Assembly: GCF_003284895.1 (NCBI RefSeq)
Contig: NZ_QMDV01000001.1
Coordinates: 151,080-215,079, forward strand
DNA length: 64,000 bases
Direction: 5' to 3'
DNA from: Pontibacter arcticus
GTDB lineage: Bacteria > Bacteroidota > Bacteroidia > Cytophagales > Hymenobacteraceae
The notes under the pieces are model-generated. The model saw only the letters and a program-made list of their open reading frames with translations. It had not been told where the DNA came from and searched no databases. Position 1 is the first letter of the stretch; each line of letters starts with the position of its first letter. This document shows, in pieces, positions 1 to 64,000 of this stretch. A program made the translations under genes and the position numbers.

Positions 1-375
1 ATGCCCGAAGAGATGAAAGTATACTTCCGGGATGCCTACGACCATGTCATCCAGCTGATCGATTTGGTGGATAACCACAAAGAAATGACCTCGAGTTTGG
101 TGGACCTTTATACTTCCACGATGGGAAACCGGATGAACGAAATCATGAAAGTGCTTACCATGATTTCCACCATCTTTATTCCGCTCAGTTTTATCGTAGG
201 GCTTTACGGTATGAACTTCTCACATCAGAACCCAGAAACCGGAAAAGTATACCCGTTCGGCATGCCCGAACTGTACCAGCCGTATGCCTATCCTATTTTA
301 CTTGTTTTGATGTTGCTGTTGGTAACGTTGCAGGTCTACTTTTTTTATCGGAAAGGCTGGTTCAGGAGCATGTAG
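1..375 (+). CDS. corA: CorA-family magnesium transporter, C-terminal part (5' end outside window)
   Basis: This is the C-terminal end of an inner-membrane Mg2+ (or Co2+) channel of the CorA family. The frame is open from the first base, so the Met at base 1 is probably internal; family members are usually about 310-360 residues and only 124 are seen. The diagnostic pair of membrane helices lies at about residues 53-70 and 95-116 of this fragment. The family signature GMN is at residues 70-72, at the end of the first helix, where it forms the ion-selectivity loop. The tail after helix 2 is basic (YRKGWFRSM), as usual. The gene converges on the large minus-strand gene ending at 412. Confidence 0.9.
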   Translation: MPEEMKVYFRDAYDHVIQLIDLVDNHKEMTSSLVDLYTSTMGNRMNEIMKVLTMISTIFIPLSFIVGLYGMNFSHQNPETGKVYPFGMPELYQPYAYPILLVLMLLLVTLQVYFFYRKGWFRSM

Positions 376-411
376 AGCCAGAGCAAGCGATCTATGCTTT
401 GGAAAGTATAC

Positions 412-3132
412 TTACTCTACTTTAAAATTGAGCTTCTTAAGTTCCCGGCGATACGATTTGTAGATCGTGTAATTGTTGGTGTCTTCGTTGTAAAAGATGG
501 CCGGCGCATGGGTAGCACGCAAGGACTGGTTCCCGATCAGGGTTGCCTGGGTGTTGTAGAGGTATGTTTTCTGAGGTCCGGTTTCGGTGATGGCGTACAG
601 CTTTCTGGTGCCTCCGAAATGGTAATACTGCACAATTTTAGGCGCTGAAGTGACGTAGCGTTTCTCGAAAAGCTGCTTCATATCCTGCCCGAAAGCGGCT
701 ACACGGCCCTGGTCCTGGCGCACTATAATAAACGAACGGCCCACACTGCTTTCCGGCAATAAACTGAACATAGCACTTTTAGTAGGCCGCGGCAACTGGT
801 CGCGGCGCAGCACACGCCCCTGCAGGTTAAACGTAATTACATTGCCATACTTGGTTACTGCCGTTATCTCGGTTCTGCGCAGGTCGGCGGCCGGTTTTAT
901 AAAAGCACCCGATGTAAGCGGTGATTTTAAGCTCAACGGAAAGCCCGGATACGTTACACCTTGTTTGTTTAACGCATAAATATATCCGTTCTCAAGCAGC
1001 ACCAGAATAACATCACGGTTGCCTACGCGCACGTGTTGCGGTGTGGCGGCCAACCGATGCTCCAGGCGGCGCGGCTGCCAGCCTTCCACGCCTGCGCCAC
1101 GCAGATCATACATGTATAGGTTGCCGGCCTCATCATCCACTAAAAGGCGGTAATCTTTATTTTTTTCGTAATCGAAAACAGCCAGGTGTTGTATGCGTAG
1201 CGAGTCGCTTACATTAAACGGAAAATTTTCGAGTGACAGGCTCTGGTTATTGATGGCATGGATGCGGCCGGAGGTAGCAAAAATGTACCGTAATTTCTTA
1301 TCCTGCGGATGTTCTATACTTTCGATGCCGGTTTGCAGCATGGCGTTCAGGCTATCGGTCCAGCCAAGTTTGTTGGCGTTGGTAATGTTGTGCAGCACAC
1401 CCGCCGAGTCTTGTACCACAACTTCCTGGGTGCCGTCCACAGCATTCAGTACCGGGTAAGGCTGGCTGGTTAATTTATGAATGAAAGGCACACGCAGTTC
1501 CTCTACAAAAGTCTCCTGGCTGGCAAGTGCCGCCGTGTTTGGTCTCCTGATAACAAAGCTTGTATAATACTGGCCTTCCGCTTTGGCAAACTGCAAACTT
1601 ACCTGATTAAACCGCCTGATTAGGGCTGCGTGCTGCAACAGGTCGTCCTGGCTCTCGTCGGTTATGTAGCGGTTTAAAATGTACCAGGCGTTTTCAGAAT
1701 TTAAGTATAAACTAAAATTCGCTTCCTGCAAGGTCTGATCCAGGAACTCCTGCTGTCCTACAGATTTCGCCCATACTTTCTCACCTGCAATATCATCCAG
1801 CAAGGAGCGCAGCGTGGCAACATCCGCAGCCATTACCAGGTAATTATCTAGCAGCACAGCATAGCTTTCCGGGAAGCCGGTAAACATTTCACCAAAAAAA
1901 TAAGCCGGAAATTCTGCCGCCTTTATATGCCGGATGGTATAGCTTCCATACTTTAAGTTAGTGCCTGTTTTTTTGCCGGCGGCATCGGTTTGGGCAAGCA
2001 AGGTTTGCAGAAAATCATTGGCCCTGGCCGGATTGTCTACGCGGGCATACACTACTTTCTCTGGTTTGATGGTGCTGTTACCCGTCTCGAGATAGGCCAG
2101 CGCGACCTCCTGCTGCATACTTTGCGCCAGGCTATCCAGTATACTATTTTGCGCCGGCAGCCCGGTGGCAATTGCTCCCGTCCGCAGCCGGGTTACCTGC
2201 TCCAGGCCAAAATGTAAAAGTATGGCAGCCCGGTTTGGCAGGTATGCTTCCAACCCAATGGATGCTGGCTTCTGGGGTTGCATGGCTGTATGCAACGTTC
2301 CTTTCAGTTTCTCGGGGTTCGAAAAGCCGTTCAGGAAAAGCTTATCGTTCTCGAGTTTTAGTTCGAGCATGCCGCTGTGGCATAAACTAGCCAGGTAGCG
2401 TACCTGCGGCATCAGGTCTTTCTTCAGAAAAAGGCCAAGCAGATCGGGTAAGTTGCGGTAGTTTACAAATACGTTGGCGTATACATCCGGCTGGCTCAGG
2501 TAATCGGTTTGCTCAAAACCGGCTGCTATTGAGGTTAAGGTGGTTCGTTTGGTGCGCCGCACAATTTCCTCTATCAGTTTGGGAGAGGCGCTAAGTATAA
2601 TGTTGTTGTGGTAAGAGAAATACGTGAAGCGCGTGTTAAGTTGTGTGTTGGTAACTTCGGTTAATATCTCGTCCTGGTACTCGCGGGTGGTTTGGGTAAA
2701 GGCTTTGTTTTTACTGATGTTATCGGTTAGTGTGCGCAGAAAACGATGCTCTCCCACTGATACCACCGGCACATAGTATACCAGCTGCACTTCTGTGCTA
2801 TTTTCGACGTGTACCGAAGTCAGTATCTCCTTTTCATCCAGGAAACGGCTGAGGCGCTGGCTGCTGTTGGCGGCGCTATCGAGCCAGGCCAGGTTCTCTT
2901 CGAACCGCTGGGCCGCCGGCAGCAAAGTCAGGCTTTCCCACAAACCGGTTTTTTGAAGGTGTGCTTTCAGGGCGCTGTGGTCTTTTGTTTCTACTACCAG
3001 GGCAGCATTATCGGGCACCAGCGTCCAGAGGTTTACCTGCTCGCGTGCCTGCTGCCAGCGGCTGCACCCGTAATAGGTCCCAGCTACCAGTAACAAAAAC
3101 CCGAGAAAGTATAACAGTAAACGTTTCAGCAT
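412..3132 (-). CDS. Large membrane-anchored protein of unknown function, possible beta-propeller C-terminal half
   Basis: I do not recognise the family with confidence. The 906-residue product starts with a basic stretch and one hydrophobic segment (about residues 4-21), so it is probably anchored in or exported across the inner membrane. The first roughly 550 residues have the flavour of DUF3352-like proteins (an early LVPDNAALVVETKD segment and repeated alternating hydrophobic strands). From about residue 570 onward short repeated strands rich in G, D and Y resemble blades of a PQQ- or WD-like beta-propeller. The cysteine at residue 23 is not in a convincing lipobox. It stands alone between corA and the ATP-grasp gene. 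Confidence 0.75.
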   Translation of the reverse strand: MLKRLLLYFLGFLLLVAGTYYGCSRWQQAREQVNLWTLVPDNAALVVETKDHSALKAHLQKTGLWESLTLLPAAQRFEENLAWLDSAANSSQRLSRFLDEKEILTSVHVENSTEVQLVYYVPVVSVGEHRFLRTLTDNISKNKAFTQTTREYQDEILTEVTNTQLNTRFTYFSYHNNIILSASPKLIEEIVRRTKRTTLTSIAAGFEQTDYLSQPDVYANVFVNYRNLPDLLGLFLKKDLMPQVRYLASLCHSGMLELKLENDKLFLNGFSNPEKLKGTLHTAMQPQKPASIGLEAYLPNRAAILLHFGLEQVTRLRTGAIATGLPAQNSILDSLAQSMQQEVALAYLETGNSTIKPEKVVYARVDNPARANDFLQTLLAQTDAAGKKTGTNLKYGSYTIRHIKAAEFPAYFFGEMFTGFPESYAVLLDNYLVMAADVATLRSLLDDIAGEKVWAKSVGQQEFLDQTLQEANFSLYLNSENAWYILNRYITDESQDDLLQHAALIRRFNQVSLQFAKAEGQYYTSFVIRRPNTAALASQETFVEELRVPFIHKLTSQPYPVLNAVDGTQEVVVQDSAGVLHNITNANKLGWTDSLNAMLQTGIESIEHPQDKKLRYIFATSGRIHAINNQSLSLENFPFNVSDSLRIQHLAVFDYEKNKDYRLLVDDEAGNLYMYDLRGAGVEGWQPRRLEHRLAATPQHVRVGNRDVILVLLENGYIYALNKQGVTYPGFPLSLKSPLTSGAFIKPAADLRRTEITAVTKYGNVITFNLQGRVLRRDQLPRPTKSAMFSLLPESSVGRSFIIVRQDQGRVAAFGQDMKQLFEKRYVTSAPKIVQYYHFGGTRKLYAITETGPQKTYLYNTQATLIGNQSLRATHAPAIFYNEDTNNYTIYKSYRRELKKLNFKVE

Positions 3133-3243
3133 GAACAGATGGTTGGCGCTGTAAAATTAAGCTATTTTTTTTAACTGCACAGCGGGCGCATTTCTGATGG
3201 TTGTAAGATGTTGTACAGTTTAACTCATCCGGTCGCTATAAGT

Positions 3244-4137
3244 TTATACTTGCGTTTCTACCTGATCGAGTTGCGCACGCAGGGCCGTATAATAGCGTTC
3301 GTAAGCACCTTCGCTGGTATGCAGGAACAGAAAAGGCTCAATCAACTCCAGCTCCATCAGTATAAATTCGCCGTTCACTTCCACGCCATCCACACGGGCA
3401 TACAGGCAATCGCTGGCAAAAGTATCTACCACATACTGGGCTGCCTGCTGCAAATGTGCAGGAGGAGTTGGTGTGTGTACCGTTCCGCCAAAAAAGTGCT
3501 GTACCCTGAAATCGCCGGCTTTGGCAGTTTTAAGCACGGTGTGGCTATATTTTCCGTTGAAAAACAAAAACGACCACTCGCCTTTCTCCTCTATCTCAGG
3601 CAGGAAAGGCTGCACCATAAACGGTTCTTGTTTTATCAGCTCATTCAGCTCCGGAGTTTTGGCAATCGCATCTTCCAGCGTTAAGGCAAAGGTGTTTTTG
3701 GCAGCGCCGCTGATGCGTGGTTTTACAATGATCTTCTTGGTATGTAAAGCTGCAAAAACTTCTTCCGGCTTAAACGCATCGCCTGCCTCCAGCCAAACGG
3801 TGGGCGCTACGTTTACGCCTTTCCGGCCGAGGTCTTTAAAGTATACTTTGTCGGCGTTCCATCGGATAGTTTTAACCGGGTTCAGTACGCGGCAATTGAG
3901 TTGTTCGAGTTTATCCAGCCAGGCATAAAATGCATCGATCTTGTCGAAATAATCCCACGGCGATTTCATAATCACCAGCCCGAATTGGCTCCAGTCCACT
4001 GCCGCATCATCCCAAACCTGAAACGAAACCGACAAGCCTTTTTCCTTTAAAAAACGAAGTAATTCAATATTCTCATCCTCCGAAACAGAGGTAAAACTTC
4101 CGGCTTCTTTATATGTTATAAGCGCTACTTGCTGCAT
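3244..4137 (-). CDS. ATP-grasp domain protein (RimK / glutathione synthetase-like)
   Basis: The 297-residue protein has the layout of a small ATP-grasp ligase: an N-terminal alpha/beta pre-ATP domain (residues 1-100, with VIMKSPWDYF), a central segment with conserved lysines (KKIIVKPRISGAAKNT) for ATP phosphate binding, and a C-terminal metal-binding part with acidic pairs (DGVEVNGEFILMELELIEP). Such enzymes join a carboxylate to an amine with ATP. The substrate cannot be read from the sequence, and the neighbours (a large membrane protein and a lipoprotein) give no hint. A glutathione- or peptide-ligase role is only a family-level guess. Confidence 0.8.
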   Translation of the reverse strand: MQQVALITYKEAGSFTSVSEDENIELLRFLKEKGLSVSFQVWDDAAVDWSQFGLVIMKSPWDYFDKIDAFYAWLDKLEQLNCRVLNPVKTIRWNADKVYFKDLGRKGVNVAPTVWLEAGDAFKPEEVFAALHTKKIIVKPRISGAAKNTFALTLEDAIAKTPELNELIKQEPFMVQPFLPEIEEKGEWSFLFFNGKYSHTVLKTAKAGDFRVQHFFGGTVHTPTPPAHLQQAAQYVVDTFASDCLYARVDGVEVNGEFILMELELIEPFLFLHTSEGAYERYYTALRAQLDQVETQV

Positions 4138-4278
4138 AATTTTATTTGTCTGATATTTACGCCGAATATACTTTATCCGGCGCAGAAACCAGTGATAACC
4201 GCTGCTTTAACCATAACTTTTTACGGGTAAGCTCTCGTATGTAAGTATACTTCTCACCCGCTTTTTACACTGCGTATC

Positions 4279-4929
4279 ATGCCCAACCTGCGTTACAACA
4301 GCTTTCGCTGCAAGTACAGCCTTTCGGTTCGTTTACTTGTGTTGCTGTTGCTTTTTAATTACATCGCCTCTGCCTGCACCCCTGATACGGCAGACGAGCA
4401 GCAAACTGATGCGCCGCAGGAAATCCATACCGCCATTGCCGCTGATACCACCGCCACCCGCAACCCAAAACCCGAGCCCAGTGTAATAGACCTGCTCGGA
4501 AACCCGTTCGTGGCCAACCGTACCAAAAGCAACAGCCTGAGCTCGTATTACGACCGCATTAATGCCGACTTTACCGTAGAGGCCGACCCGATCGAGAACC
4601 GCCATAAAAGCAACATCACCGATACCATTTACACGATCCGGTTCGGTAATTCTGTGATGGAATTTTACGCGCCGACCCAATCCGGTGCGTTGCTGCTGCA
4701 GGTAGCTGATATTAAAAGCAATGCCATTGTGCTGCGCGATAACCTGCGTGTGGGCATGCCCCAAACCGAGCTGATCGCTAAACTTAAAACCCAGGCTCAG
4801 AACCTGAAAGTGGTGCAAACGCCAAACGAGATCATCGCCTCGACCAAGGAGGGCGCTCCTATCTCACTGCACTTCTACCTCAACAACGGCAAAGTTGACC
4901 GCATCCTGTACGAAGGCTATGTGGATTAA
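4279..4929 (+). CDS. Putative lipoprotein of unknown function
   Basis: The 216-residue product has a basic N-terminus, a leucine-rich hydrophobic core and a cysteine in the context IASAC near residue 33, compatible with a Bacteroidota lipoprotein signal. After it comes a low-complexity Thr/Asp/Ala-rich linker and then a small globular domain that ends with YLNNGKVDRILYEGYVD. I do not recognise the domain; the segment with repeated strands and a DNLRVGMPQTEL motif recalls small SmpA/BamE-like folds, which is only an impression. It is transcribed divergently from the ATP-grasp gene and lies upstream of dtd, 138 bases away. Confidence 0.7.
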   Translation: MPNLRYNSFRCKYSLSVRLLVLLLLFNYIASACTPDTADEQQTDAPQEIHTAIAADTTATRNPKPEPSVIDLLGNPFVANRTKSNSLSSYYDRINADFTVEADPIENRHKSNITDTIYTIRFGNSVMEFYAPTQSGALLLQVADIKSNAIVLRDNLRVGMPQTELIAKLKTQAQNLKVVQTPNEIIASTKEGAPISLHFYLNNGKVDRILYEGYVD

Positions 4930-5067
4930 TGTTTTAGTGGTTTAATGTGTTAATTTGCTAACATAAAATTCAGTATTGTGACTAAGTTCTCATTTTCTGA
5001 ATTTTACTGATCTTAACTGAAAACTATTAATACATTATCACATTAATCCATCACCACATTAACAAAT

Positions 5068-5526
5068 ATGCGCATTGTTATACAGCGGGTTACGCAGGCA
5101 TCCGTCGAAATTGAAGGAAGTATAAAAGGACAGATCGGAACAGGGCTTTTGCTGCTGGCCGGCTTTACCGCCGAAGATACCGAGGAAGACCTGAAATGGA
5201 TGGCCGGCAAAGTAACCCAACTTCGCATTTTTAGTGATGCCGACGGTAAAATGAACCTGAGCGTGCAAGATGTGCAGGGAGATATGTTGGTAATCAGTCA
5301 GTTTACGTTATATGCCAGCACCAAAAAAGGCAACCGCCCTTCTTATATAAACGCCGCTGCGCCAGCCATTGCCATCCCGCTTTACGAACGGTTTATTGCA
5401 CTCCTGGAAACTGCCTTAGGCAAAAAAGTACAGACCGGTGAGTTTGGAGCCGACATGAAAGTTTCGCTGCTGAACGATGGCCCGGTTACGATTGTAATGG
5501 ATACGCAACAAAAAGACATTTTTTAA
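5068..5526 (+). CDS. dtd: D-aminoacyl-tRNA deacylase
   Basis: This cytoplasmic enzyme hydrolyses D-aminoacyl-tRNA (and mischarged glycyl-tRNA) and so keeps D-amino acids out of proteins. The 152-residue length matches the family. The two signature motifs are both present: SQFTLYA near residue 77 with the catalytic threonine region, and NDGPVT near residue 136, the Gly-Pro motif that gives chiral proofreading. The start MRIVIQRV is the usual family start. It is followed after one base by the MazG-like gene, so the two are almost certainly co-transcribed and both act as housekeeping or sanitation enzymes. Confidence 0.95.
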   Translation: MRIVIQRVTQASVEIEGSIKGQIGTGLLLLAGFTAEDTEEDLKWMAGKVTQLRIFSDADGKMNLSVQDVQGDMLVISQFTLYASTKKGNRPSYINAAAPAIAIPLYERFIALLETALGKKVQTGEFGADMKVSLLNDGPVTIVMDTQQKDIF

Positions 5527-5527
5527 C

Positions 5528-5854
5528 ATGACCATAACCGAAGCCCAAAGTATAGTTGATACCTGGATAAAAGAAAACGGCGTCCGCTATTTCAGTGAAC
5601 TCACCAACATGGCTATACTTACCGAAGAAGTTGGCGAAGTGGCCCGTATCATTTCCAGAAAGTATGGCGAGCAATCGTTTAAAAAGAGCGACGAAGGAAA
5701 AGAACTGGGCGATGAACTGGCCGATGTACTTTTTGTGCTGATCTGCCTGGCCAACCAAACCGGCGTTAACTTAACCGAAGCCCTCCAAAAAAACCTAGAA
5801 AAGAAAACCGCCCGCGACAGCCAGCGCCACAAACAAAACGAAAAGCTGAAATAA
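5528..5854 (+). CDS. MazG-like nucleotide pyrophosphohydrolase
   Basis: The 108-residue protein is a single all-alpha NTP pyrophosphatase domain of the MazG/dUTPase-like superfamily. The metal-binding pattern is visible as EEVGEV (about residues 33-38) followed by ELGDELADVLF (about 60-70). Such enzymes hydrolyse non-canonical nucleoside triphosphates to monophosphate and pyrophosphate. Full MazG proteins have two such domains and about 260 residues, so this is the short single-domain form. The start lies one base after the dtd stop. The C-terminus is basic and probably disordered. The hairpin at 5869-5909 follows. Confidence 0.88.
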   Translation: MTITEAQSIVDTWIKENGVRYFSELTNMAILTEEVGEVARIISRKYGEQSFKKSDEGKELGDELADVLFVLICLANQTGVNLTEALQKNLEKKTARDSQRHKQNEKLK

Positions 5855-5868
5855 AGTATAAATGTTAG

Positions 5869-5909
5869 AAAGTATAAAGGCCGGTCATAATAACCGGCTT
5901 TTATACTTT
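5869..5909. terminator. Bidirectional terminator-like hairpin with AAGTATA ends
   Basis: Two 17-base arms, ending in GGCCGGT and ACCGGC, differ at one base and enclose a 7-base loop. The outer part of each arm is the AAGTATA heptamer and its complement TATACTT, so the stem is flanked by A-rich and T-rich runs in both directions. It sits between the convergent mazG-like and comB genes. Confidence 0.75.
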
Positions 5910-5926
5910 AACTTAAAAAATGTTCC

Positions 5927-6652
5927 TTACGCCAGGGTAGGCGCTGCGTGCAAATCTACTAAGCGGTCTTTTTTCCAGACAGGCAGGGTGTTGTACACAT
6001 CGTGTTTCATGCAGAAGGCAATGTCTTTGTTGGTTTCCAGGTTTTCGAGGCGCTGCACATGCGACGATTGCCTCAGGAAGGTAACCAGATCGGCTTTCGC
6101 TGCCTGGTACAAGTATAAAGAAGCCAGCGTAGCATCGTTCTCAAAGGTAAATTTATCCTGAAGCTTTGCTGCCAGCGCGCCGGCAAACAGGGTATCTTCG
6201 AGGTTAAACTTTCCTTTCCAGCCTGCACAAACCACGATCACATCCAAACCCAGCGCAATTAAATGGTCGGCTACGGCCTGCAGGTTCAGAAAAGCGCCTA
6301 CTATAATTTCCTCGGCCGCTTCCGACATCCGGATGGCGCGTGTGCCGTTGGTAGTTGTAATGGCAATGGTCCGGCCTTTTATATGTCCGTTCATGTAAGC
6401 AAACGGCGAGTTGCCCAGGTCAAACCCTTCTGCTTTTACACCATCGCGTTCGGCAGCTGTCAGGCAACCTTGTGTGGCATATTGCAGGCACTCGTCCAGT
6501 TGCATCACCGGAATAATATCGGCAGCGCCGTTGGCAAACGCCGTTACCATCGTAGAAGTAGCCCGCAGAATATCCACTGCCACAACTGCCTTCCCCTTCA
6601 AATCATACAAGTGCAACAGCTCCGGGCTGAAACACACATCTATACTTGACAT
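5927..6652 (-). CDS. comB: 2-phosphosulfolactate phosphatase (ComB family)
   Basis: ComB removes the phosphate of 2-phospho-3-sulfolactate to give sulfolactate, a Mg2+-dependent step first known from coenzyme M synthesis. The 241-residue length fits. Family segments that can be seen are VDILRATSTMVTAFANGA (about residues 26-43), the TTTNGTRA loop (about 98-105) and the VCAGWKGKFNLEDTLFAGAL region (about 140-160). No other coenzyme M or sulfolactate gene is in the window. In sulfonolipid-making Cytophagales a sulfonate intermediate could be the true context, but that is inference. It lies upstream of mazG-like on the opposite strand and is separated from gcvT by an imperfect hairpin. Confidence 0.88.
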   Translation of the reverse strand: MSSIDVCFSPELLHLYDLKGKAVVAVDILRATSTMVTAFANGAADIIPVMQLDECLQYATQGCLTAAERDGVKAEGFDLGNSPFAYMNGHIKGRTIAITTTNGTRAIRMSEAAEEIIVGAFLNLQAVADHLIALGLDVIVVCAGWKGKFNLEDTLFAGALAAKLQDKFTFENDATLASLYLYQAAKADLVTFLRQSSHVQRLENLETNKDIAFCMKHDVYNTLPVWKKDRLVDLHAAPTLA

Positions 6653-6666
6653 TCTTTTTAGACGTT

Positions 6667-6725
6667 AGATATTAGATGTTAGACATTAGACATAAACTCC
6701 AAAGGAAGTCTAACGTCTAATATCT
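6667..6725. repeat. Imperfect inverted repeat between gcvT and comB
   Basis: Arms at 6667-6684 and 6708-6725 match over 17 of 18 bases with a 23-base loop. The left side is also internally repetitive, with units like TTAGATATTAGATGTTAGAC. It lies 22 bases past the gcvT stop codon and could end gcvT transcription, but it has no clean T-run. Its short tandem character is like that of the AATTCGT arrays elsewhere in the window. Confidence 0.6.
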
Positions 6726-6746
6726 AGCATCTTGTGTCTTTAAAAA

Positions 6747-7835
6747 TTACTTTTTAACAAACGGAAGTTTAATAACCTGCGCTTTCATGTCTTTGTTACG
6801 CACGCGTACAAACACTTCGCTGCCCGGTTTGCTGAACTCGTTGGTTACGTAGCCCATCCCGATGCCTTTGCCCAGTGTTGGCGACATGGTACCGGATGTT
6901 ACCTCACCAATTTGCTCGCCTGCTGCGTTTACAATTTCGTAATGAGATCTCGGAATCGCTTTTTCCATCATCTCGAAACCAACCAGTTTTTTGGTTACAC
7001 CGGCAGCTTTCTGTTCTTTCAGATTTTCTGAATTGGTAAATTCCTTATCGAACTTCGTGATCCAGCCCAAGCCGGCTTCCAGTGGAGATGTTTCGTCGGT
7101 GATGTCGTTGCCGTAGAGGCAGAAACCCATTTCAAGGCGTAAGGTATCGCGCGCGCCCAACCCGATCGGCTTAATGCCAAATGGTTTGCCGGCTTCCATG
7201 ATCGCATCGAAAACTTTGCGGGCATCTTCGTTCTTCACATAGATCTCGAAACCACCTGAGCCAGTATAGCCCGTAGCTGAAACGATCACATCCGGCACGC
7301 CGGCAAATTCGCCTTTATCAAACGTATAATATACCATTCCTGCCAGGTCGAGGGAGGTAAGCGACTGCAATGCTTCAACAGCTTTAGGGCCTTGTACCGC
7401 AAACAGAGACATTTGATCAGAGATGTTTTCCAGTTGGGCTCCGTTTGTGTTATACTTGCTGATCCAATCCCAGTCTTTATCGATGTTAGAAGCGTTTACC
7501 ACCAGCATGTATTCTTCTTCGGAGAGACGGTACACCAGCAGGTCGTCTACAATGCCGCCGTTTTCGTTTGGCAGGCAAGAGTACTGTATTTTGTTATCGG
7601 CCAGTTTAGCGGCATCGTTGGTAGTTACGCGTTGGATCAGGTCCAGTGCCTGCGGGCCACGAACCATAAACTCGCCCATGTGCGACACATCAAAAATACC
7701 TACTGCGTTACGTACAGTGTTGTGCTCATCCAGATCTGAGGAGTAGCGTACAGGCATATTATAACCGGCAAAAGGCACCATTTTAGCGCCAAGCGCTTCG
7801 TGCACGTCATTTAAAGCGATTTTCTTAAGTTCCAT
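6747..7835 (-). CDS. gcvT: Aminomethyltransferase, glycine cleavage system T protein
   Basis: GcvT moves the aminomethyl group on the lipoyl-H protein to tetrahydrofolate, releasing ammonia and making 5,10-methylene-THF. The 362-residue length is typical. The N-terminus carries [13 protein letters not shown] and FDVSHMGEF, and the folate-binding core has the [18 protein letters not shown] motif, all characteristic of the family. The C-terminal barrel domain includes [20 protein letters not shown]. No gcvH or gcvP is adjacent, so the system is dispersed in this genome. The upstream 302-base gap is shared with the divergent histidine kinase gene. Confidence 0.97.
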
Positions 7836-8137
7836 GGTAGGTTTGTGTGGTCTGTTGAACAGATGAAATGTAAAAATAAATAAAATTAAGGCGCTTTCTA
7901 AATTTATACTTTGGCTGTACTCCTTTTCATACTTCTGCCGCTACTATACTTACCGCGCATACAAGCCATCTATGCCATATTTCGGAAGTATAAGCTAGGC
8001 ATTTTATACGTTGGGCTGATTGGTTTATACTTTGAAAACCGGTACATAAACAGCAACATGGGTAGTTAATTGGTAATTGTGAGCAGCTGTTTCTATTTTT
8101 GCTCTCCAGGTTTATACTTTCGCCCTAATTTCCTTAC
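7836..8137. other. Divergent intergenic region gcvT / histidine kinase
   Basis: These 302 bases hold the start regions of two divergent genes. I see no structured RNA. The stretch contains several TATACTT heptamers (for example near 7905, 7947, 8030 and 8111) and one promoter candidate for the kinase. I see no convincing glycine riboswitch upstream of gcvT. Confidence 0.5.
8069..8101 (+). promoter_or_regulatory. Candidate Bacteroidota promoter for the histidine kinase
   Basis: A TATTTTTG box at 8094-8101 matches the Bacteroidota -7 consensus TAnnTTTG. An ATTG at 8069-8072, 21 bases upstream, is close to the -33 TTTG box. The kinase start codon follows 36 bases later. This is a consensus match only. 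Confidence 0.4.
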
Positions 8138-9616
8138 ATGAAATTATCTGTTAAGCTCTTTGCGGGCTTCTTACTTATCTCGCTTTTGTTTAGCGCAGTA
8201 GCTATAGTAAACTTTCAGCTATCCGAAACGGTGATCAAGAACACGGAGTGGGTTACGCGCTCTCAGAATGTGGTTCGGAACTCAGCTGCGCTGCAACGTA
8301 ATATCATTGATATGGAAACCGGTATACGGGGCTTTCTCCTGAACGGCAACGAAACATTCCTGCTGCCTTATTACCAATCAAAAAACCAGCTTAACGGCCT
8401 TATAAAAGAGATAAAGGTGTTAACAAAGAGCTCTCCAAGCCAAACGCAGAAGATAGGCGATATTGTAAAGCTGCAGGAAGACTGGCAGCGCAACTATGCC
8501 GAACCCCTCATCCAGATAAAACGCGACAGTACACATACTTACCAGCGTATAAACTATACCCAGCTCGATAGTTTGGTAATGGGCGAAAAACTGATGATGG
8601 ACTCTATCCGAGTGGCTTTCCGGGAATTTAATTCAATAGAGTACCAGATCAGGACAATACGCCGCGACCGCCTGAATGAAAGTATAAATAACACCCGCAC
8701 AGCCTCTACGGCCCTTACTATCTTTTCGATCGTGCTGGGTCTGGGCTGGGCCTGGTACATCACGCGCCTTATTACCCGCCGCATCATTAAAATGGTCACG
8801 CTTGCCGATCAGATATCGAAGGGCGATTACAAAACCCGCATCATCGATACTTCCAAAGATGAACTTAGCCAGCTGTCGTACTCCCTTAACCGGATGTCTA
8901 CCACAATTGATGAGACCTTTAGCGAGCTGGACCGCAAAAACAGAGAGCTTGACCAGTTTGCCTATGTCGTATCCCATGACCTGAAGGCACCGCTCCGGGG
9001 CATAGAGGTTGCATCGCGCTGGGTGGAGGAAGACCTAGGCAGCGACCTGCCCGCCAATATACAGGAGTACCTGATGATGATGCGCGTACGCGTGCACCGC
9101 ATGGAGAACCTGATTAATGGTATCCTGGCACTGTCCCGTATTGGCAGAACAAAGCAAATTGAGGAAGAGGTAGATGTAAACCTGCTGCTGATAGAGGTAA
9201 TTGACATGCTATTGCCGCCCGAAGGATTTATTATTGATGTGCAGGACAACTTACCTACGCTCCATACAGTACATGTACAATTACAACAGGTTTTCACCAA
9301 CCTTATCAGCAACGCCATTAAGTACCACGATAAAAAGCATGGGATTATCAAGGTCAGGCATCAGGAAGAAGAAACCTACCATGTTTTTTCTGTTTCGGAT
9401 GACGGCCCTGGGATAGACCCTGCATATCATGAGCGCATCTTTGTGCTGTTCCAGACGTTGCAGGAACGGGATGCCATAGAAAGTACAGGCGTAGGCTTAA
9501 CAATTGTAAAAAAGATAATTGAGCAACAAGGAGGCACTATTTCGATTACTTCCACACTTGGCAAAGGATCAACTTTTACCTTTACCTGGTTAAAAAACAG
9601 GCAAGTTGAAGTATAA
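8138..9616 (+). CDS. Sensor histidine kinase with CHASE3 and HAMP domains
   Basis: A 492-residue inner-membrane sensor kinase. Helix 1 is at about residues 7-27, a periplasmic four-helix CHASE3 domain at 28-185 (with METGIRGFLLNGNE), helix 2 at about 188-208 and a HAMP linker at 209-262. The dimerisation domain has the H-box SHDLKAPLRGI with His280 as phosphorylation site. The ATPase domain shows the N-box NLISNAIKYHD, the G1 box DDGPGID and the G2 box GVGLTIVKKI. The H-box type is that of Cph1-like bacterial kinases. The response regulator 61 bases downstream is its likely partner. The signal sensed is unknown. Confidence 0.93.
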   Translation: MKLSVKLFAGFLLISLLFSAVAIVNFQLSETVIKNTEWVTRSQNVVRNSAALQRNIIDMETGIRGFLLNGNETFLLPYYQSKNQLNGLIKEIKVLTKSSPSQTQKIGDIVKLQEDWQRNYAEPLIQIKRDSTHTYQRINYTQLDSLVMGEKLMMDSIRVAFREFNSIEYQIRTIRRDRLNESINNTRTASTALTIFSIVLGLGWAWYITRLITRRIIKMVTLADQISKGDYKTRIIDTSKDELSQLSYSLNRMSTTIDETFSELDRKNRELDQFAYVVSHDLKAPLRGIEVASRWVEEDLGSDLPANIQEYLMMMRVRVHRMENLINGILALSRIGRTKQIEEEVDVNLLLIEVIDMLLPPEGFIIDVQDNLPTLHTVHVQLQQVFTNLISNAIKYHDKKHGIIKVRHQEEETYHVFSVSDDGPGIDPAYHERIFVLFQTLQERDAIESTGVGLTIVKKIIEQQGGTISITSTLGKGSTFTFTWLKNRQVEV

Positions 9617-9639
9617 TTCTATAAGTTTATCTAAATTTG
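9605..9639 (+). promoter_or_regulatory. Candidate promoter for the response regulator
   Basis: TAAATTTG at 9632-9639 matches the -7 box TAnnTTTG, with GTTG at 9605-9608 as a weak -33 element 23 bases upstream. It overlaps the end of the kinase gene, so the regulator might also be transcribed alone. Confidence 0.35.
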
Positions 9640-9677
9640 AATCAATAGCATATCCTATTGAAGAGTAAAAAAATATA

Positions 9678-10112
9678 ATGACTACTAAAAATGTGACAAT
9701 CCTTTTAGTTGAAGATGACTATCTGGACATAATGAATGTAGAGCGAGAGCTTAAAAGAATTGATTTAAAACATCCTTTGCACGTAGCCCGCAACGGCAGA
9801 GAAGCACTCGATATGCTACGCGGTGATGGTTTTCCTAAGATAACTCCGGCACCAAGTGTTATTTTACTGGATATCAATATGCCTAAAATGAACGGTCTGG
9901 AGTTTCTGACGGAACTGCGCCACGACCCCGAGTTCAGCCATATCCCTGTTTTTATCATGACTACCTCCAACGAGGAAACCGACCGCATGACAGCCCAGAA
10001 ACTGAACGTGACCGGTTACATCGTAAAACCGCTTTCGTTTGATAGTTTCGAGAACGGTGTTTCTTCTTTAGACAGCTTCAGCCTTTTCCTTGATCTGATC
10101 AAATTGAAATAG
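9678..10112 (+). CDS. Stand-alone response regulator (receiver domain only)
   Basis: The 144-residue protein is a single CheY-like receiver with no output domain. The acidic pocket is D14/D15 (VEDDYLD), the phospho-acceptor is D65 in LLDINMPKMNG, the switch threonine is in FIMTTSNEE and the conserved lysine is K117 in YIVKPLSF. The loop before the acceptor aspartate is long (FPKITPAPS), as in the Rcp1-like regulators that pair with CHASE or phytochrome kinases. The kinase directly upstream is the expected phosphodonor. With no DNA-binding domain, it probably acts through protein contacts or a phosphorelay. Confidence 0.93.
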   Translation: MTTKNVTILLVEDDYLDIMNVERELKRIDLKHPLHVARNGREALDMLRGDGFPKITPAPSVILLDINMPKMNGLEFLTELRHDPEFSHIPVFIMTTSNEETDRMTAQKLNVTGYIVKPLSFDSFENGVSSLDSFSLFLDLIKLK

Positions 10113-10136
10113 AAAGATCATACTTCTCTATTCTAT

Positions 10137-10191
10137 AAGCTAAGAGCCATAAATAAGGTATGATGTATACTTTATTTATGGCTCTTAGCTT
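10137..10191. terminator. Bidirectional terminator between response regulator and rnhB
   Basis: Two perfect 20-base arms (10137-10156 and 10172-10191) enclose a 15-base loop. The right arm touches the rnhB stop codon at 10191-10193. The stem reads AAGCTAAGAGCCATAAATAA and its complement. It can serve both convergent genes. Confidence 0.8.
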
Positions 10192-10766
10192 TACAATAAC
10201 CTGAAACTTTGTCTGTGAAAAGCTGTTGGGCCATATTCAGCAATCGCGGTCCGGTGCATTTTGGTAGGATAGCCTGCATTTTGCTCCCAGCCATACATTG
10301 GGTTTTCATCTGCTAAGCGGCACATCAACTCATCGCGGTACGTTTTAGCAAGTATGGATGCCGCTGCAATGGCCAGGTACTTTCCATCTCCTTTTATGAT
10401 GCAGCTGTGTGGTATAGACTGATAGCTTTTAAACCTGTTGCCATCTATAAGTAAATATTCAGGTGTCAGATTCAGTTTCTCTATAGCCCGGTGCATTGCC
10501 AGAAATGACGCCTGTAATATATTGATCTCATCTATTTCCTGAGGGCTCGCCTCTCCTATCGCCCAGGCAACGGCATCTTTTTTTACATCCTGCTCCAGTG
10601 CATTTCTACGTTTCTGGCTTAACTGCTTCGAGTCGTTCAGGTACGCATGCTGATACGCTTTGGGAAGTATAACAGCCGCTGCTACCACTGGCCCTGCCAG
10701 GCAACCTCTGCCTGCTTCGTCTACGCCGGCTTCTAGTATAAATCCACTGTAATTTGGGAGGAGCAT
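10191..10766 (-). CDS. rnhB: Ribonuclease HII
   Basis: RNase HII nicks the RNA strand of RNA-DNA hybrids and removes misincorporated ribonucleotides. I place the start at 10766 (MLLPNYSGF), giving 191 residues. The frame stays open upstream to 10856, but that part reads through the hairpin at 10799-10828 and gives a non-conserved hydrophobic leader. The GVDEAGRG motif gives catalytic D16 and E17, DSKQLS follows at about 45-50, and LLIDGN supplies a further acidic residue (D108). Length and motif order fit the family. The gene stands alone between two terminator structures. Confidence 0.95.
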
Positions 10767-10798
10767 AAATCTATAAGTAAGCTGCAAGTATAAAAATA

Positions 10799-10828
10799 AA
10801 AGCCCGCCTGTCAATAACAGGTGGGCTT
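10799..10828. terminator. Hairpin upstream of rnhB
   Basis: AAAGCCCGCCTGT and ACAGGTGGGCTTT pair with one G-T mismatch around a short loop. It may act as a second terminator for the susD operon, and it argues that rnhB starts downstream of it. Confidence 0.65.
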
Positions 10829-10886
10829 TGGTTGTGTTAAATGTATTATATGCCAATATAAAATTGCTGTAATCAATATTTATAAA

Positions 10887-10917
10887 AAAAGGAGGACTGC
10901 GCGAACAGCCCTCCTTT
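10887..10917 (-). terminator. Terminator of the susC-susD operon
   Basis: A stem built on AAAGGAGG and CCTCCTTT, with a further inner CTG/CAG pairing, lies 32 bases past the susD stop. On the minus strand it is followed by a run of seven T residues, so it is a classical intrinsic terminator. Confidence 0.8.
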
Positions 10918-10948
10918 AACAGTTACCATTTAACTGGTAAAACTATGT

Positions 10949-12448
10949 TTATTGCCTTGTATCCCAGAAAATACGAACTTTCATATCAGGCTTCTGCTTG
11001 ATGTTAGGGTTAGTATTAGTTTCTGCTTCAGGATAATACAATGATCTTGGAATATAATCCGTAGCAGCAATAGATGTTGGTACTGGAGTAATTGCAGGAT
11101 AACCTGTTCTTCTCCAATCGTTCCAAGGCTCTAAAGCAACACCGTAGTTTGCGATGTACTTCTCAGTGATAATCTGACGTAGCATTTCTGCAGTAGATCC
11201 TGTTAATGTACCGTTTGCAGTAACGTAAGCTAACTGTTGTGCAGCCGGAACGTTAGCAGCGGCCATAGAAGCATTGATACCAGCCTGGAAGAAGGTAGTA
11301 GCTGTTGCCACATCATTGCTGAAACGTAAGGCATGCTCAGCTCTGATAAAGTTATACTCCGCGAATGTAAACATACGAATTGGAGCATCGCCGGTGTAAG
11401 CACCGTTGTTAGCCGCATTTGCAGGAACACGACCTTGTGCATCCGGTACCAAAGCAGTCTTTAACGGGCCACGCAGGTAAGTATGCATACGAGAGTATGA
11501 AGTTGACTCAGCATCTCCGGCTGCAGCACCTACATACTGACCTGATCCGAAAGGAAAATCAGTGAAGTAAGTTGAACGGCGCGGATCTGCTTTGCTGTTC
11601 ATCAGATCAACTAAATATTTGTTCGCAAACGTATAGTTCAGACGTGATACTTCAAACTGGTGAATCGGGTTCTGAGATGCTGTTGCATCAACGAAAGTCA
11701 TCTGGAAGTTATCCGCATTCGAACTCATGAATGGTGCTCCACTTGCAATCAGGGCATCCATCTGCGCTTTTGCGAAAGCTGGATCACTCTCACTGTAACG
11801 CAGGAATAAGCGTAGCTTAAGTGAATTAGCAAATTTTTCCCACTTCAAACGGTCACCTCTGTAGATGGTCTCGTTGTTACCAGGAGAAAGCACGGAAGTA
11901 GCAGCTTTTATATCAGTTGTACCTTCATCAATCAATCTGAGAACTTCTTTGTACACATTTGCATCATCATCCAGAGCTGGTGTTGTGTTCTGGGTACCTT
12001 GCAATGCCTCTGTAAATGGTACATCACCCCATACATCTACGGTCTGTGAGTAAGTGTAACCTTTCATAATCTTGGCTATACCTGTGTAATGCGGGCTGCC
12101 CTGGCTATTGTTAATTACATACTCCAGGTCTGGTAAAGCAACTGCAAAGAACGCGTTGTAAAGGTTATTCAGGTCTGATGGCTGAATCAAGTAACGCTGA
12201 TATTCTCTTGTCTGGATGGTAGGACCAGCCTGACCAGAGAATTGCTGCATTACTAAAGAAGTAAAGCGATGCAGATCACTACCATTTCTGAAACCTGTGT
12301 TAACGGTTGCACTTGTTAATACTTGCTGGATAGGTGCCGCAGTAGGGCTGTTAGGGTTAACATTAACATCCAGGAACTCATCGCAAGAACTGAACGTCAG
12401 CATAAATGCTGCTGCTAGTCCGGCTGTTAAATATTTATATTTTTTCAT
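10949..12448 (-). CDS. SusD/RagB-family outer-membrane lipoprotein
   Basis: The 499-residue protein is a SusD-like surface lipoprotein, the substrate-binding lid of a SusC transporter. The signal peptide ends in a lipobox-like FSSC with Cys22 as acylation site. After it comes the typical CDEFLDVNVNPNSPTAA start of the SusD-like 2 group, then a helical TPR-like body. The C-terminal part contains EPWNDWRRTGYP, a common late motif of the family. It follows susC after 17 bases on the same strand. The substrate (glycan, peptide or other) cannot be told, because no glycoside hydrolase, peptidase or regulator is next to the pair. Only one AAGTATA heptamer was seen in the whole susC-susD locus. Confidence 0.95.
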   Translation of the reverse strand: MKKYKYLTAGLAAAFMLTFSSCDEFLDVNVNPNSPTAAPIQQVLTSATVNTGFRNGSDLHRFTSLVMQQFSGQAGPTIQTREYQRYLIQPSDLNNLYNAFFAVALPDLEYVINNSQGSPHYTGIAKIMKGYTYSQTVDVWGDVPFTEALQGTQNTTPALDDDANVYKEVLRLIDEGTTDIKAATSVLSPGNNETIYRGDRLKWEKFANSLKLRLFLRYSESDPAFAKAQMDALIASGAPFMSSNADNFQMTFVDATASQNPIHQFEVSRLNYTFANKYLVDLMNSKADPRRSTYFTDFPFGSGQYVGAAAGDAESTSYSRMHTYLRGPLKTALVPDAQGRVPANAANNGAYTGDAPIRMFTFAEYNFIRAEHALRFSNDVATATTFFQAGINASMAAANVPAAQQLAYVTANGTLTGSTAEMLRQIITEKYIANYGVALEPWNDWRRTGYPAITPVPTSIAATDYIPRSLYYPEAETNTNPNIKQKPDMKVRIFWDTRQ

Positions 12449-12465
12449 CTTTGTAATTCGGTTTA

Positions 12466-15400
12466 TTATAACGTAACTCTTAAGAAAGCACCGTAAGATC
12501 TGGTTTGTGGTAAACCGTTAAACTCAAATCCTTGTGCATTGCTTACACCTAACGTGTTGTTTTCTGGGTCAAGGTGCGGGAAGTTAGGAGCACGCATTAA
12601 CAGGTTTCTTCCGTTAAGACCTATTTCCAGACGGCCAAACGGCGTTTTCTGAACAATAGCAGATGGTACAGAATAGCTGATAGATGCTTCTCTTAAACGA
12701 ATCCAGGTTGCATCATATACATAGCTTTCACCGGCAGTATGCAGCGTAGTAAAATATTGCTCTGTTGTAACTGGCGTTGTGTTAGGAGAACCATCAGCTT
12801 TAACACCTTCAAATATGTAAGGTGTAGCTAATGTACCGTCCGCATTAAATCTGTCGAACTCTGCAGTTTCAGCAACTGAACCACTTCTGATCAGGTCACC
12901 TAAGTTACGTGAGTATACATCGCCACCTTTTCTGATATCAATCAGGAAGTTAAAGTTGATACCTTTGAAGTTTAAGTTGTTCGTGATACCACCAGTCCAG
13001 TCAGGGTTTGTATCGCCAATTTTACGTGATATCGGATCCAGTGAAGGCAAACCAGTTGTGTTGTTGATGATTAATTGCCCATTATCATTGCGCAAGAATG
13101 CAGAACCGTACATTACACCGTAAGGCTGACCAGCTTCCAAACGAATGTTTGGCGTAGTGAAACCAGCAAGGATAATGTTTGGAACACCATCAGCAAGTTG
13201 TAATACTTCGGATCTGTTTCTGGTGAAGTTGAAGCTAACATCCCAAGAGAAGTTTGGTGATTTTACCGGAGAAGCGTTCAGCAAGAACTCTATGCCTTTG
13301 TTTTCCAATGTACCAGCGTTTTTGGTCTGGCTTGTAAACCCGCTTGAGCTGGAAATCGGAACTGCAAAGATTAGGTCTTCAGAATTGGTCTGGTAGTAGT
13401 TGGCTTCAAAACCTAATCTGTTTTTGAAGAACTGCATCTCCAAACCAATTTCTTTTGATGTAGTGAATTCTGGTCTCAGGTTAGGATCACCGGAAGCGTT
13501 TGACAAAGTTCTGCCGCCCAAACCATTATAAGGGAACACAACAGCTGGGCCGAAACCATCTGATGCACCAGCCTGTACAAAGTATGTGTTAGTAGAGAAC
13601 GATGGTGCTTCTTTACCTACTTTAGCATAGTTAGCTTTAATTTTAGCAAACTCGATTACGTTATTCTTTAAAGCAGGGAACGCCTCAGTTGCAATAAAGC
13701 TCACAGCAACAGATGGGTAGAAGTATGAATTCTCGTCTTCACCGAATGTAGAAGAGAAGTCGTTTCTTCCTGTCATGTTCAGCGTTACGAAGTTTTTATA
13801 ACCTACTGTTACGTCAGCAAAGAGACCCACCAGTCTTCTTATATCTCTGTTTGCGCTACCTGTTACAACGGAAGCGTTAGAAATATTCTTAAGGTCTTTG
13901 ATACCTAATGTTTTACCTGTTACTGTAACGTTTTTAGATGAGCTGTGCACAACCTCATTACCTACGTTGAAGCTTAGTTTGAAGTCATCGTTCAGATCGC
14001 GGCTACCAGAAAGTATAAAGTTGGAGTTTACGTTACGGCTCAGGAAGCTTTGATCATAAATACCACCTGTACCAAGTGCAGATACGTTTGCAGCACCTCG
14101 CGCTCCAATCTGGTCGTAACCTTTTGCTACGAAGTTGTATGCATCAACACCTAAGCGGTAGTTAGCGCTTAACCATGGCAACAGGTCGTAAGTAAAGTTA
14201 ACGTTACCGATAACACGGTTTACTTCATCTTCATACGTATTATTTGCAATAGTCCAGTAAGGGTTATCTACTGCATCAAAGTAAATCTGGTTGCCTGCTT
14301 CATCCTGGTAAGGTATACCAGATAAGTTAATGTTGCGCGGAATAAACCAGCCACGGAAGAATGGGTTAGATAGTTGGTTACCCACCTGCGTACGCTCAGA
14401 ATTGCTGTTAACATACTGGAAGTTAATACCAGATGTGAGCTTAGAAGTAATAGCAGACGAACCGTTAAAGGTAAAGTTGTTTCTGTCCAGTGAGTTGTTA
14501 TCCAGAATACCTCTCTCGGCAGTGTTACCATAAGATAAACGGTAACTGGCTTTATCACCACCACCACTGAAACTTAATGTGTTCTGTCTGTTTGTGCCTG
14601 TTTTGAAGATATCCTTGATGTTATCAGGATATGCAGTCAGCGCTTCCTGCTCTCCTCTGAAGTTAGTTACAGTCTGGCCTGCAATACGTGGACCCCATGA
14701 CACGTTACTTGTCGGGATGAAGTTACCACCTGTACCTTGCGCATATTCGTTCTGCCAGTCCGGGAATCTGTTCACATCTACCAGGTTGTAAGAAGAGTTA
14801 AACTCTAATCTGTTTTTCTGGCCGGCTTTTCCTTTTTTAGTGGTGATGATCACAGCACCAGAAGCAGCACGCGATCCATAAAGCGCAGCAGCAGCTGGTC
14901 CTTTCAGGATGTTGATAGACTCGATATCGTCCTGATTAAGGTCAATTGCACGGTTTGAGTTAGAAACACCGTTCTGTAGAGCGTTATCTCCACCACCGTT
15001 ATCAATCGGAACACCGTCTACAACGAATAAAGGCTGGTTATTACCAGTAAACGTTGTATTACCTCTGATAAAGATACCTGAAGATGAACCAACCATACCA
15101 CTGGCACTGGAAATTTTAACACCTGCAACTTTACCAGATAAAGCGTTAACAACGTTTGTAGGGCGTCCAACTATCAGTTCTTCAGCATTTACAGTACCAA
15201 CTGAATAACCTAAGTCTTTTTTCTCTCTCTGGATACCTAGGGCCGTTACTACCACTTCCTGTAACTGCTTATTATCAAGCGACATAGCTACATTAATAGT
15301 GCTTGCATTTCCAATACTACGTTCTACTGCTGTGTAACCAATAAAACGGAACTGCAATGTATTTCCTTCCGCAGGAACATTAATAGAATAAGAGCCATCT

Positions 15401-15570
15401 GCTCCGGTTGCTACCCCAACGGTAGTACCTTTAACGAGAACAGCTACTCCAGGCAGCCCATCTCCTGTCGACTGGTCAGTAACTGTACCAGTTACAGTTT
15501 TGCCCTGTGCCATCGCCTGCTGAAGCAGGACAAGTACCAGAGCAAAACTAATTAGTAATAGTTTTTTCAT
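12466..15570 (-). CDS. SusC/RagA-family TonB-linked outer-membrane transporter
   Basis: A 1034-residue TonB-dependent outer-membrane barrel. Residues 1-21 are a signal peptide ending QAMA. A carboxypeptidase-regulatory-like beta-sandwich follows at about 24-105 (GTVTDQSTGDGLPGVAVLVKGT). The plug domain, at about 115-240, includes the SusC-type segment DDIESINILKGPAAAALYGS. The barrel fills the remainder and ends with the outer-membrane-type strand FLRVTL. With the SusD partner it forms a lid-and-barrel import complex energised by TonB-ExbBD. The upstream 577 AT-rich bases hold no gene and presumably contain its control region. Confidence 0.97.
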   Translation of the reverse strand: MKKLLLISFALVLVLLQQAMAQGKTVTGTVTDQSTGDGLPGVAVLVKGTTVGVATGADGSYSINVPAEGNTLQFRFIGYTAVERSIGNASTINVAMSLDNKQLQEVVVTALGIQREKKDLGYSVGTVNAEELIVGRPTNVVNALSGKVAGVKISSASGMVGSSSGIFIRGNTTFTGNNQPLFVVDGVPIDNGGGDNALQNGVSNSNRAIDLNQDDIESINILKGPAAAALYGSRAASGAVIITTKKGKAGQKNRLEFNSSYNLVDVNRFPDWQNEYAQGTGGNFIPTSNVSWGPRIAGQTVTNFRGEQEALTAYPDNIKDIFKTGTNRQNTLSFSGGGDKASYRLSYGNTAERGILDNNSLDRNNFTFNGSSAITSKLTSGINFQYVNSNSERTQVGNQLSNPFFRGWFIPRNINLSGIPYQDEAGNQIYFDAVDNPYWTIANNTYEDEVNRVIGNVNFTYDLLPWLSANYRLGVDAYNFVAKGYDQIGARGAANVSALGTGGIYDQSFLSRNVNSNFILSGSRDLNDDFKLSFNVGNEVVHSSSKNVTVTGKTLGIKDLKNISNASVVTGSANRDIRRLVGLFADVTVGYKNFVTLNMTGRNDFSSTFGEDENSYFYPSVAVSFIATEAFPALKNNVIEFAKIKANYAKVGKEAPSFSTNTYFVQAGASDGFGPAVVFPYNGLGGRTLSNASGDPNLRPEFTTSKEIGLEMQFFKNRLGFEANYYQTNSEDLIFAVPISSSSGFTSQTKNAGTLENKGIEFLLNASPVKSPNFSWDVSFNFTRNRSEVLQLADGVPNIILAGFTTPNIRLEAGQPYGVMYGSAFLRNDNGQLIINNTTGLPSLDPISRKIGDTNPDWTGGITNNLNFKGINFNFLIDIRKGGDVYSRNLGDLIRSGSVAETAEFDRFNADGTLATPYIFEGVKADGSPNTTPVTTEQYFTTLHTAGESYVYDATWIRLREASISYSVPSAIVQKTPFGRLEIGLNGRNLLMRAPNFPHLDPENNTLGVSNAQGFEFNGLPQTRSYGAFLRVTL

Positions 15571-16147
15571 GTGTGTTTGTGTTTAAGGTGAAATATTAAA
15601 GTAAGCGTGTTTGGTCCTTTTAAGGAAGCAAAAGCCTTTTAGCTTTCGCTTTAAACATACCAGTTCCATACTCTTATTTTAAAGAGATTATAAAGGATAG
15701 TATGATTTTAAAATTTACTTAAAGGGATATGATAGCGCATCTGACCAATGGCTTATCGCTGTAAAAGTATATTTATTACAACATCCTCTTTATTGCCATG
15801 AATTGGGTATTTGCTTTACTTGTTCTCAATATTATACACTAAAAAACAGAAAAGCAACTTTAAAACATCTGTTGCCTAAAATATTTCTTAATAATACGAT
15901 AATTTAAAACTACCCTGATAATCAATGTTTAAACCATAATTAACAATATCCAGCTTCATCCCCTCTTTTGCAGGCAAGTTAGGGTTCTTGGTTTAAGGCA
16001 GACTTAATTTAAAATAATCCAGCTTATAAATAGCTGCTATTACCCAATATTACCCATATAAAATATACATTTTTCAAGGGTTAACTTCAAAACTGAAATT
16101 TTTAAAACCTACAAATAATACATTCCTTGTTACAACATCGTTTATAC
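15571..16147. other. Long AT-rich gene-free region upstream of susC
   Basis: About 577 bases without a convincing reading frame. The composition is clearly more AT-rich than the flanking genes, with many homopolymer A and T runs. I see no clear TAnnTTTG box pointing at susC, no tRNA and no obvious structured RNA. One AAGTATA copy lies near 15765. Confidence 0.5.
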
Positions 16148-16209
16148 AACCTTCTTTAAAAGAAAAGCCCCGAAGCACATGCTTCGGGGCTTTTCTTTTA
16201 AAGAAGGTT
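16148..16209. terminator. Perfect 29-bp terminator hairpin after prfB
   Basis: Arms at 16148-16176 and 16181-16209 are perfect complements over 29 bases with an ACAT loop. The core is GCCCCGAAGC with A-rich and T-rich outer arms, so it works in both directions. It ends 10 bases past the prfB stop codon. Its length is unusual for an intrinsic terminator. Confidence 0.9.
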
Positions 16210-16219
16210 TCTGAAATTA

Positions 16220-17297
16220 TTAAGCCTGCATCAGGTAAGCTTTAATATAATCATCCAGATCGCCGTCGAGTACGTTCTGTACATCGGTGCGCTCTACTCC
16301 TGTTCTTATGTCTTTGATGAGTTTATACGGGTGAAGAACATAGTTACGAATCTGCGAACCAAAGTCAATGCGCTTTTTCGTGCTTTCTATCCGGTCGCGC
16401 TCTGCGTTCATTTTTTCGATTTCAATCTGGTATAACCTGGATTTTAGCATGCGCAGCGCGTGCTCTTTGTTCATGAGCTGCGAGCGTTCGATCTGGCATT
16501 CGATCACAATGCCGGTTGGTTTGTGCTTTAATCTCACGGCTGTTTCTACCTTGTTCACGTTCTGGCCACCTGCGCCGCCTGCACGGTAGGTATCCCAGTC
16601 AATGTCGCTCAGGTTAATCTCAATATTGATCGTATCATCTACTACCGGATAAGCAAAAACCGAAGCAAACGAAGTGTGCCGCCTGCCACCCGAATCGAAC
16701 GGAGAAATACGAACCAGCCGGTGCACGCCAATCTCAGACTTAAGGTAGCCGTAAGCAAAGTCGCCGGTAATTTCGAGTGTAGCTGATTTTATACCTGCGC
16801 CTTCGCCGGCATTGTAGTTCAGCTGTTTTACAGCAAACTTATGCGACTCGGCCCACATAATATACATACGCATCAGCATCTCGGCCCAGTCCTGGCTTTC
16901 GGTGCCACCTGCTCCCGGGTTAATTTCGATGATAGCACTGAGCTGGTCTTCTTCCCCGCTTAGCATACGCTTAAACTCCAGCCCTTCTACCGCATCCGTA
17001 GCGTTTTTATATTCTTTCTGAATATCTTCTTCGGATACATCCCCTTCTTTGTAGAAATCGAACAGCACTTCAAAATCAGATACCGCTTTTTCTACTTCTT
17101 CGTAATGGTTGGTCCAGTTCTTTACCAGTTTAATCTCTTTCAGAATCTTTTCGGCTTCTTTCGGATCATCCCAGAAATCGGATGCGGTGGTTTGCTCTTC
17201 TGTGGCGGCTACCTGCTCTTTTTTAGCATCGTAGTCAAAGGTACCTCCTCAAAGCCTCTACACGGGCTTTTAACTCTTTTACCTGATCAGTTGTCAT
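16220..17297 (-). CDS. prfB: Peptide chain release factor 2, made by programmed +1 frameshift
   Basis: RF2 ends translation at UGA and UAA. The gene is read in two frames. Translation starts at 17297, gives 20 residues ending R-R-Y-L, and meets an in-frame TGA at 17235-17237. The site reads AGG AGG TAC CTT TGA C, the classical RF2 slip site with an internal Shine-Dalgarno-like AGGAGG. A +1 slip on CTT skips the T at 17237 and reads GAC onward to the stop at 16220, for 358 residues in total. The anticodon-mimic SPF motif ([12 protein letters not shown]) and the catalytic GGQ ([14 protein letters not shown]) are present. A gene call made from the second frame alone would lose about 77 N-terminal residues. 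Low RF2 raises slippage, so the gene is autoregulated. Confidence 0.96.
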
Positions 17298-17339
17298 GGT
17301 TTTATTTTTTTGTTGGAAATGTGATTTGCTGTAAATAAT

Positions 17340-17382
17340 AAGATGCTGAAGTATAAACAAATGAGTTATACTTCAGCATCTT
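17340..17382. terminator. Hairpin between ilvE and prfB with AAGTATA in its stem
   Basis: Arms at 17340-17356 and 17366-17382 are perfect 17-base complements around a 9-base loop. The arms read AAGATGCTGAAGTATAA and its complement, so the heptamer and its inverse form the inner stem. It lies 48 bases past the ilvE stop and is a likely terminator for that operon. Confidence 0.7.
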
Positions 17383-17429
17383 ACTGAAAATTTTATACTT
17401 TAGATAACTAAGCCGAATGCTGTTACACG

Positions 17430-18521
17430 CTAGGCTTCGATTTTCACCATCCAGTTGTGTGTATCAGTTGCCTGGCCGGTTTTTATTGCATCCAGCGCTG
17501 TCGCTATTTTGTTTGATATTTCGCGGTTCTCGATAGCTGGCAAAGTATAATCCGTCCCGTTGTAGTGGATAATTGCGATCTGGGCAATGGTAGCGGCAGT
17601 GCCTGTTCCGAAAGCTTCCTGCAAAGTACCGGCCTGGCTGGCTTCTATAATCTCGTCTACGGCCACTTTTCGTTCTTCTACAGTATAACCTAAGTCTTTG
17701 GCAACCTGCAGCACGCTGGCACGGGTAATACCATTCAGAATAGTGTTGCTTACAGCAGGTGTTACCAGTTTCCCATCTATTACGAACATAATGTTCATGG
17801 TACCTGATTCCTCGATATACTTGTGTTCTTTAGCGTCTGTCCAGATAAGCTGGTGGTAGCCTTTCTCCTGCATTTTACGGGCTGGCAATAGGGCCGATCC
17901 ATAGTTACCTGCTGCTTTGGCAAAACCTGCGCCGCCCTCTACGGAGCGGGCATAATTCGGCTCTATCGCTACTTTTAACGGCACACCGTAATAAGCGCCC
18001 ACCGGACAGGTAAAGATCACAAAACGGTACGTATCTGATGGGCGAACGCCAATAAAATCATCGGTAGCAAACATGAACGGGCGAATGTACAATGCGCATC
18101 CTTCTGTTGGCGGCACCCAGGCAGCATCCAGTTTCAGAAGCTCTTTCAGGCCATCCATAAAAAGCGCTTCGGGTATCTCCGGCATGCACATACGCTCTGC
18201 CGACAGGTTTAACCGCTTAAAATTCTCCAAAGGTCTGAATAACTGAATTTCGCCTTCCGGGTTACGGTACGCTTTCATCCCCTCAAAAATGGACTGACCG
18301 TAATGTATAGCTGATGTAGCCGGGCTCATCATCATATCGCCATATGGCAGAATCTCTGGCGTTTGCCAGGCACCATCCTTGTAATCAACAACCAGCATGT
18401 GGTCTGCAAAAATCTTCCCGAACTGGATGTTATTAAAGTCCAGCTCGTTTATGCGCGATGCTGTTGCACGCTGGATATTTATGGTTTTGGTTGGTATCGT
18501 TGCTGCGTCTTCAGTTGTCAT
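17430..18521 (-). CDS. ilvE: Branched-chain amino acid aminotransferase (type II)
   Basis: This PLP enzyme interconverts Leu, Ile and Val with their 2-oxo acids, using glutamate. The 363-residue length and the N-terminal extension mark the type II (eukaryote-like) group rather than the 300-residue E. coli form. The family segment SAIHYGQSIFEGMKAYR is at about residues 70-86. K202 in FAKAAGNYG is the Schiff-base lysine, and EESGTMNIMFV and the late TGTAA segment bind the PLP phosphate side. It starts 39 bases after the cobalamin adenosyltransferase stop and may be the last gene of the plsC-gatC operon. Confidence 0.96.
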   Translation of the reverse strand: MTTEDAATIPTKTINIQRATASRINELDFNNIQFGKIFADHMLVVDYKDGAWQTPEILPYGDMMMSPATSAIHYGQSIFEGMKAYRNPEGEIQLFRPLENFKRLNLSAERMCMPEIPEALFMDGLKELLKLDAAWVPPTEGCALYIRPFMFATDDFIGVRPSDTYRFVIFTCPVGAYYGVPLKVAIEPNYARSVEGGAGFAKAAGNYGSALLPARKMQEKGYHQLIWTDAKEHKYIEESGTMNIMFVIDGKLVTPAVSNTILNGITRASVLQVAKDLGYTVEERKVAVDEIIEASQAGTLQEAFGTGTAATIAQIAIIHYNGTDYTLPAIENREISNKIATALDAIKTGQATDTHNWMVKIEA

Positions 18522-18560
18522 AGCAAGTTTTTTGGAGGGTTAAGGTTGATAATAACCGTT

Positions 18561-19109
18561 TCAGATACGGGCTTTCCAGGCTATTTCTTCAGCGCCAAGC
18601 TCGTGCGTCATTATACGGCAAAGGGCAAACAGATAATCGGATAATCTGTTCAGATAAATTATAACAAGATCTTCTACTTCGGATTCCTGCTGCAATTGGA
18701 TGGCAATACGCTCGGCTCGCCGGCAAACACAGCGTGCCACATGGCAAAACGAAACAGACTGGTGCCCGCCAGGCAACACAAAAGCGCGCAGCGGCGGAAC
18801 TTCAGAAGTATAATTATCGATTTCCTGCTCCAGCAACAGCACATCTTCGTTGTGCAGGTCAGGGGTCTTCATTTTTGATTTTACGGGGTCAGAAGCCAGC
18901 GATGCACCAATCGTAAAAAGCCGGTCCTGTATTTCCTTCAGAATATCGGCACGGTTACAGTTTACTTCCTGGTCGCGTACCAGCCCGATGTAAGAGTTAA
19001 GCTCATCTACGGTGCCGTAGGCTTCGATGCGTACATCAGATTTGGCAACACGCGTGCCCCCTATAAGCGAGGTTTTGCCTTTATCGCCGGTCTTAGTGTA
19101 TATTTTCAT
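18561..19109 (-). CDS. PduO-type ATP:cob(I)alamin adenosyltransferase
   Basis: The enzyme transfers the adenosyl group of ATP to cob(I)alamin, making coenzyme B12. The N-terminal [14 protein letters not shown] motif (about residues 5-18) binds [12 protein letters not shown] (about 34-42), CRRAER and [12 protein letters not shown] are the other family signatures. The 182-residue length fits. Its first 17 bases overlap the end of the ABC ATPase gene, so translation is probably coupled. Its clear client in the window is methylmalonyl-CoA mutase, whose small subunit starts at 63491. Confidence 0.95.
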
Positions 19110-19836
19110 TTACGTTTTGTTCTGCCTGTAACTTACTGGCCGTAGCTACATCATCATTAATCAGATCCGATTCTATAAGTCCGTCCCGAAGGCGCACAAT
19201 GCGGTGGGCATACTTGGCGATATCTTCTTCGTGCGTTACCATGATGATGGTATTGCCTTTGGCATGCAGGTTCTCGAACAGCTCCATAATTTCGTAGGAG
19301 GTTTTGGTATCGAGGTTACCTGTCGGCTCATCTGCCAGAATTATACTTGGGTCGTTTATCAGCGCGCGGGCAATGGCCACACGCTGGCGCTGGCCACCCG
19401 ACAATTCGTTTGGTTTGTGATTGCCACGGTTGCCGAGTCCTACGCTTTCCAGCGCTTCCTGGGCTTTTTTATCGCGTTGCGATTTGTTGTAACCAGCATA
19501 AATCAGCGGAAGTGCTACATTATCGAGCGAGCTTTGGCGCGGCAACAGGTTAAAGGTCTGAAATACGAAGCCAATTTCTTTGTTACGAATTTCCGCCAGT
19601 TCGTTATCCGACATGTTGCTTACATCGTTCCCGTTCAGGATATAGGTTCCGCCGGAAGGTGTATCGAGGCAACCGATAATATTCATCAGCGTGGATTTAC
19701 CGGAACCGGATGGCCCCATAAAGGCAACATACTCGCCTTTGTTGATGGTGATCGATACGGATTTAAGTGCATTGATCGTCTCGCTGCCCATGCGGTAAAC
19801 CCTGGAAATATCGTTCGTTTCGATAATTGTGCTCAT
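19093..19836 (-). CDS. ABC transporter ATP-binding protein (MacB/LolD type)
   Basis: A 247-residue ATPase of the MacB/LolD/FtsE group. Walker A is GPSGSGKST at residues 41-49, the Q-loop lies in [10 protein letters not shown], the signature LSGGQ is at 145-149, and Walker B ends with the DE pair at 169-170 followed by PTGNLD. The [17 protein letters not shown] stretch is typical of the MacB/LolD branch, whose partners have FtsX/MacB-type membrane subunits. No such permease is adjacent: the upstream neighbour is the TPR membrane protein (9-base gap) and the downstream gene is the cobalamin adenosyltransferase. The partner is therefore encoded elsewhere, or it is the TPR protein. Confidence 0.93.
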
Positions 19837-19845
19837 ACACCTGAC

Positions 19846-22800
19846 TTATAGTTGCCAGTCGTCGGCGCGTGCCTCCGATTGCTGGCGCTGTTTTAGTAAT
19901 TTATCACTAAATGTACTGTATTCTGCCGCAGGAAGCAAATCCTTTAAAACGGCCAGCGCATCGTCTGCATAGCTGTATAATCCCTGGTTTATACTTTCCA
20001 GGGCATAGGCTTTTTGCAGCTCCGCCGACTGTGCATTATAGGTGATGCCAGCCAGTAAAATATTATACGCGTTCTCTTCTTTCGGTTTATACCTGCTGAA
20101 AAAATCGGCTGCAGCCAGCACTACTTCTTCTTTATACAACAGCATTTTCAGGGCTTGTTCGTAACGGGTTGCTGCTTCCTGGGTGCGTCCTTTCAGGTCG
20201 GCCACGCGAGCCCTGTAGTATAAAGTTAAACGTTTGTCGCGCTCTGTTAAGTGCAGGTTGTTCATGCGGGAAAGCAGCACATCGTAGTTTTTGGTTTCGA
20301 GCCATACTTTCATTTGCTGCACATTAAGCTTCGAGCGCAACTCGCCTTCCGGTTGCAGTTGCGGGCCAGCTTCTTTCAGCAGGTCGTTTGCTGTTTTCCA
20401 TTTTCTTAGATTGATCAGGTAATCGATGCGGGCAACCAGGGCACGGCGTTTCAGGTCTTTGTCTTCAACAGCATCCACTAACTTATTTACCTCCTCAAAA
20501 GTAAGGCGTGGCAGGTACGTGAGCAGGAACGTTACTTTATCTTCATCAGCACCTATTGCAAGTATAGATGATACATTCTGACGAAGCACAGTGGCAAGTT
20601 TTTGCGCTACCTCAATAACTGGTTTGTTGCCGGTAAAGCCTACTTCCTCCAGGGCTTGTACTGCTTTGGCTGGTTGGTGGGCCATGGCGTGTGCATACCC
20701 TTCCGAGATGTACGATTGCGGGTTGCCCCGGTCTTTTGCCTGTTTAAAGTATGCTGCTGCTGCCCGGTAGTTGTTCTCTTCCATCATCCAGATACCCAGC
20801 GCATCGTAGTAATAACCGCTTCGTGCGGAAGCAGCCAATGCCAGGTTCTCTACAACTGTCCTTGCTTCTTTGGGCTGGCCGTTATAGTGCTGCACAAGGC
20901 CTTTCAGGTAAATCAGGCTTTCCTGGAACAGCTGGTTATCAGGCTCGGCAATGTAGGCATTGATGGCAGCCAGGCGCGTTGTATCAGCGGTGTTAAGCGT
21001 GCCGATGGTCTGGTTATAGAACAGCGTAAAATCCTCTACCTGTTGCAATGAATCCGGCACGAAAGCATCTTTTGCATCGGGCTGCTGACCGATCAGCTGG
21101 CGCAATAAAGCGGCGTTGCTGCGTAGAGTAGTATAGTCGCCTTTGCTATCCTGAAGCAGTTCTCTGGCTGGCTCCAGCATAGCTTGCTTGGTATAAAAAG
21201 CCAGCCGGTTGCTTTTTACAAAATCTTCGTTGCTGCTGTATTGCTGAGCCAGGTCAAAGTAATAATCGGTGCTATCGGTTATACTTGTCTGGGCGTACAG
21301 CAGGGCCATGTTGTTGTATAGTTCGCCGCTTTCCGGGAACTTAGCAAGGCCTTCGCGCAGCACATACATCTTCTCGAAAAAGAACTCTTTGCCATCATAC
21401 AGGTTAGCCAGCCGGATGTATAACTTTGGATTGGGGCGCTTCACCACCGCATTTTTCAGGCGGATAATTTCGTTGTTCGATTCCTGGGCCGCACGGTGCA
21501 TGCCGGCTAAACTGTAATTGGCTTTTACGTTATCCGGGTCGTAGATATCGCTTTCTTCGTAAAAGCGGGCCGCCAGCATGTGGTTGTCGGAAGCACGGTA
21601 CAGATCACCCAAATAATTGTAATAGCCGGCTTTTGCATAAAAGTAAACCCTGTATTGCGTGCGCATCACGAGTATGGCCGTCAGTACAGTTCCTACAATC
21701 AGAAAAGCAAAAAGCGAGAAGGATTTGGGCTGGTATACCACTTTATATACCTGCAAACGCTCTTCCAGTAACCTACTGAAATTAACCAGCACATACAGCA
21801 GAAAAGCAAAGCCAAAAGCCAGGTGCGTATACACGATCACATCATGGTACATCACTGTAAGCGAATCGTTGGCAGTGGCGTAGGCATAGCCTATACTTAG
21901 AAAAGCGACCGTTGCAAAAACCAGGTATAGAACAGCCCCAACAGGTTTAAACCGGAACAAGCCGCCGTAATAAGCTTCGCGCTGGCGCATGCCCCAAAAA
22001 CCCGAAATAGCCGAAAGCAGCAGCAACACGTAGCCGTTTATGTAAAAGATATCAAACTCAACATAGCCCATGTGCCGCAGGTAAAGCAGCGCCAGGTTCA
22101 GCAAGTATAAAAAGCTGATAAGCAGGAATTGCCAGATACTGAAGCGTCGCTCTGCCGTTTTGGCTTGTGTGTTTATCCAGAGCAGCGCATTCACGTTTTC
22201 GTAGGCTACCCAAAGTATAAATAGCACGGTTGCCACCAGAAAACCGATGCTACTGTAATTAACAAGGTGCAGCGTTATAAGCGAAGCCGGGAATTCGGAC
22301 TCGGTATAGATCAGCAGGCCAAGTAAAATCTCCACGCCAAGTATAGCTACCACACGCCACAGCAAACTGGTTGTTACCCAGAATGCCTGAAACCCGTAAC
22401 TGGCTATCGCTAAAACGATGATGCTGATCACGAGCATGGTCTGGCCTGTTTCGCTGCCATAAACGCCCAGCGCATCCATGTTAAAGGTTGCCAGCAAAAG
22501 CATCAGCAGGGCCATCCCGCCAAAATAAGCAGACCGTTTCATGGCACTGATGGTGGCAATATAGAAAGCCAAACAGATAGCCAGAAACCCCAGCATAAAG
22601 GCGGCAGGCGTTGTTCTGAAAACGGGTTGGGCAATATCATACTGCTCCAGCAGCAGGTAGCCGTCGGCAGTCAGGGTGAAGGTTTCGAGGAGGTGTGTAC
22701 TTTCGTGTACTGGCAATGGCACCACCTGCAGGTCCGAGATTTTATCCCAGGCAAAAGCCAGGTCGTTTCCGGTAATGTAATGATAGGCCCCCAGCAGCAA

Positions 22801-22884
22801 TGCCGCTATACTCAGGCCCAGTATAAAAAGATAGGGATACTTCGTATGAGTATCCCAACTTTGCCAAAACTTAATTTTATTCAT
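19846..22884 (-). CDS. Polytopic membrane protein with long TPR-like C-terminal half
   Basis: I do not recognise a named family. The 1012-residue protein has a membrane half and a helical-repeat half. The first hydrophobic helix is at about residues 18-36, then a polar loop of some 50 residues, then roughly ten more hydrophobic helices to about residue 415. From about 425 to the end it is built of TPR-like units (for example NYLGDLYRASDNHMLAARFY and ANYSLAGMHRAAQ). It is between gatC (13-base gap) and the ABC ATPase (9-base gap) in one operon. A scaffold in envelope assembly or a partner of the ATPase are guesses. Confidence 0.85.
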   Translation of the reverse strand: MNKIKFWQSWDTHTKYPYLFILGLSIAALLLGAYHYITGNDLAFAWDKISDLQVVPLPVHESTHLLETFTLTADGYLLLEQYDIAQPVFRTTPAAFMLGFLAICLAFYIATISAMKRSAYFGGMALLMLLLATFNMDALGVYGSETGQTMLVISIIVLAIASYGFQAFWVTTSLLWRVVAILGVEILLGLLIYTESEFPASLITLHLVNYSSIGFLVATVLFILWVAYENVNALLWINTQAKTAERRFSIWQFLLISFLYLLNLALLYLRHMGYVEFDIFYINGYVLLLLSAISGFWGMRQREAYYGGLFRFKPVGAVLYLVFATVAFLSIGYAYATANDSLTVMYHDVIVYTHLAFGFAFLLYVLVNFSRLLEERLQVYKVVYQPKSFSLFAFLIVGTVLTAILVMRTQYRVYFYAKAGYYNYLGDLYRASDNHMLAARFYEESDIYDPDNVKANYSLAGMHRAAQESNNEIIRLKNAVVKRPNPKLYIRLANLYDGKEFFFEKMYVLREGLAKFPESGELYNNMALLYAQTSITDSTDYYFDLAQQYSSNEDFVKSNRLAFYTKQAMLEPARELLQDSKGDYTTLRSNAALLRQLIGQQPDAKDAFVPDSLQQVEDFTLFYNQTIGTLNTADTTRLAAINAYIAEPDNQLFQESLIYLKGLVQHYNGQPKEARTVVENLALAASARSGYYYDALGIWMMEENNYRAAAAYFKQAKDRGNPQSYISEGYAHAMAHQPAKAVQALEEVGFTGNKPVIEVAQKLATVLRQNVSSILAIGADEDKVTFLLTYLPRLTFEEVNKLVDAVEDKDLKRRALVARIDYLINLRKWKTANDLLKEAGPQLQPEGELRSKLNVQQMKVWLETKNYDVLLSRMNNLHLTERDKRLTLYYRARVADLKGRTQEAATRYEQALKMLLYKEEVVLAAADFFSRYKPKEENAYNILLAGITYNAQSAELQKAYALESINQGLYSYADDALAVLKDLLPAAEYSTFSDKLLKQRQQSEARADDWQL

Positions 22885-22897
22885 AAAGGGCTATAGA

Positions 22898-23185
22898 TTA
22901 CTCCAGCACTTTTGGCACCCGGAAGTAATCAGAGTCTTTTTTAGGTGCGTTTGCCAGTGCCTGTTCGTGTGATACGGTATTTTGCGCCATATCGTCGCGC
23001 AGCACGTTCACTTCTTCCGACATGTGTACCAGTGGCTCCACATTTTCGGTATCGAGTTCGCGCAGCTGGTCTACCCAGTTCAGGATCTTGTTCAGGTCCT
23101 GGAGCATGTCCTGCTCTTTTTCATCGTTAAACTCCAACCTGGCTAAGTGCGCTAATTTCCTGATAGTCTGAATATCTGTTGACAT
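22898..23185 (-). CDS. gatC: Asp/Glu-tRNA amidotransferase subunit C
   Basis: GatC is the small scaffold of the GatCAB complex, which converts Glu-tRNA(Gln) and Asp-tRNA(Asn) to the amidated forms. The 95-residue length is typical, and the N-terminus IRKLAHLARLEFNDEKE matches the helical start of the family. The C-terminal extended tail contains LRDDM and ends DSDYFRVPKVLE, as in most members. The first 59 bases overlap the end of plsC, although this start gives the usual GatC N-terminus. gatA and gatB are not in the window. Confidence 0.93.
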   Translation of the reverse strand: MSTDIQTIRKLAHLARLEFNDEKEQDMLQDLNKILNWVDQLRELDTENVEPLVHMSEEVNVLRDDMAQNTVSHEQALANAPKKDSDYFRVPKVLE

Positions 23186-23933
23186 GGGTACTGGTATGTT
23201 TTGTTAATTCTGTTTGAATGATCTGAAATACTTTTTCTTTTAAAACCGGCAGGTCGTTTAGCGTCAGGCCGGTGGTGTCGATCGGCTCGTGCACGATCAT
23301 CTTCAGCGGGTGCCAGCGTATCTTTAGTTTACCATCTAAGTCGGGCATAAAATGCTGGTTATACGGCATGGTAACAGGCACTAAAGGCAATTGCTTTTCG
23401 ATGGCCAGTTTAAACGGACCATCCTTGAAAGGCAACATCTGTTCGCCGGCGGTAGTTGGTATGGTGCCCTCTGGAAAAATAACCAGGCTCCTGCCCTTCT
23501 CCAGCGACTGCACCGATTTTATGTAGCTTTTAGCACTGCTGATGGCACTTTTACGATCTACTGAAATATAGAGCTTATCGTATACTTTACCCCAGAGCGG
23601 AACTTTGGCCAGCGAGCTTTTGCCTACAAAGTTAAGAAACCCCGGGATAGCCCGCAGCATCATCGGGATATCGAGGTAAGAACTGTGGTTAGGTGTAAAA
23701 ATATAGCGTTGCTTCGGGTTGAGTTTTGTACGCCACTCTACAATAAGCGGAGCCAGGAACATCCGCAGGAAAATATGTGACCACAACCGGTTTATGTTAT
23801 GTACATGCTTGTACCACTGTGGCTTCCGGATTAAAAAAACCTGCAACGGATACGTTACAACAAACGGCACTACAAACCAGGTAATGCACCAGGTAGTATA
23901 AATGCGCTGCGACAGGTATTTTAAAATTTTCAT
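23127..23933 (-). CDS. plsC: 1-acyl-sn-glycerol-3-phosphate acyltransferase
   Basis: PlsC acylates lysophosphatidic acid at position 2 to give phosphatidic acid at the inner membrane. The HX4D motif is H83-D88 in NHSSYLD and the second family motif FPEGT is at 153-157. A hydrophobic segment at about residues 14-34 anchors the protein. The last roughly 19 codons overlap the gatC start in another frame, and the tail (NRYSDYQEISALSQVGV) is not part of the known fold. It appears to be first in the operon plsC-gatC-TPR protein-ABC ATPase. Confidence 0.93.
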   Translation of the reverse strand: MKILKYLSQRIYTTWCITWFVVPFVVTYPLQVFLIRKPQWYKHVHNINRLWSHIFLRMFLAPLIVEWRTKLNPKQRYIFTPNHSSYLDIPMMLRAIPGFLNFVGKSSLAKVPLWGKVYDKLYISVDRKSAISSAKSYIKSVQSLEKGRSLVIFPEGTIPTTAGEQMLPFKDGPFKLAIEKQLPLVPVTMPYNQHFMPDLDGKLKIRWHPLKMIVHEPIDTTGLTLNDLPVLKEKVFQIIQTELTKHTSTHVNRYSDYQEISALSQVGV

Positions 23934-24165
23934 TCGTTCAAATGTAATAATATTCGGGCATTGTTCAACTCTCCAAAAACCACCTGCGCTACAGGATAAT
24001 TCAATTTAGAAAATGTTAGCCGGAAAATTTGCAGTCAGCCCGCTTAAACTGATTTTTTTCTGATGAATTATGAGATCGTTGCTAGTATAAGTTATACTTT
24101 CTGAAGTATGAATATTGATCAGATTTATACTTTGTTAACAGCAATGTAGCTACCGCAAGTATAGC

Positions 24166-24738
24166 TTACTTTACGCCCAATATAAAAGCGGCTTTCAGGA
24201 TGCCGGCTACGCTGATGGCATCGGTTATTTTATTGGTGAGCGCCATTTCCAGCGCTTCTTTAAAAGGCAGCCGTTTAATGTGCAGTTCTTCGGTTTCTTC
24301 GAAAGCCGTTTCGCCGGCGGTCAGTTCCTCGGCCAGGAAAACAAAGCCTTCCTCGTCTGTTACCGAGTTGGAGGTATGTAGGCGGCAGATGTTGGTCCAT
24401 TTGGCAGCGGTAAACCCGGTTTCTTCCTGCAACTCACGCTTCGCCGATTCCAGTATATCGTTCTCGATCAGGCCGCCGCCCATCGGTATTTCCCAGCTAT
24501 ATTCGTTTAACGCATAACGGTACTGGCCTACCAGGTAAGTATACCCTTCATCATCAATCGGGATAATGCCGATGGCCTTGTTTTTCATACTGACTACGCC
24601 GTAAATACCTTCGCCACCTTTGGGGTTCAGTACCTGGTCTTCGCGTACTGTTATCCACGGGTTCTGGTAAATCGCTTTTGTTGAAAGGGTGGTCCAGGGA
24701 TTGTGCGTTTCGTCGATCATAGCCATACTTTGTTGCAC
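24166..24738 (-). CDS. Nudix hydrolase (ADP-ribose pyrophosphatase-like)
   Basis: The 190-residue protein is a Nudix enzyme close to ADP-ribose or GDP-mannose pyrophosphatases. The Nudix box is GGLIENDILESAKRELQEET, followed by GF. Its metal-binding REL-EE part is intact, but the first glutamate lies one residue away from the strict GX5EX7REUXEEXGU spacing. The N-terminal strand set (NPWTTLSTKAIYQNPWITV) is typical of ADP-ribose pyrophosphatases. The substrate is a family-level inference. It has no operon partner: plsC ends its unit upstream on the same strand, and the repeat element at 24875 lies upstream of its start. Confidence 0.9.
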   Translation of the reverse strand: MQQSMAMIDETHNPWTTLSTKAIYQNPWITVREDQVLNPKGGEGIYGVVSMKNKAIGIIPIDDEGYTYLVGQYRYALNEYSWEIPMGGGLIENDILESAKRELQEETGFTAAKWTNICRLHTSNSVTDEEGFVFLAEELTAGETAFEETEELHIKRLPFKEALEMALTNKITDAISVAGILKAAFILGVK

Positions 24739-25209
24739 TGCAAAGATAAAGAGATTGGCGGAAGCAAGACCGGTTTATACTTAGATTCCGTTTTGGAAAG
24801 TATACTTTATACTTGGTTTTGAGGATAAACTAAAGTATAAATCCTGGTTGTAAGTTAATTTCAGATACTGTCAAACCCACCCCTGCCCCTCCCAGGAGGG
24901 GAATTGTTCTGTAGGAGTAAATATACCCCTTCCCTCCTTCAAAGGTTAAGGTCGTTTCATTCTATAAAACAGAGCCTGAAAACTTTCTGTCATTCTGTTA
25001 AGAAACCTGCCAGAAATAGAGGGCCCCTTCCCCCGGGAGGTTAAACCATTGCTACTGGCTCACAAGATCCTTTAAGGATGACAAAAAAGGAGAATGAAAC
25101 GATCCTAAACTTCAAAGGGGAGAATTTCAGGAGCAAGTATAAACTCCCCTCCCTGGAGGGGTTAGGGGTGGGTAAAATTTTTGAGCAGCGCCCAAGCGCA
25201 ACGTAAAAA
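24739..25209. other. Gene-free stretch filled by a repeat element
   Basis: There is no real gene in these 471 bases. Most of it is the inverted-repeat element at 24875-25173. A 61-codon minus-strand frame at 25041-25226 is encoded largely by the repeat and is not a protein gene. AAGTATA copies lie near 24779, 24800, 24808, 24834 and 25136. Confidence 0.6.
24875..25173. mobile_element. MITE-like element with G/C-rich inverted ends, about 299 bp
   Basis: The left end reads ACCCACCCCTGCCCCTCCCA (continuing GGAGGGGAA), and the right end carries its inverse (GGAGGGGTTAGGGGTGGGT). Each end is itself a small hairpin (CCCCTCC/GGAGGGG). Degenerate copies of the right end lie inside, near 24928-24951 and 25024-25046. 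A CGTTTCATTCT segment near 24952 recurs inverted near 25090. No transposase is encoded. A related 149-bp element is at 40846-40994. Confidence 0.65.
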
Positions 25210-25593
25210 CTAGCTTTTCCTGGCAATCAACTCCATTTCTACCTGCGCACCCAACGGCAGCGAAGCCACGCCAATGGTAGTACGTGCCGGGTATGGGGCC
25301 GTAAACTGAGTTTCATAGACGGCATTCATGGCAGCAAAATCGGCCATATCCGTCAGAAAAATATTTACTTTTACCACATCATCGGGCGTCAGGCCGGCTG
25401 CAGCGAGTACGGCAAACAGGTTCTTGAAACATTGCGCGGTCTGGGCGGTAATATCACCTTCCAGCAGTTTTCCGGTAGCAGCATCTATTGGCGTCTGGCC
25501 CGATAAGTACACCAACTCACCGGCCTCCACGGCATGCGAATAAGGACCAACAGCAACGGCATCCGGGGCAGTAAAAGCTTTTCTTCTGGACAT
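25210..25593 (-). CDS. RidA-family enamine/imine deaminase
   Basis: RidA proteins hydrolyse reactive 2-aminoacrylate-type enamines produced by PLP enzymes. The 127-residue length and the trimer-forming fold are typical. The N-terminus carries VGPYSHAVEAGELVYLSGQ, and the active-site arginine is in YPARTTIGV, followed by the conserved C-terminal glutamate in EMELIARKS. The gene is adjacent to the right end of the repeat element, which begins 37 bases beyond its stop codon. Confidence 0.94.
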   Translation of the reverse strand: MSRRKAFTAPDAVAVGPYSHAVEAGELVYLSGQTPIDAATGKLLEGDITAQTAQCFKNLFAVLAAAGLTPDDVVKVNIFLTDMADFAAMNAVYETQFTAPYPARTTIGVASLPLGAQVEMELIARKS

Positions 25594-25889
25594 AAGGTTT
25601 AGATTTTAATTAAGATTTAAGTGAAACACGTAATTCATTGTTCATTATCACTAATCTGGCTAAACTTTTCCTCGGTAACAGACTTTGTTTGTGCGAGTGC
25701 TGAAAATGAGGTTAAAACCAGATGATCAGCTTTATACTCCTAATGACCAGTTTTTTAGACCTGTCACCACACTATTGCATTATGTATATAGTAAATGTGC
25801 CATCAATTACATCCCTCAAAAGATTATTTTCATTTACTTTAGGTATTTCTCTCTCAAGAAAAACCTGCGAGGGAAAACACCTCCACAAA

Positions 25890-27737
25890 CTAATATCCTG
25901 TTAAGTACTTGATAGCTGCCTCAACTTCCGAAGCTTTTCCAGATCTGATATCATGCAGGTTTGGCTCTACAAGTATTTCAGGCTTTATCCCAACTCCATG
26001 ATAGGGGCTTCCGTCTCTTTTCATAACTTTCATACCTGTCCAGGTTGTCTGTTGCTTCCCAATACCCGAGAAGTTGATATTGCCGTTTGTAGAAGCGGTG
26101 TACCAGCCAATTGTTTTACCGAGTTTGTAGTGGTCAATTACTTCAGCACAGGTTTCGCCGTAGCTGAAAGTATGGTGCCCTATTAGAAAAACTTTGGCCG
26201 CATTTAAATATTTACCATTTGGTTTAATAACATATTTTCCGGTCGGCTTATACTTCACATTTACCTGGTCCGGGAACGTGTAATGCGGAATAAACCAGTT
26301 TCCTGTTTCTACTTCCGCTTTTATAAAGTATGGCAATACGCCTGTTAAAAAATTAGCAGAAGGCCGCGTTCTGAGATCTACAATAATACCTTTTGCCTGT
26401 TTCAACTCAGTTAGGTTTGTTTCTATTTCCTTTTCATTTAGAGTGGATGCATCAAGTAGGTAAATATTATTATCGAGCTTCCGGATGGTGGCAGGCTTTA
26501 CCACTTTTTTTAACTTCGGATTCCTGCTCAGCATAGCATCTTTTCTGTTACCAGCACTGTCTGTAATCTTTAAACTAACTGTCTTCTGCCAACTCAAAAC
26601 TCTTTCACCTGCTATCAAATCAAGATTATGCTCGTCGGCCGAAGAAGTATACTTTTTCAGATTCTCAACAGCTACATTCGCTTCGACTGAATCAATTTTT
26701 TCTAAAATATCTCCTTGTTGAATAGTGGTATCAGTCATATTTACTTTGGTAACAACTATTTGTCCTTCTATCCAGCCTGTTTCTATAGCTGGTAAAGTTG
26801 GTCTTTTATAGATACCGATGCTGTTTGAGTTTGCAATATTGGCATGTCCGTCTTTTAAGGAAGCGATAAGCGCATACTGTAGTTTTGCAAAGCTATTTTT
26901 GTCCATCGCAGGTGAGGCCTGCTTCATCGTCCGAAAGAAAACTTTATTCCAGCCTCCTGTATTTTCGAGATATGGATGAAAGTGTTGAAATATGTTCCAG
27001 AGAATAACCAAGTTGGCAATTCTGTCGTGGTGCAGGTTTAGGTTGGGCTTATACTTTTTGCGGTGGCGTTTGTAGGCTTGATTGTTTTCATAGTTCTTCT
27101 CCGTTAACACAAGTGGTAAAGAACAAAACAGATCTTCTCCGATCTGGGCAGAATAAAGGCTGTCTACAGGAAGGATAGTACCTGCTGTTACTAAATGAAA
27201 GTATGTCTGCTGGTCGGCTTCCAGCGTTTTGCTTTTATACAATGAGCTAGTTATAATTCTTGAAACAGGAGGCAAATCTTGTTTATCCTGCCCGAGCCCT
27301 TCATGATAATTGTAGTAATACCGACCGGAACTTTCTGTAGCATCCAATGTACTTTGCAAAGCTTTTTTACTTAATATTTCTGCTGCTTCCGGGTTGCTGC
27401 TGATTTTCAGCAACGGAGCAATAGGTCTGAAAAAGGCAGTTAGGGAATCTCGCAGTGCTACACTATTCTCTGCACTTATTATTTTCTGAGTACCGGCTGT
27501 GGCAACAAAATTCCAGTTTATATGCTCCTTGTCTTTTAATGGATAAAAGTATTTTACGTACCCATACACTTTGGCAAAAGCAAACAGGTTATCTACTTGC
27601 CTGTCTGTTAAGGTACTGTCTGGAGTATAATGATTTGAATTTTTAATTTTGGCAACGCGCTGTGCCAACGATGCAAAAGGACTATTGAGAAAGAAGATAA
27701 ACAGAAGAACTGATACGAATGCAGATGTTAGTTTCAT
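25890..27737 (-). CDS. S41-family-like exported peptidase
   Basis: A 615-residue exported protein related to C-terminal-processing (S41/tricorn) peptidases. A signal peptide covers residues 1-25 (ending FASLAQ). The N-terminal half carries a helical domain with VYGYVKYFYPLKDKEHINWN, common to Bacteroidota S41 proteins. A PDZ-like part is near the middle (QQGDILEKIDS), then the S41 core with GIVVDLRTRPS and the segment LIGHHTFSYGETCAEVIDHY. The serine in TFSYGE is in the place of the nucleophile. The gene is AT-richer than its neighbours. The substrate is unknown and activity is inferred from the fold. Confidence 0.85.
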   Translation of the reverse strand: MKLTSAFVSVLLFIFFLNSPFASLAQRVAKIKNSNHYTPDSTLTDRQVDNLFAFAKVYGYVKYFYPLKDKEHINWNFVATAGTQKIISAENSVALRDSLTAFFRPIAPLLKISSNPEAAEILSKKALQSTLDATESSGRYYYNYHEGLGQDKQDLPPVSRIITSSLYKSKTLEADQQTYFHLVTAGTILPVDSLYSAQIGEDLFCSLPLVLTEKNYENNQAYKRHRKKYKPNLNLHHDRIANLVILWNIFQHFHPYLENTGGWNKVFFRTMKQASPAMDKNSFAKLQYALIASLKDGHANIANSNSIGIYKRPTLPAIETGWIEGQIVVTKVNMTDTTIQQGDILEKIDSVEANVAVENLKKYTSSADEHNLDLIAGERVLSWQKTVSLKITDSAGNRKDAMLSRNPKLKKVVKPATIRKLDNNIYLLDASTLNEKEIETNLTELKQAKGIIVDLRTRPSANFLTGVLPYFIKAEVETGNWFIPHYTFPDQVNVKYKPTGKYVIKPNGKYLNAAKVFLIGHHTFSYGETCAEVIDHYKLGKTIGWYTASTNGNINFSGIGKQQTTWTGMKVMKRDGSPYHGVGIKPEILVEPNLHDIRSGKASEVEAAIKYLTGY

Positions 27738-27928
27738 TTAGAATAAATTGTAACTGGAGGCTGGCTGTACTTTTCGTTCCTATACTTTCAGGTTGATAGT
27801 TGCTTTACTTAGGATTCCGGTTTACCCTGTCAGGTTGCAACAGGCATAAAATTAACTTCCTTTTTTTAATATGCTGTTCTATTCTTATTCTAATTACGTC
27901 CTAGTATAGTGCTGCCCCCTCAAAGAAA

Positions 27929-27958
27929 AAAACCCTGCCGCAAGGGCGGCAGGGTTTT
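27929..27958 (-). terminator. Intrinsic terminator after acs
   Basis: AAAACCCTGCCG and CGGCAGGGTTTT form a perfect 12-base stem with a 6-base loop, starting 20 bases past the acs stop. The T-run follows on the minus strand. It closes the acetate/propionate operon. Confidence 0.88.
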
Positions 27959-27978
27959 CTAACAACTAAACTATATCT

Positions 27979-29880
27979 CTACAAAGCGCCTTCTTTAATT
28001 TCATCCACCACATCCGGATCGAGCAGCGTAGAAGTATCACCTAAATTAGAAGTATCGCCTTCGGCTATTTTGCGGAGGATGCGGCGCATGATCTTGCCGG
28101 AGCGGGTTTTGGGCAGGCCACTCACGATCTGAATCTTATCGGGCTTGGCAATTTTTCCGATCTTCTCCACAACCGTTTCGATGATTTCGGCGCGCAGCCA
28201 GTCTTCCCGCTCCGGTATGTCTTTACAAATCACGAAGGCGTAAATCCCCTGGCCTTTTACATCGTGCGGGTACCCCACCACAGCAGATTCTATCACGTGC
28301 TCGTTGTGGTTGATGGCCTCTTCAATTTCGGCGGTGCCGAAGCGGTGGCCGGATACGTTGATCACATCATCTACACGACCAATGATACGGTACAAACCAT
28401 CCTTATCGCGCTTGGCACCATCGCCTGTAAAGTATAAATTTTTGTACGTGGAGAAGTAGCTGAGGCGCGCGCGCTCGTGGTCGCCATAGGTGGTGCGGAT
28501 CATGCCCGGCCACGGAAATTTAATGCACAGGTGGCCTTCTACTTCGTTTTCGGTTATTTCGGAGCCGTCGCTGTTTACAAGTATGGGTTGTATGCCCGGA
28601 AGCGGCAGGGTGGCGTGGGCCGGTTTCATGGGTGTAACGCCCGCCAGCGTCGAGATCATGATGCCGCCGGTCTCAGTTTGCCACCAGGTATCTACCAGCG
28701 GACAGCGCTCCTTGCCTACGTGGGTGTGGTACCAATGCCAGGCTTCCTCGTTTATGGGTTCGCCCACCGAGCCCAGCACTTTCAATGAGTCTAAACTATA
28801 CGAAAGTACATCGTCAATATCGCCGGCCATTAACGCCCGGATAGCCGTTGGCGCCGTGTAAAAAATTGTAACGCCAAACTTATCCACAACCTGCCAGAAA
28901 CGCCCCATATCCGGGTACGTCGGCACACCCTCGAACATCAGCGTAGTAGCACCCGAAAGCAACGGACCATACAGCAAATACGTGTGGCCTGTTACCCAGC
29001 CAACATCGGCGGTACACCAGTAAATGTCGCTTTCCTGGTACTGGAACACGTTACTGAACGTGTACTGCGCCGATACCATATACCCGCCGCAGGTATGCAC
29101 CACGCCCTTGGGTTTGCCTGTAGAGCCCGACGTATAGAGTATGAACAGCATGTCTTCGGCGTCCATTTCTTCGGCAGGACACTCTTTGGATACATCTTTT
29201 ACTTCGTCGTGGTACCATACATCGCGGCCTTCCACCATGTTCACGGCCCAGCCCAGGCGCTCTACTACAATTACTTTTTCTACGGATGGGCAGTGCTCCA
29301 GCGCTTCGTCTACCACGCGTTTTACGGGTATCTGTTTCGAGCCACGGTTCAGGCCATCCGAGGTCAGGATCATTTTAGCGCCGGCATCGTTAATTCTATC
29401 GGCCATAGCAGAAGCAGAAAAGCCGGCAAAAATAACCGAGTGCACCGCTCCAATTCTAGCACAGGCCAGCACAGCAAATGCCAGCTCTGGAATCATTGGC
29501 ATGTAAATACACACGCGGTCGCCTTTCTGTACGCCGTTCTTTTTAAGCACATTCGCAAACTGGCAAACGCGCTCGTATACTTCCTTGTAGGTAAACCGGA
29601 TATACCGCTCTTTGGGGTCATTGGGCTCCCAGATAATGGCTAGTTTGTTACCACGCGTTTTCAGGTGGCGGTCCAGGCAGTTTTCTGTTATGTTAAGCTT
29701 TCCGCCCTGAAACCATTTTATACTTGGTTCTTCAAAATTCCACTCCAGTGTTTTGTCCCACTTTTTGCGCCAGGTAAAGGTATCGGCTATACTTTCCCAG
29801 AACGCTTCCGGGTTATCTACACTTTGCTGGTAGGCTTGCTGGTATTCTTCAAAGGTTTTGATCTGAAAGTTGTTGTCCAT
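27979..29880 (-). CDS. acs: Acetyl-CoA synthetase
   Basis: Acs activates acetate with ATP and CoA via acetyl-AMP. The 633-residue length is typical. The ATP/AMP loop YTSGSTGKPKGVVHT is near residue 250, and the substrate-pocket tryptophan motif lies in VDTWWQTETGG. The C-terminal lysine K596 in PKTRSGKIMRR is the catalytic lysine that is commonly acetylated to switch the enzyme off. It follows prpE after 76 bases and is the last gene of the symporter-kinase cluster. The two synthetases are paralogues with the same architecture. Confidence 0.96.
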   Translation of the reverse strand: MDNNFQIKTFEEYQQAYQQSVDNPEAFWESIADTFTWRKKWDKTLEWNFEEPSIKWFQGGKLNITENCLDRHLKTRGNKLAIIWEPNDPKERYIRFTYKEVYERVCQFANVLKKNGVQKGDRVCIYMPMIPELAFAVLACARIGAVHSVIFAGFSASAMADRINDAGAKMILTSDGLNRGSKQIPVKRVVDEALEHCPSVEKVIVVERLGWAVNMVEGRDVWYHDEVKDVSKECPAEEMDAEDMLFILYTSGSTGKPKGVVHTCGGYMVSAQYTFSNVFQYQESDIYWCTADVGWVTGHTYLLYGPLLSGATTLMFEGVPTYPDMGRFWQVVDKFGVTIFYTAPTAIRALMAGDIDDVLSYSLDSLKVLGSVGEPINEEAWHWYHTHVGKERCPLVDTWWQTETGGIMISTLAGVTPMKPAHATLPLPGIQPILVNSDGSEITENEVEGHLCIKFPWPGMIRTTYGDHERARLSYFSTYKNLYFTGDGAKRDKDGLYRIIGRVDDVINVSGHRFGTAEIEEAINHNEHVIESAVVGYPHDVKGQGIYAFVICKDIPEREDWLRAEIIETVVEKIGKIAKPDKIQIVSGLPKTRSGKIMRRILRKIAEGDTSNLGDTSTLLDPDVVDEIKEGAL

Positions 29881-29956
29881 GCTGCTGTTGGTTTAGCTTA
29901 GAAAATGTCAGTTTATACTTTTGAGATGCTCTTTGGCGATAAGTTATTTTTATACT

Positions 29957-31879
29957 TTACAGGAAAGCGTTGCCGATCTTTCGTTCGCGCAGGCTGTCGT
30001 GTATTTCGGTCAGGATGGCCGGGTCGTCGATGGTAGACGGAATGGCGTAATGCTCGCCGTCGGCAATGTTGCGCATTATTTTCCGCAGGATCTTGCCGGA
30101 GCGTGTTTTGGGCAGCCGTTTAATAACCAGCGCACTTCTGAAGTAGGCCACCGCCCCTATTTTTTCGCGGATCAGCTGGATCAGTTCGCGTTCTATATCG
30201 CTTTCGCTGATGGTCTGGCCGTCTTTTAACACCACCAAACCGATAGGCCGCTGCCCGCGCAGTTCATCCGAAATGCCGATAACGGCACACTCGGCTACCG
30301 CCGGATGCGACGAAACCATTTCTTCCATCTCGCCGGTCGATAACCTGTGCCCCGATACGTTAATCACGTCATCGATCCGGCCCATGATGTACACATAGCC
30401 GTCTTCGTCAATGTACCCGCCATCGCCTGTCATGTAATACCCCGGAAAGCGCTCCAGGTACGATTTGCTGAACCGGTCATCGTCCTGCCAGAGCGTAGGC
30501 AAACAGCCCGGAGGCAGCGGCAGCTTAACAGCTACATAGCCTTCCTGCGCCGGAATAAGCGCCTGCCCTTCTTCGCCCAGAATCTCTACTTTATAGCCGC
30601 AAACCGGTTTTCCGGCAGAGCCCGGCCTTGGCTGTATCAACCCGTAGCCTACCATGTTCGCTACCATCGGCCACCCGGATTCTGTCTGCCACCAATGGTC
30701 TATTACGGGTACTTTCAGCATATCCTTGGCCCAGTAATAGGTAGCGCTGTCGCAGCGCTCGCCGGCCAGGAACAGGTACTTGAGCGAACTCAGGTTATAC
30801 TTTGTTTTATACGTTCCTTCAGGGTCTTCTTTCTTGATGGCGCGGATGGCAGTGGGTGCAGTAAATAAAACCTTAACCTGGTGCTCCTGGATCACGCGCC
30901 AAAACGTACCAGCATCCGGCGTACGAACGGGTTTACCTTCAAATAAAACAGTGGTACACCCATGTATTAATGGCGCATACACCAGGTACGAGTGCCCTAC
31001 GGCCCAGCCTACATCTGAAGCAGCCCAGAACACATCGCCGGGGTCAACGCCATACACGGCTTTCATGCTATACTTTAAAGCGACCGCGTGGCCGCCGTTA
31101 TCGCGTACAATACCTTTGGGTTTGCCCGTAGTGCCGGACGTATAAAGTATGTAAAGCGGATCGTGGGCATCTACCGGAACGCAGTCTGCGGGCGTGGCAT
31201 TTTGCAGCAGTTCGTTGTAATCGAGGTCGCGGCCCGGTTGCATGGTGGCTTCCACGTACGGGCGTTGCAGGATAATGGTATGGTTAGGTTTGTGGCGGCT
31301 TTTCTGAAGGGCTTCGTCGAGCAGCGGCTTGTACGGGATGTGCTTGTCAAACTCGATTCCGCAGGAAGCAGATATCACCACTTTCGGCTGCGCATCATCA
31401 ATCCTGACGGTCAGTTCGTGTGGTGCAAACCCACCAAACACCACCGAGTGGATGGCTCCCAACCTAGCACAGGCCAGCATCGCGATCATTGCCTCCGGAA
31501 TAACAGGCATGTAAATAACTACCGTATCGCCTTTGCCCACACCCAAACTGCTTAAACCGCCTGCAAATTTTGCGACCAGATCGCGTAGTTCTGTGTACGT
31601 ATACTTCCGGATGGTATCGGTTACCGGGGAATCGTAAATGAGGGCAGTCTGGTTGGCGCGGCCGTTTTCCACGTGGTAATCCAGGGCAAGGTAAGCGGTG
31701 TTTAGCTGGCCGCCTTTAAACCAGCGGTAAAAGCCTTTTTCATCTTTGCTCAGGACCTGCTCGGGCTCCCGGAACCAGGCAATCTGCTTCGCTTGTTCTC
31801 CCCAGAAACCTTCGGGGTCGGTTATACTTTGCGCGTAAGCGGCGGCATACGTTTGGTGTATTTGCTTTTCTTTTTCCAT
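29957..31879 (-). CDS. prpE: Propionyl-CoA synthetase (PrpE-like)
   Basis: This 640-residue AMP-forming synthetase activates propionate, with acetate as a poorer substrate. It has the loop YTSGTTGKPKGIVRDNGGH, which is the PrpE form, and the C-terminal stretch from IGAVAYFRSALV to STIDDPAILTEI, which is much closer to PrpE than to Acs. The catalytic lysine is K596 in PKTRSGKIL. It lies 12 bases after the receiver-protein gene, so it belongs to the kinase operon. Propionyl-CoA would go to methylmalonyl-CoA mutase, encoded at the right end of the window. Substrate preference is inferred from family motifs. Confidence 0.92.
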   Translation of the reverse strand: MEKEKQIHQTYAAAYAQSITDPEGFWGEQAKQIAWFREPEQVLSKDEKGFYRWFKGGQLNTAYLALDYHVENGRANQTALIYDSPVTDTIRKYTYTELRDLVAKFAGGLSSLGVGKGDTVVIYMPVIPEAMIAMLACARLGAIHSVVFGGFAPHELTVRIDDAQPKVVISASCGIEFDKHIPYKPLLDEALQKSRHKPNHTIILQRPYVEATMQPGRDLDYNELLQNATPADCVPVDAHDPLYILYTSGTTGKPKGIVRDNGGHAVALKYSMKAVYGVDPGDVFWAASDVGWAVGHSYLVYAPLIHGCTTVLFEGKPVRTPDAGTFWRVIQEHQVKVLFTAPTAIRAIKKEDPEGTYKTKYNLSSLKYLFLAGERCDSATYYWAKDMLKVPVIDHWWQTESGWPMVANMVGYGLIQPRPGSAGKPVCGYKVEILGEEGQALIPAQEGYVAVKLPLPPGCLPTLWQDDDRFSKSYLERFPGYYMTGDGGYIDEDGYVYIMGRIDDVINVSGHRLSTGEMEEMVSSHPAVAECAVIGISDELRGQRPIGLVVLKDGQTISESDIERELIQLIREKIGAVAYFRSALVIKRLPKTRSGKILRKIMRNIADGEHYAIPSTIDDPAILTEIHDSLRERKIGNAFL

Positions 31880-31891
31880 CGCTCTGTTGCT

Positions 31892-32287
31892 TTAACTGTT
31901 CTCTTCGCTTTGCGTCAGCTCTTTTATTTTCTCCATCAGGAAGCGGGTAGAAAAAGGCTTTGGTATGTAGAGGTCTGCCCCTGCTTCGTAGCCTTTTTTA
32001 ATGTCTGCTTCTTTTGTTTTGGCACTCAGGAAAATCACTTTAGCACCTTCCATTTTTGCTTGGCTCCGGATGTAGCGGCATACTTCATACCCATCCACAT
32101 CAGGCATCATAATATCCAGCACAATTATCTGCGGCAGTTCGCGGTCCACGCTCTCGATCGCTTCGGTACCGTTGCGGGCAATGTATACTTGGTAGCCACT
32201 TTTGCGCATCAGAAACTCCAGCGGCATCAGTATACTGGGCTCATCATCCACTACCAGCACTTTCCATTTTTTGCCTTCCTTTTTCAT
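31892..32287 (-). CDS. Receiver-only response regulator
   Basis: A 131-residue CheY-like receiver. The acidic pair is D14/D15 (VVDDEPS), the phospho-acceptor D58 in VLDIMMPDVDGYE, and the conserved lysine K110 in YIPKPFS. There is no DNA-binding domain. It begins two bases after the stop of the symporter-histidine kinase fusion, so the two are a translationally linked pair. In the CrbS-CrbR acetate systems of Proteobacteria the partner regulator has a LuxR-type output; here the output is missing, so control of acs and prpE must go through another protein. Confidence 0.94.
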   Translation of the reverse strand: MKKEGKKWKVLVVDDEPSILMPLEFLMRKSGYQVYIARNGTEAIESVDRELPQIIVLDIMMPDVDGYEVCRYIRSQAKMEGAKVIFLSAKTKEADIKKGYEAGADLYIPKPFSTRFLMEKIKELTQSEENS

Positions 32288-32289
32288 GT

Positions 32290-35013
32290 TTATACTTTGG
32301 CTGCTTCTTCTTTTACGTGTACCGGTACTACAAAAGAGAACCTGGCGCCTTTGCCAACTTCACTCTCGACCCACATCTGCCCTTTATGCGATTCTATTAT
32401 TTTTTTGCTGATGGCCAGGCCAAGCCCGCTGCCTTCGGGCTTGCGTATGTTCTGGTTCTGGGCCTGGTAAAACTTATCGAATACCTGTTTTTTAGCTTCT
32501 TCGTCGATGCCTTTTCCATTGTCTGATACATTGATCTTGATCATACCATCCAGGTAATACCCCGATACGGAAATCTGTCCGTTGTCCGGGTTGCAGAACT
32601 TGATAGCATTCGAAACCAGGTTTACCATTACCTGTATCAGGCGGTCGCGGTCGGCACGGATGGCAGGCATTTCGTGCTGCACATCTACCAGCAGTTCTAT
32701 GTTTTTTTCCTGCACCAGGCTTTCCAGCGCGTCCAGCGATTCCTGCACGATTTCTTCGATCCGTACCTCCGACAGGTTTAATTCATACTTGCCGGATTCA
32801 AATTTTTCGAGGTCGAGCACGTGCGTGATCAGGCGGGTGAGGCGCTCGGATTCTTTTACAATAGTGTGCAGGAAATGCTCCTGGTCTTCTCTGTCCAGAT
32901 CTGGGTTATCATATAGTATTTCGGACAAGGCGCGGATAGAGGTAAGCGGCGTGCGCAGCTCGTGCGTAACCGTAGACAGGAACTCGTCTTTCTGCTCATC
33001 CAGTAGCCTTAGTTGTTCGTTGGCACTGCTGAGTTGCTGGGTTGCTTTGCGCAGTTCCAGCGATTTGCGGCGCAGCTCGTTGTTAATAGAAATAAGCTGC
33101 TGCGACTCTCTGAGGATGTGCAGTACCTCGTCTATACTTATCTTTTCTTCTTTAGCCACGGATGCCACCATAATGCGCGCCGACGATGACCCGATCACAC
33201 CGGCCAGCAACTTTTCGGCATACGTTACCAGTTTGGGATCTGCTTTGCCGGTTGCATCTTCGGGTTCGGGGTATTTTCGGCGGTATGTTTTAAGGGCACT
33301 CTCGGCTCTTTTCTCACCTAAAAAATTAACCAGCAACGATCTTATATCCGGGATGTAAGCAGTGCCTTTCCAGACGATGGACGTTTCGAAAACGGTGGAG
33401 TATTTAAAGATATCGACAAAAACTTCGGCCTGGTTACGCTCCTGGGAGGTTTGCCGGGTAAGTAACGACACCCCAATGTATAAACCGGTATTCAGGAACA
33501 TGCTCCAGAACATAGCATGCGAAATGTAATCCATCCCTTCCAGTCCAAACAACTCAAAGGGTTTCAGCCACGAAATGCCCAAAGGCCCTTCGGCAAGTAT
33601 AGTGGCAGGCAGTAAGCCCACCCCGACAATAGACGGAACCACCAAGGTATAAAACCAAAGTATGGCTCCAACCAATATCCCGGTCAGCGCTCCGTAGCGT
33701 GTGCCTTCTTTCCAGAAAATGCCTCCGATAATAGCCGGTGCAAACTGGGCCACTGCCGCAAACGAAACCAACCCGATCTCGAGCAGAGAATAATATTCGG
33801 CTACGCCCTTGTAGTATAAATAAGCGAGCAGCAACACCAACAAAATACAAAGCCGGCGGCTGTACAAAAGTATAACAGTCAGTTTGTGTTGATAGCGGTT
33901 TTTGAGCGCCGGAATGCCCACCAGCAGCGGCATGATCAGGTTGTTGCTCATCATCACACTTAAAGAGATAGTAGCGACAATAACCATACTGGTGGCTGCC
34001 GAATAACCGCCCAGGTATACCAGCAACGCCAGCAGGTCCTGGCCCTGGCTTAACGGAATGGCCAGCACAAACATATCCGCATCTACCGTACCGTTCCGGA
34101 AAAGCAGGTCGCCGCCAAAAGCAATCGGAAGCACGAAAATATTGATCGCAAATAAGTATAACGGAAAGAGCCACATGGCTTTATTCAGGTGTTCTTCGTT
34201 TACGTTCTCTACGACAGCCACCTGGAACTGGCGCGGCAGAAAAAGAATTGCCATCATAGACAATACGACCATCCAGAACCATTGTGCGTAGCCACCTTCG
34301 GTTTTAAACGACATCAATTGCTCAAAATCCGGGAGCGATCTTGCCTGCCGCATGATATCATCAAATCCTTTAAAAACGCCGTAGGTCACAAAAACGCCGG
34401 CCACCAGGAAAACCACCAGCTTTAATACCGATTCAAATGCAATGGCCGTCACCATCCCTTCGTGCCGCTCGGTTGCCTCTACATGCCGCGTACCATACAC
34501 AATCGTAAAAAGGCCCAGCCCCAGCGTTATAAAAAAAGAAGTATCCGGAAACGCTTCTGTTGCGCCAGCCCTTCCGGTAAGTATAAACAAACTGCTGGCA
34601 ATGGCTTTTAACTGGATAGAGATATAGGGCACAATACCCAGCACACAAATAATGGTAGCTATACTTCCCAATTTTACATCTTTGCCATACCGTGACGAAA
34701 TAAAATCGGCGATGGTGGTGATGCGCTGTACTTTACAGATGCGGATGATCTTGCGTAGTACCACCCACCAGAGCGGCGCCATTAAGGTGGGGCCAACATA
34801 GATAGCCAGGTACTCCAGGCCACCCAATGCCGCCCGGCCTACGCTGCCGTAGTAGGTCCAGGCGGTGCAGTAAACGGCCAGCGAAAGGGCATAGATATAC
34901 GGGTTCGCCACCAGGCTTCTGCCAGCTGCAGAGCGCCTTTCGGCCCACGAAGCCAGCCCGAAGAGCAGTGCCAGGTAACAAAACGAAACCGCAATAACCA
35001 GCCAGTAATTCAT
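32290..35013 (-). CDS. Na+/solute symporter-histidine kinase fusion (CbrA/CrbS-like)
   Basis: The 907-residue protein joins an SLC5-type Na+/solute symporter to a kinase. Residues 1 to about 510 form roughly 13 membrane helices, with YCTAWTYYGSVG near the start. A STAC-like linker follows at about 598-650 (YAEKLLAGVIGSSSARIM), then a coiled coil. The H-box is THELRTPLTSI with His684. The ATPase part has NLVSNAIKF, DNGKGID and GSGLGLAISKK. The family includes CbrA and CrbS, which sense nutrient state, CrbS being linked to acs control. The neighbours prpE and acs make acetate or propionate the likely cue, which is inference. It starts three bases after the 71-residue membrane protein. Confidence 0.93.
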   Translation of the reverse strand: MNYWLVIAVSFCYLALLFGLASWAERRSAAGRSLVANPYIYALSLAVYCTAWTYYGSVGRAALGGLEYLAIYVGPTLMAPLWWVVLRKIIRICKVQRITTIADFISSRYGKDVKLGSIATIICVLGIVPYISIQLKAIASSLFILTGRAGATEAFPDTSFFITLGLGLFTIVYGTRHVEATERHEGMVTAIAFESVLKLVVFLVAGVFVTYGVFKGFDDIMRQARSLPDFEQLMSFKTEGGYAQWFWMVVLSMMAILFLPRQFQVAVVENVNEEHLNKAMWLFPLYLFAINIFVLPIAFGGDLLFRNGTVDADMFVLAIPLSQGQDLLALLVYLGGYSAATSMVIVATISLSVMMSNNLIMPLLVGIPALKNRYQHKLTVILLYSRRLCILLVLLLAYLYYKGVAEYYSLLEIGLVSFAAVAQFAPAIIGGIFWKEGTRYGALTGILVGAILWFYTLVVPSIVGVGLLPATILAEGPLGISWLKPFELFGLEGMDYISHAMFWSMFLNTGLYIGVSLLTRQTSQERNQAEVFVDIFKYSTVFETSIVWKGTAYIPDIRSLLVNFLGEKRAESALKTYRRKYPEPEDATGKADPKLVTYAEKLLAGVIGSSSARIMVASVAKEEKISIDEVLHILRESQQLISINNELRRKSLELRKATQQLSSANEQLRLLDEQKDEFLSTVTHELRTPLTSIRALSEILYDNPDLDREDQEHFLHTIVKESERLTRLITHVLDLEKFESGKYELNLSEVRIEEIVQESLDALESLVQEKNIELLVDVQHEMPAIRADRDRLIQVMVNLVSNAIKFCNPDNGQISVSGYYLDGMIKINVSDNGKGIDEEAKKQVFDKFYQAQNQNIRKPEGSGLGLAISKKIIESHKGQMWVESEVGKGARFSFVVPVHVKEEAAKV

Positions 35014-35016
35014 GTG

Positions 35017-35232
35017 TTATTTCTGTTTTGTTTTTTTGATGCGCTCCCTTTCCACGAACCACGCAATAGAACCAATACATGCCAGCCAGGCCAGCATCAG
35101 GTAGAAGTATAAAAGCGGCACGCCCATTATCACTTTACTCTTGTTAAAAATGGAAAGCACCGGATAATTGAGCAGCACCAGAAACAGCGCACTGATAAAG
35201 AATAATCGCCTGCCTTTCACTCTATCGCGCAT
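35017..35232 (-). CDS. Small membrane protein, DUF3311-like symporter partner
   Basis: The 71-residue product has two hydrophobic helices (about residues 10-28 and 39-59) and a basic tail (ERERIKKTKQK). The pattern YPVLSIFNKSKVIMGVPLLY resembles DUF3311-type small subunits that travel with Na+/solute symporters. It lies three bases before the symporter-kinase fusion gene, so a role as accessory subunit of that sensor is likely but inferred. The whole unit seems to begin here, after a 283-base gap. Confidence 0.8.
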   Translation of the reverse strand: MRDRVKGRRLFFISALFLVLLNYPVLSIFNKSKVIMGVPLLYFYLMLAWLACIGSIAWFVERERIKKTKQK

Positions 35233-35324
35233 AGGGTCGTTCTTTACTTAAAACAGAAATTAGTTGGGTTACTGCTGCTCACTTTGCTTAATAATTTTGC
35301 CTGAGTTTTATGTTGCTATTGTTA

Positions 35325-35348
35325 ACTCACTCCTAACCCCTCTTCGGA
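35325..35348 (+). repeat. Single end of the G/C-rich inverted-repeat family
   Basis: ACTCACTCCTAACCCCTCTT followed by CGGA resembles the left end of the elements at 24875 and 40846. A weaker CCTTATGGGGAGC, near 35381, may be a decayed right end. It lies in the 283-base gap between the symporter and kinase units. Confidence 0.5.
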
Positions 35349-35451
35349 AGTGATTTCTTGATAGAATCAGGATGCCAGCTCCTTATGGGGAGCAGTTATA
35401 TGATGACTTAAGTTAGCGATACCAGGCGTAAATCACACCTGTTTTACAAGG

Positions 35452-35488
35452 AAATGGTTAACCGGCCATTTTTACCGATTAACCATTT
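35452..35488 (-). terminator. Hairpin downstream of the acetate symporter gene
   Basis: AAATGGTTAACCGG and CCGATTAACCATTT pair with one mismatch around a 9-base loop, 27 bases past the symporter stop. A poly-T run is weak, so terminator function is uncertain. Confidence 0.5.
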
Positions 35489-35515
35489 TATACTTTTATC
35501 TGATCTATACTTCTG

Positions 35516-37207
35516 CTAATGATGCGATACGGCAGCGCCAGCACCACGCGGAACGCGGATGTCTTCGATCAGTTCCTGCACATGCAGTGGCGGTGGCGGC
35601 GTAAAGCGGGATATCACAAAAGATACAATAAAATTCAGGATCATCCCAACCGTACCAATCCCTTCCGGCGAAATACTAAAGAGCCAGTTATCCGGTGTGT
35701 TAAGCTCGGGGCTGATGAATTTAAAGTATGAAATGTAGGAGATCGTGAACACCAAACCTGTGATCATGCCCCAGATAGCGCCCTGTTTGTTCATGGTTTT
35801 AGAGAAGATGCCCATGATGATAACCGGGAAGAACGATGCCGCTGCCAGACCAAAGGCAAACGCCACTACTTCGGCTACAAAGCCCGGCGGGTTAATGCCA
35901 AAGTATCCGGCAATTACCACAGCTACGGCTGCTGCCACACGGGCTGCCAATAGCTCTTTCTTTTCGGTAATATCCGGCACAAACGATTTTTTGAGCAGGT
36001 CATGCGCAATGGATGTGGAAATTACCAGTAACAGACCAGCCGCCGTGGAAAGCGCTGCTGCCAGACCACCCGCCGCTACCAGTGCAATAACCCAGTTTGG
36101 CAGCTGAGCAATTTCCGGGTTGGCCAGCACCATGATATCCTTGTCAATGGTGAGCTCATTTACGGCAGGATCTTTTACATATTGCACCAGGCCATCGCCG
36201 TTTTTATCTTCGATGCCGATAAGCTTTGTTTTCTGCCAGTTGCCTACCCACTGCGGCATAGAATTGATCGGTTTATCGACAGTCGTGTTCAGCATATTAT
36301 ACATCCCAAAGGCGCCTACTGCAGGCGCAGCCGTGTAAAGTATGGCGATAAAAATCAAAGCATAACCAGCCGATAAACGTGCATCTTTTACTTTTGGTAC
36401 GGTAAAAAAGCGCACGATTACGTGAGGCAAACCGGCCGTACCTACCATTAACGCGGCCGTGATAAAGAACACATCTATCGTAGATTTGCTGCCATCCGTG
36501 TAAGCCGTAAAGCCGAGTTCTGTGAGCATACCATCCAGTTTATCCAGCAGGTAGCCTCCTTCTTTCAGTTCGCTGCCTAAACCAAGTTGCGGAATAGGGT
36601 TGCCCGTTAAAAGGATGGAAATGAAAATAGCCGGCACCATGTATGCAAAGATCAGCACGCAGTATTGCGCTACCTGTGTATAAGTAATGCCTTTCATACC
36701 GCCTAGTACAGCATAAAAGAGTACGATGATCATCCCGATGATAACACCGGTCTCAATCTGTACTTCCAGGAAACGCGAGAACACAATACCCACGCCACGC
36801 ATCTGCCCGGCCACATAGGTAAACGAGATAAAGATGGCGCACACAACAGCCACCAGGCGGGCAGTTTTGGAATAGTAACGGTCGCCTACAAAATCCGGAA
36901 CGGTAAACTTACCGAACTTGCGCAGGTACGGTGCCAGCAACAAGGCCAGCAATACATACCCACCCGTCCAGCCCATCAGGTAAACAGAGCCGTCGTAGCC
37001 CATAAACGAGATCAGGCCGGCCATCGAAATAAAGGAAGCGGCACTCATCCAGTCGGCGGCGGTTGCCATACCATTGGCCAGCGGGCTTACGCCGCCACCG
37101 GCTACGTAGAATTCTTTTGTTGATCCGGCACGCGACCAGATCGCGATGCCAATGTAGAGGGCAAAACTAAGGCCCACAATCAAATATGTCCAGGCTAAAA
37201 TGCTCAT
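35516..37207 (-). CDS. Na+/solute symporter large subunit (acetate-permease-like)
   Basis: A 563-residue member of the SSS family with about 13 membrane helices. The start reads IVGLSFALYIGIAIWSRAGSTKEFYVAGGG, then MATAADWMSAASFISMAG, which matches the VC_2705/ActP group of acetate symporters. It follows the DUF4212 small subunit by 28 bases, and that pair defines this two-part symporter type. The porin gene lies upstream of both. The downstream kinase, prpE and acs point to short-chain carboxylates as substrate. Substrate and ion are inferred from the family. Confidence 0.92.
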   Translation of the reverse strand: MSILAWTYLIVGLSFALYIGIAIWSRAGSTKEFYVAGGGVSPLANGMATAADWMSAASFISMAGLISFMGYDGSVYLMGWTGGYVLLALLLAPYLRKFGKFTVPDFVGDRYYSKTARLVAVVCAIFISFTYVAGQMRGVGIVFSRFLEVQIETGVIIGMIIVLFYAVLGGMKGITYTQVAQYCVLIFAYMVPAIFISILLTGNPIPQLGLGSELKEGGYLLDKLDGMLTELGFTAYTDGSKSTIDVFFITAALMVGTAGLPHVIVRFFTVPKVKDARLSAGYALIFIAILYTAAPAVGAFGMYNMLNTTVDKPINSMPQWVGNWQKTKLIGIEDKNGDGLVQYVKDPAVNELTIDKDIMVLANPEIAQLPNWVIALVAAGGLAAALSTAAGLLLVISTSIAHDLLKKSFVPDITEKKELLAARVAAAVAVVIAGYFGINPPGFVAEVVAFAFGLAAASFFPVIIMGIFSKTMNKQGAIWGMITGLVFTISYISYFKFISPELNTPDNWLFSISPEGIGTVGMILNFIVSFVISRFTPPPPLHVQELIEDIRVPRGAGAAVSHH

Positions 37208-37235
37208 GGTTTTATACGTTTAAAGTGTGGATCAA

Positions 37236-37499
37236 TTAGTCTTCGTGTACATCAAATTCCTGGTCGAGCCGGTTCATCATCCATACATAAATAAAGATAA
37301 TGACCACGAAAAAGTAGATGGAACCCTGCTGTGCAAACCAGAAACCCAGTTTAAAACCACCCAGCCGGATCGTGTTCAGTTCATCGACGAAGACGATGCC
37401 GAACAAGTATGAAACCGCGAACCAAAGGCCCAGCAGCGTGAGCAGGATCCGGACGTTGCGTTGCCAGTATTCCTGCATTTTCTTTTTATGATTTTCCAT
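37236..37499 (-). CDS. DUF4212 small subunit of the Na+/solute symporter
   Basis: The 87-residue protein has a polar N-terminus (KKKMQEYWQRNVRIL), two membrane helices (about 17-37 and 56-76) and the diagnostic FWFAQQGSIYFFVVIIFIY of DUF4212. Such proteins always precede the large symporter subunit, as here (28-base gap). The function is support of the transporter, not fully defined. Confidence 0.92.
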   Translation of the reverse strand: MENHKKKMQEYWQRNVRILLTLLGLWFAVSYLFGIVFVDELNTIRLGGFKLGFWFAQQGSIYFFVVIIFIYVWMMNRLDQEFDVHED

Positions 37500-37531
37500 A
37501 TGTGTTAAGCGTTAAGTTCTGTGTGAGATGC

Positions 37532-38869
37532 TTATAAATAGATCATCGCCTGCAGGGTAATTTCGGGGCGGTACTTCAGGTTGTTGATATTGGTGTAATC
37601 GGGGCGGTTGCGGTAATTGAGCGTGAACTTGGCATGGTGCCCTTCCAGGTACACATTAGCACCTATATCCAGCACTTTGGCCGGTACTTTGTCGCCGCTG
37701 TTGTCGCGCAAGCCTTCAAAATTGTTGTAGCTGAAAGCGCCGTAAGGTTGCAGCCTGGCTTTCTCTCCGAGCAGATCTTTCGGAAGCAGGTAACCCACCT
37801 GGGTGTAGAGAATATTACCGGTACCAACAGTTGGGTAAGCATTGCCACGCAATGCGCCGCCCCCTGTAGCCGGATTCATAATCCCGATGCTGCGCACATA
37901 ATCTCTTCCGAAATCATAGTTATAATACACGGTATAAGCTGTAAGTGCCGTACCCGATTCCTGGTTTAAAGGCAGATCCAGGAAGGCATCCACACCAAAA
38001 AGATCGATGTTGGTTTTAACGGTATCCTGGGTTAAACCGCGTTGCTCGGCGTGCCAGGCACCATCGCCGTGGTGCATAAAGCCAGCACCAATGTTAAACA
38101 CTTTTTTAGTACCCAGGTAAGTGCCCACCATGTAAGGCAACAGGTTAGATTCCTGCTCCAGGAACTGGTAATTAAAATAGCCCTGGTATACTTTCTTATT
38201 GTTCTCAGGATTATAATTGGAGGCTGATGTTATCGTTCGGCCCAGCGTGGTAGAGAAGGCATCGTTTACCGCTACCCGGTAATCCAGCTTGCCCAGTTTA
38301 CCTTTGGCATATACCCCGATCATGCGCGCAAACTGGTCGGTGGCATCGATGGTAGGCCAATTAAAGATAGGTGCATCGATGGCCATGAAATTAAGGGTAC
38401 TGGTATTGGTCATACGGGAAATGCCGTTCCAGTAATGCAGCCCGGCCCCAACCGAGAGTGCGTTACCAAACACTTTATACTCGGTGTAGGCATCGTGCAG
38501 AAACAACTGGGGCTTTTTCCCGTCTGTAGCTGCCAGACCGCCGCTCACTGCATTCTGGTTGTTAATACCAAAGTGCGATACAATTAAAAAGCGTGGCGAT
38601 ATCTGGGCGTAAAGCAATACACGGGAACGGCGCAGGCCAAAGTCGAGGGTATTGTCCTGTTGCTCGTTGTTGCGGATAGAACCCGAGTTGTTTTCGTTGT
38701 ACCGCGCCCAGACCTGGTGCCAGGTTATAAAACGGATATACTTGGAGCCATCATCGTTTAAAGGCACTTTTATACCTCCTCCGTAGAGCGTAGACCCCTG
38801 CGCTTTCGCGCTTCCACCTACACAGCAAAGCAATAGCCCTGCTGCTACCATTCGTAACAGTTTTTTCAT
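37532..38869 (-). CDS. Outer-membrane porin-like protein
   Basis: A 445-residue exported beta-barrel candidate. A signal peptide ends at about residue 23 (GGSAKAQ), followed by a long series of alternating strands with aromatic girdle residues (for example FITWHQVWARYNENN and YTEYKVFGNALSVGAGLHYW) and a terminal strand ending ITLQAMIYL. It resembles the phosphate-selective-porin-like proteins that Bacteroidota place next to DUF4212 symporters. It is first in the cluster, 32 bases before the DUF4212 gene, and likely passes the small carboxylate across the outer membrane. Confidence 0.85.
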   Translation of the reverse strand: MKKLLRMVAAGLLLCCVGGSAKAQGSTLYGGGIKVPLNDDGSKYIRFITWHQVWARYNENNSGSIRNNEQQDNTLDFGLRRSRVLLYAQISPRFLIVSHFGINNQNAVSGGLAATDGKKPQLFLHDAYTEYKVFGNALSVGAGLHYWNGISRMTNTSTLNFMAIDAPIFNWPTIDATDQFARMIGVYAKGKLGKLDYRVAVNDAFSTTLGRTITSASNYNPENNKKVYQGYFNYQFLEQESNLLPYMVGTYLGTKKVFNIGAGFMHHGDGAWHAEQRGLTQDTVKTNIDLFGVDAFLDLPLNQESGTALTAYTVYYNYDFGRDYVRSIGIMNPATGGGALRGNAYPTVGTGNILYTQVGYLLPKDLLGEKARLQPYGAFSYNNFEGLRDNSGDKVPAKVLDIGANVYLEGHHAKFTLNYRNRPDYTNINNLKYRPEITLQAMIYL

Positions 38870-39119
38870 TGGTATACAGGATGTTAAAAGGTGTAAGGAG
38901 AGGCAGCTGTTTCCCCGGTTAAGTAATCTATATTATGTAAAAAATTACAAGAAAGGTAAACGCGGGTATATATTTGGTAACTAACTATACTTTTTACCTA
39001 AAAGCGGATAGTCGCACCCCCCAGAAAAAAGAAGATTACCAGCGAAAGCTGAAAATTAAGAAGCGAAATAGTGGTTGTTGGTAATGTATAGAAACCGGTT
39101 ACCTGAACCGCAAAGCAGG

Positions 39120-39539
39120 TTAATCCTTGAAACGTGTCCATTTGATCATCATGTATTTGTCGCCCAGCTCGGTTATCATCATGCCGGCTCCTTTCAGGTT
39201 GCTGCTGTTTTTGAGGTGCTCAACCAGCTCGGCGTGGTTCAGGATTTTGTAGGTTGGATGGTACTCGGTTTGCTCCGGCGCTTTGATTTTATACTTCTTC
39301 ACCCAGTTCATGATCGATACATGGCTGATGCCGAGGATGCGTTCTATCTCGCGGTAACTGATGCCTTCGATGTAAAGCTGCAGGGCTTTGGTCACATAAT
39401 AACTGTCGATGCCTTTGCCAATTTTATTTACCGTGAAGTAATAAGTGCACTTTTTACAACGATACCGCTGCCGATCATTGATGATACCACTTTTTACAAC
39501 CTGAAGAGAATCGCATTTGGGACAGGCAGGATTTTTCAT
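39120..39539 (-). CDS. InsA-like zinc-ribbon / helix-turn-helix protein
   Basis: The 139-residue protein has a zinc ribbon with cysteines C6, C9, C28 and C31, then a helix-turn-helix (YIEGISYREIERILGISHVS) as in the InsA half of IS1 and IS1595-type transposases. A DDE catalytic part is missing and no inverted ends or second reading frame flank the gene. It may be a remnant or, more likely, a domesticated DNA-binding regulator: the last 45 residues are an intact tail, not transposase-like. The nearest plausible targets are the acetate/propionate cluster on the same strand. Confidence 0.8.
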   Translation of the reverse strand: MKNPACPKCDSLQVVKSGIINDRQRYRCKKCTYYFTVNKIGKGIDSYYVTKALQLYIEGISYREIERILGISHVSIMNWVKKYKIKAPEQTEYHPTYKILNHAELVEHLKNSSNLKGAGMMITELGDKYMMIKWTRFKD

Positions 39540-39702
39540 CTGTAACTGAAGTATAAACTAAATTGACACAATAGCTATATCAAATTAGCATAACTATAAC
39601 AAATTAGCAAGAAAATAATCTATCTATATAATTGTAAATCAATGTATAAACACTGATAGCTATACTTTACACTTCTGCTACAGGAATTCGACTTTCTTCC
39701 AG

Positions 39703-39743
39703 AAATCAAAAAACCTGGCTGATACAGCCAGGTTTTTTGATTT
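39703..39743. terminator. Perfect 18-bp terminator hairpin
   Basis: AAATCAAAAAACCTGGCT and its exact complement enclose a 5-base loop, with T-runs in both directions. It lies between the InsA-like gene start and the SDR stop, and is a candidate terminator for the SDR gene. Confidence 0.82.
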
Positions 39744-39923
39744 TTATACTTTATAAGTTGAAGTTGTTCAGTGTTTTTTTTGATGAATCAATCTCCGCTT
39801 TCCTTACGGTGTGTTTTTACCAGCAAGCGCCTGCTGGTGAAAGTATAGTTGAGAGTAAAAACATCAGAATGGCAGGAAGTAAAAGGCCCAACTATTATAG
39901 CATTATAGTTGCGCAGGGAAAAG

Positions 39924-39957
39924 AATTCGTAATTCGTAATTCGTAATTCGTAATTCT
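39924..39957 (+). repeat. Tandem heptad array (AATTCGT)n
   Basis: Four and a half copies of AATTCGT stand in a row immediately next to the SDR stop codon at 39961. The same unit, in variants AACTCGT and ATTCTTA, occurs at 41082-41112 and around the four-helix-bundle gene. Confidence 0.85.
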
Positions 39958-39960
39958 ATA

Positions 39961-40689
39961 TCACATATCCCGTACAGAAAGCAACACCTCATTATACTTG
40001 TCTGTGTTTTGTAGAAAACGTGCGATCTTCTCTCCTACTTCGTCGGGGCTTGCCAGGTCGCCGTTGGCTTTGTATTCCCTGAACTTCTGCACCGTACTGA
40101 ACTGGCCTGCATCGGCTTCCCGGATATTTTCCTGCATACCCGTATCTACCACACCCGGCGACAGAGAGAATATTTGCACATTGCTGCCACGCACCTCCTG
40201 CTCTTTCTGCATGGTCATGGACAACATATCCAGCGCCGCTTTAGAAGCGCAATAAGCTGCCCAGCCATCAATCGGGTATTTGCCGGCACCTGAGCTTATG
40301 TTAAGTATCACTTTTGGGCAATCCAGTACGCGGTATACTTCCAGGAAGGTGTTCATGAGCATGGCAGGCACGATCACGTTTACGTCAAACACAAACTCAA
40401 AACGCTCGTTCGCCATCCCCTCGCCTACATACCCGATGTCTCCGAGCACGCCGGCATTGTTTACCAGCACCAGTTTTTCAGCATCTTTGTAAGGCAGAAA
40501 CACTTTTTGCAGGTTATGCTCCACTGCTGCAATATCCGAAAAATCGAGGGGCTGGTGGCGGTAGTTGGGGTGTTGTATGGTGCTGGTTCGGCAAACGCCC
40601 ACCACATGGTTATTTTCGTCTTTCAGTAGTTCTTCGGCTAGTGCTTTGCCTATGCCTTTGCTGGCTCCGGTGATGATGTAGTAGTTCAC
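39961..40689 (-). CDS. Short-chain dehydrogenase/reductase (benzil/sepiapterin reductase-like)
   Basis: The 242-residue protein is a classical SDR. The dinucleotide site TGASKGIG is at residues 7-14, the NNAG motif follows near 78, and the catalytic Tyr-Lys pair is in YCASK. The 240-residue length and the region FSLSPGVVDTGMQ, typical of benzil or sepiapterin reductase-like SDRs, suggest NADP-dependent reduction of a small carbonyl compound. The true substrate is unknown. The gene stands alone, with tandem repeats on both sides and the repeat element at 40846 upstream. Confidence 0.92.
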   Translation of the reverse strand: MNYYIITGASKGIGKALAEELLKDENNHVVGVCRTSTIQHPNYRHQPLDFSDIAAVEHNLQKVFLPYKDAEKLVLVNNAGVLGDIGYVGEGMANERFEFVFDVNVIVPAMLMNTFLEVYRVLDCPKVILNISSGAGKYPIDGWAAYCASKAALDMLSMTMQKEQEVRGSNVQIFSLSPGVVDTGMQENIREADAGQFSTVQKFREYKANGDLASPDEVGEKIARFLQNTDKYNEVLLSVRDM

Positions 40690-40845
40690 AGTCTTATTAA
40701 GTTAGAAAGTTAGAAGGTCGAAAGTTAGAAAAGTATACATTCAGGAGTACGCAGGAAGGCTGGATCAGGGTTAAAAAGGGTTTGTGTTTTGATATGGAGT
40801 AAATGATTTTAGAAACTGCTGCAAGTATAAAAACTCACCAGTTAA

Positions 40846-40994
40846 ACCCACTCCTAACCCCTCCCAGGAGGGGAATTTATACTTGTACTATCATTTACCT
40901 CATCTTAAGTAGATGGAGTAAAAGAGAAAGCCAAAAAAACACTAATTGTTGAAATGATTGCTGGTTCCCCTCCTCGGAGGGGTTAGGGGTGGGT
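40846..40994. mobile_element. MITE-like element with G/C-rich inverted ends, 149 bp
   Basis: The left end ACCCACTCCTAACCCCTCCC and right end GGAGGGGTTAGGGGTGGGT are near-perfect inverted repeats, each adjoining a small CCTCC/GGAGG hairpin. The inner about 90 bases are AT-rich and code for nothing. It is half the length of the related copy at 24875. Confidence 0.7.
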
Positions 40995-41034
40995 TACTGC
41001 AACACACGATCAACCCTTAAAACAAAGCCAAAAC

Positions 41035-41074
41035 AAAAGCCGGCACCTCTGCTTTCGCAAAAATGCCGGCTTTT
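41035..41074. terminator. Terminator hairpin after hslU
   Basis: AAAAGCCGGCA and TGCCGGCTTTT form an 11-base stem with an 18-base loop, 37 bases past the hslU stop. A TATACTT heptamer follows the right arm. Confidence 0.78.
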
Positions 41075-41081
41075 ATACTTT

Positions 41082-41112
41082 ATTCGTAACTCGTAATTCT
41101 TAATTCGTAATT
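41082..41112 (+). repeat. Degenerate heptad array at the hslU 3' end
   Basis: ATTCGTA, ACTCGTA, ATTCTTA and ATTCGTA follow each other and run into the hslU stop at 41111. Same family as the arrays at 39924 and 54732. Confidence 0.75.
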
Positions 41113-42502
41113 ATAAAATATACTGGCTTAAATCCCTGTTTTTCACCATATCGGAGAGGCGTTCTTTTACCAGTTCGCGGGTGATCACGATTTTGGCATT
41201 GGCTCCGATGATGTCCGGCACATCAAAAAGTATGTCGTTCAGCAGGCGGCTCATGATGGTTTGCAAACGGCGTGCGCCAATATTTTCTACTTCGGCATTT
41301 ACTTCGTAAGCCAGGCTTGCAATCTCGTCCAGCGCTTCGTCGTTAAAGGTAAGCTCCACATCCTCGGCAGCTAAAAGCGCTTCGTATTGCTTCGTTAGTG
41401 CGTTTTTCGGGAACTTCAGGATCTGGTAGAAATCGTCTTTTGTCAGGCTCTGCAACTCTACCCGGATCGGGAAGCGGCCCTGTAACTCCGGAATCAGATC
41501 TGATGGCTTGGCTACGTGGAACGCACCGGCTGCAATAAATAGAATATGGTCTGTATTGATAACGCCATACTTTGTATTGACAGAGCTTCCTTCCACAATC
41601 GGGAGCAGATCGCGCTGCACGCCTTCGCGGCTTACATCCGGGCCTCCGCCTTTCTTGCTCGAGCTGGCTACTTTATCAATCTCATCAATAAAAATAACGC
41701 CCGAATTTTCAGCTTTAAAGATCGCTTCTTCCTTTACTTCATCCATGTCGATGAGCTTGGCGGCTTCTTCATCTAAAAGTAATTTGCGGGCTTCCGCGAT
41801 GGTTACTTTGCGCTTTTTGGTTTTCTTGGGCATCATGCCGCTGATCATCTCCTGGATGTTCATCATGGAAGCTTCATCCATGCCCGGCCCCATAATGCCT
41901 ACGCCCGGCGCCCCGTTGTGCTGAATTCTGATTTCAATTTTGCGGTCTTCGAGTTCGCCGTTCTTTATCTTTTCCCGAAATTTATCGCGGGTGCGCTCGT
42001 TCAGTTCGTAATCAGAATCCGGAATGGCATCCGGGTGCGCAGCCATACTTATCGGTGTGGTAGAGCGGCCCTGAATGGGTGGAATCAACGCATCCAGTAT
42101 AATTTCCTCTACCATTTCGGCGGCCTGCACTTTTACTTCTTCTTTTTTGCGCGTCTTTACCATGTTCACGGATTGCTCCACCAGGTCGCGTACCATACTT
42201 TCTACGTCGCGGCCTACGTAGCCAACTTCGGTAAATTTGGAGGCTTCTACTTTCGTGAAAGGTGCATCGGCAATTTTAGCCAGGCGGCGCGCAATTTCTG
42301 TTTTACCAACGCCGGTTGCCCCGATCATCAGAATGTTATTCGGAACAATTTCGCGGCGAATGTTTTCGTCTGCATTCATGCGGCGCCAGCGGTTACGGAG
42401 CGCGATGGCTACGTTGCGTTTGGCGTCTTTCTGCCCGATTATATATTTATCCAGCTCAGCTACAATCTGTGCCGGTGTCAGGTGTTCGATATTATCTAAC
42501 AT
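41111..42502 (-). CDS. hslU: ATP-dependent protease ATPase subunit HslU
   Basis: HslU is the AAA+ unfoldase that feeds the HslV peptidase. The 463-residue length is typical. The N-terminus LTPAQIVAELDKYIIGQ is diagnostic, Walker A is GATGVGKTE at 61-69, Walker B is IFIDEIDK, and the I-domain lies between. The C-terminal end DLSQYIL docks into HslV and is intact. No hslV lies beside it in this window, which is unusual since hslVU is normally an operon. It is followed by a terminator and preceded by lon on the same strand. Confidence 0.97.
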   Translation of the reverse strand: MLDNIEHLTPAQIVAELDKYIIGQKDAKRNVAIALRNRWRRMNADENIRREIVPNNILMIGATGVGKTEIARRLAKIADAPFTKVEASKFTEVGYVGRDVESMVRDLVEQSVNMVKTRKKEEVKVQAAEMVEEIILDALIPPIQGRSTTPISMAAHPDAIPDSDYELNERTRDKFREKIKNGELEDRKIEIRIQHNGAPGVGIMGPGMDEASMMNIQEMISGMMPKKTKKRKVTIAEARKLLLDEEAAKLIDMDEVKEEAIFKAENSGVIFIDEIDKVASSSKKGGGPDVSREGVQRDLLPIVEGSSVNTKYGVINTDHILFIAAGAFHVAKPSDLIPELQGRFPIRVELQSLTKDDFYQILKFPKNALTKQYEALLAAEDVELTFNDEALDEIASLAYEVNAEVENIGARRLQTIMSRLLNDILFDVPDIIGANAKIVITRELVKERLSDMVKNRDLSQYIL

Positions 42503-42523
42503 AGTTTAAGCTGTTACAAGTAT

Positions 42524-42560
42524 AACGTTCCGTGCTTTTATACTTTTAACACGGAACGTT
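42524..42560. terminator. Hairpin between lon and hslU
   Basis: AACGTTCCGTG and CACGGAACGTT form a perfect 11-base stem. The 15-base loop contains a TATACTT heptamer. It lies about 93 bases after the lon stop and 22 bases before the hslU start, so it could separate the two units. Confidence 0.65.
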
Positions 42561-42652
42561 TCTAACTGTTTTCTATTGGCCTGGCCTATACTTTATTCTT
42601 TACTGCAAACCGTATTTTATACTTTACAAAGTATAGCCTGGGACCGAAACCA

Positions 42653-45145
42653 TTATTCTGTTATTGCTGCTTTTGCATCTTCGGTTACCACCAGTTTTAG
42701 TGGGTTTTTCACCTGGTCTTTCAGCAACGCAATCTGCACTACTTCGTCTACGCGGTCCACGAAATGAATCTGGATGCCTTTGATGTAATGTGCCGGTATC
42801 TCGTTAATGTCTTTCCTGTTTTTCTGGCAAAGTATAACATCCGTAATGCCGGCGCGCTTGGCTGCCAGAATTTTTTCTTTGATGCCGCCTACAGGCAATA
42901 CTTTTCCGCGCAGGGTAATTTCACCGGTCATGGCGAGGCGCGATTTAACTTTGCGCTGTGTAAACACGGATGCGATAGACGTAAAAATGGCAATACCCGC
43001 CGACGGGCCGTCTTTTGGAACAGCGCCCTCCGGGAAGTGAATATGCAGGTCATACTGGTCGAACAGGCGGTAATCAATATCCAGCAGTTCAGCATGCGCT
43101 TTCAGGTACGTGATTGCCGTCATAGCTGATTCTTTCATCACATCACCCAACTGCCCCGACAACGTTAATTTGCCTTTGCCTTTGCTCAGCAGCGATTCAA
43201 TGAAAAGTATATCGCCACCTACCGAGGTCCAGGCAAGGCCGGTTACCACGCCTGCCGTATCAATATCCTGGTAAATTTCTTTGTCGAAGATCTCAGACCC
43301 CATGATCTTCACCACATCTTCGGGCTTAATGGTTTTGGCATACTCTTTATCCATTGCCTTTAGTTTGGCTGTGTTCCGGATGAGCTGGCCCAGCTTACGC
43401 TCCAGGTTACGCACACCCGACTCGCGGGTATAATCTTCGATCAGTTTCTGAATGGTGCCTTTCGCCAGTTTCACATCTTCATCCAGCAGGCCGTGGTCTG
43501 CTATCTGCTTGGGTAAAAGGTGGCGCTTGGCTATCTCCATTTTCTCTTCGATAGTATAACCTGTCAGTTCGATGATTTCCATACGGTCGCGGAGAGCAGG
43601 CTGTATGGTTTCGAGTGAGTTGGCTGTAGCAATGAACAAGACTTTGGAAAGGTCATACTCTACATCCAGGTAGTTATCCATAAACGTATGGTTCTGCTCC
43701 GGGTCCAGCACTTCGAGTAAGGCCGAAGACGGATCGCCGCGGAAATCAGAAGCCAGTTTATCGATCTCATCCAGTATGATTACGGGGTTAGATGAACCGG
43801 TCTTTTTTATCTGGCTGATGATCTTGCCGGGCATAGCGCCCACATACGTACGGCGGTGTCCGCGAATCTCTGCTTCGTCGCGCACGCCACCCAACGACAT
43901 TCTGACATAAGTACGACCCAGCGCTTTGGCAACAGAGCGGCCCAATGATGTTTTACCAACGCCCGGAGGTCCGTACAAACAAAGTATAGGCGCTTTCATG
44001 TCGTTCTTCAGCTTCAGTACAGCCAAATATTCCAGGATGCGCTCCTTTACTTTCTCCAGGCCATAGTGGTCGGCATCCAGTATCTTTTTGGTCCGGTTCA
44101 GGTTGAAATTATCCTTGGTGTACTCGTTCCAGGGCAGATCCAGCAAAAACTCCAGGTAGTTGACAGACAGTGGATATTCGGCGGCCTGCGAGTTTAAGCG
44201 GGCCAGTTTTTCAATTTCTTTTTTGAAATGTTTCGCAACTGCTTCCGGCCATTTCTTTTTGGCAGCACGCTCCCGGAAACGCTCTATTTCCTGGTCCGGT
44301 CCTTCCTGGCCCAACTCATCCTGCAGCACTTTTATCTGCTGGCGCAGGAAATAGTCGCGTTGCTGCTGGTCGATGTCGGTGTGTACTTTGGTATGGATCT
44401 CCTGCTTCAGTTCGAGCAATTGTATCTCGCGTAACATCAGCTGCAGCAACATGGTACCGCGCTCTGTGCCGTCGTTTACTTCGAGGAGCTGCTGCTTCTG
44501 GGCAACTTCCACGTTCAGGTTACTCGATAAAAAGTGCATCAGGAAACTCGGGCTGTCGATGTTATCCAACGCTACCTGCGCCTCCTGCGGAATTTCAGGG
44601 TTCAGTTTCATCACTTTGGCCGCCGCATCTTTCAGCGATTGTACCAACGCTTTTACTTCTTTCACCTTTTTATCCATCGGTGTTTCCTTGCACAAACTCA
44701 CTTTGGCAGCCAGGTAAGGATCTTCCTGGGTTACTTCTTCTACCTTAAAGCGATTCTGACCCTGAATGATAATCGTGGTATTGCCATCAGGCAGCACCAG
44801 CATTTTCAGGATCTTAGCAATTGTGCCAATTTCGTAGATATCTTCGGCAGTCGGGTCGTCGCTGTTGATGTTTTTCTGGGCAACTACGCCAATGATTTTA
44901 TTTCCTTTATGGGCTTTGCGCACCAGCCTCACCGACTTTTTGCGGCTAACGGTAATGGGCAACACCACACCCGGAAATAAAACGGTATTACGAACCGCTA
45001 AGAGTGGCAGCTCGTCGGGCACATCTTCTGCCGCTATTTGTTCTTCCGCATCAGCCGTGATAATGGGAATCATGTCGTCTTCTTCTTCGTCGGCTATATT
45101 ACTTAGTAGCAAATTATGCAAAAAATTCTTGAGTGTATAGTTCAT
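42653..45145 (-). CDS. lon: ATP-dependent protease Lon
   Basis: A full-length (830 residues) cytoplasmic AAA+ protease that degrades damaged proteins. The N-terminal substrate domain begins near residue 45 ([20 protein letters not shown]). Walker A is [13 protein letters not shown] and the sensor region includes [15 protein letters not shown]. The protease domain carries the nucleophile serine in [11 protein letters not shown] and the lysine in [14 protein letters not shown], which form its Ser-Lys dyad. Nothing is unusual in the gene except an acidic N-terminal extension (about residues 17-40). Confidence 0.98.
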
Positions 45146-45313
45146 ATAGTAGTAGTGCCATTCTGGCAGAAAATTCAGCTGTGGTAAGCTGATTTCGATC
45201 GTGTGCTTATAATTTCAAGACTTGTGCCAAGCCTGTAAAATTGCCTGTTTTCTCTGACATACTTGTAACTTTTCTAGTTTAACTCACAAAAAGCGGCAGT
45301 ACGCGGCAGGGGT

Positions 45314-45347
45314 ATTGTGTAAATATAGCGTAAAATTTATATCTTTG
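45314..45347 (+). promoter_or_regulatory. Candidate promoter for the OmpA/PD40 gene
   Basis: TATCTTTG at 45340-45347 is a perfect TAnnTTTG -7 box, with ATTG at 45314-45317 as a -33 element, 22 bases apart. The predicted transcription start falls just before the ATG at 45375, which supports that start over a TTG at 45315. Confidence 0.55.
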
Positions 45348-45374
45348 ATTTTCAGGTTGAAACTACTGAGGCTG

Positions 45375-47333
45375 ATGAAACAATTATACCTGATAGCAAT
45401 TTTTTGTTGCTTGTTTATACTTCCATTTCCGGGAAAAGGTCAGATTAACAAGCAAAAACAATCCGGCTTAACGGTGCAGAAAAAGGCACCTTCGCCCGAA
45501 CTGCATCTCGACTTTCCGAATTTAAACAAATTAGCTTATTTCCGCGACGATAAAAAGCTTGCCGCCATCCGTAAGCTCGAAAAAAAGAAGCAATACGATA
45601 AAGTGCTTCCCATACTCGAAGCTTATGTAGGCCAGTTCGGGATCGAAAATTTTTACAAGGATACGTACCTGCTGTGGCGGTTGGGCCAGTTGTTAGAGAA
45701 ACAGGGCAGCTCCGAAAAAGCAAAAGCGCTGTACCGGCTTGTACTAAAACACCACCGCACCGATGTACGCGAAGTAGCTTCTTATTACGACTCGCTCGAA
45801 GAAAATACCAAAGATTATTACGTGCCGCTCGATTATTACTACGAGCTGGTAGAGTACCGGAAATCGATCGCCACGTTTAAGCCGCCAAAAGGGGTATACT
45901 TAAACATGGGCAAGCCAATCAATTCGACCTATGCTGATTATGGCCCTACTATCCGGGGCGAAGACGATACTTTTATCTTTACATCAAAACGAAATACACT
46001 GGGCCTGAACGGGCGCGCTAACGAAGACCTTTTTTACTCGAGGCAGCACAACGGTTTCTGGGAAGAGGCAAAGTCTTTCGGTAAACCCATCAACAGCATT
46101 TACAACGAAGGATCAGCAACCCTGAGCCGCAACGGCAAGACGTTATACTTCGCCCGCTGCGAATCGCCGGACGGAATGGGTAACTGCGACTTATATGTGG
46201 CTACGTTGCAGGAAAACGGTTTGTGGGGCGATATCGAGAACCTGGGCAAAAATGTAAACTCGTCCGGCTGGGATTCGCAACCAACCCTTTCAGCTAAAGA
46301 AGACACCTTATACTTTGCCTCCGACAGGCTCGGCGGTTTTGGCCTTTCAGATATTTATTATACTTATAAAGATAAAAAAGGTGGCTGGGCTCCGGCCAAG
46401 AACATGGGCCCCGTCGTGAATACGCGCGAAAGCGAAGTGAGTCCGTTTTTCCATCCGCTTTACCAGGTTTTATACTTTAGCTCGCGGGGGCAGCTGTACA
46501 ATTTCGGTGATTTCGATATCTACAAAACCTATAACGTGCAGGGCCACTGGCAGGAGCCGCGCAACATCGGCCCGCTGGTAAACGGCATGGGCAGCGAATA
46601 TTATTTTGCGATTGATGCATCCTCTAAAAACCTGTACTACGCCCGCTCCGAAGCCAACGATATTCAGAACCTGGACCTGTACTCTTTCCCATTGCCGATG
46701 GAGGCGCACCCACTGGCTATTACCAAAGTAGAAGGCACACTTACTGATTCTGTAACGCTGCAACCGCTTTCAGGCATTGTGTCGGTGGTCGATCTGGAAA
46801 ACGGTATTGAGATTTCGTCTAAGTATATCCGGCCGGATGGTTCTTTTGATTTTGAGCTGATCGATAATACCCGTTACATGCTGGTGATCCAGAGCCCGGA
46901 CTTCTTCACGATTGAGCGCGAACTGGCCCTGAAAAATGATACGACCGTTAACATCATGACGCGCGTGATCGACTATAGTATACCTATGGTGTTCAGTAAT
47001 ATTGAGTTCGATCAGAACCAGTCCAACATTAAACCGGACATGCATGCCGTACTGAACCAGGTAGCGCTCTTCCTGTTAGACCACCCTTATTTCAGGCTCG
47101 AGATTGCAGGCCACACCGACGCTGCCGGCAACCCGGAATTCAACTTAAGCCTCTCCCAGGACCGCGCAGATGCTATCCGGAGTTACATCGAGAAAAAGAT
47201 AAACATCCCGCAAGGCCGCATCGATGCCATGGGCTATGGCAGCTCCAAGCCTCTCCGCGAAGAAAAAACGCAGGAAGACCGCCAGGTTAACCGCCGCGTA
47301 GAGTTCAGGCTGATAAAGCCGGAAGATATGTAG
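45375..47333 (+). CDS. OmpA-family protein with PD40/WD40-like repeats
   Basis: The 652-residue product has a signal peptide (MKQLYLIAIFCCLFILPFPG). I use the ATG at 45375 because the promoter candidate overlaps the in-frame upstream TTG. A TPR-like segment at about residues 60-150 is followed by PD40/WD40-like blades (DIYYTYKDKKGGW), a carboxypeptidase-regulatory-like sandwich near 460 (EGTLTDSVTLQPLSGIVSVV), and a C-terminal OmpA peptidoglycan-binding domain (about 530-650, with AGHTDAAGNPEFNLSLSQDR). This OmpA-PD40 layout is common in gliding-related and envelope proteins of Bacteroidota, and the protein probably links the outer membrane to peptidoglycan. It has no operon partner. Confidence 0.9.
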   Translation: MKQLYLIAIFCCLFILPFPGKGQINKQKQSGLTVQKKAPSPELHLDFPNLNKLAYFRDDKKLAAIRKLEKKKQYDKVLPILEAYVGQFGIENFYKDTYLLWRLGQLLEKQGSSEKAKALYRLVLKHHRTDVREVASYYDSLEENTKDYYVPLDYYYELVEYRKSIATFKPPKGVYLNMGKPINSTYADYGPTIRGEDDTFIFTSKRNTLGLNGRANEDLFYSRQHNGFWEEAKSFGKPINSIYNEGSATLSRNGKTLYFARCESPDGMGNCDLYVATLQENGLWGDIENLGKNVNSSGWDSQPTLSAKEDTLYFASDRLGGFGLSDIYYTYKDKKGGWAPAKNMGPVVNTRESEVSPFFHPLYQVLYFSSRGQLYNFGDFDIYKTYNVQGHWQEPRNIGPLVNGMGSEYYFAIDASSKNLYYARSEANDIQNLDLYSFPLPMEAHPLAITKVEGTLTDSVTLQPLSGIVSVVDLENGIEISSKYIRPDGSFDFELIDNTRYMLVIQSPDFFTIERELALKNDTTVNIMTRVIDYSIPMVFSNIEFDQNQSNIKPDMHAVLNQVALFLLDHPYFRLEIAGHTDAAGNPEFNLSLSQDRADAIRSYIEKKINIPQGRIDAMGYGSSKPLREEKTQEDRQVNRRVEFRLIKPEDM

Positions 47334-47362
47334 GTTTATACTTTGGTGGTGGTGATTGGTGG

Positions 47363-48433
47363 ATGTTTAGGTTTTATGTTAGTGAGGCTAATAATAGTAT
47401 ACAAGTGATCAAGATACTCATCAGATTTCTATTTCCTGTAGTGCTTTTTCTTACTGCTCACGTAGGCTTTGCTCAAAACTCAGGAGGCCCTAGAGCGCTA
47501 GCTGTTAAAGGGTCATATATCCATTCACAGACGAAAACGGAGTTCCCAAAAGACTTACTTGGTTATGAACGAAAAGGTATTTATTCCTTTAATAAAAAGA
47601 AATCTAATATAGGAGCCACTTATAAAAGTAAAAAGGGAGGTACCACTGTTTCAGTGTATCTCTACCCAAGTCGTGAAGCAAGTGAGGATCGGCTTAGAAT
47701 TGAGTATGCATCCGCTTTAGGTGAGATTACAATGAATTCCAAAAAAGGTATTACTTCTAATCCAGGCCTTACATCATATGCCAGAGATGGATATAAAGTT
47801 AATGGAGTCAGAGCACAGGTTACCGATGTCAGAACAGGTTTAATGTCTCATTTATCAGTCTATGAATGTGGTAAGTGGTTTCTTAAACTCCGAATCTCCT
47901 CTAACTTGTTAGATTCTGTTGCTGTAAGTCACTTGGAATACAAAATTCTAGACCAATTTGTACCAACCGATCTCGTAAGACAAGACCCTTTTAAATCGGA
48001 ATCTACAATTTATTTTGCTCCCGCTGCATTTGCAGATTCACTCCTATTGGTTTCAGCAATGGGTGGTGCGTTTAAAAAAGTGAAATGGGCGCTAGATAAT
48101 GTTGATTCACTGGAAAGAGCAGCCGGCTTCCCTGGTTTGTATTTAGATCTTCATGCAGAATCGTTAACGGAACTTGCTCATCAAGGTCAAATTAAACAAG
48201 AGACAAAAAAGTGGACTAGACAACCAGAAACTTCAGCTTATTTGTCAGAATTGAATACGATCATTGAAAGTGGCTATCTAAGAGAATTTATAATGGATCA
48301 ATACAATATGCTCTTAATTGTACCTAAAGATGTTAAGCTAGATTTTAAAGCTTATCAACAATGGAAACTGATACGCCCTACAAGGATCGACTTGAACGAG
48401 AGATTGTATGTCATATCTTACATAAATGAATGA
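47363..48433 (+). CDS. Exported protein of unknown function, AT-rich orphan
   Basis: A 356-residue protein with a hydrophobic N-terminus ending AHVGFAQ, so probably exported. I do not recognise the family. The start is uncertain: there is no clear ribosome site before the ATG at 47363, and codon 15 (GTG, 47405) would leave a shorter signal peptide. The coding region is visibly AT-richer than the neighbours and has no AAGTATA or TATACTT copy, unlike most genes here. It could be a recent arrival. Confidence 0.65.
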   Translation: MFRFYVSEANNSIQVIKILIRFLFPVVLFLTAHVGFAQNSGGPRALAVKGSYIHSQTKTEFPKDLLGYERKGIYSFNKKKSNIGATYKSKKGGTTVSVYLYPSREASEDRLRIEYASALGEITMNSKKGITSNPGLTSYARDGYKVNGVRAQVTDVRTGLMSHLSVYECGKWFLKLRISSNLLDSVAVSHLEYKILDQFVPTDLVRQDPFKSESTIYFAPAAFADSLLLVSAMGGAFKKVKWALDNVDSLERAAGFPGLYLDLHAESLTELAHQGQIKQETKKWTRQPETSAYLSELNTIIESGYLREFIMDQYNMLLIVPKDVKLDFKAYQQWKLIRPTRIDLNERLYVISYINE

Positions 48434-48567
48434 AAGAATTATACATAGCAACGAAGCATATAAATTTGCCTTAGCAAAAACCACTAAACCTTCCTTCCTA
48501 AAACATATCCCATCTCTACGAGTTAAATAAACCTACAGAAAGGTTATTTATACTTAGGGTTACGCTA

Positions 48568-49989
48568 TTGAAAATACTGCTTACAGGAGTTACCGGATAC
48601 ATTGCGCAGCGCTTGTTGCCAGCCTTGCTGCAAGAGGGCCACGAAGTGGTGTGTTGTGTGCGGGACAAAAGCAGGTACACAAACAAGTATGCTTCCGAAA
48701 ATACCAGCGTCATAGAAGCCGATTTCCTGGATGAAGCCAGTTTACAGCAGATTCCGGATGACATTGACGTAGCGTATTACCTGATCCATTCAATGGCTAC
48801 ACAAGCGGGCAACTTCCAACGCATGGAAGAGATGTGTGCCATTAATTTCAAGAACAGAATAGAGCAGACGGCCGCCAGGCAGGTTATTTATTTAAGCGGC
48901 ATTGTAAACGAAACAGCTTTATCCAAGCATCTGACGTCCCGGAAAAACGTAGAGGACATTTTAGCCAATGCTACGTTTGCCCTTACCACGTTAAGAGCCG
49001 GTATTATTGTAGGTTCGGGCAGCGCCTCGTTCGAGATCATCCGCGACCTGGTAGAAAAGCTGCCTGTGATGATAACGCCGCGTTGGCTCAAAACAAAGTG
49101 CCAGCCTATTGCCATCCGTAACGTGGTGCAGTTCCTGAGCGGCGTTATTGGCCGCGAAGAAACTTATCATAAAAGTTACGACATTGGCGGCCCCGACATT
49201 TTAACCTACAAAGAAATGCTGCTGCATTTTGCCCGGATCAGAGGACTTAACCGTCGCATCTTTGTCGTACCCGTCATGACGCCCAGGATCTCCTCTTACT
49301 GGTTATACTTTGTAACGGCTACCTCCTACCCGCTTGCCCGCAACCTGGTGAGCTCCATGAAAACCGAAGTGATCTGTAAGCCTAATAACCTGGCAGCCAT
49401 GCTTGGTATTTCTTTACTTAACTACGATACCGCTATCAGGCTTGCCTTTGATAAGATCGAACAGAACCAGGTGTTATCAAGCTGGAAAGATGCGCAAACC
49501 AGCAGCATTTTCAGGAAAGGATTTTCGCATTACATCGAAGTGCCGGTAAACGGTTGTTTTAAAGATGTACGCACCCGGCAGATCAGTAACCCCGCTACTG
49601 CACTGGACAGAATCTGGCGGCTGGGCGGAAAAACGGGCTGGTATTACGGTAACTGGCTCTGGGAAATAAGAGGTTTCATGGATCAGTTGGTAGGTGGCGT
49701 AGGCATGCGGCGCGGCCGGCGAAGCGATTCTGAAATAGGACCAGGCGAAACGCTGGATTTCTGGCGGGTACTGATCGCGAACCGGGAAGAAAAGCGGTTG
49801 CTTTTGTATGCCGAAATGAAGTTACCCGGCGAGGCCTGGCTCGAATTCAAGATCGATGAAAATGATGTGCTCACACAAACTGCTACGTTCAGGCCTTTAG
49901 GTGTTTTAGGCCGGCTTTACTGGTATGCGGTACTGCCTTTCCACGGCTTCATTTTTAAGGGGATGATCGATAACATCAGCAAATCCTAG
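48568..49989 (+). CDS. NAD(P)-binding SDR-like protein with DUF2867 C-terminus
   Basis: The 473-residue protein has an extended-SDR nucleotide-binding domain (GVTGYIAQRLLPALLQEGHE near the start, the usual GXXGYI pattern) over about residues 1-300, then a DUF2867-like domain that contains WRLGGKTGWYYGNWLWEIRG and the DFWRVL motif. The start codon is TTG and no strong ribosome site precedes it. Proteins of this fused type are thought to act on isoprenoid or quinone-like substrates, but the reaction is not established. It stands alone. Confidence 0.88.
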   Translation: MKILLTGVTGYIAQRLLPALLQEGHEVVCCVRDKSRYTNKYASENTSVIEADFLDEASLQQIPDDIDVAYYLIHSMATQAGNFQRMEEMCAINFKNRIEQTAARQVIYLSGIVNETALSKHLTSRKNVEDILANATFALTTLRAGIIVGSGSASFEIIRDLVEKLPVMITPRWLKTKCQPIAIRNVVQFLSGVIGREETYHKSYDIGGPDILTYKEMLLHFARIRGLNRRIFVVPVMTPRISSYWLYFVTATSYPLARNLVSSMKTEVICKPNNLAAMLGISLLNYDTAIRLAFDKIEQNQVLSSWKDAQTSSIFRKGFSHYIEVPVNGCFKDVRTRQISNPATALDRIWRLGGKTGWYYGNWLWEIRGFMDQLVGGVGMRRGRRSDSEIGPGETLDFWRVLIANREEKRLLLYAEMKLPGEAWLEFKIDENDVLTQTATFRPLGVLGRLYWYAVLPFHGFIFKGMIDNISKS

Positions 49990-50109
49990 TTTTGAAAGTA
50001 TAACCGGTATTGAGCTAAAAGATTTATACTTTCAAAATTGCATTGCTGATAATTCCGGAAAGTATAATCTACGCCTACCCCCATGCCGTCAATTTAAGAA
50101 AATTGGCTC

Positions 50110-50218
50110 ATTCGGATTTGTAATCTGAATGTTGCTATAATCCGGATTTACAATCCGCTTTTGCGCCTCTACCCCTTTTACTGGAATTTGAAGTATAAAA
50201 TCGGATTGCAAATCCGGA
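50110..50218. repeat. Three copies of the hairpin CGGATT-N3-AATCCG
   Basis: Copies lie at 50113-50127 (one mismatch), 50143-50157 and 50202-50216, the last two perfect. Loops are TGT, TAC and GCA. The arrangement resembles REP-type hairpin clusters. No transposase is nearby. Confidence 0.8.
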
Positions 50219-50336
50219 AGAGCAAAAGTAAGTTGTTGGTCAGAAGACACAACAACGGCGCATAAACTCTTAAATTGACACCATTGCCCCGAATTATCCA
50301 AGAAGGGAATTTTACAGTAGCATTAATTTATAATGA

Positions 50337-50366
50337 TTCCCCTCCTTGGAGGAGCTAGGGGTGTGT
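50337..50366 (+). repeat. Single end of the G/C-rich repeat family
   Basis: TTCCCCTCCTTGGAGGAGCT followed by AGGGGTGTGT matches the right end of the elements at 24875 and 40846. A weaker candidate left part lies near 50295. It may be a decayed copy. Confidence 0.55.
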
Positions 50367-50512
50367 TACCCAAGTATAAACAAGATATCATAATTGTTGG
50401 TGTTTTCATCAATAATCTATAAACGCAGAAGTAATAACCACCATCTCTGCAACTCTATACTTTGTTATAAGCCTAACCTACTTCATTCCTCCACCAGAAA
50501 AACACTTAAAAC

Positions 50513-50552
50513 AAAGAAGCTGTTAGCAGATAAATCTGCTAACAGCTTCTTT
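50513..50552. terminator. Perfect 18-bp terminator hairpin
   Basis: AAAGAAGCTGTTAGCAGA and its exact complement (50535-50552) flank a TAAA loop, with T-runs on both sides. It ends 27 bases before the DUF6702-like stop codon at 50579, and the downstream side carries TATACTT. Confidence 0.85.
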
Positions 50553-50578
50553 AAATTTATACTTGCTCTTGCTGGTTT

Positions 50579-51082
50579 CTAAAAACTGATTTTCCTGGTT
50601 TCTTCGCCGCGCTGCAGCATCACGCTTTCGGTTTTGCTTTTGTAATTCACGTTCACAATGTTCATCTGGTCGCCGAATATCTCTGTAAAGATGGCGTTTT
50701 TTACGTACAGTTGCGCCAGTTGGGCTTGCTGAACAGGCACTTCCAGGTATATCCAGACGGCATCAGCTTCTTCTTCTGACCCTACAAATTTATACTTCAG
50801 CGGTTTTCCTTTGGTCAGTTCAAATGCCAGATTTGCCTGCAGGTAATTAGCTAAGTATAGGTTGGTCTTTTCTGAATTTGCCTGATACACTACCTTGCTT
50901 TTAGTACGCTGCGAAAGTGCATTTTCCAGGTCATCGGTAAACACCCGAACGGCAACTTCCAGGCTTTGGGTACGGCCGTTATACTTCACATCTGTTATGC
51001 TGGCGTGGTAATCGTGGGCAACCGCCGGAAAGCCAAGCAAGCAGCTAAAAAGCAATGCCAGCATTAAACCACTATACTTCAT
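50579..51082 (-). CDS. DUF6702-like exported protein
   Basis: The 167-residue product has a signal peptide (1-22, ending PAVAH) and then HASITDVKYNGRTQSLEVAVRVFTDDLENAL, which matches the DUF6702 family of Bacteroidota. The rest has alternating strands. The function of the family is unknown; in other members it lies near M1 peptidases or metal-related genes, which is not the case here. It follows the LysM protein after 6 bases, so the pair is an operon. Confidence 0.8.
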   Translation of the reverse strand: MKYSGLMLALLFSCLLGFPAVAHDYHASITDVKYNGRTQSLEVAVRVFTDDLENALSQRTKSKVVYQANSEKTNLYLANYLQANLAFELTKGKPLKYKFVGSEEEADAVWIYLEVPVQQAQLAQLYVKNAIFTEIFGDQMNIVNVNYKSKTESVMLQRGEETRKISF

Positions 51083-51088
51083 ACTATC

Positions 51089-52171
51089 TTATTTACCGGC
51101 AGGCAGGTCAGCAAGTACGCGCTCGGCTACTTTGGGCATGTTCTCGCTTACAATGCGCTGCACATCGTTCATGTTAGAGTGATATGGCACTTTTACTTTG
51201 TTACCGGATATTAACTCACCTCGGCTGTCGTAGATCGAATAATGAACCAGAAAATTGCGTTCGTAGTTCATAGCGGCGCGGTCCAGGCAGTTTTCGTAAT
51301 TCGTTTTTACTTCAAACTGATTTATAAAAACGTAATAGTCGATGTCGTACTGGTTGTTGAAATAACTGAAGAAATCGCCGTCTTTTACCTGCACGCCAAA
51401 ATGCTTGGCGGGGTCTTTGGCAAGTGGCGTAACAGCAGGCGCATGCTGAATGTTGCGCTTTTCTTTCTGATCTTTCACCCAATTTAGTACGCCGCCTTTT
51501 TCATCGTTCTTCACAACAGGCTGTTGATTGTATCTGGATTGCTTATTATCCTGGTAAGTATAACTTAACGATCGGTACAGTTTACTCAGTTCATCTACAC
51601 TATCGCGGTAAACGCCGCCCAATAAATGAATGGTTTCGTAGCCTTCCGGGGCCAGCAGCGCATTTAACCTTCCTCTGAAAACGTGGCGCACGTTCTGCCG
51701 AGGAATTTTAGACTGACGCGCAATTTCAAAATCAGCATCTGAAAAGTATAAATAGGGGTCAAAAGGAATAACCAGCAAACGTTGTTTGGCCTTCACTTTT
51801 GATACCTCTACACTCGAAGATTTTGCTGTGGTGCTGGGTGTGGTACGCACCGGATTAGTTGCTGTTGATGGCTTTGTAGCTGCCGGTATTGGAGTTGATG
51901 CTATGTTACGAACATCGGGTTGTTTGAGGTATAATACCTGGCCTATCTCCAGTTTAGGGCCGTTCCATTTCTGCAACGAATCGATGGGAAGGTTAAACCT
52001 GCGGCTGAGGCTGTAGTAAGTGTCGTTTTGCTTTACCTGGTACACACTATCGCCGGGAGCGGCGATAGTGGCAGAGGTTATGTTTAGGTGCGGTTCCGGC
52101 GAACCGGCAAACGCGTGAAAGGAGGCAAAAAATAAGAGGAAGGCTAACGTTGTTTTCAGGGCGTACATCAC
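51089..52171 (-). CDS. LysM-domain exported protein
   Basis: A 360-residue exported protein with a signal peptide (1-22) and one LysM peptidoglycan-binding motif at about 43-84 (VKQNDTYYSLSRRFNLPIDS). A Thr/Pro-rich linker follows (about 90-125). The C-terminal part, about 200 residues, has no recognised domain but contains FRGRLNALLAPEGYETIHLL and a segment with DIDYYVFINQFEVKTNYENC, like lipoprotein-type envelope proteins. It precedes the DUF6702-like gene by 6 bases and follows rseP by 27 bases on the same strand. Confidence 0.85.
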   Translation of the reverse strand: MMYALKTTLAFLLFFASFHAFAGSPEPHLNITSATIAAPGDSVYQVKQNDTYYSLSRRFNLPIDSLQKWNGPKLEIGQVLYLKQPDVRNIASTPIPAATKPSTATNPVRTTPSTTAKSSSVEVSKVKAKQRLLVIPFDPYLYFSDADFEIARQSKIPRQNVRHVFRGRLNALLAPEGYETIHLLGGVYRDSVDELSKLYRSLSYTYQDNKQSRYNQQPVVKNDEKGGVLNWVKDQKEKRNIQHAPAVTPLAKDPAKHFGVQVKDGDFFSYFNNQYDIDYYVFINQFEVKTNYENCLDRAAMNYERNFLVHYSIYDSRGELISGNKVKVPYHSNMNDVQRIVSENMPKVAERVLADLPAGK

Positions 52172-52198
52172 GGTGCTATCTTTTAGAACGCCCTTCTG

Positions 52199-53512
52199 TT
52201 AGAAGAACGTCTGGAATACATCGTTAAAGATAGCAAATCCCATTAAGCACAACAAAAGAACCATACCCACTTTTTGGGCATTCTCTAAAAAAGTATCGGA
52301 GGGCTTGCGTCCGCTGATCATCTCATACGTCAGGAACATCACGTGCCCGCCATCCAGCGCCGGGATCGGCAAAAAGTTCATAAAAGCCAGTACCATAGAC
52401 AGCATACCGGTAAGCGACCAGAACTTGTACCAGTTAAACTCGCCACCGTAAATCTGTGCGATTTTGATAGGTCCGCCAATTGATTTGGTAGGGTCGGCCT
52501 CACCTCTGAAGATTTTTCCAAAACCTTTGATGTTTGCCGTAATCACACCAAACGCCTGCTCGGTACCCATCGGAATAGACTCCAGGAAAGTATAATCTTC
52601 GGTTGCAAAGTTAAGCAATGGCTTCGACTGGAAACCCAGCGTGCCATCTTCGCCAACCTGCGAACGCAGTTTGATTGGCGTACCTTCGCGCTCTACCTGC
52701 AACGTAATGGTTTTGCCGGCATTCTCTTTCAGAAGTTTCTGGAAAACATCAAAGAATTTAGCATCCTGTCCGTTTACAGTTAAAACAAAATCGCCTGCTT
52801 TTAAGCCAGCTTTTGCTGCATTGCTCCCTGCCATTACTTGGCCTATCTGGAAGGTCTGGCGCGGCTGCACAAACAGCATGCGGTCTTCTTTATCGGCCAG
52901 GCGGTCCATCAGGTCAACGGGCACTTTTACATCTACTGTTTTGCCCTCGCGTTCCACCGTATAATAAGCATTGCGGCCTAGTAAAGCATCCATCGAGTAT
53001 ACATCATCGAATTTCTCGAGTTTCTGACCATTTACCGCAATGATCTTGTCGCCGGTCTGGAAGCCGATTTCCTCACCAATTTCGTTTGCTACTACGCCAT
53101 ACTTTGCTTCGGATGCCGGTAAGTAACTTTCGCCATAATAAAAGGCCAGGGCTGCGTAAATCAGTATACCTGTAATCACGTTTACAATAATACCACCCAT
53201 CATCACGATCAGGCGCTGCCAGGCTGGTTTAGAGCGGAACTCGTATGGCTTTGGCTCTTCTTTCATCGCTTCGGTATCCATGGATTCATCTACCATACCG
53301 GATATCTTTACAAAACCACCCAACGGAATCAGGCCCAGCATATATTCTGTTTCACCAAATTTCTTGCTTATCAGGGTTGGCGGAAAACCAATTGCATACT
53401 TCTCTACACGCATCCCAAACCACTTGGCAGTAAGCATGTGGCCGAGTTCGTGTAATCCAACTAAAATTGTAAGGCCCAGTATCAGCTGGCCTGCCATGAT
53501 CAAAATATCCAT
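52199..53512 (-). CDS. rseP: RIP metalloprotease RseP
   Basis: A site-2 protease, a zinc peptidase in the inner membrane that cuts anti-sigma factors and signal-peptide remnants. HELGH at residues 21-25 gives the zinc-binding histidines, and LPIPALDGGHV near residue 380 supplies the aspartate. Two PDZ domains lie between (about 120-300, with EIGFQTGDKIIAVNGQ and KAGLKAGDFVLTVNGQ). Helices at the N-terminus, near 95-115 and the C-terminus complete the fold. It follows dxr after 49 bases, the order dxr-rseP seen in many bacteria. Confidence 0.97.
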   Translation of the reverse strand: MDILIMAGQLILGLTILVGLHELGHMLTAKWFGMRVEKYAIGFPPTLISKKFGETEYMLGLIPLGGFVKISGMVDESMDTEAMKEEPKPYEFRSKPAWQRLIVMMGGIIVNVITGILIYAALAFYYGESYLPASEAKYGVVANEIGEEIGFQTGDKIIAVNGQKLEKFDDVYSMDALLGRNAYYTVEREGKTVDVKVPVDLMDRLADKEDRMLFVQPRQTFQIGQVMAGSNAAKAGLKAGDFVLTVNGQDAKFFDVFQKLLKENAGKTITLQVEREGTPIKLRSQVGEDGTLGFQSKPLLNFATEDYTFLESIPMGTEQAFGVITANIKGFGKIFRGEADPTKSIGGPIKIAQIYGGEFNWYKFWSLTGMLSMVLAFMNFLPIPALDGGHVMFLTYEMISGRKPSDTFLENAQKVGMVLLLCLMGFAIFNDVFQTFF

Positions 53513-53561
53513 CTAACTAAACTAAATTTAAAATCTGTTACAGTTGCCGAAGCCGCTGTAT

Positions 53562-54728
53562 TTATACTTTGGATTGTATTTTATGTATTAATTCTGAGGC
53601 CTTTGCACGGGTTTCGCTGTCTGTAAGCACATAATCGTCGTACGAAGGATTGGCAATATACGTAACTTTTGCCATACAACTTTCGATGATCTCGGGCATC
53701 TGCAGGAAACCTACTTCGTCGCGCAGGAAAGCACTTACTGCTATTTCGTTGGCCGCATTTAAAATGCAGGGCATATTGCCGCCTTTGGCCATCGCATCAA
53801 AAGCCAGCTGCAAATTCCGGAACGTCTTCAGATCAGGTTGCTCGAAAGTCAGTTGCGGATAATCCATAAAATTAAATCGCGGGAAGTCGGACTTAAGCCT
53901 GTTCGGGTAGCCTAAGGCGTACTGTATCGGCAATTTCATATCGGGAAGCCCAAGCTGCGCTTTTAAAGAGCCATCTTCGAACTGCACCAGCGAATGGATG
54001 ATAGATTGCGGGTGCACGACAACTTCAATCTGCTCGTTGGTTAATCCGAAAAGCCATTTTGCTTCAATCACTTCCAGGCCTTTGTTCATTAAAGAAGCAG
54101 AGTCGATTGTGATTTTAGCGCCCATGTCCCAGTTGGGGTGTTTAAGCGCCTGTGCTTTGGTAACAAGTATCAGTTCGTCTACAGTTCTTCCTCTGAACGG
54201 CCCACCGGAAGCGGTTAGTATAATTTTCTCGATCGGGTTATGGAACTCCCCAACCAGACACTGGAAAATAGCGCTGTGCTCCGAATCTACGGGGTAGATG
54301 TTGACGCCATACTCTTTTGCAAGCTCTGTGATAAGCTGACCGGCTACGACCAACGTTTCCTTGTTAGCCAGCGCGATCTGCTTTCCTGCTTTAATAGCCC
54401 GGATGGTGGGCTGCAAACCGGCATACCCCATCATGGCGGTCAGTACCATATCCACGGTTCCCATCTCCACTACAGCGCAAAGGGCGTTGGCTCCGGCGTA
54501 TATTTTAATATCCTCCTGCTGAAGCGCCTCGCGCACCTGCTCATAATAAGCTTCGTTTGCAATAACAACAGCATTTGGCTTAAATTTCAGGGCCTGCGTA
54601 ATCAACAGTTCAGCATTGTTATTGGCCGTGATCACTTCCAGCTCAAAACTTTCCGGGTTGGCTTCTATTACATCCAGGGCCTGCGTACCGATGGAACCAG
54701 TGGAACCAAGTATGGCGATTCTTTTCAT
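53562..54728 (-). CDS. dxr: 1-deoxy-D-xylulose 5-phosphate reductoisomerase
   Basis: Dxr makes 2-C-methyl-D-erythritol 4-phosphate with NADPH, the first committed MEP-pathway step. The N-terminal nucleotide site is GSTGSIG at 8-14. The active-site segments are VDSEHSAIFQCL, TASGGPFRGR and DSASLMNKGLEVIEAKWLF. The 388-residue length is typical. This shows that isoprenoids are made by the MEP route here. It is upstream of rseP in the same unit; its own upstream flank is the 7-bp repeat array of the four-helix-bundle cassette, which ends four bases before its start codon. Confidence 0.98.
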   Translation of the reverse strand: MKRIAILGSTGSIGTQALDVIEANPESFELEVITANNNAELLITQALKFKPNAVVIANEAYYEQVREALQQEDIKIYAGANALCAVVEMGTVDMVLTAMMGYAGLQPTIRAIKAGKQIALANKETLVVAGQLITELAKEYGVNIYPVDSEHSAIFQCLVGEFHNPIEKIILTASGGPFRGRTVDELILVTKAQALKHPNWDMGAKITIDSASLMNKGLEVIEAKWLFGLTNEQIEVVVHPQSIIHSLVQFEDGSLKAQLGLPDMKLPIQYALGYPNRLKSDFPRFNFMDYPQLTFEQPDLKTFRNLQLAFDAMAKGGNMPCILNAANEIAVSAFLRDEVGFLQMPEIIESCMAKVTYIANPSYDDYVLTDSETRAKASELIHKIQSKV

Positions 54729-54731
54729 ATT

Positions 54732-55171
54732 GAGTTACGAGTTACGAGTATCGAATTCCGAGTTATTTTTACTCATTCCTTTACTCGTAAGTATTATGCT
54801 GTTCAAAATTTTTATTACCTCCTGGCAATCGGCGTGTATACTTTCGAAATGCTTTTTTTCCAGATACCCTGTATCATGCAATAATCTGAGCCAATATGAG
54901 GTTTCTCTAGCCTCTTTCCTGGCTATACTTAATTTATGTATAAAATCTGCCGTTGATTCGCCACCTATTGCTTCTTCAACATTTGCTCCAATGGAAGTAC
55001 CACTCCTTAAAATCTGCTTTGACAAAACAAATTCTTTTTTCTCATTAGAAAGGTGCTGATACAGTTTAACTGCCCGAATCGCAAAAGCGTATGATTTTTC
55101 TGCTATTATGCTCTTGCTCATTTCCCTATCTATATTAACTCGTAACTCGAAACTAGGAACTCGTAATTGCC
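54732..55171. mobile_element. Four-helix-bundle cassette with inverted heptad arrays
   Basis: The left flank reads GAGTTAC, GAGTTAC, GAGTATC, GAATTCC (54732-54759); the right flank reads AACTCGT, AACTCGA, AACTAGG, AACTCGT (55137-55164), its inverse. Between them lies one small gene. The left array is four bases from the dxr start and the right array covers the GH3 stop codon, so the cassette fills the gap exactly. Confidence 0.6.
54735..55121 (-). CDS. Four-helix-bundle (S23/IVP-like) protein
   Basis: The 128-residue protein belongs to the family first seen inside 23S rRNA intervening sequences. I chose the ATG at 55121 (MSKSIIAEKSYAF), since the upstream extension is encoded by the repeat array. 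The signature RSGTSIGANVEEAIGG and the later ARKEARETSYWLRLL are diagnostic. It would fold into an antiparallel four-helix bundle that forms pentamers in known structures; its role is unknown. Its last ten residues (NNSEFDTRNS) are read from the left array, which suggests that the boundaries are not fixed by selection on the protein. Confidence 0.88.
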   Translation of the reverse strand: MSKSIIAEKSYAFAIRAVKLYQHLSNEKKEFVLSKQILRSGTSIGANVEEAIGGESTADFIHKLSIARKEARETSYWLRLLHDTGYLEKKHFESIHADCQEVIKILNSIILTSKGMSKNNSEFDTRNS

Positions 55172-56652
55172 AACAGGCCATCGGCCAGTTGGCGGTCGTT
55201 GCTCAGGCGCGGTACTTTGTTTTGTCCGCCTAGTTTGCCCTGCGATTTCATGTAGCTCCGGAACGTACCCATAGGCAACACCGATATCTTCAGGTTCTGC
55301 AACACATTGCCGGTTATCAGGTCGTTGTAATAGGTATTGATCTGCTGCATCTGCATGTTCAGATCTTTTTCGAAATCACCTAAGTCGTGGGGTGGCCGCG
55401 AGAACTCTACCAGCCACTCGTGGTACGACTGGCCCTGGTCCTGGCTTACATAAGGTGCTACTGTAAACTCGATCAGTTCGGCAGACTGGTATTTGGCCAT
55501 GGTTCTATCCATGGCTTGCTCTACTTCCTCCCCTATCACATGTTCGCCAAACGCTGAAATAAAATGCTTGATGCGCCCACTTACTAAAATTTTGTAAGGT
55601 TTGATAGACGTAAACCTGATCGTATCGCCGATAGAGTAAGCCCACAAACCTGCATTGCTGCTGATGATGAGCGCGTAATTTACGCCAATCTGTACTTCGC
55701 CAATTGTTAAGCGCGTCGGGTTTTCGTTAAAGTATTCGTCTACAGGTATAAATTCATAAAAAATACCGGTATCGAGTAAAAGGAGAAGACTTTTGTCCTG
55801 TTGTTCGTTCTGGTAAGCAAAGAAACCCTCAGAGGCCGGAAAAGTTTCGATGCTGGGTATACAACGCCCCATCGACTCGCGGAGACGCTTGCGGTACGGC
55901 TCAAAATTAACGCCTCCATACACAAACAGGGAGTAGTTCGGGAAAATATCCTTTATCGGTTTGCCCGTCTGCCGGATCAGTTTATCAAAATACATCTGCA
56001 CCCACGGCGGTATGCCCGAAATGAGTGTCATGTTTTCGTCAATGGTTTCTTCGATGATCTGATCGAGCTTTACTTCCCAGTCTTCGATGCAGTTGGTTTC
56101 GTAGCTTGGCATCTGGTTGGTGCGCAGGTAACCCGGCACGTGGTGGTTCACGATTCCGGATAAACGCCCGGTTGGTATGCCACCCACTTCCTCCAGCTCC
56201 GGGCTCCCGGACAGGAAAATCAGTTTCCCATCCAGGAAACCAGCATTTCCCGTTTCGTGGATGTAGGCCAGAAGCGCATTTTTAGCGCCGTTTATATGGT
56301 TTGGGATAGAATCTTTTGTAATGGGAATATACTTGGCTCCTGAAGTTGTGCCAGACGTTTTTGCCAGGTAAATAGGCTTACCCGGCCATAAAACGTCTTT
56401 TACACCTTGCTGCACCAACTCAAAATAAGAGGCAAGCCCTTCGTAATCGCGTACGGGTACGGCTTTTACAAAATCAGCGTGTGTTTTTATTTTGTCGAAA
56501 TGATGTTCGCGGCCAAATTTTGTACCTGCCGCTTTCCGTATAATTTTATCGAAGATTGCTTTTTGTGCTTCCACCGGATGCTGGATCCAGTGCTGTTGTT
56601 TTTTATGCACATATGCGGCGAGTGGTTTGCTCAACCATGCTTTTACACCCAT
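55153..56652 (-). CDS. GH3-family adenylate-forming protein
   Basis: The 499-residue product belongs to the GH3 acyl-adenylate family, known in plants for conjugating amino acids to hormones. The AMP-binding loop KTSGTTSGAKYIPIT is near residue 94, the middle motif LFVYGGVNFEPY near 243, and the late YSIGDTIRFTS typical of the fold near 335. The bacterial substrate is not known; amino-acid conjugation of a carboxylic acid is the family guess. Its stop codon at 55153 lies inside the right heptad array. Confidence 0.9.
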   Translation of the reverse strand: MGVKAWLSKPLAAYVHKKQQHWIQHPVEAQKAIFDKIIRKAAGTKFGREHHFDKIKTHADFVKAVPVRDYEGLASYFELVQQGVKDVLWPGKPIYLAKTSGTTSGAKYIPITKDSIPNHINGAKNALLAYIHETGNAGFLDGKLIFLSGSPELEEVGGIPTGRLSGIVNHHVPGYLRTNQMPSYETNCIEDWEVKLDQIIEETIDENMTLISGIPPWVQMYFDKLIRQTGKPIKDIFPNYSLFVYGGVNFEPYRKRLRESMGRCIPSIETFPASEGFFAYQNEQQDKSLLLLLDTGIFYEFIPVDEYFNENPTRLTIGEVQIGVNYALIISSNAGLWAYSIGDTIRFTSIKPYKILVSGRIKHFISAFGEHVIGEEVEQAMDRTMAKYQSAELIEFTVAPYVSQDQGQSYHEWLVEFSRPPHDLGDFEKDLNMQMQQINTYYNDLITGNVLQNLKISVLPMGTFRSYMKSQGKLGGQNKVPRLSNDRQLADGLLAITSS

Positions 56653-56898
56653 ACATTCTGTTTTGATGGCAAGGTAAATATAGCGAGATAAACCTGTTTT
56701 GCTATAATAGAGTAAAACTAAAATCTGGGCTGCTGCTGTATTTTATACTTCAGTAGTATCGGATTTCTCAATTTTTTCTGGAAAGTTACATTCATTTCAA
56801 GACAATAAAGTATAAATCCGGTTTAGTTATAGATAACGCCGCTTACTGGTTTTATACTTTGCATTTTATACTTTATAAATCAATTAACTACATAAAAC

Positions 56899-57333
56899 AT
56901 GAAACAACACACCGCACAGGCCCGATGGGAAAAAGGATTAAAAGACGGAAAAGGCAACTTAAGCACTGGCAACGGCCAGATAAAAGCCAGTTATAGTTTC
57001 GATACGCGTTTTGGCGAAGCAAAAGATGGCACCACACCCGAAGAACTGATCGGGGCAGCCCATGCCGGTTGCTTTTCGATGTTTCTGAGCGCTTTAGTTG
57101 GCAAACAGAACATTACACCGGCCTATATAGAAACAACTGCAAAAGTATACTTAGGCGAAAAAGATGGCGGCCCGCTTATTCAAAAAATAGAGCTTACCAC
57201 CGAAGCAAGTATAGATGGCCTGGAGGATGCAGATTTTCAGAAACTTGTGCAGGAGGCAAAAGCTAATTGCCCTGTTTCGAAAGCGCTGGCTGCCGTACCT
57301 GAAGTTATGGTACAGGCTTCACTTAAAAAATAA
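56899..57333 (+). CDS. OsmC-family hydroperoxidase
   Basis: OsmC proteins reduce organic hydroperoxides with two active-site cysteines. Here they are C58 (HAGCFSM) and C124 (ANCPVSKAL), both in their conserved places. The 144-residue length and the N-terminal QARWEKGLKDGKG match the OsmC group rather than Ohr. The gene stands alone, with an AAGTATA-rich 246-base upstream region. Confidence 0.94.
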   Translation: MKQHTAQARWEKGLKDGKGNLSTGNGQIKASYSFDTRFGEAKDGTTPEELIGAAHAGCFSMFLSALVGKQNITPAYIETTAKVYLGEKDGGPLIQKIELTTEASIDGLEDADFQKLVQEAKANCPVSKALAAVPEVMVQASLKK

Positions 57334-57398
57334 AATTGCTATATTGCAGCAGTGCCGTATTTTTTGGCCGCGATGGTTCCATCTCAAAAGCCTTCTCT

Positions 57399-57902
57399 AT
57401 GACAGCGACCGGAAGCAATGCCAGGTCTTCTTTAATTGTGCAGCTTAGCCCTACGCGCAGCGCGAAACTCTCTTTTGCCGTGCAACTCGGGCTTACCCTT
57501 TTATGGCTTGGCTGGGCTGTAATGCTCCTTGTGTTTAACAGAGAAGGAGAGCAGAACTTTTTATATTATATCTTTCTGGGGCTGGCAGTAGCTTTTCTGG
57601 GATATGTAGTGCTGCAGAACACATCCATTTTTGGCGTGCAGTCTTACATTGAGGTTACACCGCAGTACATTGTTTACAAGCGCGGCGTGTTCCGACCAAA
57701 GCATATTATTTCGATTCCTGAGATTGAGGCTTTACATATTTCTGCGCTGGCACTTCGTATTTCGGGAAGCAATGGCAGTAACACCTACCTCGACCTGAAG
57801 CAGGTACGCAAGAAAAAAGACCTCGAAAAGATCAAAAGCAAGATCCGGACAATTGCAACAGCCAATGCGCTGCCGCTAACCGAGCATCCAACTAAACGCT
57901 AA
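57399..57902 (+). CDS. PH-domain-like membrane protein
   Basis: The 167-residue protein has two membrane helices (about residues 27-46 and 53-74) followed by a small PH-like domain with YIEVTPQYIVYKRGVFRPKH, like the YdbT/PH family of membrane proteins. I use the ATG at 57399, as the extension back to a TTG at 57336 codes for an unconserved segment. The function is unknown. It ends at the long hairpin and converges with dnaA. Confidence 0.78.
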   Translation: MTATGSNARSSLIVQLSPTRSAKLSFAVQLGLTLLWLGWAVMLLVFNREGEQNFLYYIFLGLAVAFLGYVVLQNTSIFGVQSYIEVTPQYIVYKRGVFRPKHIISIPEIEALHISALALRISGSNGSNTYLDLKQVRKKKDLEKIKSKIRTIATANALPLTEHPTKR

Positions 57903-57974
57903 ACAGCAAGTATAAAAAGAAAGAGGCCGCTATATGTAGATATATAGCGGCCTCTTTCTTTTTATACTTGCTGT
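57903..57974. terminator. Perfect 33-bp inverted repeat between convergent genes
   Basis: Arms at 57903-57935 and 57942-57974 are exact complements over 33 bases around a 6-base loop. The stem has AAGAGGCCGC at its core and AAGTATA/TATACTT at its outer end, so a heptamer pair is part of the hairpin. It can serve both the PH-like gene and dnaA. Confidence 0.9.
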
Positions 57975-57992
57975 ACTTCTAAAGTATACTAC

Positions 57993-59429
57993 TTACCCAG
58001 CTTTGGATTTAAACTTCTTCTGAAGCTCCTGAATGCTGGCTTTAAATTTCTTATCCGTATCGATCAGGTCTGAAACGGTTTGTACCGAGTGAATAACCGT
58101 ACTGTGGTCGCGGCCGCCAAAATGGTAACCGATAGACTTAAGTGAATGGCTGGTAAACTCCTTGGCAAAGTACATCGCTACCTGGCGCGCTGTTACAATC
58201 TCCTTTTTACGGGTCTTGGCTTTCAGTGAGTCTAAACTTACCTGAAAATACTCGGCAACCGTTTTCTGAATAAAGTCCAGGTTTACTTCGGTTTCCACAT
58301 CTTCGATAATGTGCTTGAGCGCCTGCTTTGCCAGTTCCAGATCAATTTCTTTTCTGTTCAGCGACGACTGTGCGATCAAAGAGATCAGTACGCCTTCCAG
58401 TTCACGCACGTTGGTATCTACGCTGTAAGCTAAATACTCTACCACGTTATCCGGAATATCAATGCCATCGCCCTGCATCTTTTTCTGGATGATGGCCATA
58501 CGCGTTTCAAAATCCGGGCTTTGTAAGTCGGCAGTAAGGCCCCATTTAAAGCGGGAAAGCAAGCGCTCTTCCAGGCCTTTCAGGTCGCGGGGCGGGCAAT
58601 CCGAGGTCATTACGATCTGCTTGCCGGATTGGTGCAGGTGGTTGAAGATATGGAAAAACATTTCCTGTGTCTTCTCTTTGCCGCTCAGAAACTGTACGTC
58701 ATCAATAATGAGAATATCTACGAGCAGGTAAAAATTGGCAAAATCCTGTACGTTGTTGGTCTTAAGCGATTCTATGAACTGGTTCACGAACTTCTCAGAC
58801 GAAACATAAAGTACAAACTTCTCAGGATAGCTGTTTTTAATGTGGTTACCAATGGCTTGCACCAGGTGCGTTTTGCCAAGCCCCACACCTCCGTATACCA
58901 TCAGCGGGTTAAAAGAGGTAGTACCCGGTTTGTTGGCAACTGCATAACCAGCCGAGCGTGCCAGGCGGTTACAGTCTCCTTCAATGTAATTTTCAAAAGT
59001 ATAGCTTCCGTTAAGCTGCGAGTTCAGGAAGTTGCGGTCGATTGTTTTCGACTCAAAAGGGCTTTTTATGAAATTCTGTTCCGGGCGGTACGAGTTAACT
59101 ACTGCCTGCGGAATTTTTTTGGTCGGTATGTTAACCGTTTGCGGCTTATTCGACTCGTTTCCACGATCTACTATGATCGAATATTCGAGCCGGCCTTCAC
59201 TTCCCAGTTCCTGGTAAATGACCTTTTTTAGCAGCTGCACATAGTGCTCCTCCAGCCATTCGTAAAAGAACTGGCTGGGCACTTGTATGGTCAGTACGCT
59301 ATCACGCAGCGATATAGGTTTAATAGGCTCGAACCAGGTTTTAAAGCTCTGTTCGCCTATATTATCCTTAATCACCTGAAGACAGTTACTCCATACGGTT
59401 GAGCAGTCTTTGATCATCCAATTTTCCAA
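57993..59429 (-). CDS. dnaA: Chromosomal replication initiator DnaA
   Basis: DnaA opens oriC and regulates initiation. The 478-residue length is typical. The N-terminal DnaB-contact domain covers about residues 5-85, a linker about 90-140, the AAA+ core has Walker A GGVGLGKTH at 180-188 and DDVQFLSGKEKTQEMFFH, and the DNA-binding signature GGRDHSTVIHS lies near residue 445. An alternative start is M5 (MIKDCSTVW). It is not followed by dnaN and no gyrase or recF gene is near. A 93-base gap separates it from the nucleotidase gene. Confidence 0.98.
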   Translation of the reverse strand: MENWMIKDCSTVWSNCLQVIKDNIGEQSFKTWFEPIKPISLRDSVLTIQVPSQFFYEWLEEHYVQLLKKVIYQELGSEGRLEYSIIVDRGNESNKPQTVNIPTKKIPQAVVNSYRPEQNFIKSPFESKTIDRNFLNSQLNGSYTFENYIEGDCNRLARSAGYAVANKPGTTSFNPLMVYGGVGLGKTHLVQAIGNHIKNSYPEKFVLYVSSEKFVNQFIESLKTNNVQDFANFYLLVDILIIDDVQFLSGKEKTQEMFFHIFNHLHQSGKQIVMTSDCPPRDLKGLEERLLSRFKWGLTADLQSPDFETRMAIIQKKMQGDGIDIPDNVVEYLAYSVDTNVRELEGVLISLIAQSSLNRKEIDLELAKQALKHIIEDVETEVNLDFIQKTVAEYFQVSLDSLKAKTRKKEIVTARQVAMYFAKEFTSHSLKSIGYHFGGRDHSTVIHSVQTVSDLIDTDKKFKASIQELQKKFKSKAG

Positions 59430-59522
59430 AACTTACACGATCCGTTTGGTGAAAAAAACCTCTCCTTATTTGGCAGGGGGGCACAAATTTGCTTAAATAA
59501 TTCTAAACAAAAAATTATTTAT

Positions 59523-60458
59523 TCACGAAGATAATACAGGGTTATCCACAGGCAGAACTGCTGCGGTTGTGGCTGCTTTTTCTTTTGTCTTTTTATTGAA
59601 GGTGAAGTCGATACGGCCCAGATTTATACCTGACCACCCTACCTGGTTCACTAATGTTTCGTGGCCGCTTTCGTGGATAACTTTTGTTGGCTCATCCAGG
59701 AAAGTATGGGTATGCCCACCAATAATCAGATCGATGCCAGCAACTTGTTTTGCCAGTTTCAGATCATCAATTTTAGCGGATTTATAGCTGTAGCCAAGGT
59801 GCGACAGACAAACGATTAAGTTACATTTCTGGTTATCGCGCAGCTCCTGCACCATATCGCGGGCTACCTGCACCGGGTCTAAGTATACGGTTCCGCCAAA
59901 ATGATTTTTGCCAACTAAACCGGCCAGCTCGATACCTACACCAAACACGCCGATTTTAATGCCCTGCTTCTCGAATACCTTATAAGGCTGGAAGCGGTCT
60001 TTTAAAATCGTATTCTTGAAATCGTAGTTCGCCGTCAGGAACGGGAACTGGGCTATTGGCAATTGTTTCGCCAAACCTTCCAGGCCATTATCGAAATCGT
60101 GGTTACCAAGTGTGGCAGCATCATACTTCATCTGGCTCATCAACTTATACTCCAGCTCACCTTGGAAGAAGTTAAAGTAGGGTGTGCCCTGCCAGATATC
60201 GCCGGCATCAAAAAGCAACACGTTTTGCTCCTGCTTCCGGATCTGCTCTATGAAGCTGGCTCTGCGGGCCATGCCGCCCATGCCGCCGTTTCTGCGGCCG
60301 TCGTTTGGCAAAGGGTCTATGCGGGAATGCTGGTCGTTGGTGTGAAGTATGGTCAGTTTTATAGGCTGGCGTGCTGCCTCCGCTGAAAAGGGTAACCCTA
60401 ACAGACTTACGCCTGCAGCGCCTACCACTGTCGTCTTCAGAAAATCTCTACGCTTCAT
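59523..60458 (-). CDS. Metallophosphoesterase half of a split 5'-nucleotidase (Tat-exported)
   Basis: The 311-residue product is the N-terminal catalytic domain of a UshA-like 5'-nucleotidase. The metal motifs are in order: NDQH (41-44), GDIWQGTP, GNHDFDNG and GGHTHTF. A twin-arginine signal is clear: MKRRDFLKTTVVGAAG with RR at 3-4. The C-terminal substrate-recognition domain is missing here and is encoded by the adjacent gene at 60476, placed upstream with a 17-base gap. It would hydrolyse nucleotides or related phosphates in the periplasm. Confidence 0.93.
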   Translation of the reverse strand: MKRRDFLKTTVVGAAGVSLLGLPFSAEAARQPIKLTILHTNDQHSRIDPLPNDGRRNGGMGGMARRASFIEQIRKQEQNVLLFDAGDIWQGTPYFNFFQGELEYKLMSQMKYDAATLGNHDFDNGLEGLAKQLPIAQFPFLTANYDFKNTILKDRFQPYKVFEKQGIKIGVFGVGIELAGLVGKNHFGGTVYLDPVQVARDMVQELRDNQKCNLIVCLSHLGYSYKSAKIDDLKLAKQVAGIDLIIGGHTHTFLDEPTKVIHESGHETLVNQVGWSGINLGRIDFTFNKKTKEKAATTAAVLPVDNPVLSS

Positions 60459-60475
60459 GCTGTCGTCGGTTAGAA

Positions 60476-61234
60476 TTAAGGAAGTATGGTTACGCGGGTC
60501 TTTGTATCCGGCTCGATTGGTTTACCGGCCGCCGTTAACTGGCGTATCTGCTGTAAAATGGCATCACGCAGTAAGAGTCCTACATTTTCGGTGCTGGTCG
60601 CTTTGCTCAGGAAACTGAGGTTATCGCCGCCGTTTGCCAGGTAATCGGAAGTAACCAGTGTATAGCTTTTTGCAGCATCGAATGGCTTCCCTCCAATGCT
60701 GATAGCTGTTGCCTGGCCATTTTTAACGGTATAAGTGGCGTTGCCAAGTATGGCAATTTTTGCTTTGGCAGCGAAATCAAACAACTCCTGTACCGTAGCG
60801 CCATCCAGTGTCAGCACAACTACCTCGTTTTCGAAAGGCATCAGCTCAAACACGTGGCCTACATTAATAGCGCCTTTCGGTAGCGGCGAGCGCATACCGC
60901 CGTTCGTCATCAAAGATAAATCGATTGGTTTGCCGTAAAGTGGCTGACTTTGCTCTTTCTGGAGGTCTACCATAAAGTTGCCGAGCGGCGACTGGTAATC
61001 CGCTTTGTTCAGTTCTATGGTGGCTGTGCCTACTACTTCAGACATTTTAGTAGTAACCTGCTGGCGGTAAGGTGCAACCAATGCTTCGGTTTGCGGACTC
61101 GGGGCAATGGTGCTGTCGATGGCTACATCGGTTTGAGTAAGTGTGGCCGAACTTTGCCAGGCGCGCGGCTGGCAGGCTGCTACTGCAAGCCCAAGCAGCA
61201 ACAGGCATGTATTTTTAGAAAGTATGGTTGGCAT
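60476..61234 (-). CDS. 5'-nucleotidase C-terminal domain lipoprotein
   Basis: The 252-residue product is the C-terminal (substrate specificity) domain of UshA-like enzymes as a separate protein. A Sec lipoprotein signal ends LAVAAC with Cys21. The domain shows the SLMTNGGMRSPLPKG segment, typical of the nucleoside-binding loop, and VTSDYLANGGDNLSFL. It lies upstream of the catalytic gene with 17 bases between them. The two halves have different export routes (Sec lipoprotein and Tat), so they must meet in the periplasm. Confidence 0.9.
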   Translation of the reverse strand: MPTILSKNTCLLLLGLAVAACQPRAWQSSATLTQTDVAIDSTIAPSPQTEALVAPYRQQVTTKMSEVVGTATIELNKADYQSPLGNFMVDLQKEQSQPLYGKPIDLSLMTNGGMRSPLPKGAINVGHVFELMPFENEVVVLTLDGATVQELFDFAAKAKIAILGNATYTVKNGQATAISIGGKPFDAAKSYTLVTSDYLANGGDNLSFLSKATSTENVGLLLRDAILQQIRQLTAAGKPIEPDTKTRVTILP

Positions 61235-61461
61235 TCGTCTGGCTTATGCTGAAAGTTATCCACAAAGGTAGCGAGTTAAATTCATCAGCACAACCAAAGA
61301 AGTTGATGCGCGGATTTAATTGATTTTATCACATCGAAATAACGTAGTCTATAACTTGATTTAATTCAACTACGCCGGGTTAATACAGGATATATATTTT
61401 TTCTATTCAAATTAACTCAAACCAGGCGAAAAATCATACTTTATGCATCCCGCCACTATCA

Positions 61462-61692
61462 ATGCCAGGCAGCACCAAAAATAGAGACTCATTTTATTGT
61501 AACGAGCCGTATGAAATCAGTTATTCCAGTGAAGTATCTATCACTCAGGATGGAGATTCTAACTCAGCTATTCAATCACAGCAAAATGGCAGTTACAACA
61601 TAGCAACCATCCAACAGCAAGGCAACTGCAACACAGCTACACAACACCAAACCGGAAATAACAATACAGCTACTGTAACGCAGGGAAATTAA
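61462..61692 (+). CDS. Small curlin-repeat protein, no signal peptide visible
   Basis: The 76-residue frame contains about four curlin-like units of 11-12 residues, with the pattern QxGxxNxAxxx: QDGDSNSAIQS, QNGSYNIATIQ, QQGNCNTATQH and QTGNNNTATVT. This is the repeat of CsgA/CsgB amyloid fibre subunits. There is no signal peptide, no ribosome site and no ATG in frame upstream, so it may be a remnant, a truncated subunit or a frame with a start I cannot see. A strong terminator follows at 61715. No other csg gene is in the window. Confidence 0.55.
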   Translation: MPGSTKNRDSFYCNEPYEISYSSEVSITQDGDSNSAIQSQQNGSYNIATIQQQGNCNTATQHQTGNNNTATVTQGN

Positions 61693-61714
61693 TTTATACT
61701 TTATTTATTAAATC

Positions 61715-61764
61715 AGTAACGGGCGGGCTGGTGCTATGATTACAACACCAGCCCGCCCGTTACT
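61715..61764. terminator. 19-bp terminator between curlin ORF and M20 gene
   Basis: AGTAACGGGCGGGCTGGTG and its exact complement (61746-61764) flank a 12-base loop. It lies 22 bases past the curlin frame and 20 bases before the end of the M20 gene, so it serves both convergent units. An AATTTATACTTTAT stretch precedes it. Confidence 0.85.
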
Positions 61765-61783
61765 TTTCTGAAAAACAGTTCAG

Positions 61784-63100
61784 TTATTTACCCTTACTCT
61801 CCATGTAATTCAGGGTTAAATTTGTCAGTGCTTTTACGCCCAGCTTCAAGCCGGCCTCATCGATCCGGAAATCCGGGGTGTGGTGGGCTGGTGCGGTAGC
61901 CGGGTCCTGGCCTTTTTTCATGCCGCCTACAAACAGGAACAACCCCGGAATTTTTTCCTGATAGAAGGCAAAATCTTCGGCTCCGGTTACAGCTTTAGAC
62001 AGTATAACATTATCGCGGCCAGCTAGAGTTTGTATTGTAGGCAGCATTTTAGCGGTTAAAGCTGGGTCGTTGTACGTAACCGGTGTTTGCGCCTGGAAGG
62101 TAACTTCGGCGGTGGCGCCTGCACTCTCAGCTATTTTAGTGGCGGTCAGTTTTATCTTTTCGTGTATCGTTTTCTGCATGTCGGTGTTCAGGGTGCGTAT
62201 GGTTCCTTCCATCTTCACTTCTTCCGGAATGATATTGTTGCGCACGCCGCCGTGTATACTTCCAACTGTTACCACAGCCGCATCTTCGGCAAGCTCTGTC
62301 TGGCGGCTGATGATAGTTTGTAACCCATTTATGATCTGGGCAGAAACCACAATCGGGTCTACGCCTGCCCACGGGTACGCGCCGTGTACCTGCTTGCCCT
62401 TCACGGTTATCCTGAAAATATCGGCGCTGGCCATGGTACCGCCCGGCCTGTACTTTATTTGCCCTACTTCGGTTTGTGAGTTAATGTGTAAGCCGAAAAT
62501 AACTTCTGGTTTTGGCCCTTTCGTCAGTACCCCTTCTTTCACCATCAGGTAAGCGCCGCCTTCCTCCCCTGCAGGAGCCCCTTCTTCGGCCGGCTGAAAA
62601 ATAAACTTAACCGTACCCTTCAGATCCTTCTTCATACTTGATAAGATCTCAGCTGCACCCAATAACATGGCAATATGCGTATCGTGGCCACAGGCATGCA
62701 TTACACCTACTTCCTGCCCGTTGTAAGTGCTTTTCTGCTTAGAGGCAAAGGCTATAGCAGCACGCTCGGTAACAGGCAGGCCATCTATATCGGCACGTAA
62801 CGCAACCACGGGGCCGGGTTTTCCACCTTTCAAAATGCCCACCACGCCGGTATGAGCTACACCGGTTTCCACTTCAATGCCAAATTTCTTAAGCTGGGTA
62901 GCAATTTTTTCGGCTGTTTTTACCTCGCGGTTTCCAAGCTCCGGATACTGGTGAAAATCACGTCGCCATTCAATTACCTTTGGCTCAATTTTATCAGCCA
63001 TGGTATTGGCTCTGGCTAATAATTTAGTGTCCTGAGCTGTAGCAGGGAGCGCCAGCAGGCCGGCGCCAAGTATGGTAAGTATAGTTTTAGCAGATCGCAT
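61784..63100 (-). CDS. Exported M20-family amidohydrolase
   Basis: The 438-residue enzyme belongs to the HipO/AmhX-like M20D amidohydrolases that cleave N-acyl amino acids or related amides. A signal peptide (ending LPATAQ, 1-23) marks it as periplasmic. Metal-ligand motifs are MHACGHDTH (about residues 137-145) and PAEEGAPAGEEGG (about 173-185), and the dimerisation domain includes VHGAYPWAGVDP. It is one of the exported hydrolases common in these bacteria. No operon partner is visible. Confidence 0.93.
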   Translation of the reverse strand: MRSAKTILTILGAGLLALPATAQDTKLLARANTMADKIEPKVIEWRRDFHQYPELGNREVKTAEKIATQLKKFGIEVETGVAHTGVVGILKGGKPGPVVALRADIDGLPVTERAAIAFASKQKSTYNGQEVGVMHACGHDTHIAMLLGAAEILSSMKKDLKGTVKFIFQPAEEGAPAGEEGGAYLMVKEGVLTKGPKPEVIFGLHINSQTEVGQIKYRPGGTMASADIFRITVKGKQVHGAYPWAGVDPIVVSAQIINGLQTIISRQTELAEDAAVVTVGSIHGGVRNNIIPEEVKMEGTIRTLNTDMQKTIHEKIKLTATKIAESAGATAEVTFQAQTPVTYNDPALTAKMLPTIQTLAGRDNVILSKAVTGAEDFAFYQEKIPGLFLFVGGMKKGQDPATAPAHHTPDFRIDEAGLKLGVKALTNLTLNYMESKGK

Positions 63101-63490
63101 GGTAAGGAGTTAATACTTCTGAAAATGATTGTAGGAATATAGTAATTTATACTTCAAAAAAAGCACGCTAACCTACTTCTGCAGTAAAAAAACAATTCTT
63201 ACAGTTTATAACCCGTAAAAAGAAACCGCTTGCTGAGGTAAAAATGTAGGTTCGTAAAGTAAAAGAACACTTACTACCTCCTACCAGAATGCACGAGAAT
63301 ATATTCTGTCTCTAGTATAAGTTGTGTGAGTGCTTCAGCATCCTTCCTTCAAACCAATCATTCTTACTTATTTGTTAGTAAAGAACCAGTAAAAAGCGTG
63401 GCGAATATTTCAAAACCTATACCCGTTTCTTAGAGTTAAATTCTAACGTATAAAACTATATCTTTACAGGAAATTATACCTGAAAGCACG
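63101..63490. other. Divergent gene-free region, M20 enzyme / mutA
   Basis: The 390 bases separate two divergent genes. I see AAGTATA copies, no structured RNA, and no B12 riboswitch that I can recognise upstream of mutA. TATCTTTA at 63459-63466 is a one-mismatch -7 box for mutA. Confidence 0.5.
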
Positions 63491-64000
63491 ATGACAGACG
63501 AGCAGAAGTTATTTTCAGAATTCTCTCCCGCTACCAAAGCCGATTGGGAACAAAGAGCCCAGAAAGATTTGCGCGACACGCCACTCGATGACCTGAAGCA
63601 GCAAACCTATGAAGACATCCACATCAAGCCATACTTCGCCAAAGAAGATATCGCCGGCCTGGCGCAGGTAATCCAGCAGCCAGGACAGTTCCCCTACTTG
63701 CGTGGCTCTAAAATGGACAGCAATGCGTGGCAAAACATCCAGCAGATTTACGCAGACGGAAATGGCAAGCCAGCCATCGATAAAGCGGCAGATGCGTTGC
63801 AGCGCGGCGCAGACGGAATTCATTTTGTCATAGACCTGCCCGGCCTGTTCGATATCGTCTATTTGTTTGATAACATCGATCTGACAAAGTATACTATCAG
63901 CTATACTTTAAAAGAGAACCCGGCCGATTTCCTCGAGAAAATATATGCCCGGCTGGCCAAAAAACAGTTATCAGCGGGCAGCCTGAGAGGTTTCGTAGAG
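63491..64000 (+). CDS. mutA: Methylmalonyl-CoA mutase small subunit, N-terminal part
   Basis: The frame starts with ATG at 63491 (MTDEQKLFSEFSPATKADWE) and stays open to the window edge, giving 170 residues of a protein that is usually about 620. FPYLRGSKMDSNAWQNIQQI and ADALQRGADGIHFVID match the small (non-catalytic) subunit of B12-dependent methylmalonyl-CoA mutase. With the large subunit it isomerises methylmalonyl-CoA and succinyl-CoA. The catalytic subunit (mutB) would be expected just beyond the edge. The PrpE and adenosyltransferase genes in the same window support a propionyl-CoA route. Confidence 0.92.
   Translation, partial: MTDEQKLFSEFSPATKADWEQRAQKDLRDTPLDDLKQQTYEDIHIKPYFAKEDIAGLAQVIQQPGQFPYLRGSKMDSNAWQNIQQIYADGNGKPAIDKAADALQRGADGIHFVIDLPGLFDIVYLFDNIDLTKYTISYTLKENPADFLEKIYARLAKKQLSAGSLRGFVE

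Follow-up and report, generated by a model that had tools for sequence, protein, structure and literature searches.

The intervening sequence (IVS) of Coxiella 23S rRNA is 428 nt long, is bounded by a terminal inverted repeat and carries an S23 open reading frame (ORF) in the sense orientation, with tandem GACAGAT heptamers upstream of this frame (PMC4990558). The S23 protein from Xanthomonas is described as a toroidal homopentamer (PMC4990558), and the PF05635 family has been described as resembling Avd, with reference to structures 4DWL and 2GSC (PMC10053308). Short repeats of the same length are found in a second context: TAACTGA heptamers occur in Beggiatoaceae, Cyanobacteria and Bacteroidetes as short intergenic arrays, with 2-6 copies in the main genome (PMC4679880). 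MacGregor 2015 considered a mobile binding protein for these repeats, which are found in distant phyla (PMC4679880); the terms S23, 23S and four helix do not occur in the main text of that paper. In the openly licensed literature that we searched, no description was found of S23 genes outside rRNA that are flanked by such repeat arms.

We analyzed a 64,000-nt stretch of the Pontibacter arcticus genome (contig NZ_QMDV01000001.1, positions 151,080 to 215,079; hereafter the window), which contains an S23/IVP gene located between dxr and a GH3-family gene rather than at helix 9, 25 or 45 of 23S rRNA. We propose that this gene and its two arms constitute an IVS-type cassette outside rRNA, and that a pentameric ring of the encoded protein would bind one arm with one repeat unit per subunit. 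We give this reading a probability of slightly over one half. The cassette is called IVS-type, and not an IVS, because it has the S23 ORF, terminal inverted repeat and heptamers of the Coxiella IVS without the rRNA location.

Inverted arms around S23/IVP genes

The window gene (54735..55121, minus strand) encodes a four-helix-bundle protein of approximately 128 residues. In profile searches, the ORF matched PF05635 with 108.1 bits, which is above the curated threshold (cut-off 33.8), and TIGR02436 with 119 bits (cut-off 24), and the protein matched PDB entry 2RLD with an E value of 1.2e-35. Comparison with homologues indicates 55121 as the likely start codon. Both neighboring genes are also on the minus strand and co-directional with the S23 gene: dxr, which encodes DXP reductoisomerase, lies downstream (53562..54728), and the GH3-family gene lies upstream (55153..56652). 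A repeat search identified one arm on either side. The upstream (5') arm, at 55137..55168 on the minus strand, has five cores and reads AATTacg AGTTcct AGTTtcg AGTTacg AGTT in the sense direction. The downstream (3') arm, at 54732-54765, is inverted and also has five cores, reading AGTTacg AGTTacg AGTAtcg AATTccg AGTT on the plus strand. Relative to each other, the arrays are in opposite orientation, that at 54732-54765 in GAGTTAC phase and the other, at 55136-55166 in the repeat search, in TAACTCG phase; the arms are 31 nt each, 84% complementary and separated by 370 nt. All cores are of the AATT/AGTT type with 3-base spacers. Our script counted six on the 5' side and five on the other, compared with five and five by eye, the sixth being a one-mismatch TGTT at the outer end of the 5' arm.

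The repeat search and the PF05635 and TIGR02436 matches confirm a sequence-only reading of this DNA, which had described a gene enclosed by inverted arrays of a 7-bp unit in the gap between dxr and GH3. That reading had also placed the arrays next to dxr and over the GH3 stop codon, and this is where they lie: the dxr ORF starts at 54728 on the minus strand, with three bases between it and the first array, and the GH3 stop codon (55153-55155) falls within the upstream array. The final GH3 residues, AITSS, are array-encoded. At the other end, the downstream array supplies the last codons and the stop codon of the S23 gene, and the C-terminal tail of the S23 ORF, SEFDTRNS, is encoded by array sequence. 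The window arms are not a product of chance, with an arm score of 37 compared to 23 for the 99th percentile of 1360 same-locus controls. Nor are they one conserved repeat: four S23 genes were found in this genome, all four with inverted arms, and the other three carry units that differ from the window unit. We found no Rfam match in positions 53000-57000 of the window at E 1, and neither the S23 protein nor one GxxExxY protein had a match in PADLOC.

The arrangement is general in the genus. Among the matches listed, S23 genes were present in 47 of 50 Pontibacter genomes, with 0 to 9 genes in each, which makes S23/IVP a common gene family. From part of these matches we took a genus sample of 136 genes in 133 loci, called arms at a score of at least 25 and used other positions within the same loci as controls. 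Inverted arms flank 120 of the 136 genes compared to 10 of 1360 controls, and arms in direct orientation were found at 14 genes and 18 controls. Initially, the null had consisted of arm pairs from different loci; these scored as high as the elements or higher, which we put down to orthologous flanks in mixed orientation, and same-locus controls replaced them.

Outside the genus, inverted arms were present at 22 of 30 loci from the class (taken by score) and at 8 of 9 plasmid loci (hand-chosen from 27 records), compared to 2 of 390 controls for the two sets. The armed plasmid loci are those of five cyanobacteria, Treponema, Chlorohelix and Bernardetia, and the locus without arms is from Monoglobus. 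In a set of named loci from many phyla, 67 of 78 were armed, compared to 6 of 780 controls; the 78 are the usable part of 80 loci, two being at contig ends, and 16 of the 80 are from Pontibacter and overlap the genus sample. Armed members of this set include Pseudanabaena, Hydrogenedentes, Chloroflexi, Lentisphaerae, Planctomyces, Desulfobulbaceae and Cloacimonadota, and one Gemmatimonadota and one Omnitrophota locus, the only locus of each, scored below threshold. Clear arms are thus lacking at 16/136 genus genes, 8/30 class loci, 1/9 plasmid loci and 11/78 named loci. Arrays are therefore far commoner around such genes than around other positions, as expected from the earlier reading, and this holds beyond the genus.

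Repeat unit, protein and candidate reader

Copy numbers were determined for 119 of the 136 genus genes (arm score at least 25, shorter flank). Four-base cores in the genus sample repeat at steps of 7 (727) or 8 (210) bases. Five copies were counted in 57 left and 63 right arms of the 119, four in 35 left and 23 right, and six in 15 left and 20 right; shuffled genus arms have a mode of two. The named set gave five copies in 35 left and 40 right arms of 67, with steps of 7 (546) or 8 (22) bases. The spread is wider in the class and plasmid set, which has five copies in 10 left and 12 right arms of 30 and ranges up to 11; some cyanobacterial and Treponema arms contain 8-11 copies. Five copies per arm is the commonest number, and four and six are common too. 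Chance alone can lengthen or shorten a chain by one copy, and the actual spread is therefore probably smaller. The inward-reading strand of the arms is poor in C, with G exceeding C in 181 elements and C exceeding G in 30; one element (L246) has its unit in the opposite sense.

The closest solved relatives of the window protein, 2RLD and 2GSC, have five chains each (PDB). The match between five units and five subunits hints that each subunit contacts one unit. The trp RNA-binding protein TRAP, which reads repeated triplets, provides an analogy for a ring that reads an arm.

At the genus loci both arms share a unit, and the unit varies among lineages. Clustering by flanking DNA grouped the 136 sampled genes into 17 sites, most of them common to several species. 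One site, which we name acyl-CoA dehydrogenase/thiolase from a reading of the sequence, is occupied in 24 genomes. Three protein groups at this site have TAGAnnn, AAGAnnn and GACAnnn cores in both arms, and their support in the protein tree is 90/92, 100/95 and 100/100, respectively. A fourth group, with CACGnnn cores in both arms, has no resolved place in the tree, which covers 126 of the 136 genes, short copies being omitted. The left arm of an element was matched better by its own right arm than by the right arms of other species in 439 of 506 comparisons at this site. The same preference for the own partner was found at sites 0 (284/342), 2 (80/110), 3 (97/132), 4 (86/110), 6 (37/42) and 12 (5/6). 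It was weak or absent at sites 5, 7, 8, 9 and 10 (31/56, 4/6, 3/6, 6/20 and 3/12), whose members are few or close kin; common descent would produce this pattern.

Unit and protein also vary together across sites. We collected 191 elements with an arm score of at least 28, of which 177 remained after identical proteins were removed. Protein similarity correlated with arm similarity over 14,294 pairs without a shared neighbor gene (rho 0.41), compared to a maximum of 0.09 in 300 permutations. The AATTACG-type unit accompanies window-like proteins in Pseudanabaena, Chloroflexi, Hydrogenedentes, Pontiellaceae and Desulfobulbaceae. This pattern points to a trans-acting reader that changes with the protein, and the simplest candidate is the S23 protein itself.

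We then compared the spacers of the two arms in 106 genus elements with at least four units per arm. Spacer identity between arms was 0.605 in register and 0.588 in other registers, and no in-register agreement beyond chance was found (48 up and 55 down among the 106 elements, p 0.64). Spacers that are out of register suggest two arrays of putative binding sites rather than a conserved stem; they also speak against the copying of one arm from its partner and favor a trans-acting reader common to both. Arm-to-arm base pairing as a selected feature is unsupported by this test. Together, the preferred five copies, the concerted change of units and the failed register test strengthen the case that S23 proteins may recognize the arrays that surround their genes.

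These data bear on the alternative that survives best, namely that the cassette is an RNA-stem element. Its arms would matter only through their pairing in the transcript and cleavage there by RNase III, as happens in the 23S IVS, and the repeats would be by-products of slippage. RNase III cleaves the terminal stem of the Coxiella IVS (PMC4990558), and the RNA of the window element is predicted to pair end to end, folding better than all 100 shuffles (z -3.9). Moreover, 121 of the 136 genus S23 genes are flanked on both sides by genes of the same direction. Of 14 sites with co-directional neighbors, 13 have the S23 gene in sense and one in antisense; three further sites have divergent or convergent neighbors. 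Ordinary small genes at the same loci are equally co-directional, however (90 sense to 12 antisense, compared to 66 to 7 for S23 genes in the wider set), and we rejected the argument that a sense position proves an RNA element. The cassette acts like an operon gene, and its orientation alone does not argue for an RNA element. In-register spacer complementarity, which would be expected of a selected stem, is no better than chance, and an RNA stem predicts neither the preferred five copies nor a unit that tracks the protein at unrelated sites. We therefore regard this explanation as unlikely, although the arms could still pair in RNA and may have a role there.

Slightly less probable again is that the arrays are sites of another trans-acting protein, a transposase or regulator, with the S23 gene as cargo. 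MacGregor 2015 proposes other binding proteins for the TAACTGA heptamers (PMC4679880), and arrays do occur alone. In 599 kb, we counted 22 solo arrays at step 7 and 8 at step 8 away from S23 genes, compared to 0, 1, 0 and 0 arrays at steps 5, 6, 10 and 11; ten more at step 9 might be codon repeats. By eye, the solo arrays belong to the same unit families as the cassettes, and gene-less inverted pairs also occur. On the other hand, this explanation does not account for the covariation of the unit with the S23 protein, and the presence of several units within one genome would require equally many readers.

Within the window, two solo arrays on the minus strand belong by eye to the window unit family: one without an S23 gene at 39924..39956, the reverse complement of which is of the GAATTACG type with five AATT cores, and one at 41082..41112 (reverse complement AATTACGAATTAAGAATTACGAGTTACGAAT). 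These two are in direct orientation to each other. Further solo arrays with steps of 7-8 bases lie at 6658-6693, 40699-40731 and 56851-56877, and several of the five solo arrays adjoin gene ends. Inverted arrays of period 8/16 (TTAATGTG-like) at 4921-4954 and 5026-5062 are separated by 71 nt without a gene, and this pair (4921-5062) resembles a cassette that has lost or lacks its gene, with units of the site 3 family. A 31-bp inverted repeat at 40845-40995 (AACCCACTCCTAACCCCTCCC..., 89 nt between the arms) is perhaps another dispersed element.

A neutral process, in which slippage and hairpin-mediated repair create and homogenize inverted repeats around an inserted gene, is disfavored and very improbable. 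Heptad arrays are slippage-prone, and those of Coxiella differ in copy number among strains (PMC4990558), but the spacers are not homogenized between arms and control positions of the same loci are seldom armed.

We favor a cassette read by its own protein. An S23/IVP gene and its two inverted arms would be inherited, and sometimes moved, together, and the cassette would probably be transcribed with its host operon. In each arm a short core recurs approximately five times, 3-4 free bases apart, and one five-membered ring of S23 protein would bind the arm with each subunit contacting one unit. Such binding could join the cassette ends for movement and/or control the cassette's own expression; putative binding sites that face each other across the gene would suit end synapsis or autoregulation.

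Site occupancy and movement

The gap between dxr and GH3 was surveyed in 30 GH3 loci from the 50 genus genomes, with one genome per species. A cassette is present in 6 of the 30 loci (four by gap comparison, and L140 and L162 from the S23 search and site clusters). Two others retain an arm together with one end of an S23 gene, the truncation in L158 being inferred from spacing, and one has an arm remnant. The remaining loci have a tight empty junction (11/30) or other intergenic DNA (10/30), and in L141, L147, L149 and L152 this other DNA is rich in CTATAGTT-like repeats. The gene is thus found at the dxr/GH3 position in part of the genus only, and its position is not fixed in all relatives.

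Other sites have also changed occupants. Two S23 clades that are unrelated to each other and differ in unit occur at site 0. Two S23 groups with different units are found at site 2 as well; we considered it as a second site of two unrelated clades and rejected this because the tree is compatible with one origin, which limits the two-clade claim to site 0. L131 is of the RND-site lineage (L004, L132 and L133) but lies at another site. At the RND site itself, a cassette is present in 6 of 30 orthologues; the others show a lone arm, a hairpin element of another kind or no arm at all. The RND protein halves of L313 and L314 are 100 and 99% identical to the query, yet the two loci do not agree in state or unit. 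Farther afield, six cassettes have gene DNA that is 80-92% identical, five of them being from Pseudanabaena and the sixth from an Oscillatoriales MAG; their surroundings are unrelated, except for a common upstream sequence in L244, L246 and L250.

The cusA-like RND gene consists of two ORFs in all 30 orthologues examined (L313-L342), and the break always falls at the same point. A group that is 57-58% identical has frames of approximately 433-443 residues, and most remoter paralogues have one ORF of approximately 1250-1500 residues. We considered whether the cassette had split the gene; insertion did not necessarily do so, because orthologues without a cassette are split too (30/30 split, 6/30 with S23). 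Another type of hairpin element, TGTCATTTCGA ... GTCGAGATGACA with its variants, lies beside the cassette or replaces it at this junction in L315, L318, L320-L322, L324, L325, L335 and L339.

In three loci from Pseudanabaena, a Chloroflexi MAG and Pontiellaceae (L242, L243 and L252), the cassette lies by eye within an hsdS-like gene, and the arm is translated in frame. Plasmid S23 genes were seen inside a restriction operon (L229, without clear arms) and in DUF1156/Swt1 operons (L228 and L232).

The sequence-only reading had suggested a small mobile cassette, and this idea stands in part. That arms and gene form a unit is supported by the correlation between protein and unit, the two clades at site 0, the lineage found at two sites, the empty and decayed sites and the Pseudanabaena copies. 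Movement is well supported and seems rare. Two findings speak against easy mobility: the sampled genus genes occupy only 17 positions, most of them common to several species, and there is no general target-site duplication, with 5 direct repeats of at least 7 bases observed among 215 elements compared to 5.9 expected. Among the 215, L245 alone is flanked by a direct repeat of 12 bp.

Comparison with known systems

Avd, from diversity-generating retroelements, is a structural relative of the S23 family, but the window protein scores 16.4 bits with the Avd model and falls below its cut-off of 80. The cassette also differs from DDE-type insertion sequences, as it lacks a general target-site duplication in the 215 elements. 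In the window, the S23 ORF fills the 370 nt between the arms, and family searches with the S23, dxr and GH3 proteins gave no DDE-type transposase.

A layout like that of the S23 cassettes surrounds the gene of an unrelated protein. Inverted arms flank nuclease-like GxxExxY (PDDEXK_3) genes of this genus at 22 of 30 loci (L164-L193) compared to 2 of 300 controls, although several of these loci are one site in different species and are in part non-independent. Seventeen of the 22 share GTCTGAATCAGGATTT-type arms with GGAT cores, and the other five have other arms. Twelve of the 17 have four cores per arm at a spacing of 9-8-9 or 9-10-9 that is equal in both arms. These arms fit the idea that the unit number belongs to the protein family.

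Cyanobacterial STRR repeats are heptanucleotides. As a more tentative extension, which we hold with distinctly less confidence than the cassette reading, S23/IVP proteins may be ring-shaped nucleic-acid readers whose specificity (core and 7- or 8-base pitch) drifts with the protein, all ten units following. The cassettes would then form a widespread, transposase-less mobile family, dispersed arms could explain many of the heptanucleotide repeats of Bacteroidota and cyanobacteria, and S23-bearing 23S IVSs would be members that landed in rRNA. If five units do fit five subunits, unit and protein would together form a natural code for what a ring protein binds, and 177 non-identical protein-array pairs are available to read it.

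The CAGTTAn-type cores at sites 0 and 7 resemble by eye the complement of TAACTGA, but the TAACTGA heptamers are described as direct repeats that lie mostly upstream of start codons (PMC4679880). These heptamers are not known to have a reader (PMC4679880). A link to S23 would give both a testable function, in which the protein beside an array should bind that array.

The closest resemblance is to the 23S IVSs of Coxiella and Leptospira, with which the window cassette shares the protein family, a similar size (approximately 437 nt compared to 428), terminal inverted repeats and a sense ORF. The Coxiella IVS also has heptameric repeats in its terminal region (PMC4990558), as do the window arms. 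In contrast to these IVSs, the window cassette lies between protein genes and has lineage-specific units, with approximately five per arm. A link between S23 proteins and heptamer arrays would also place the S23-bearing 23S rRNA IVS within a much broader family.
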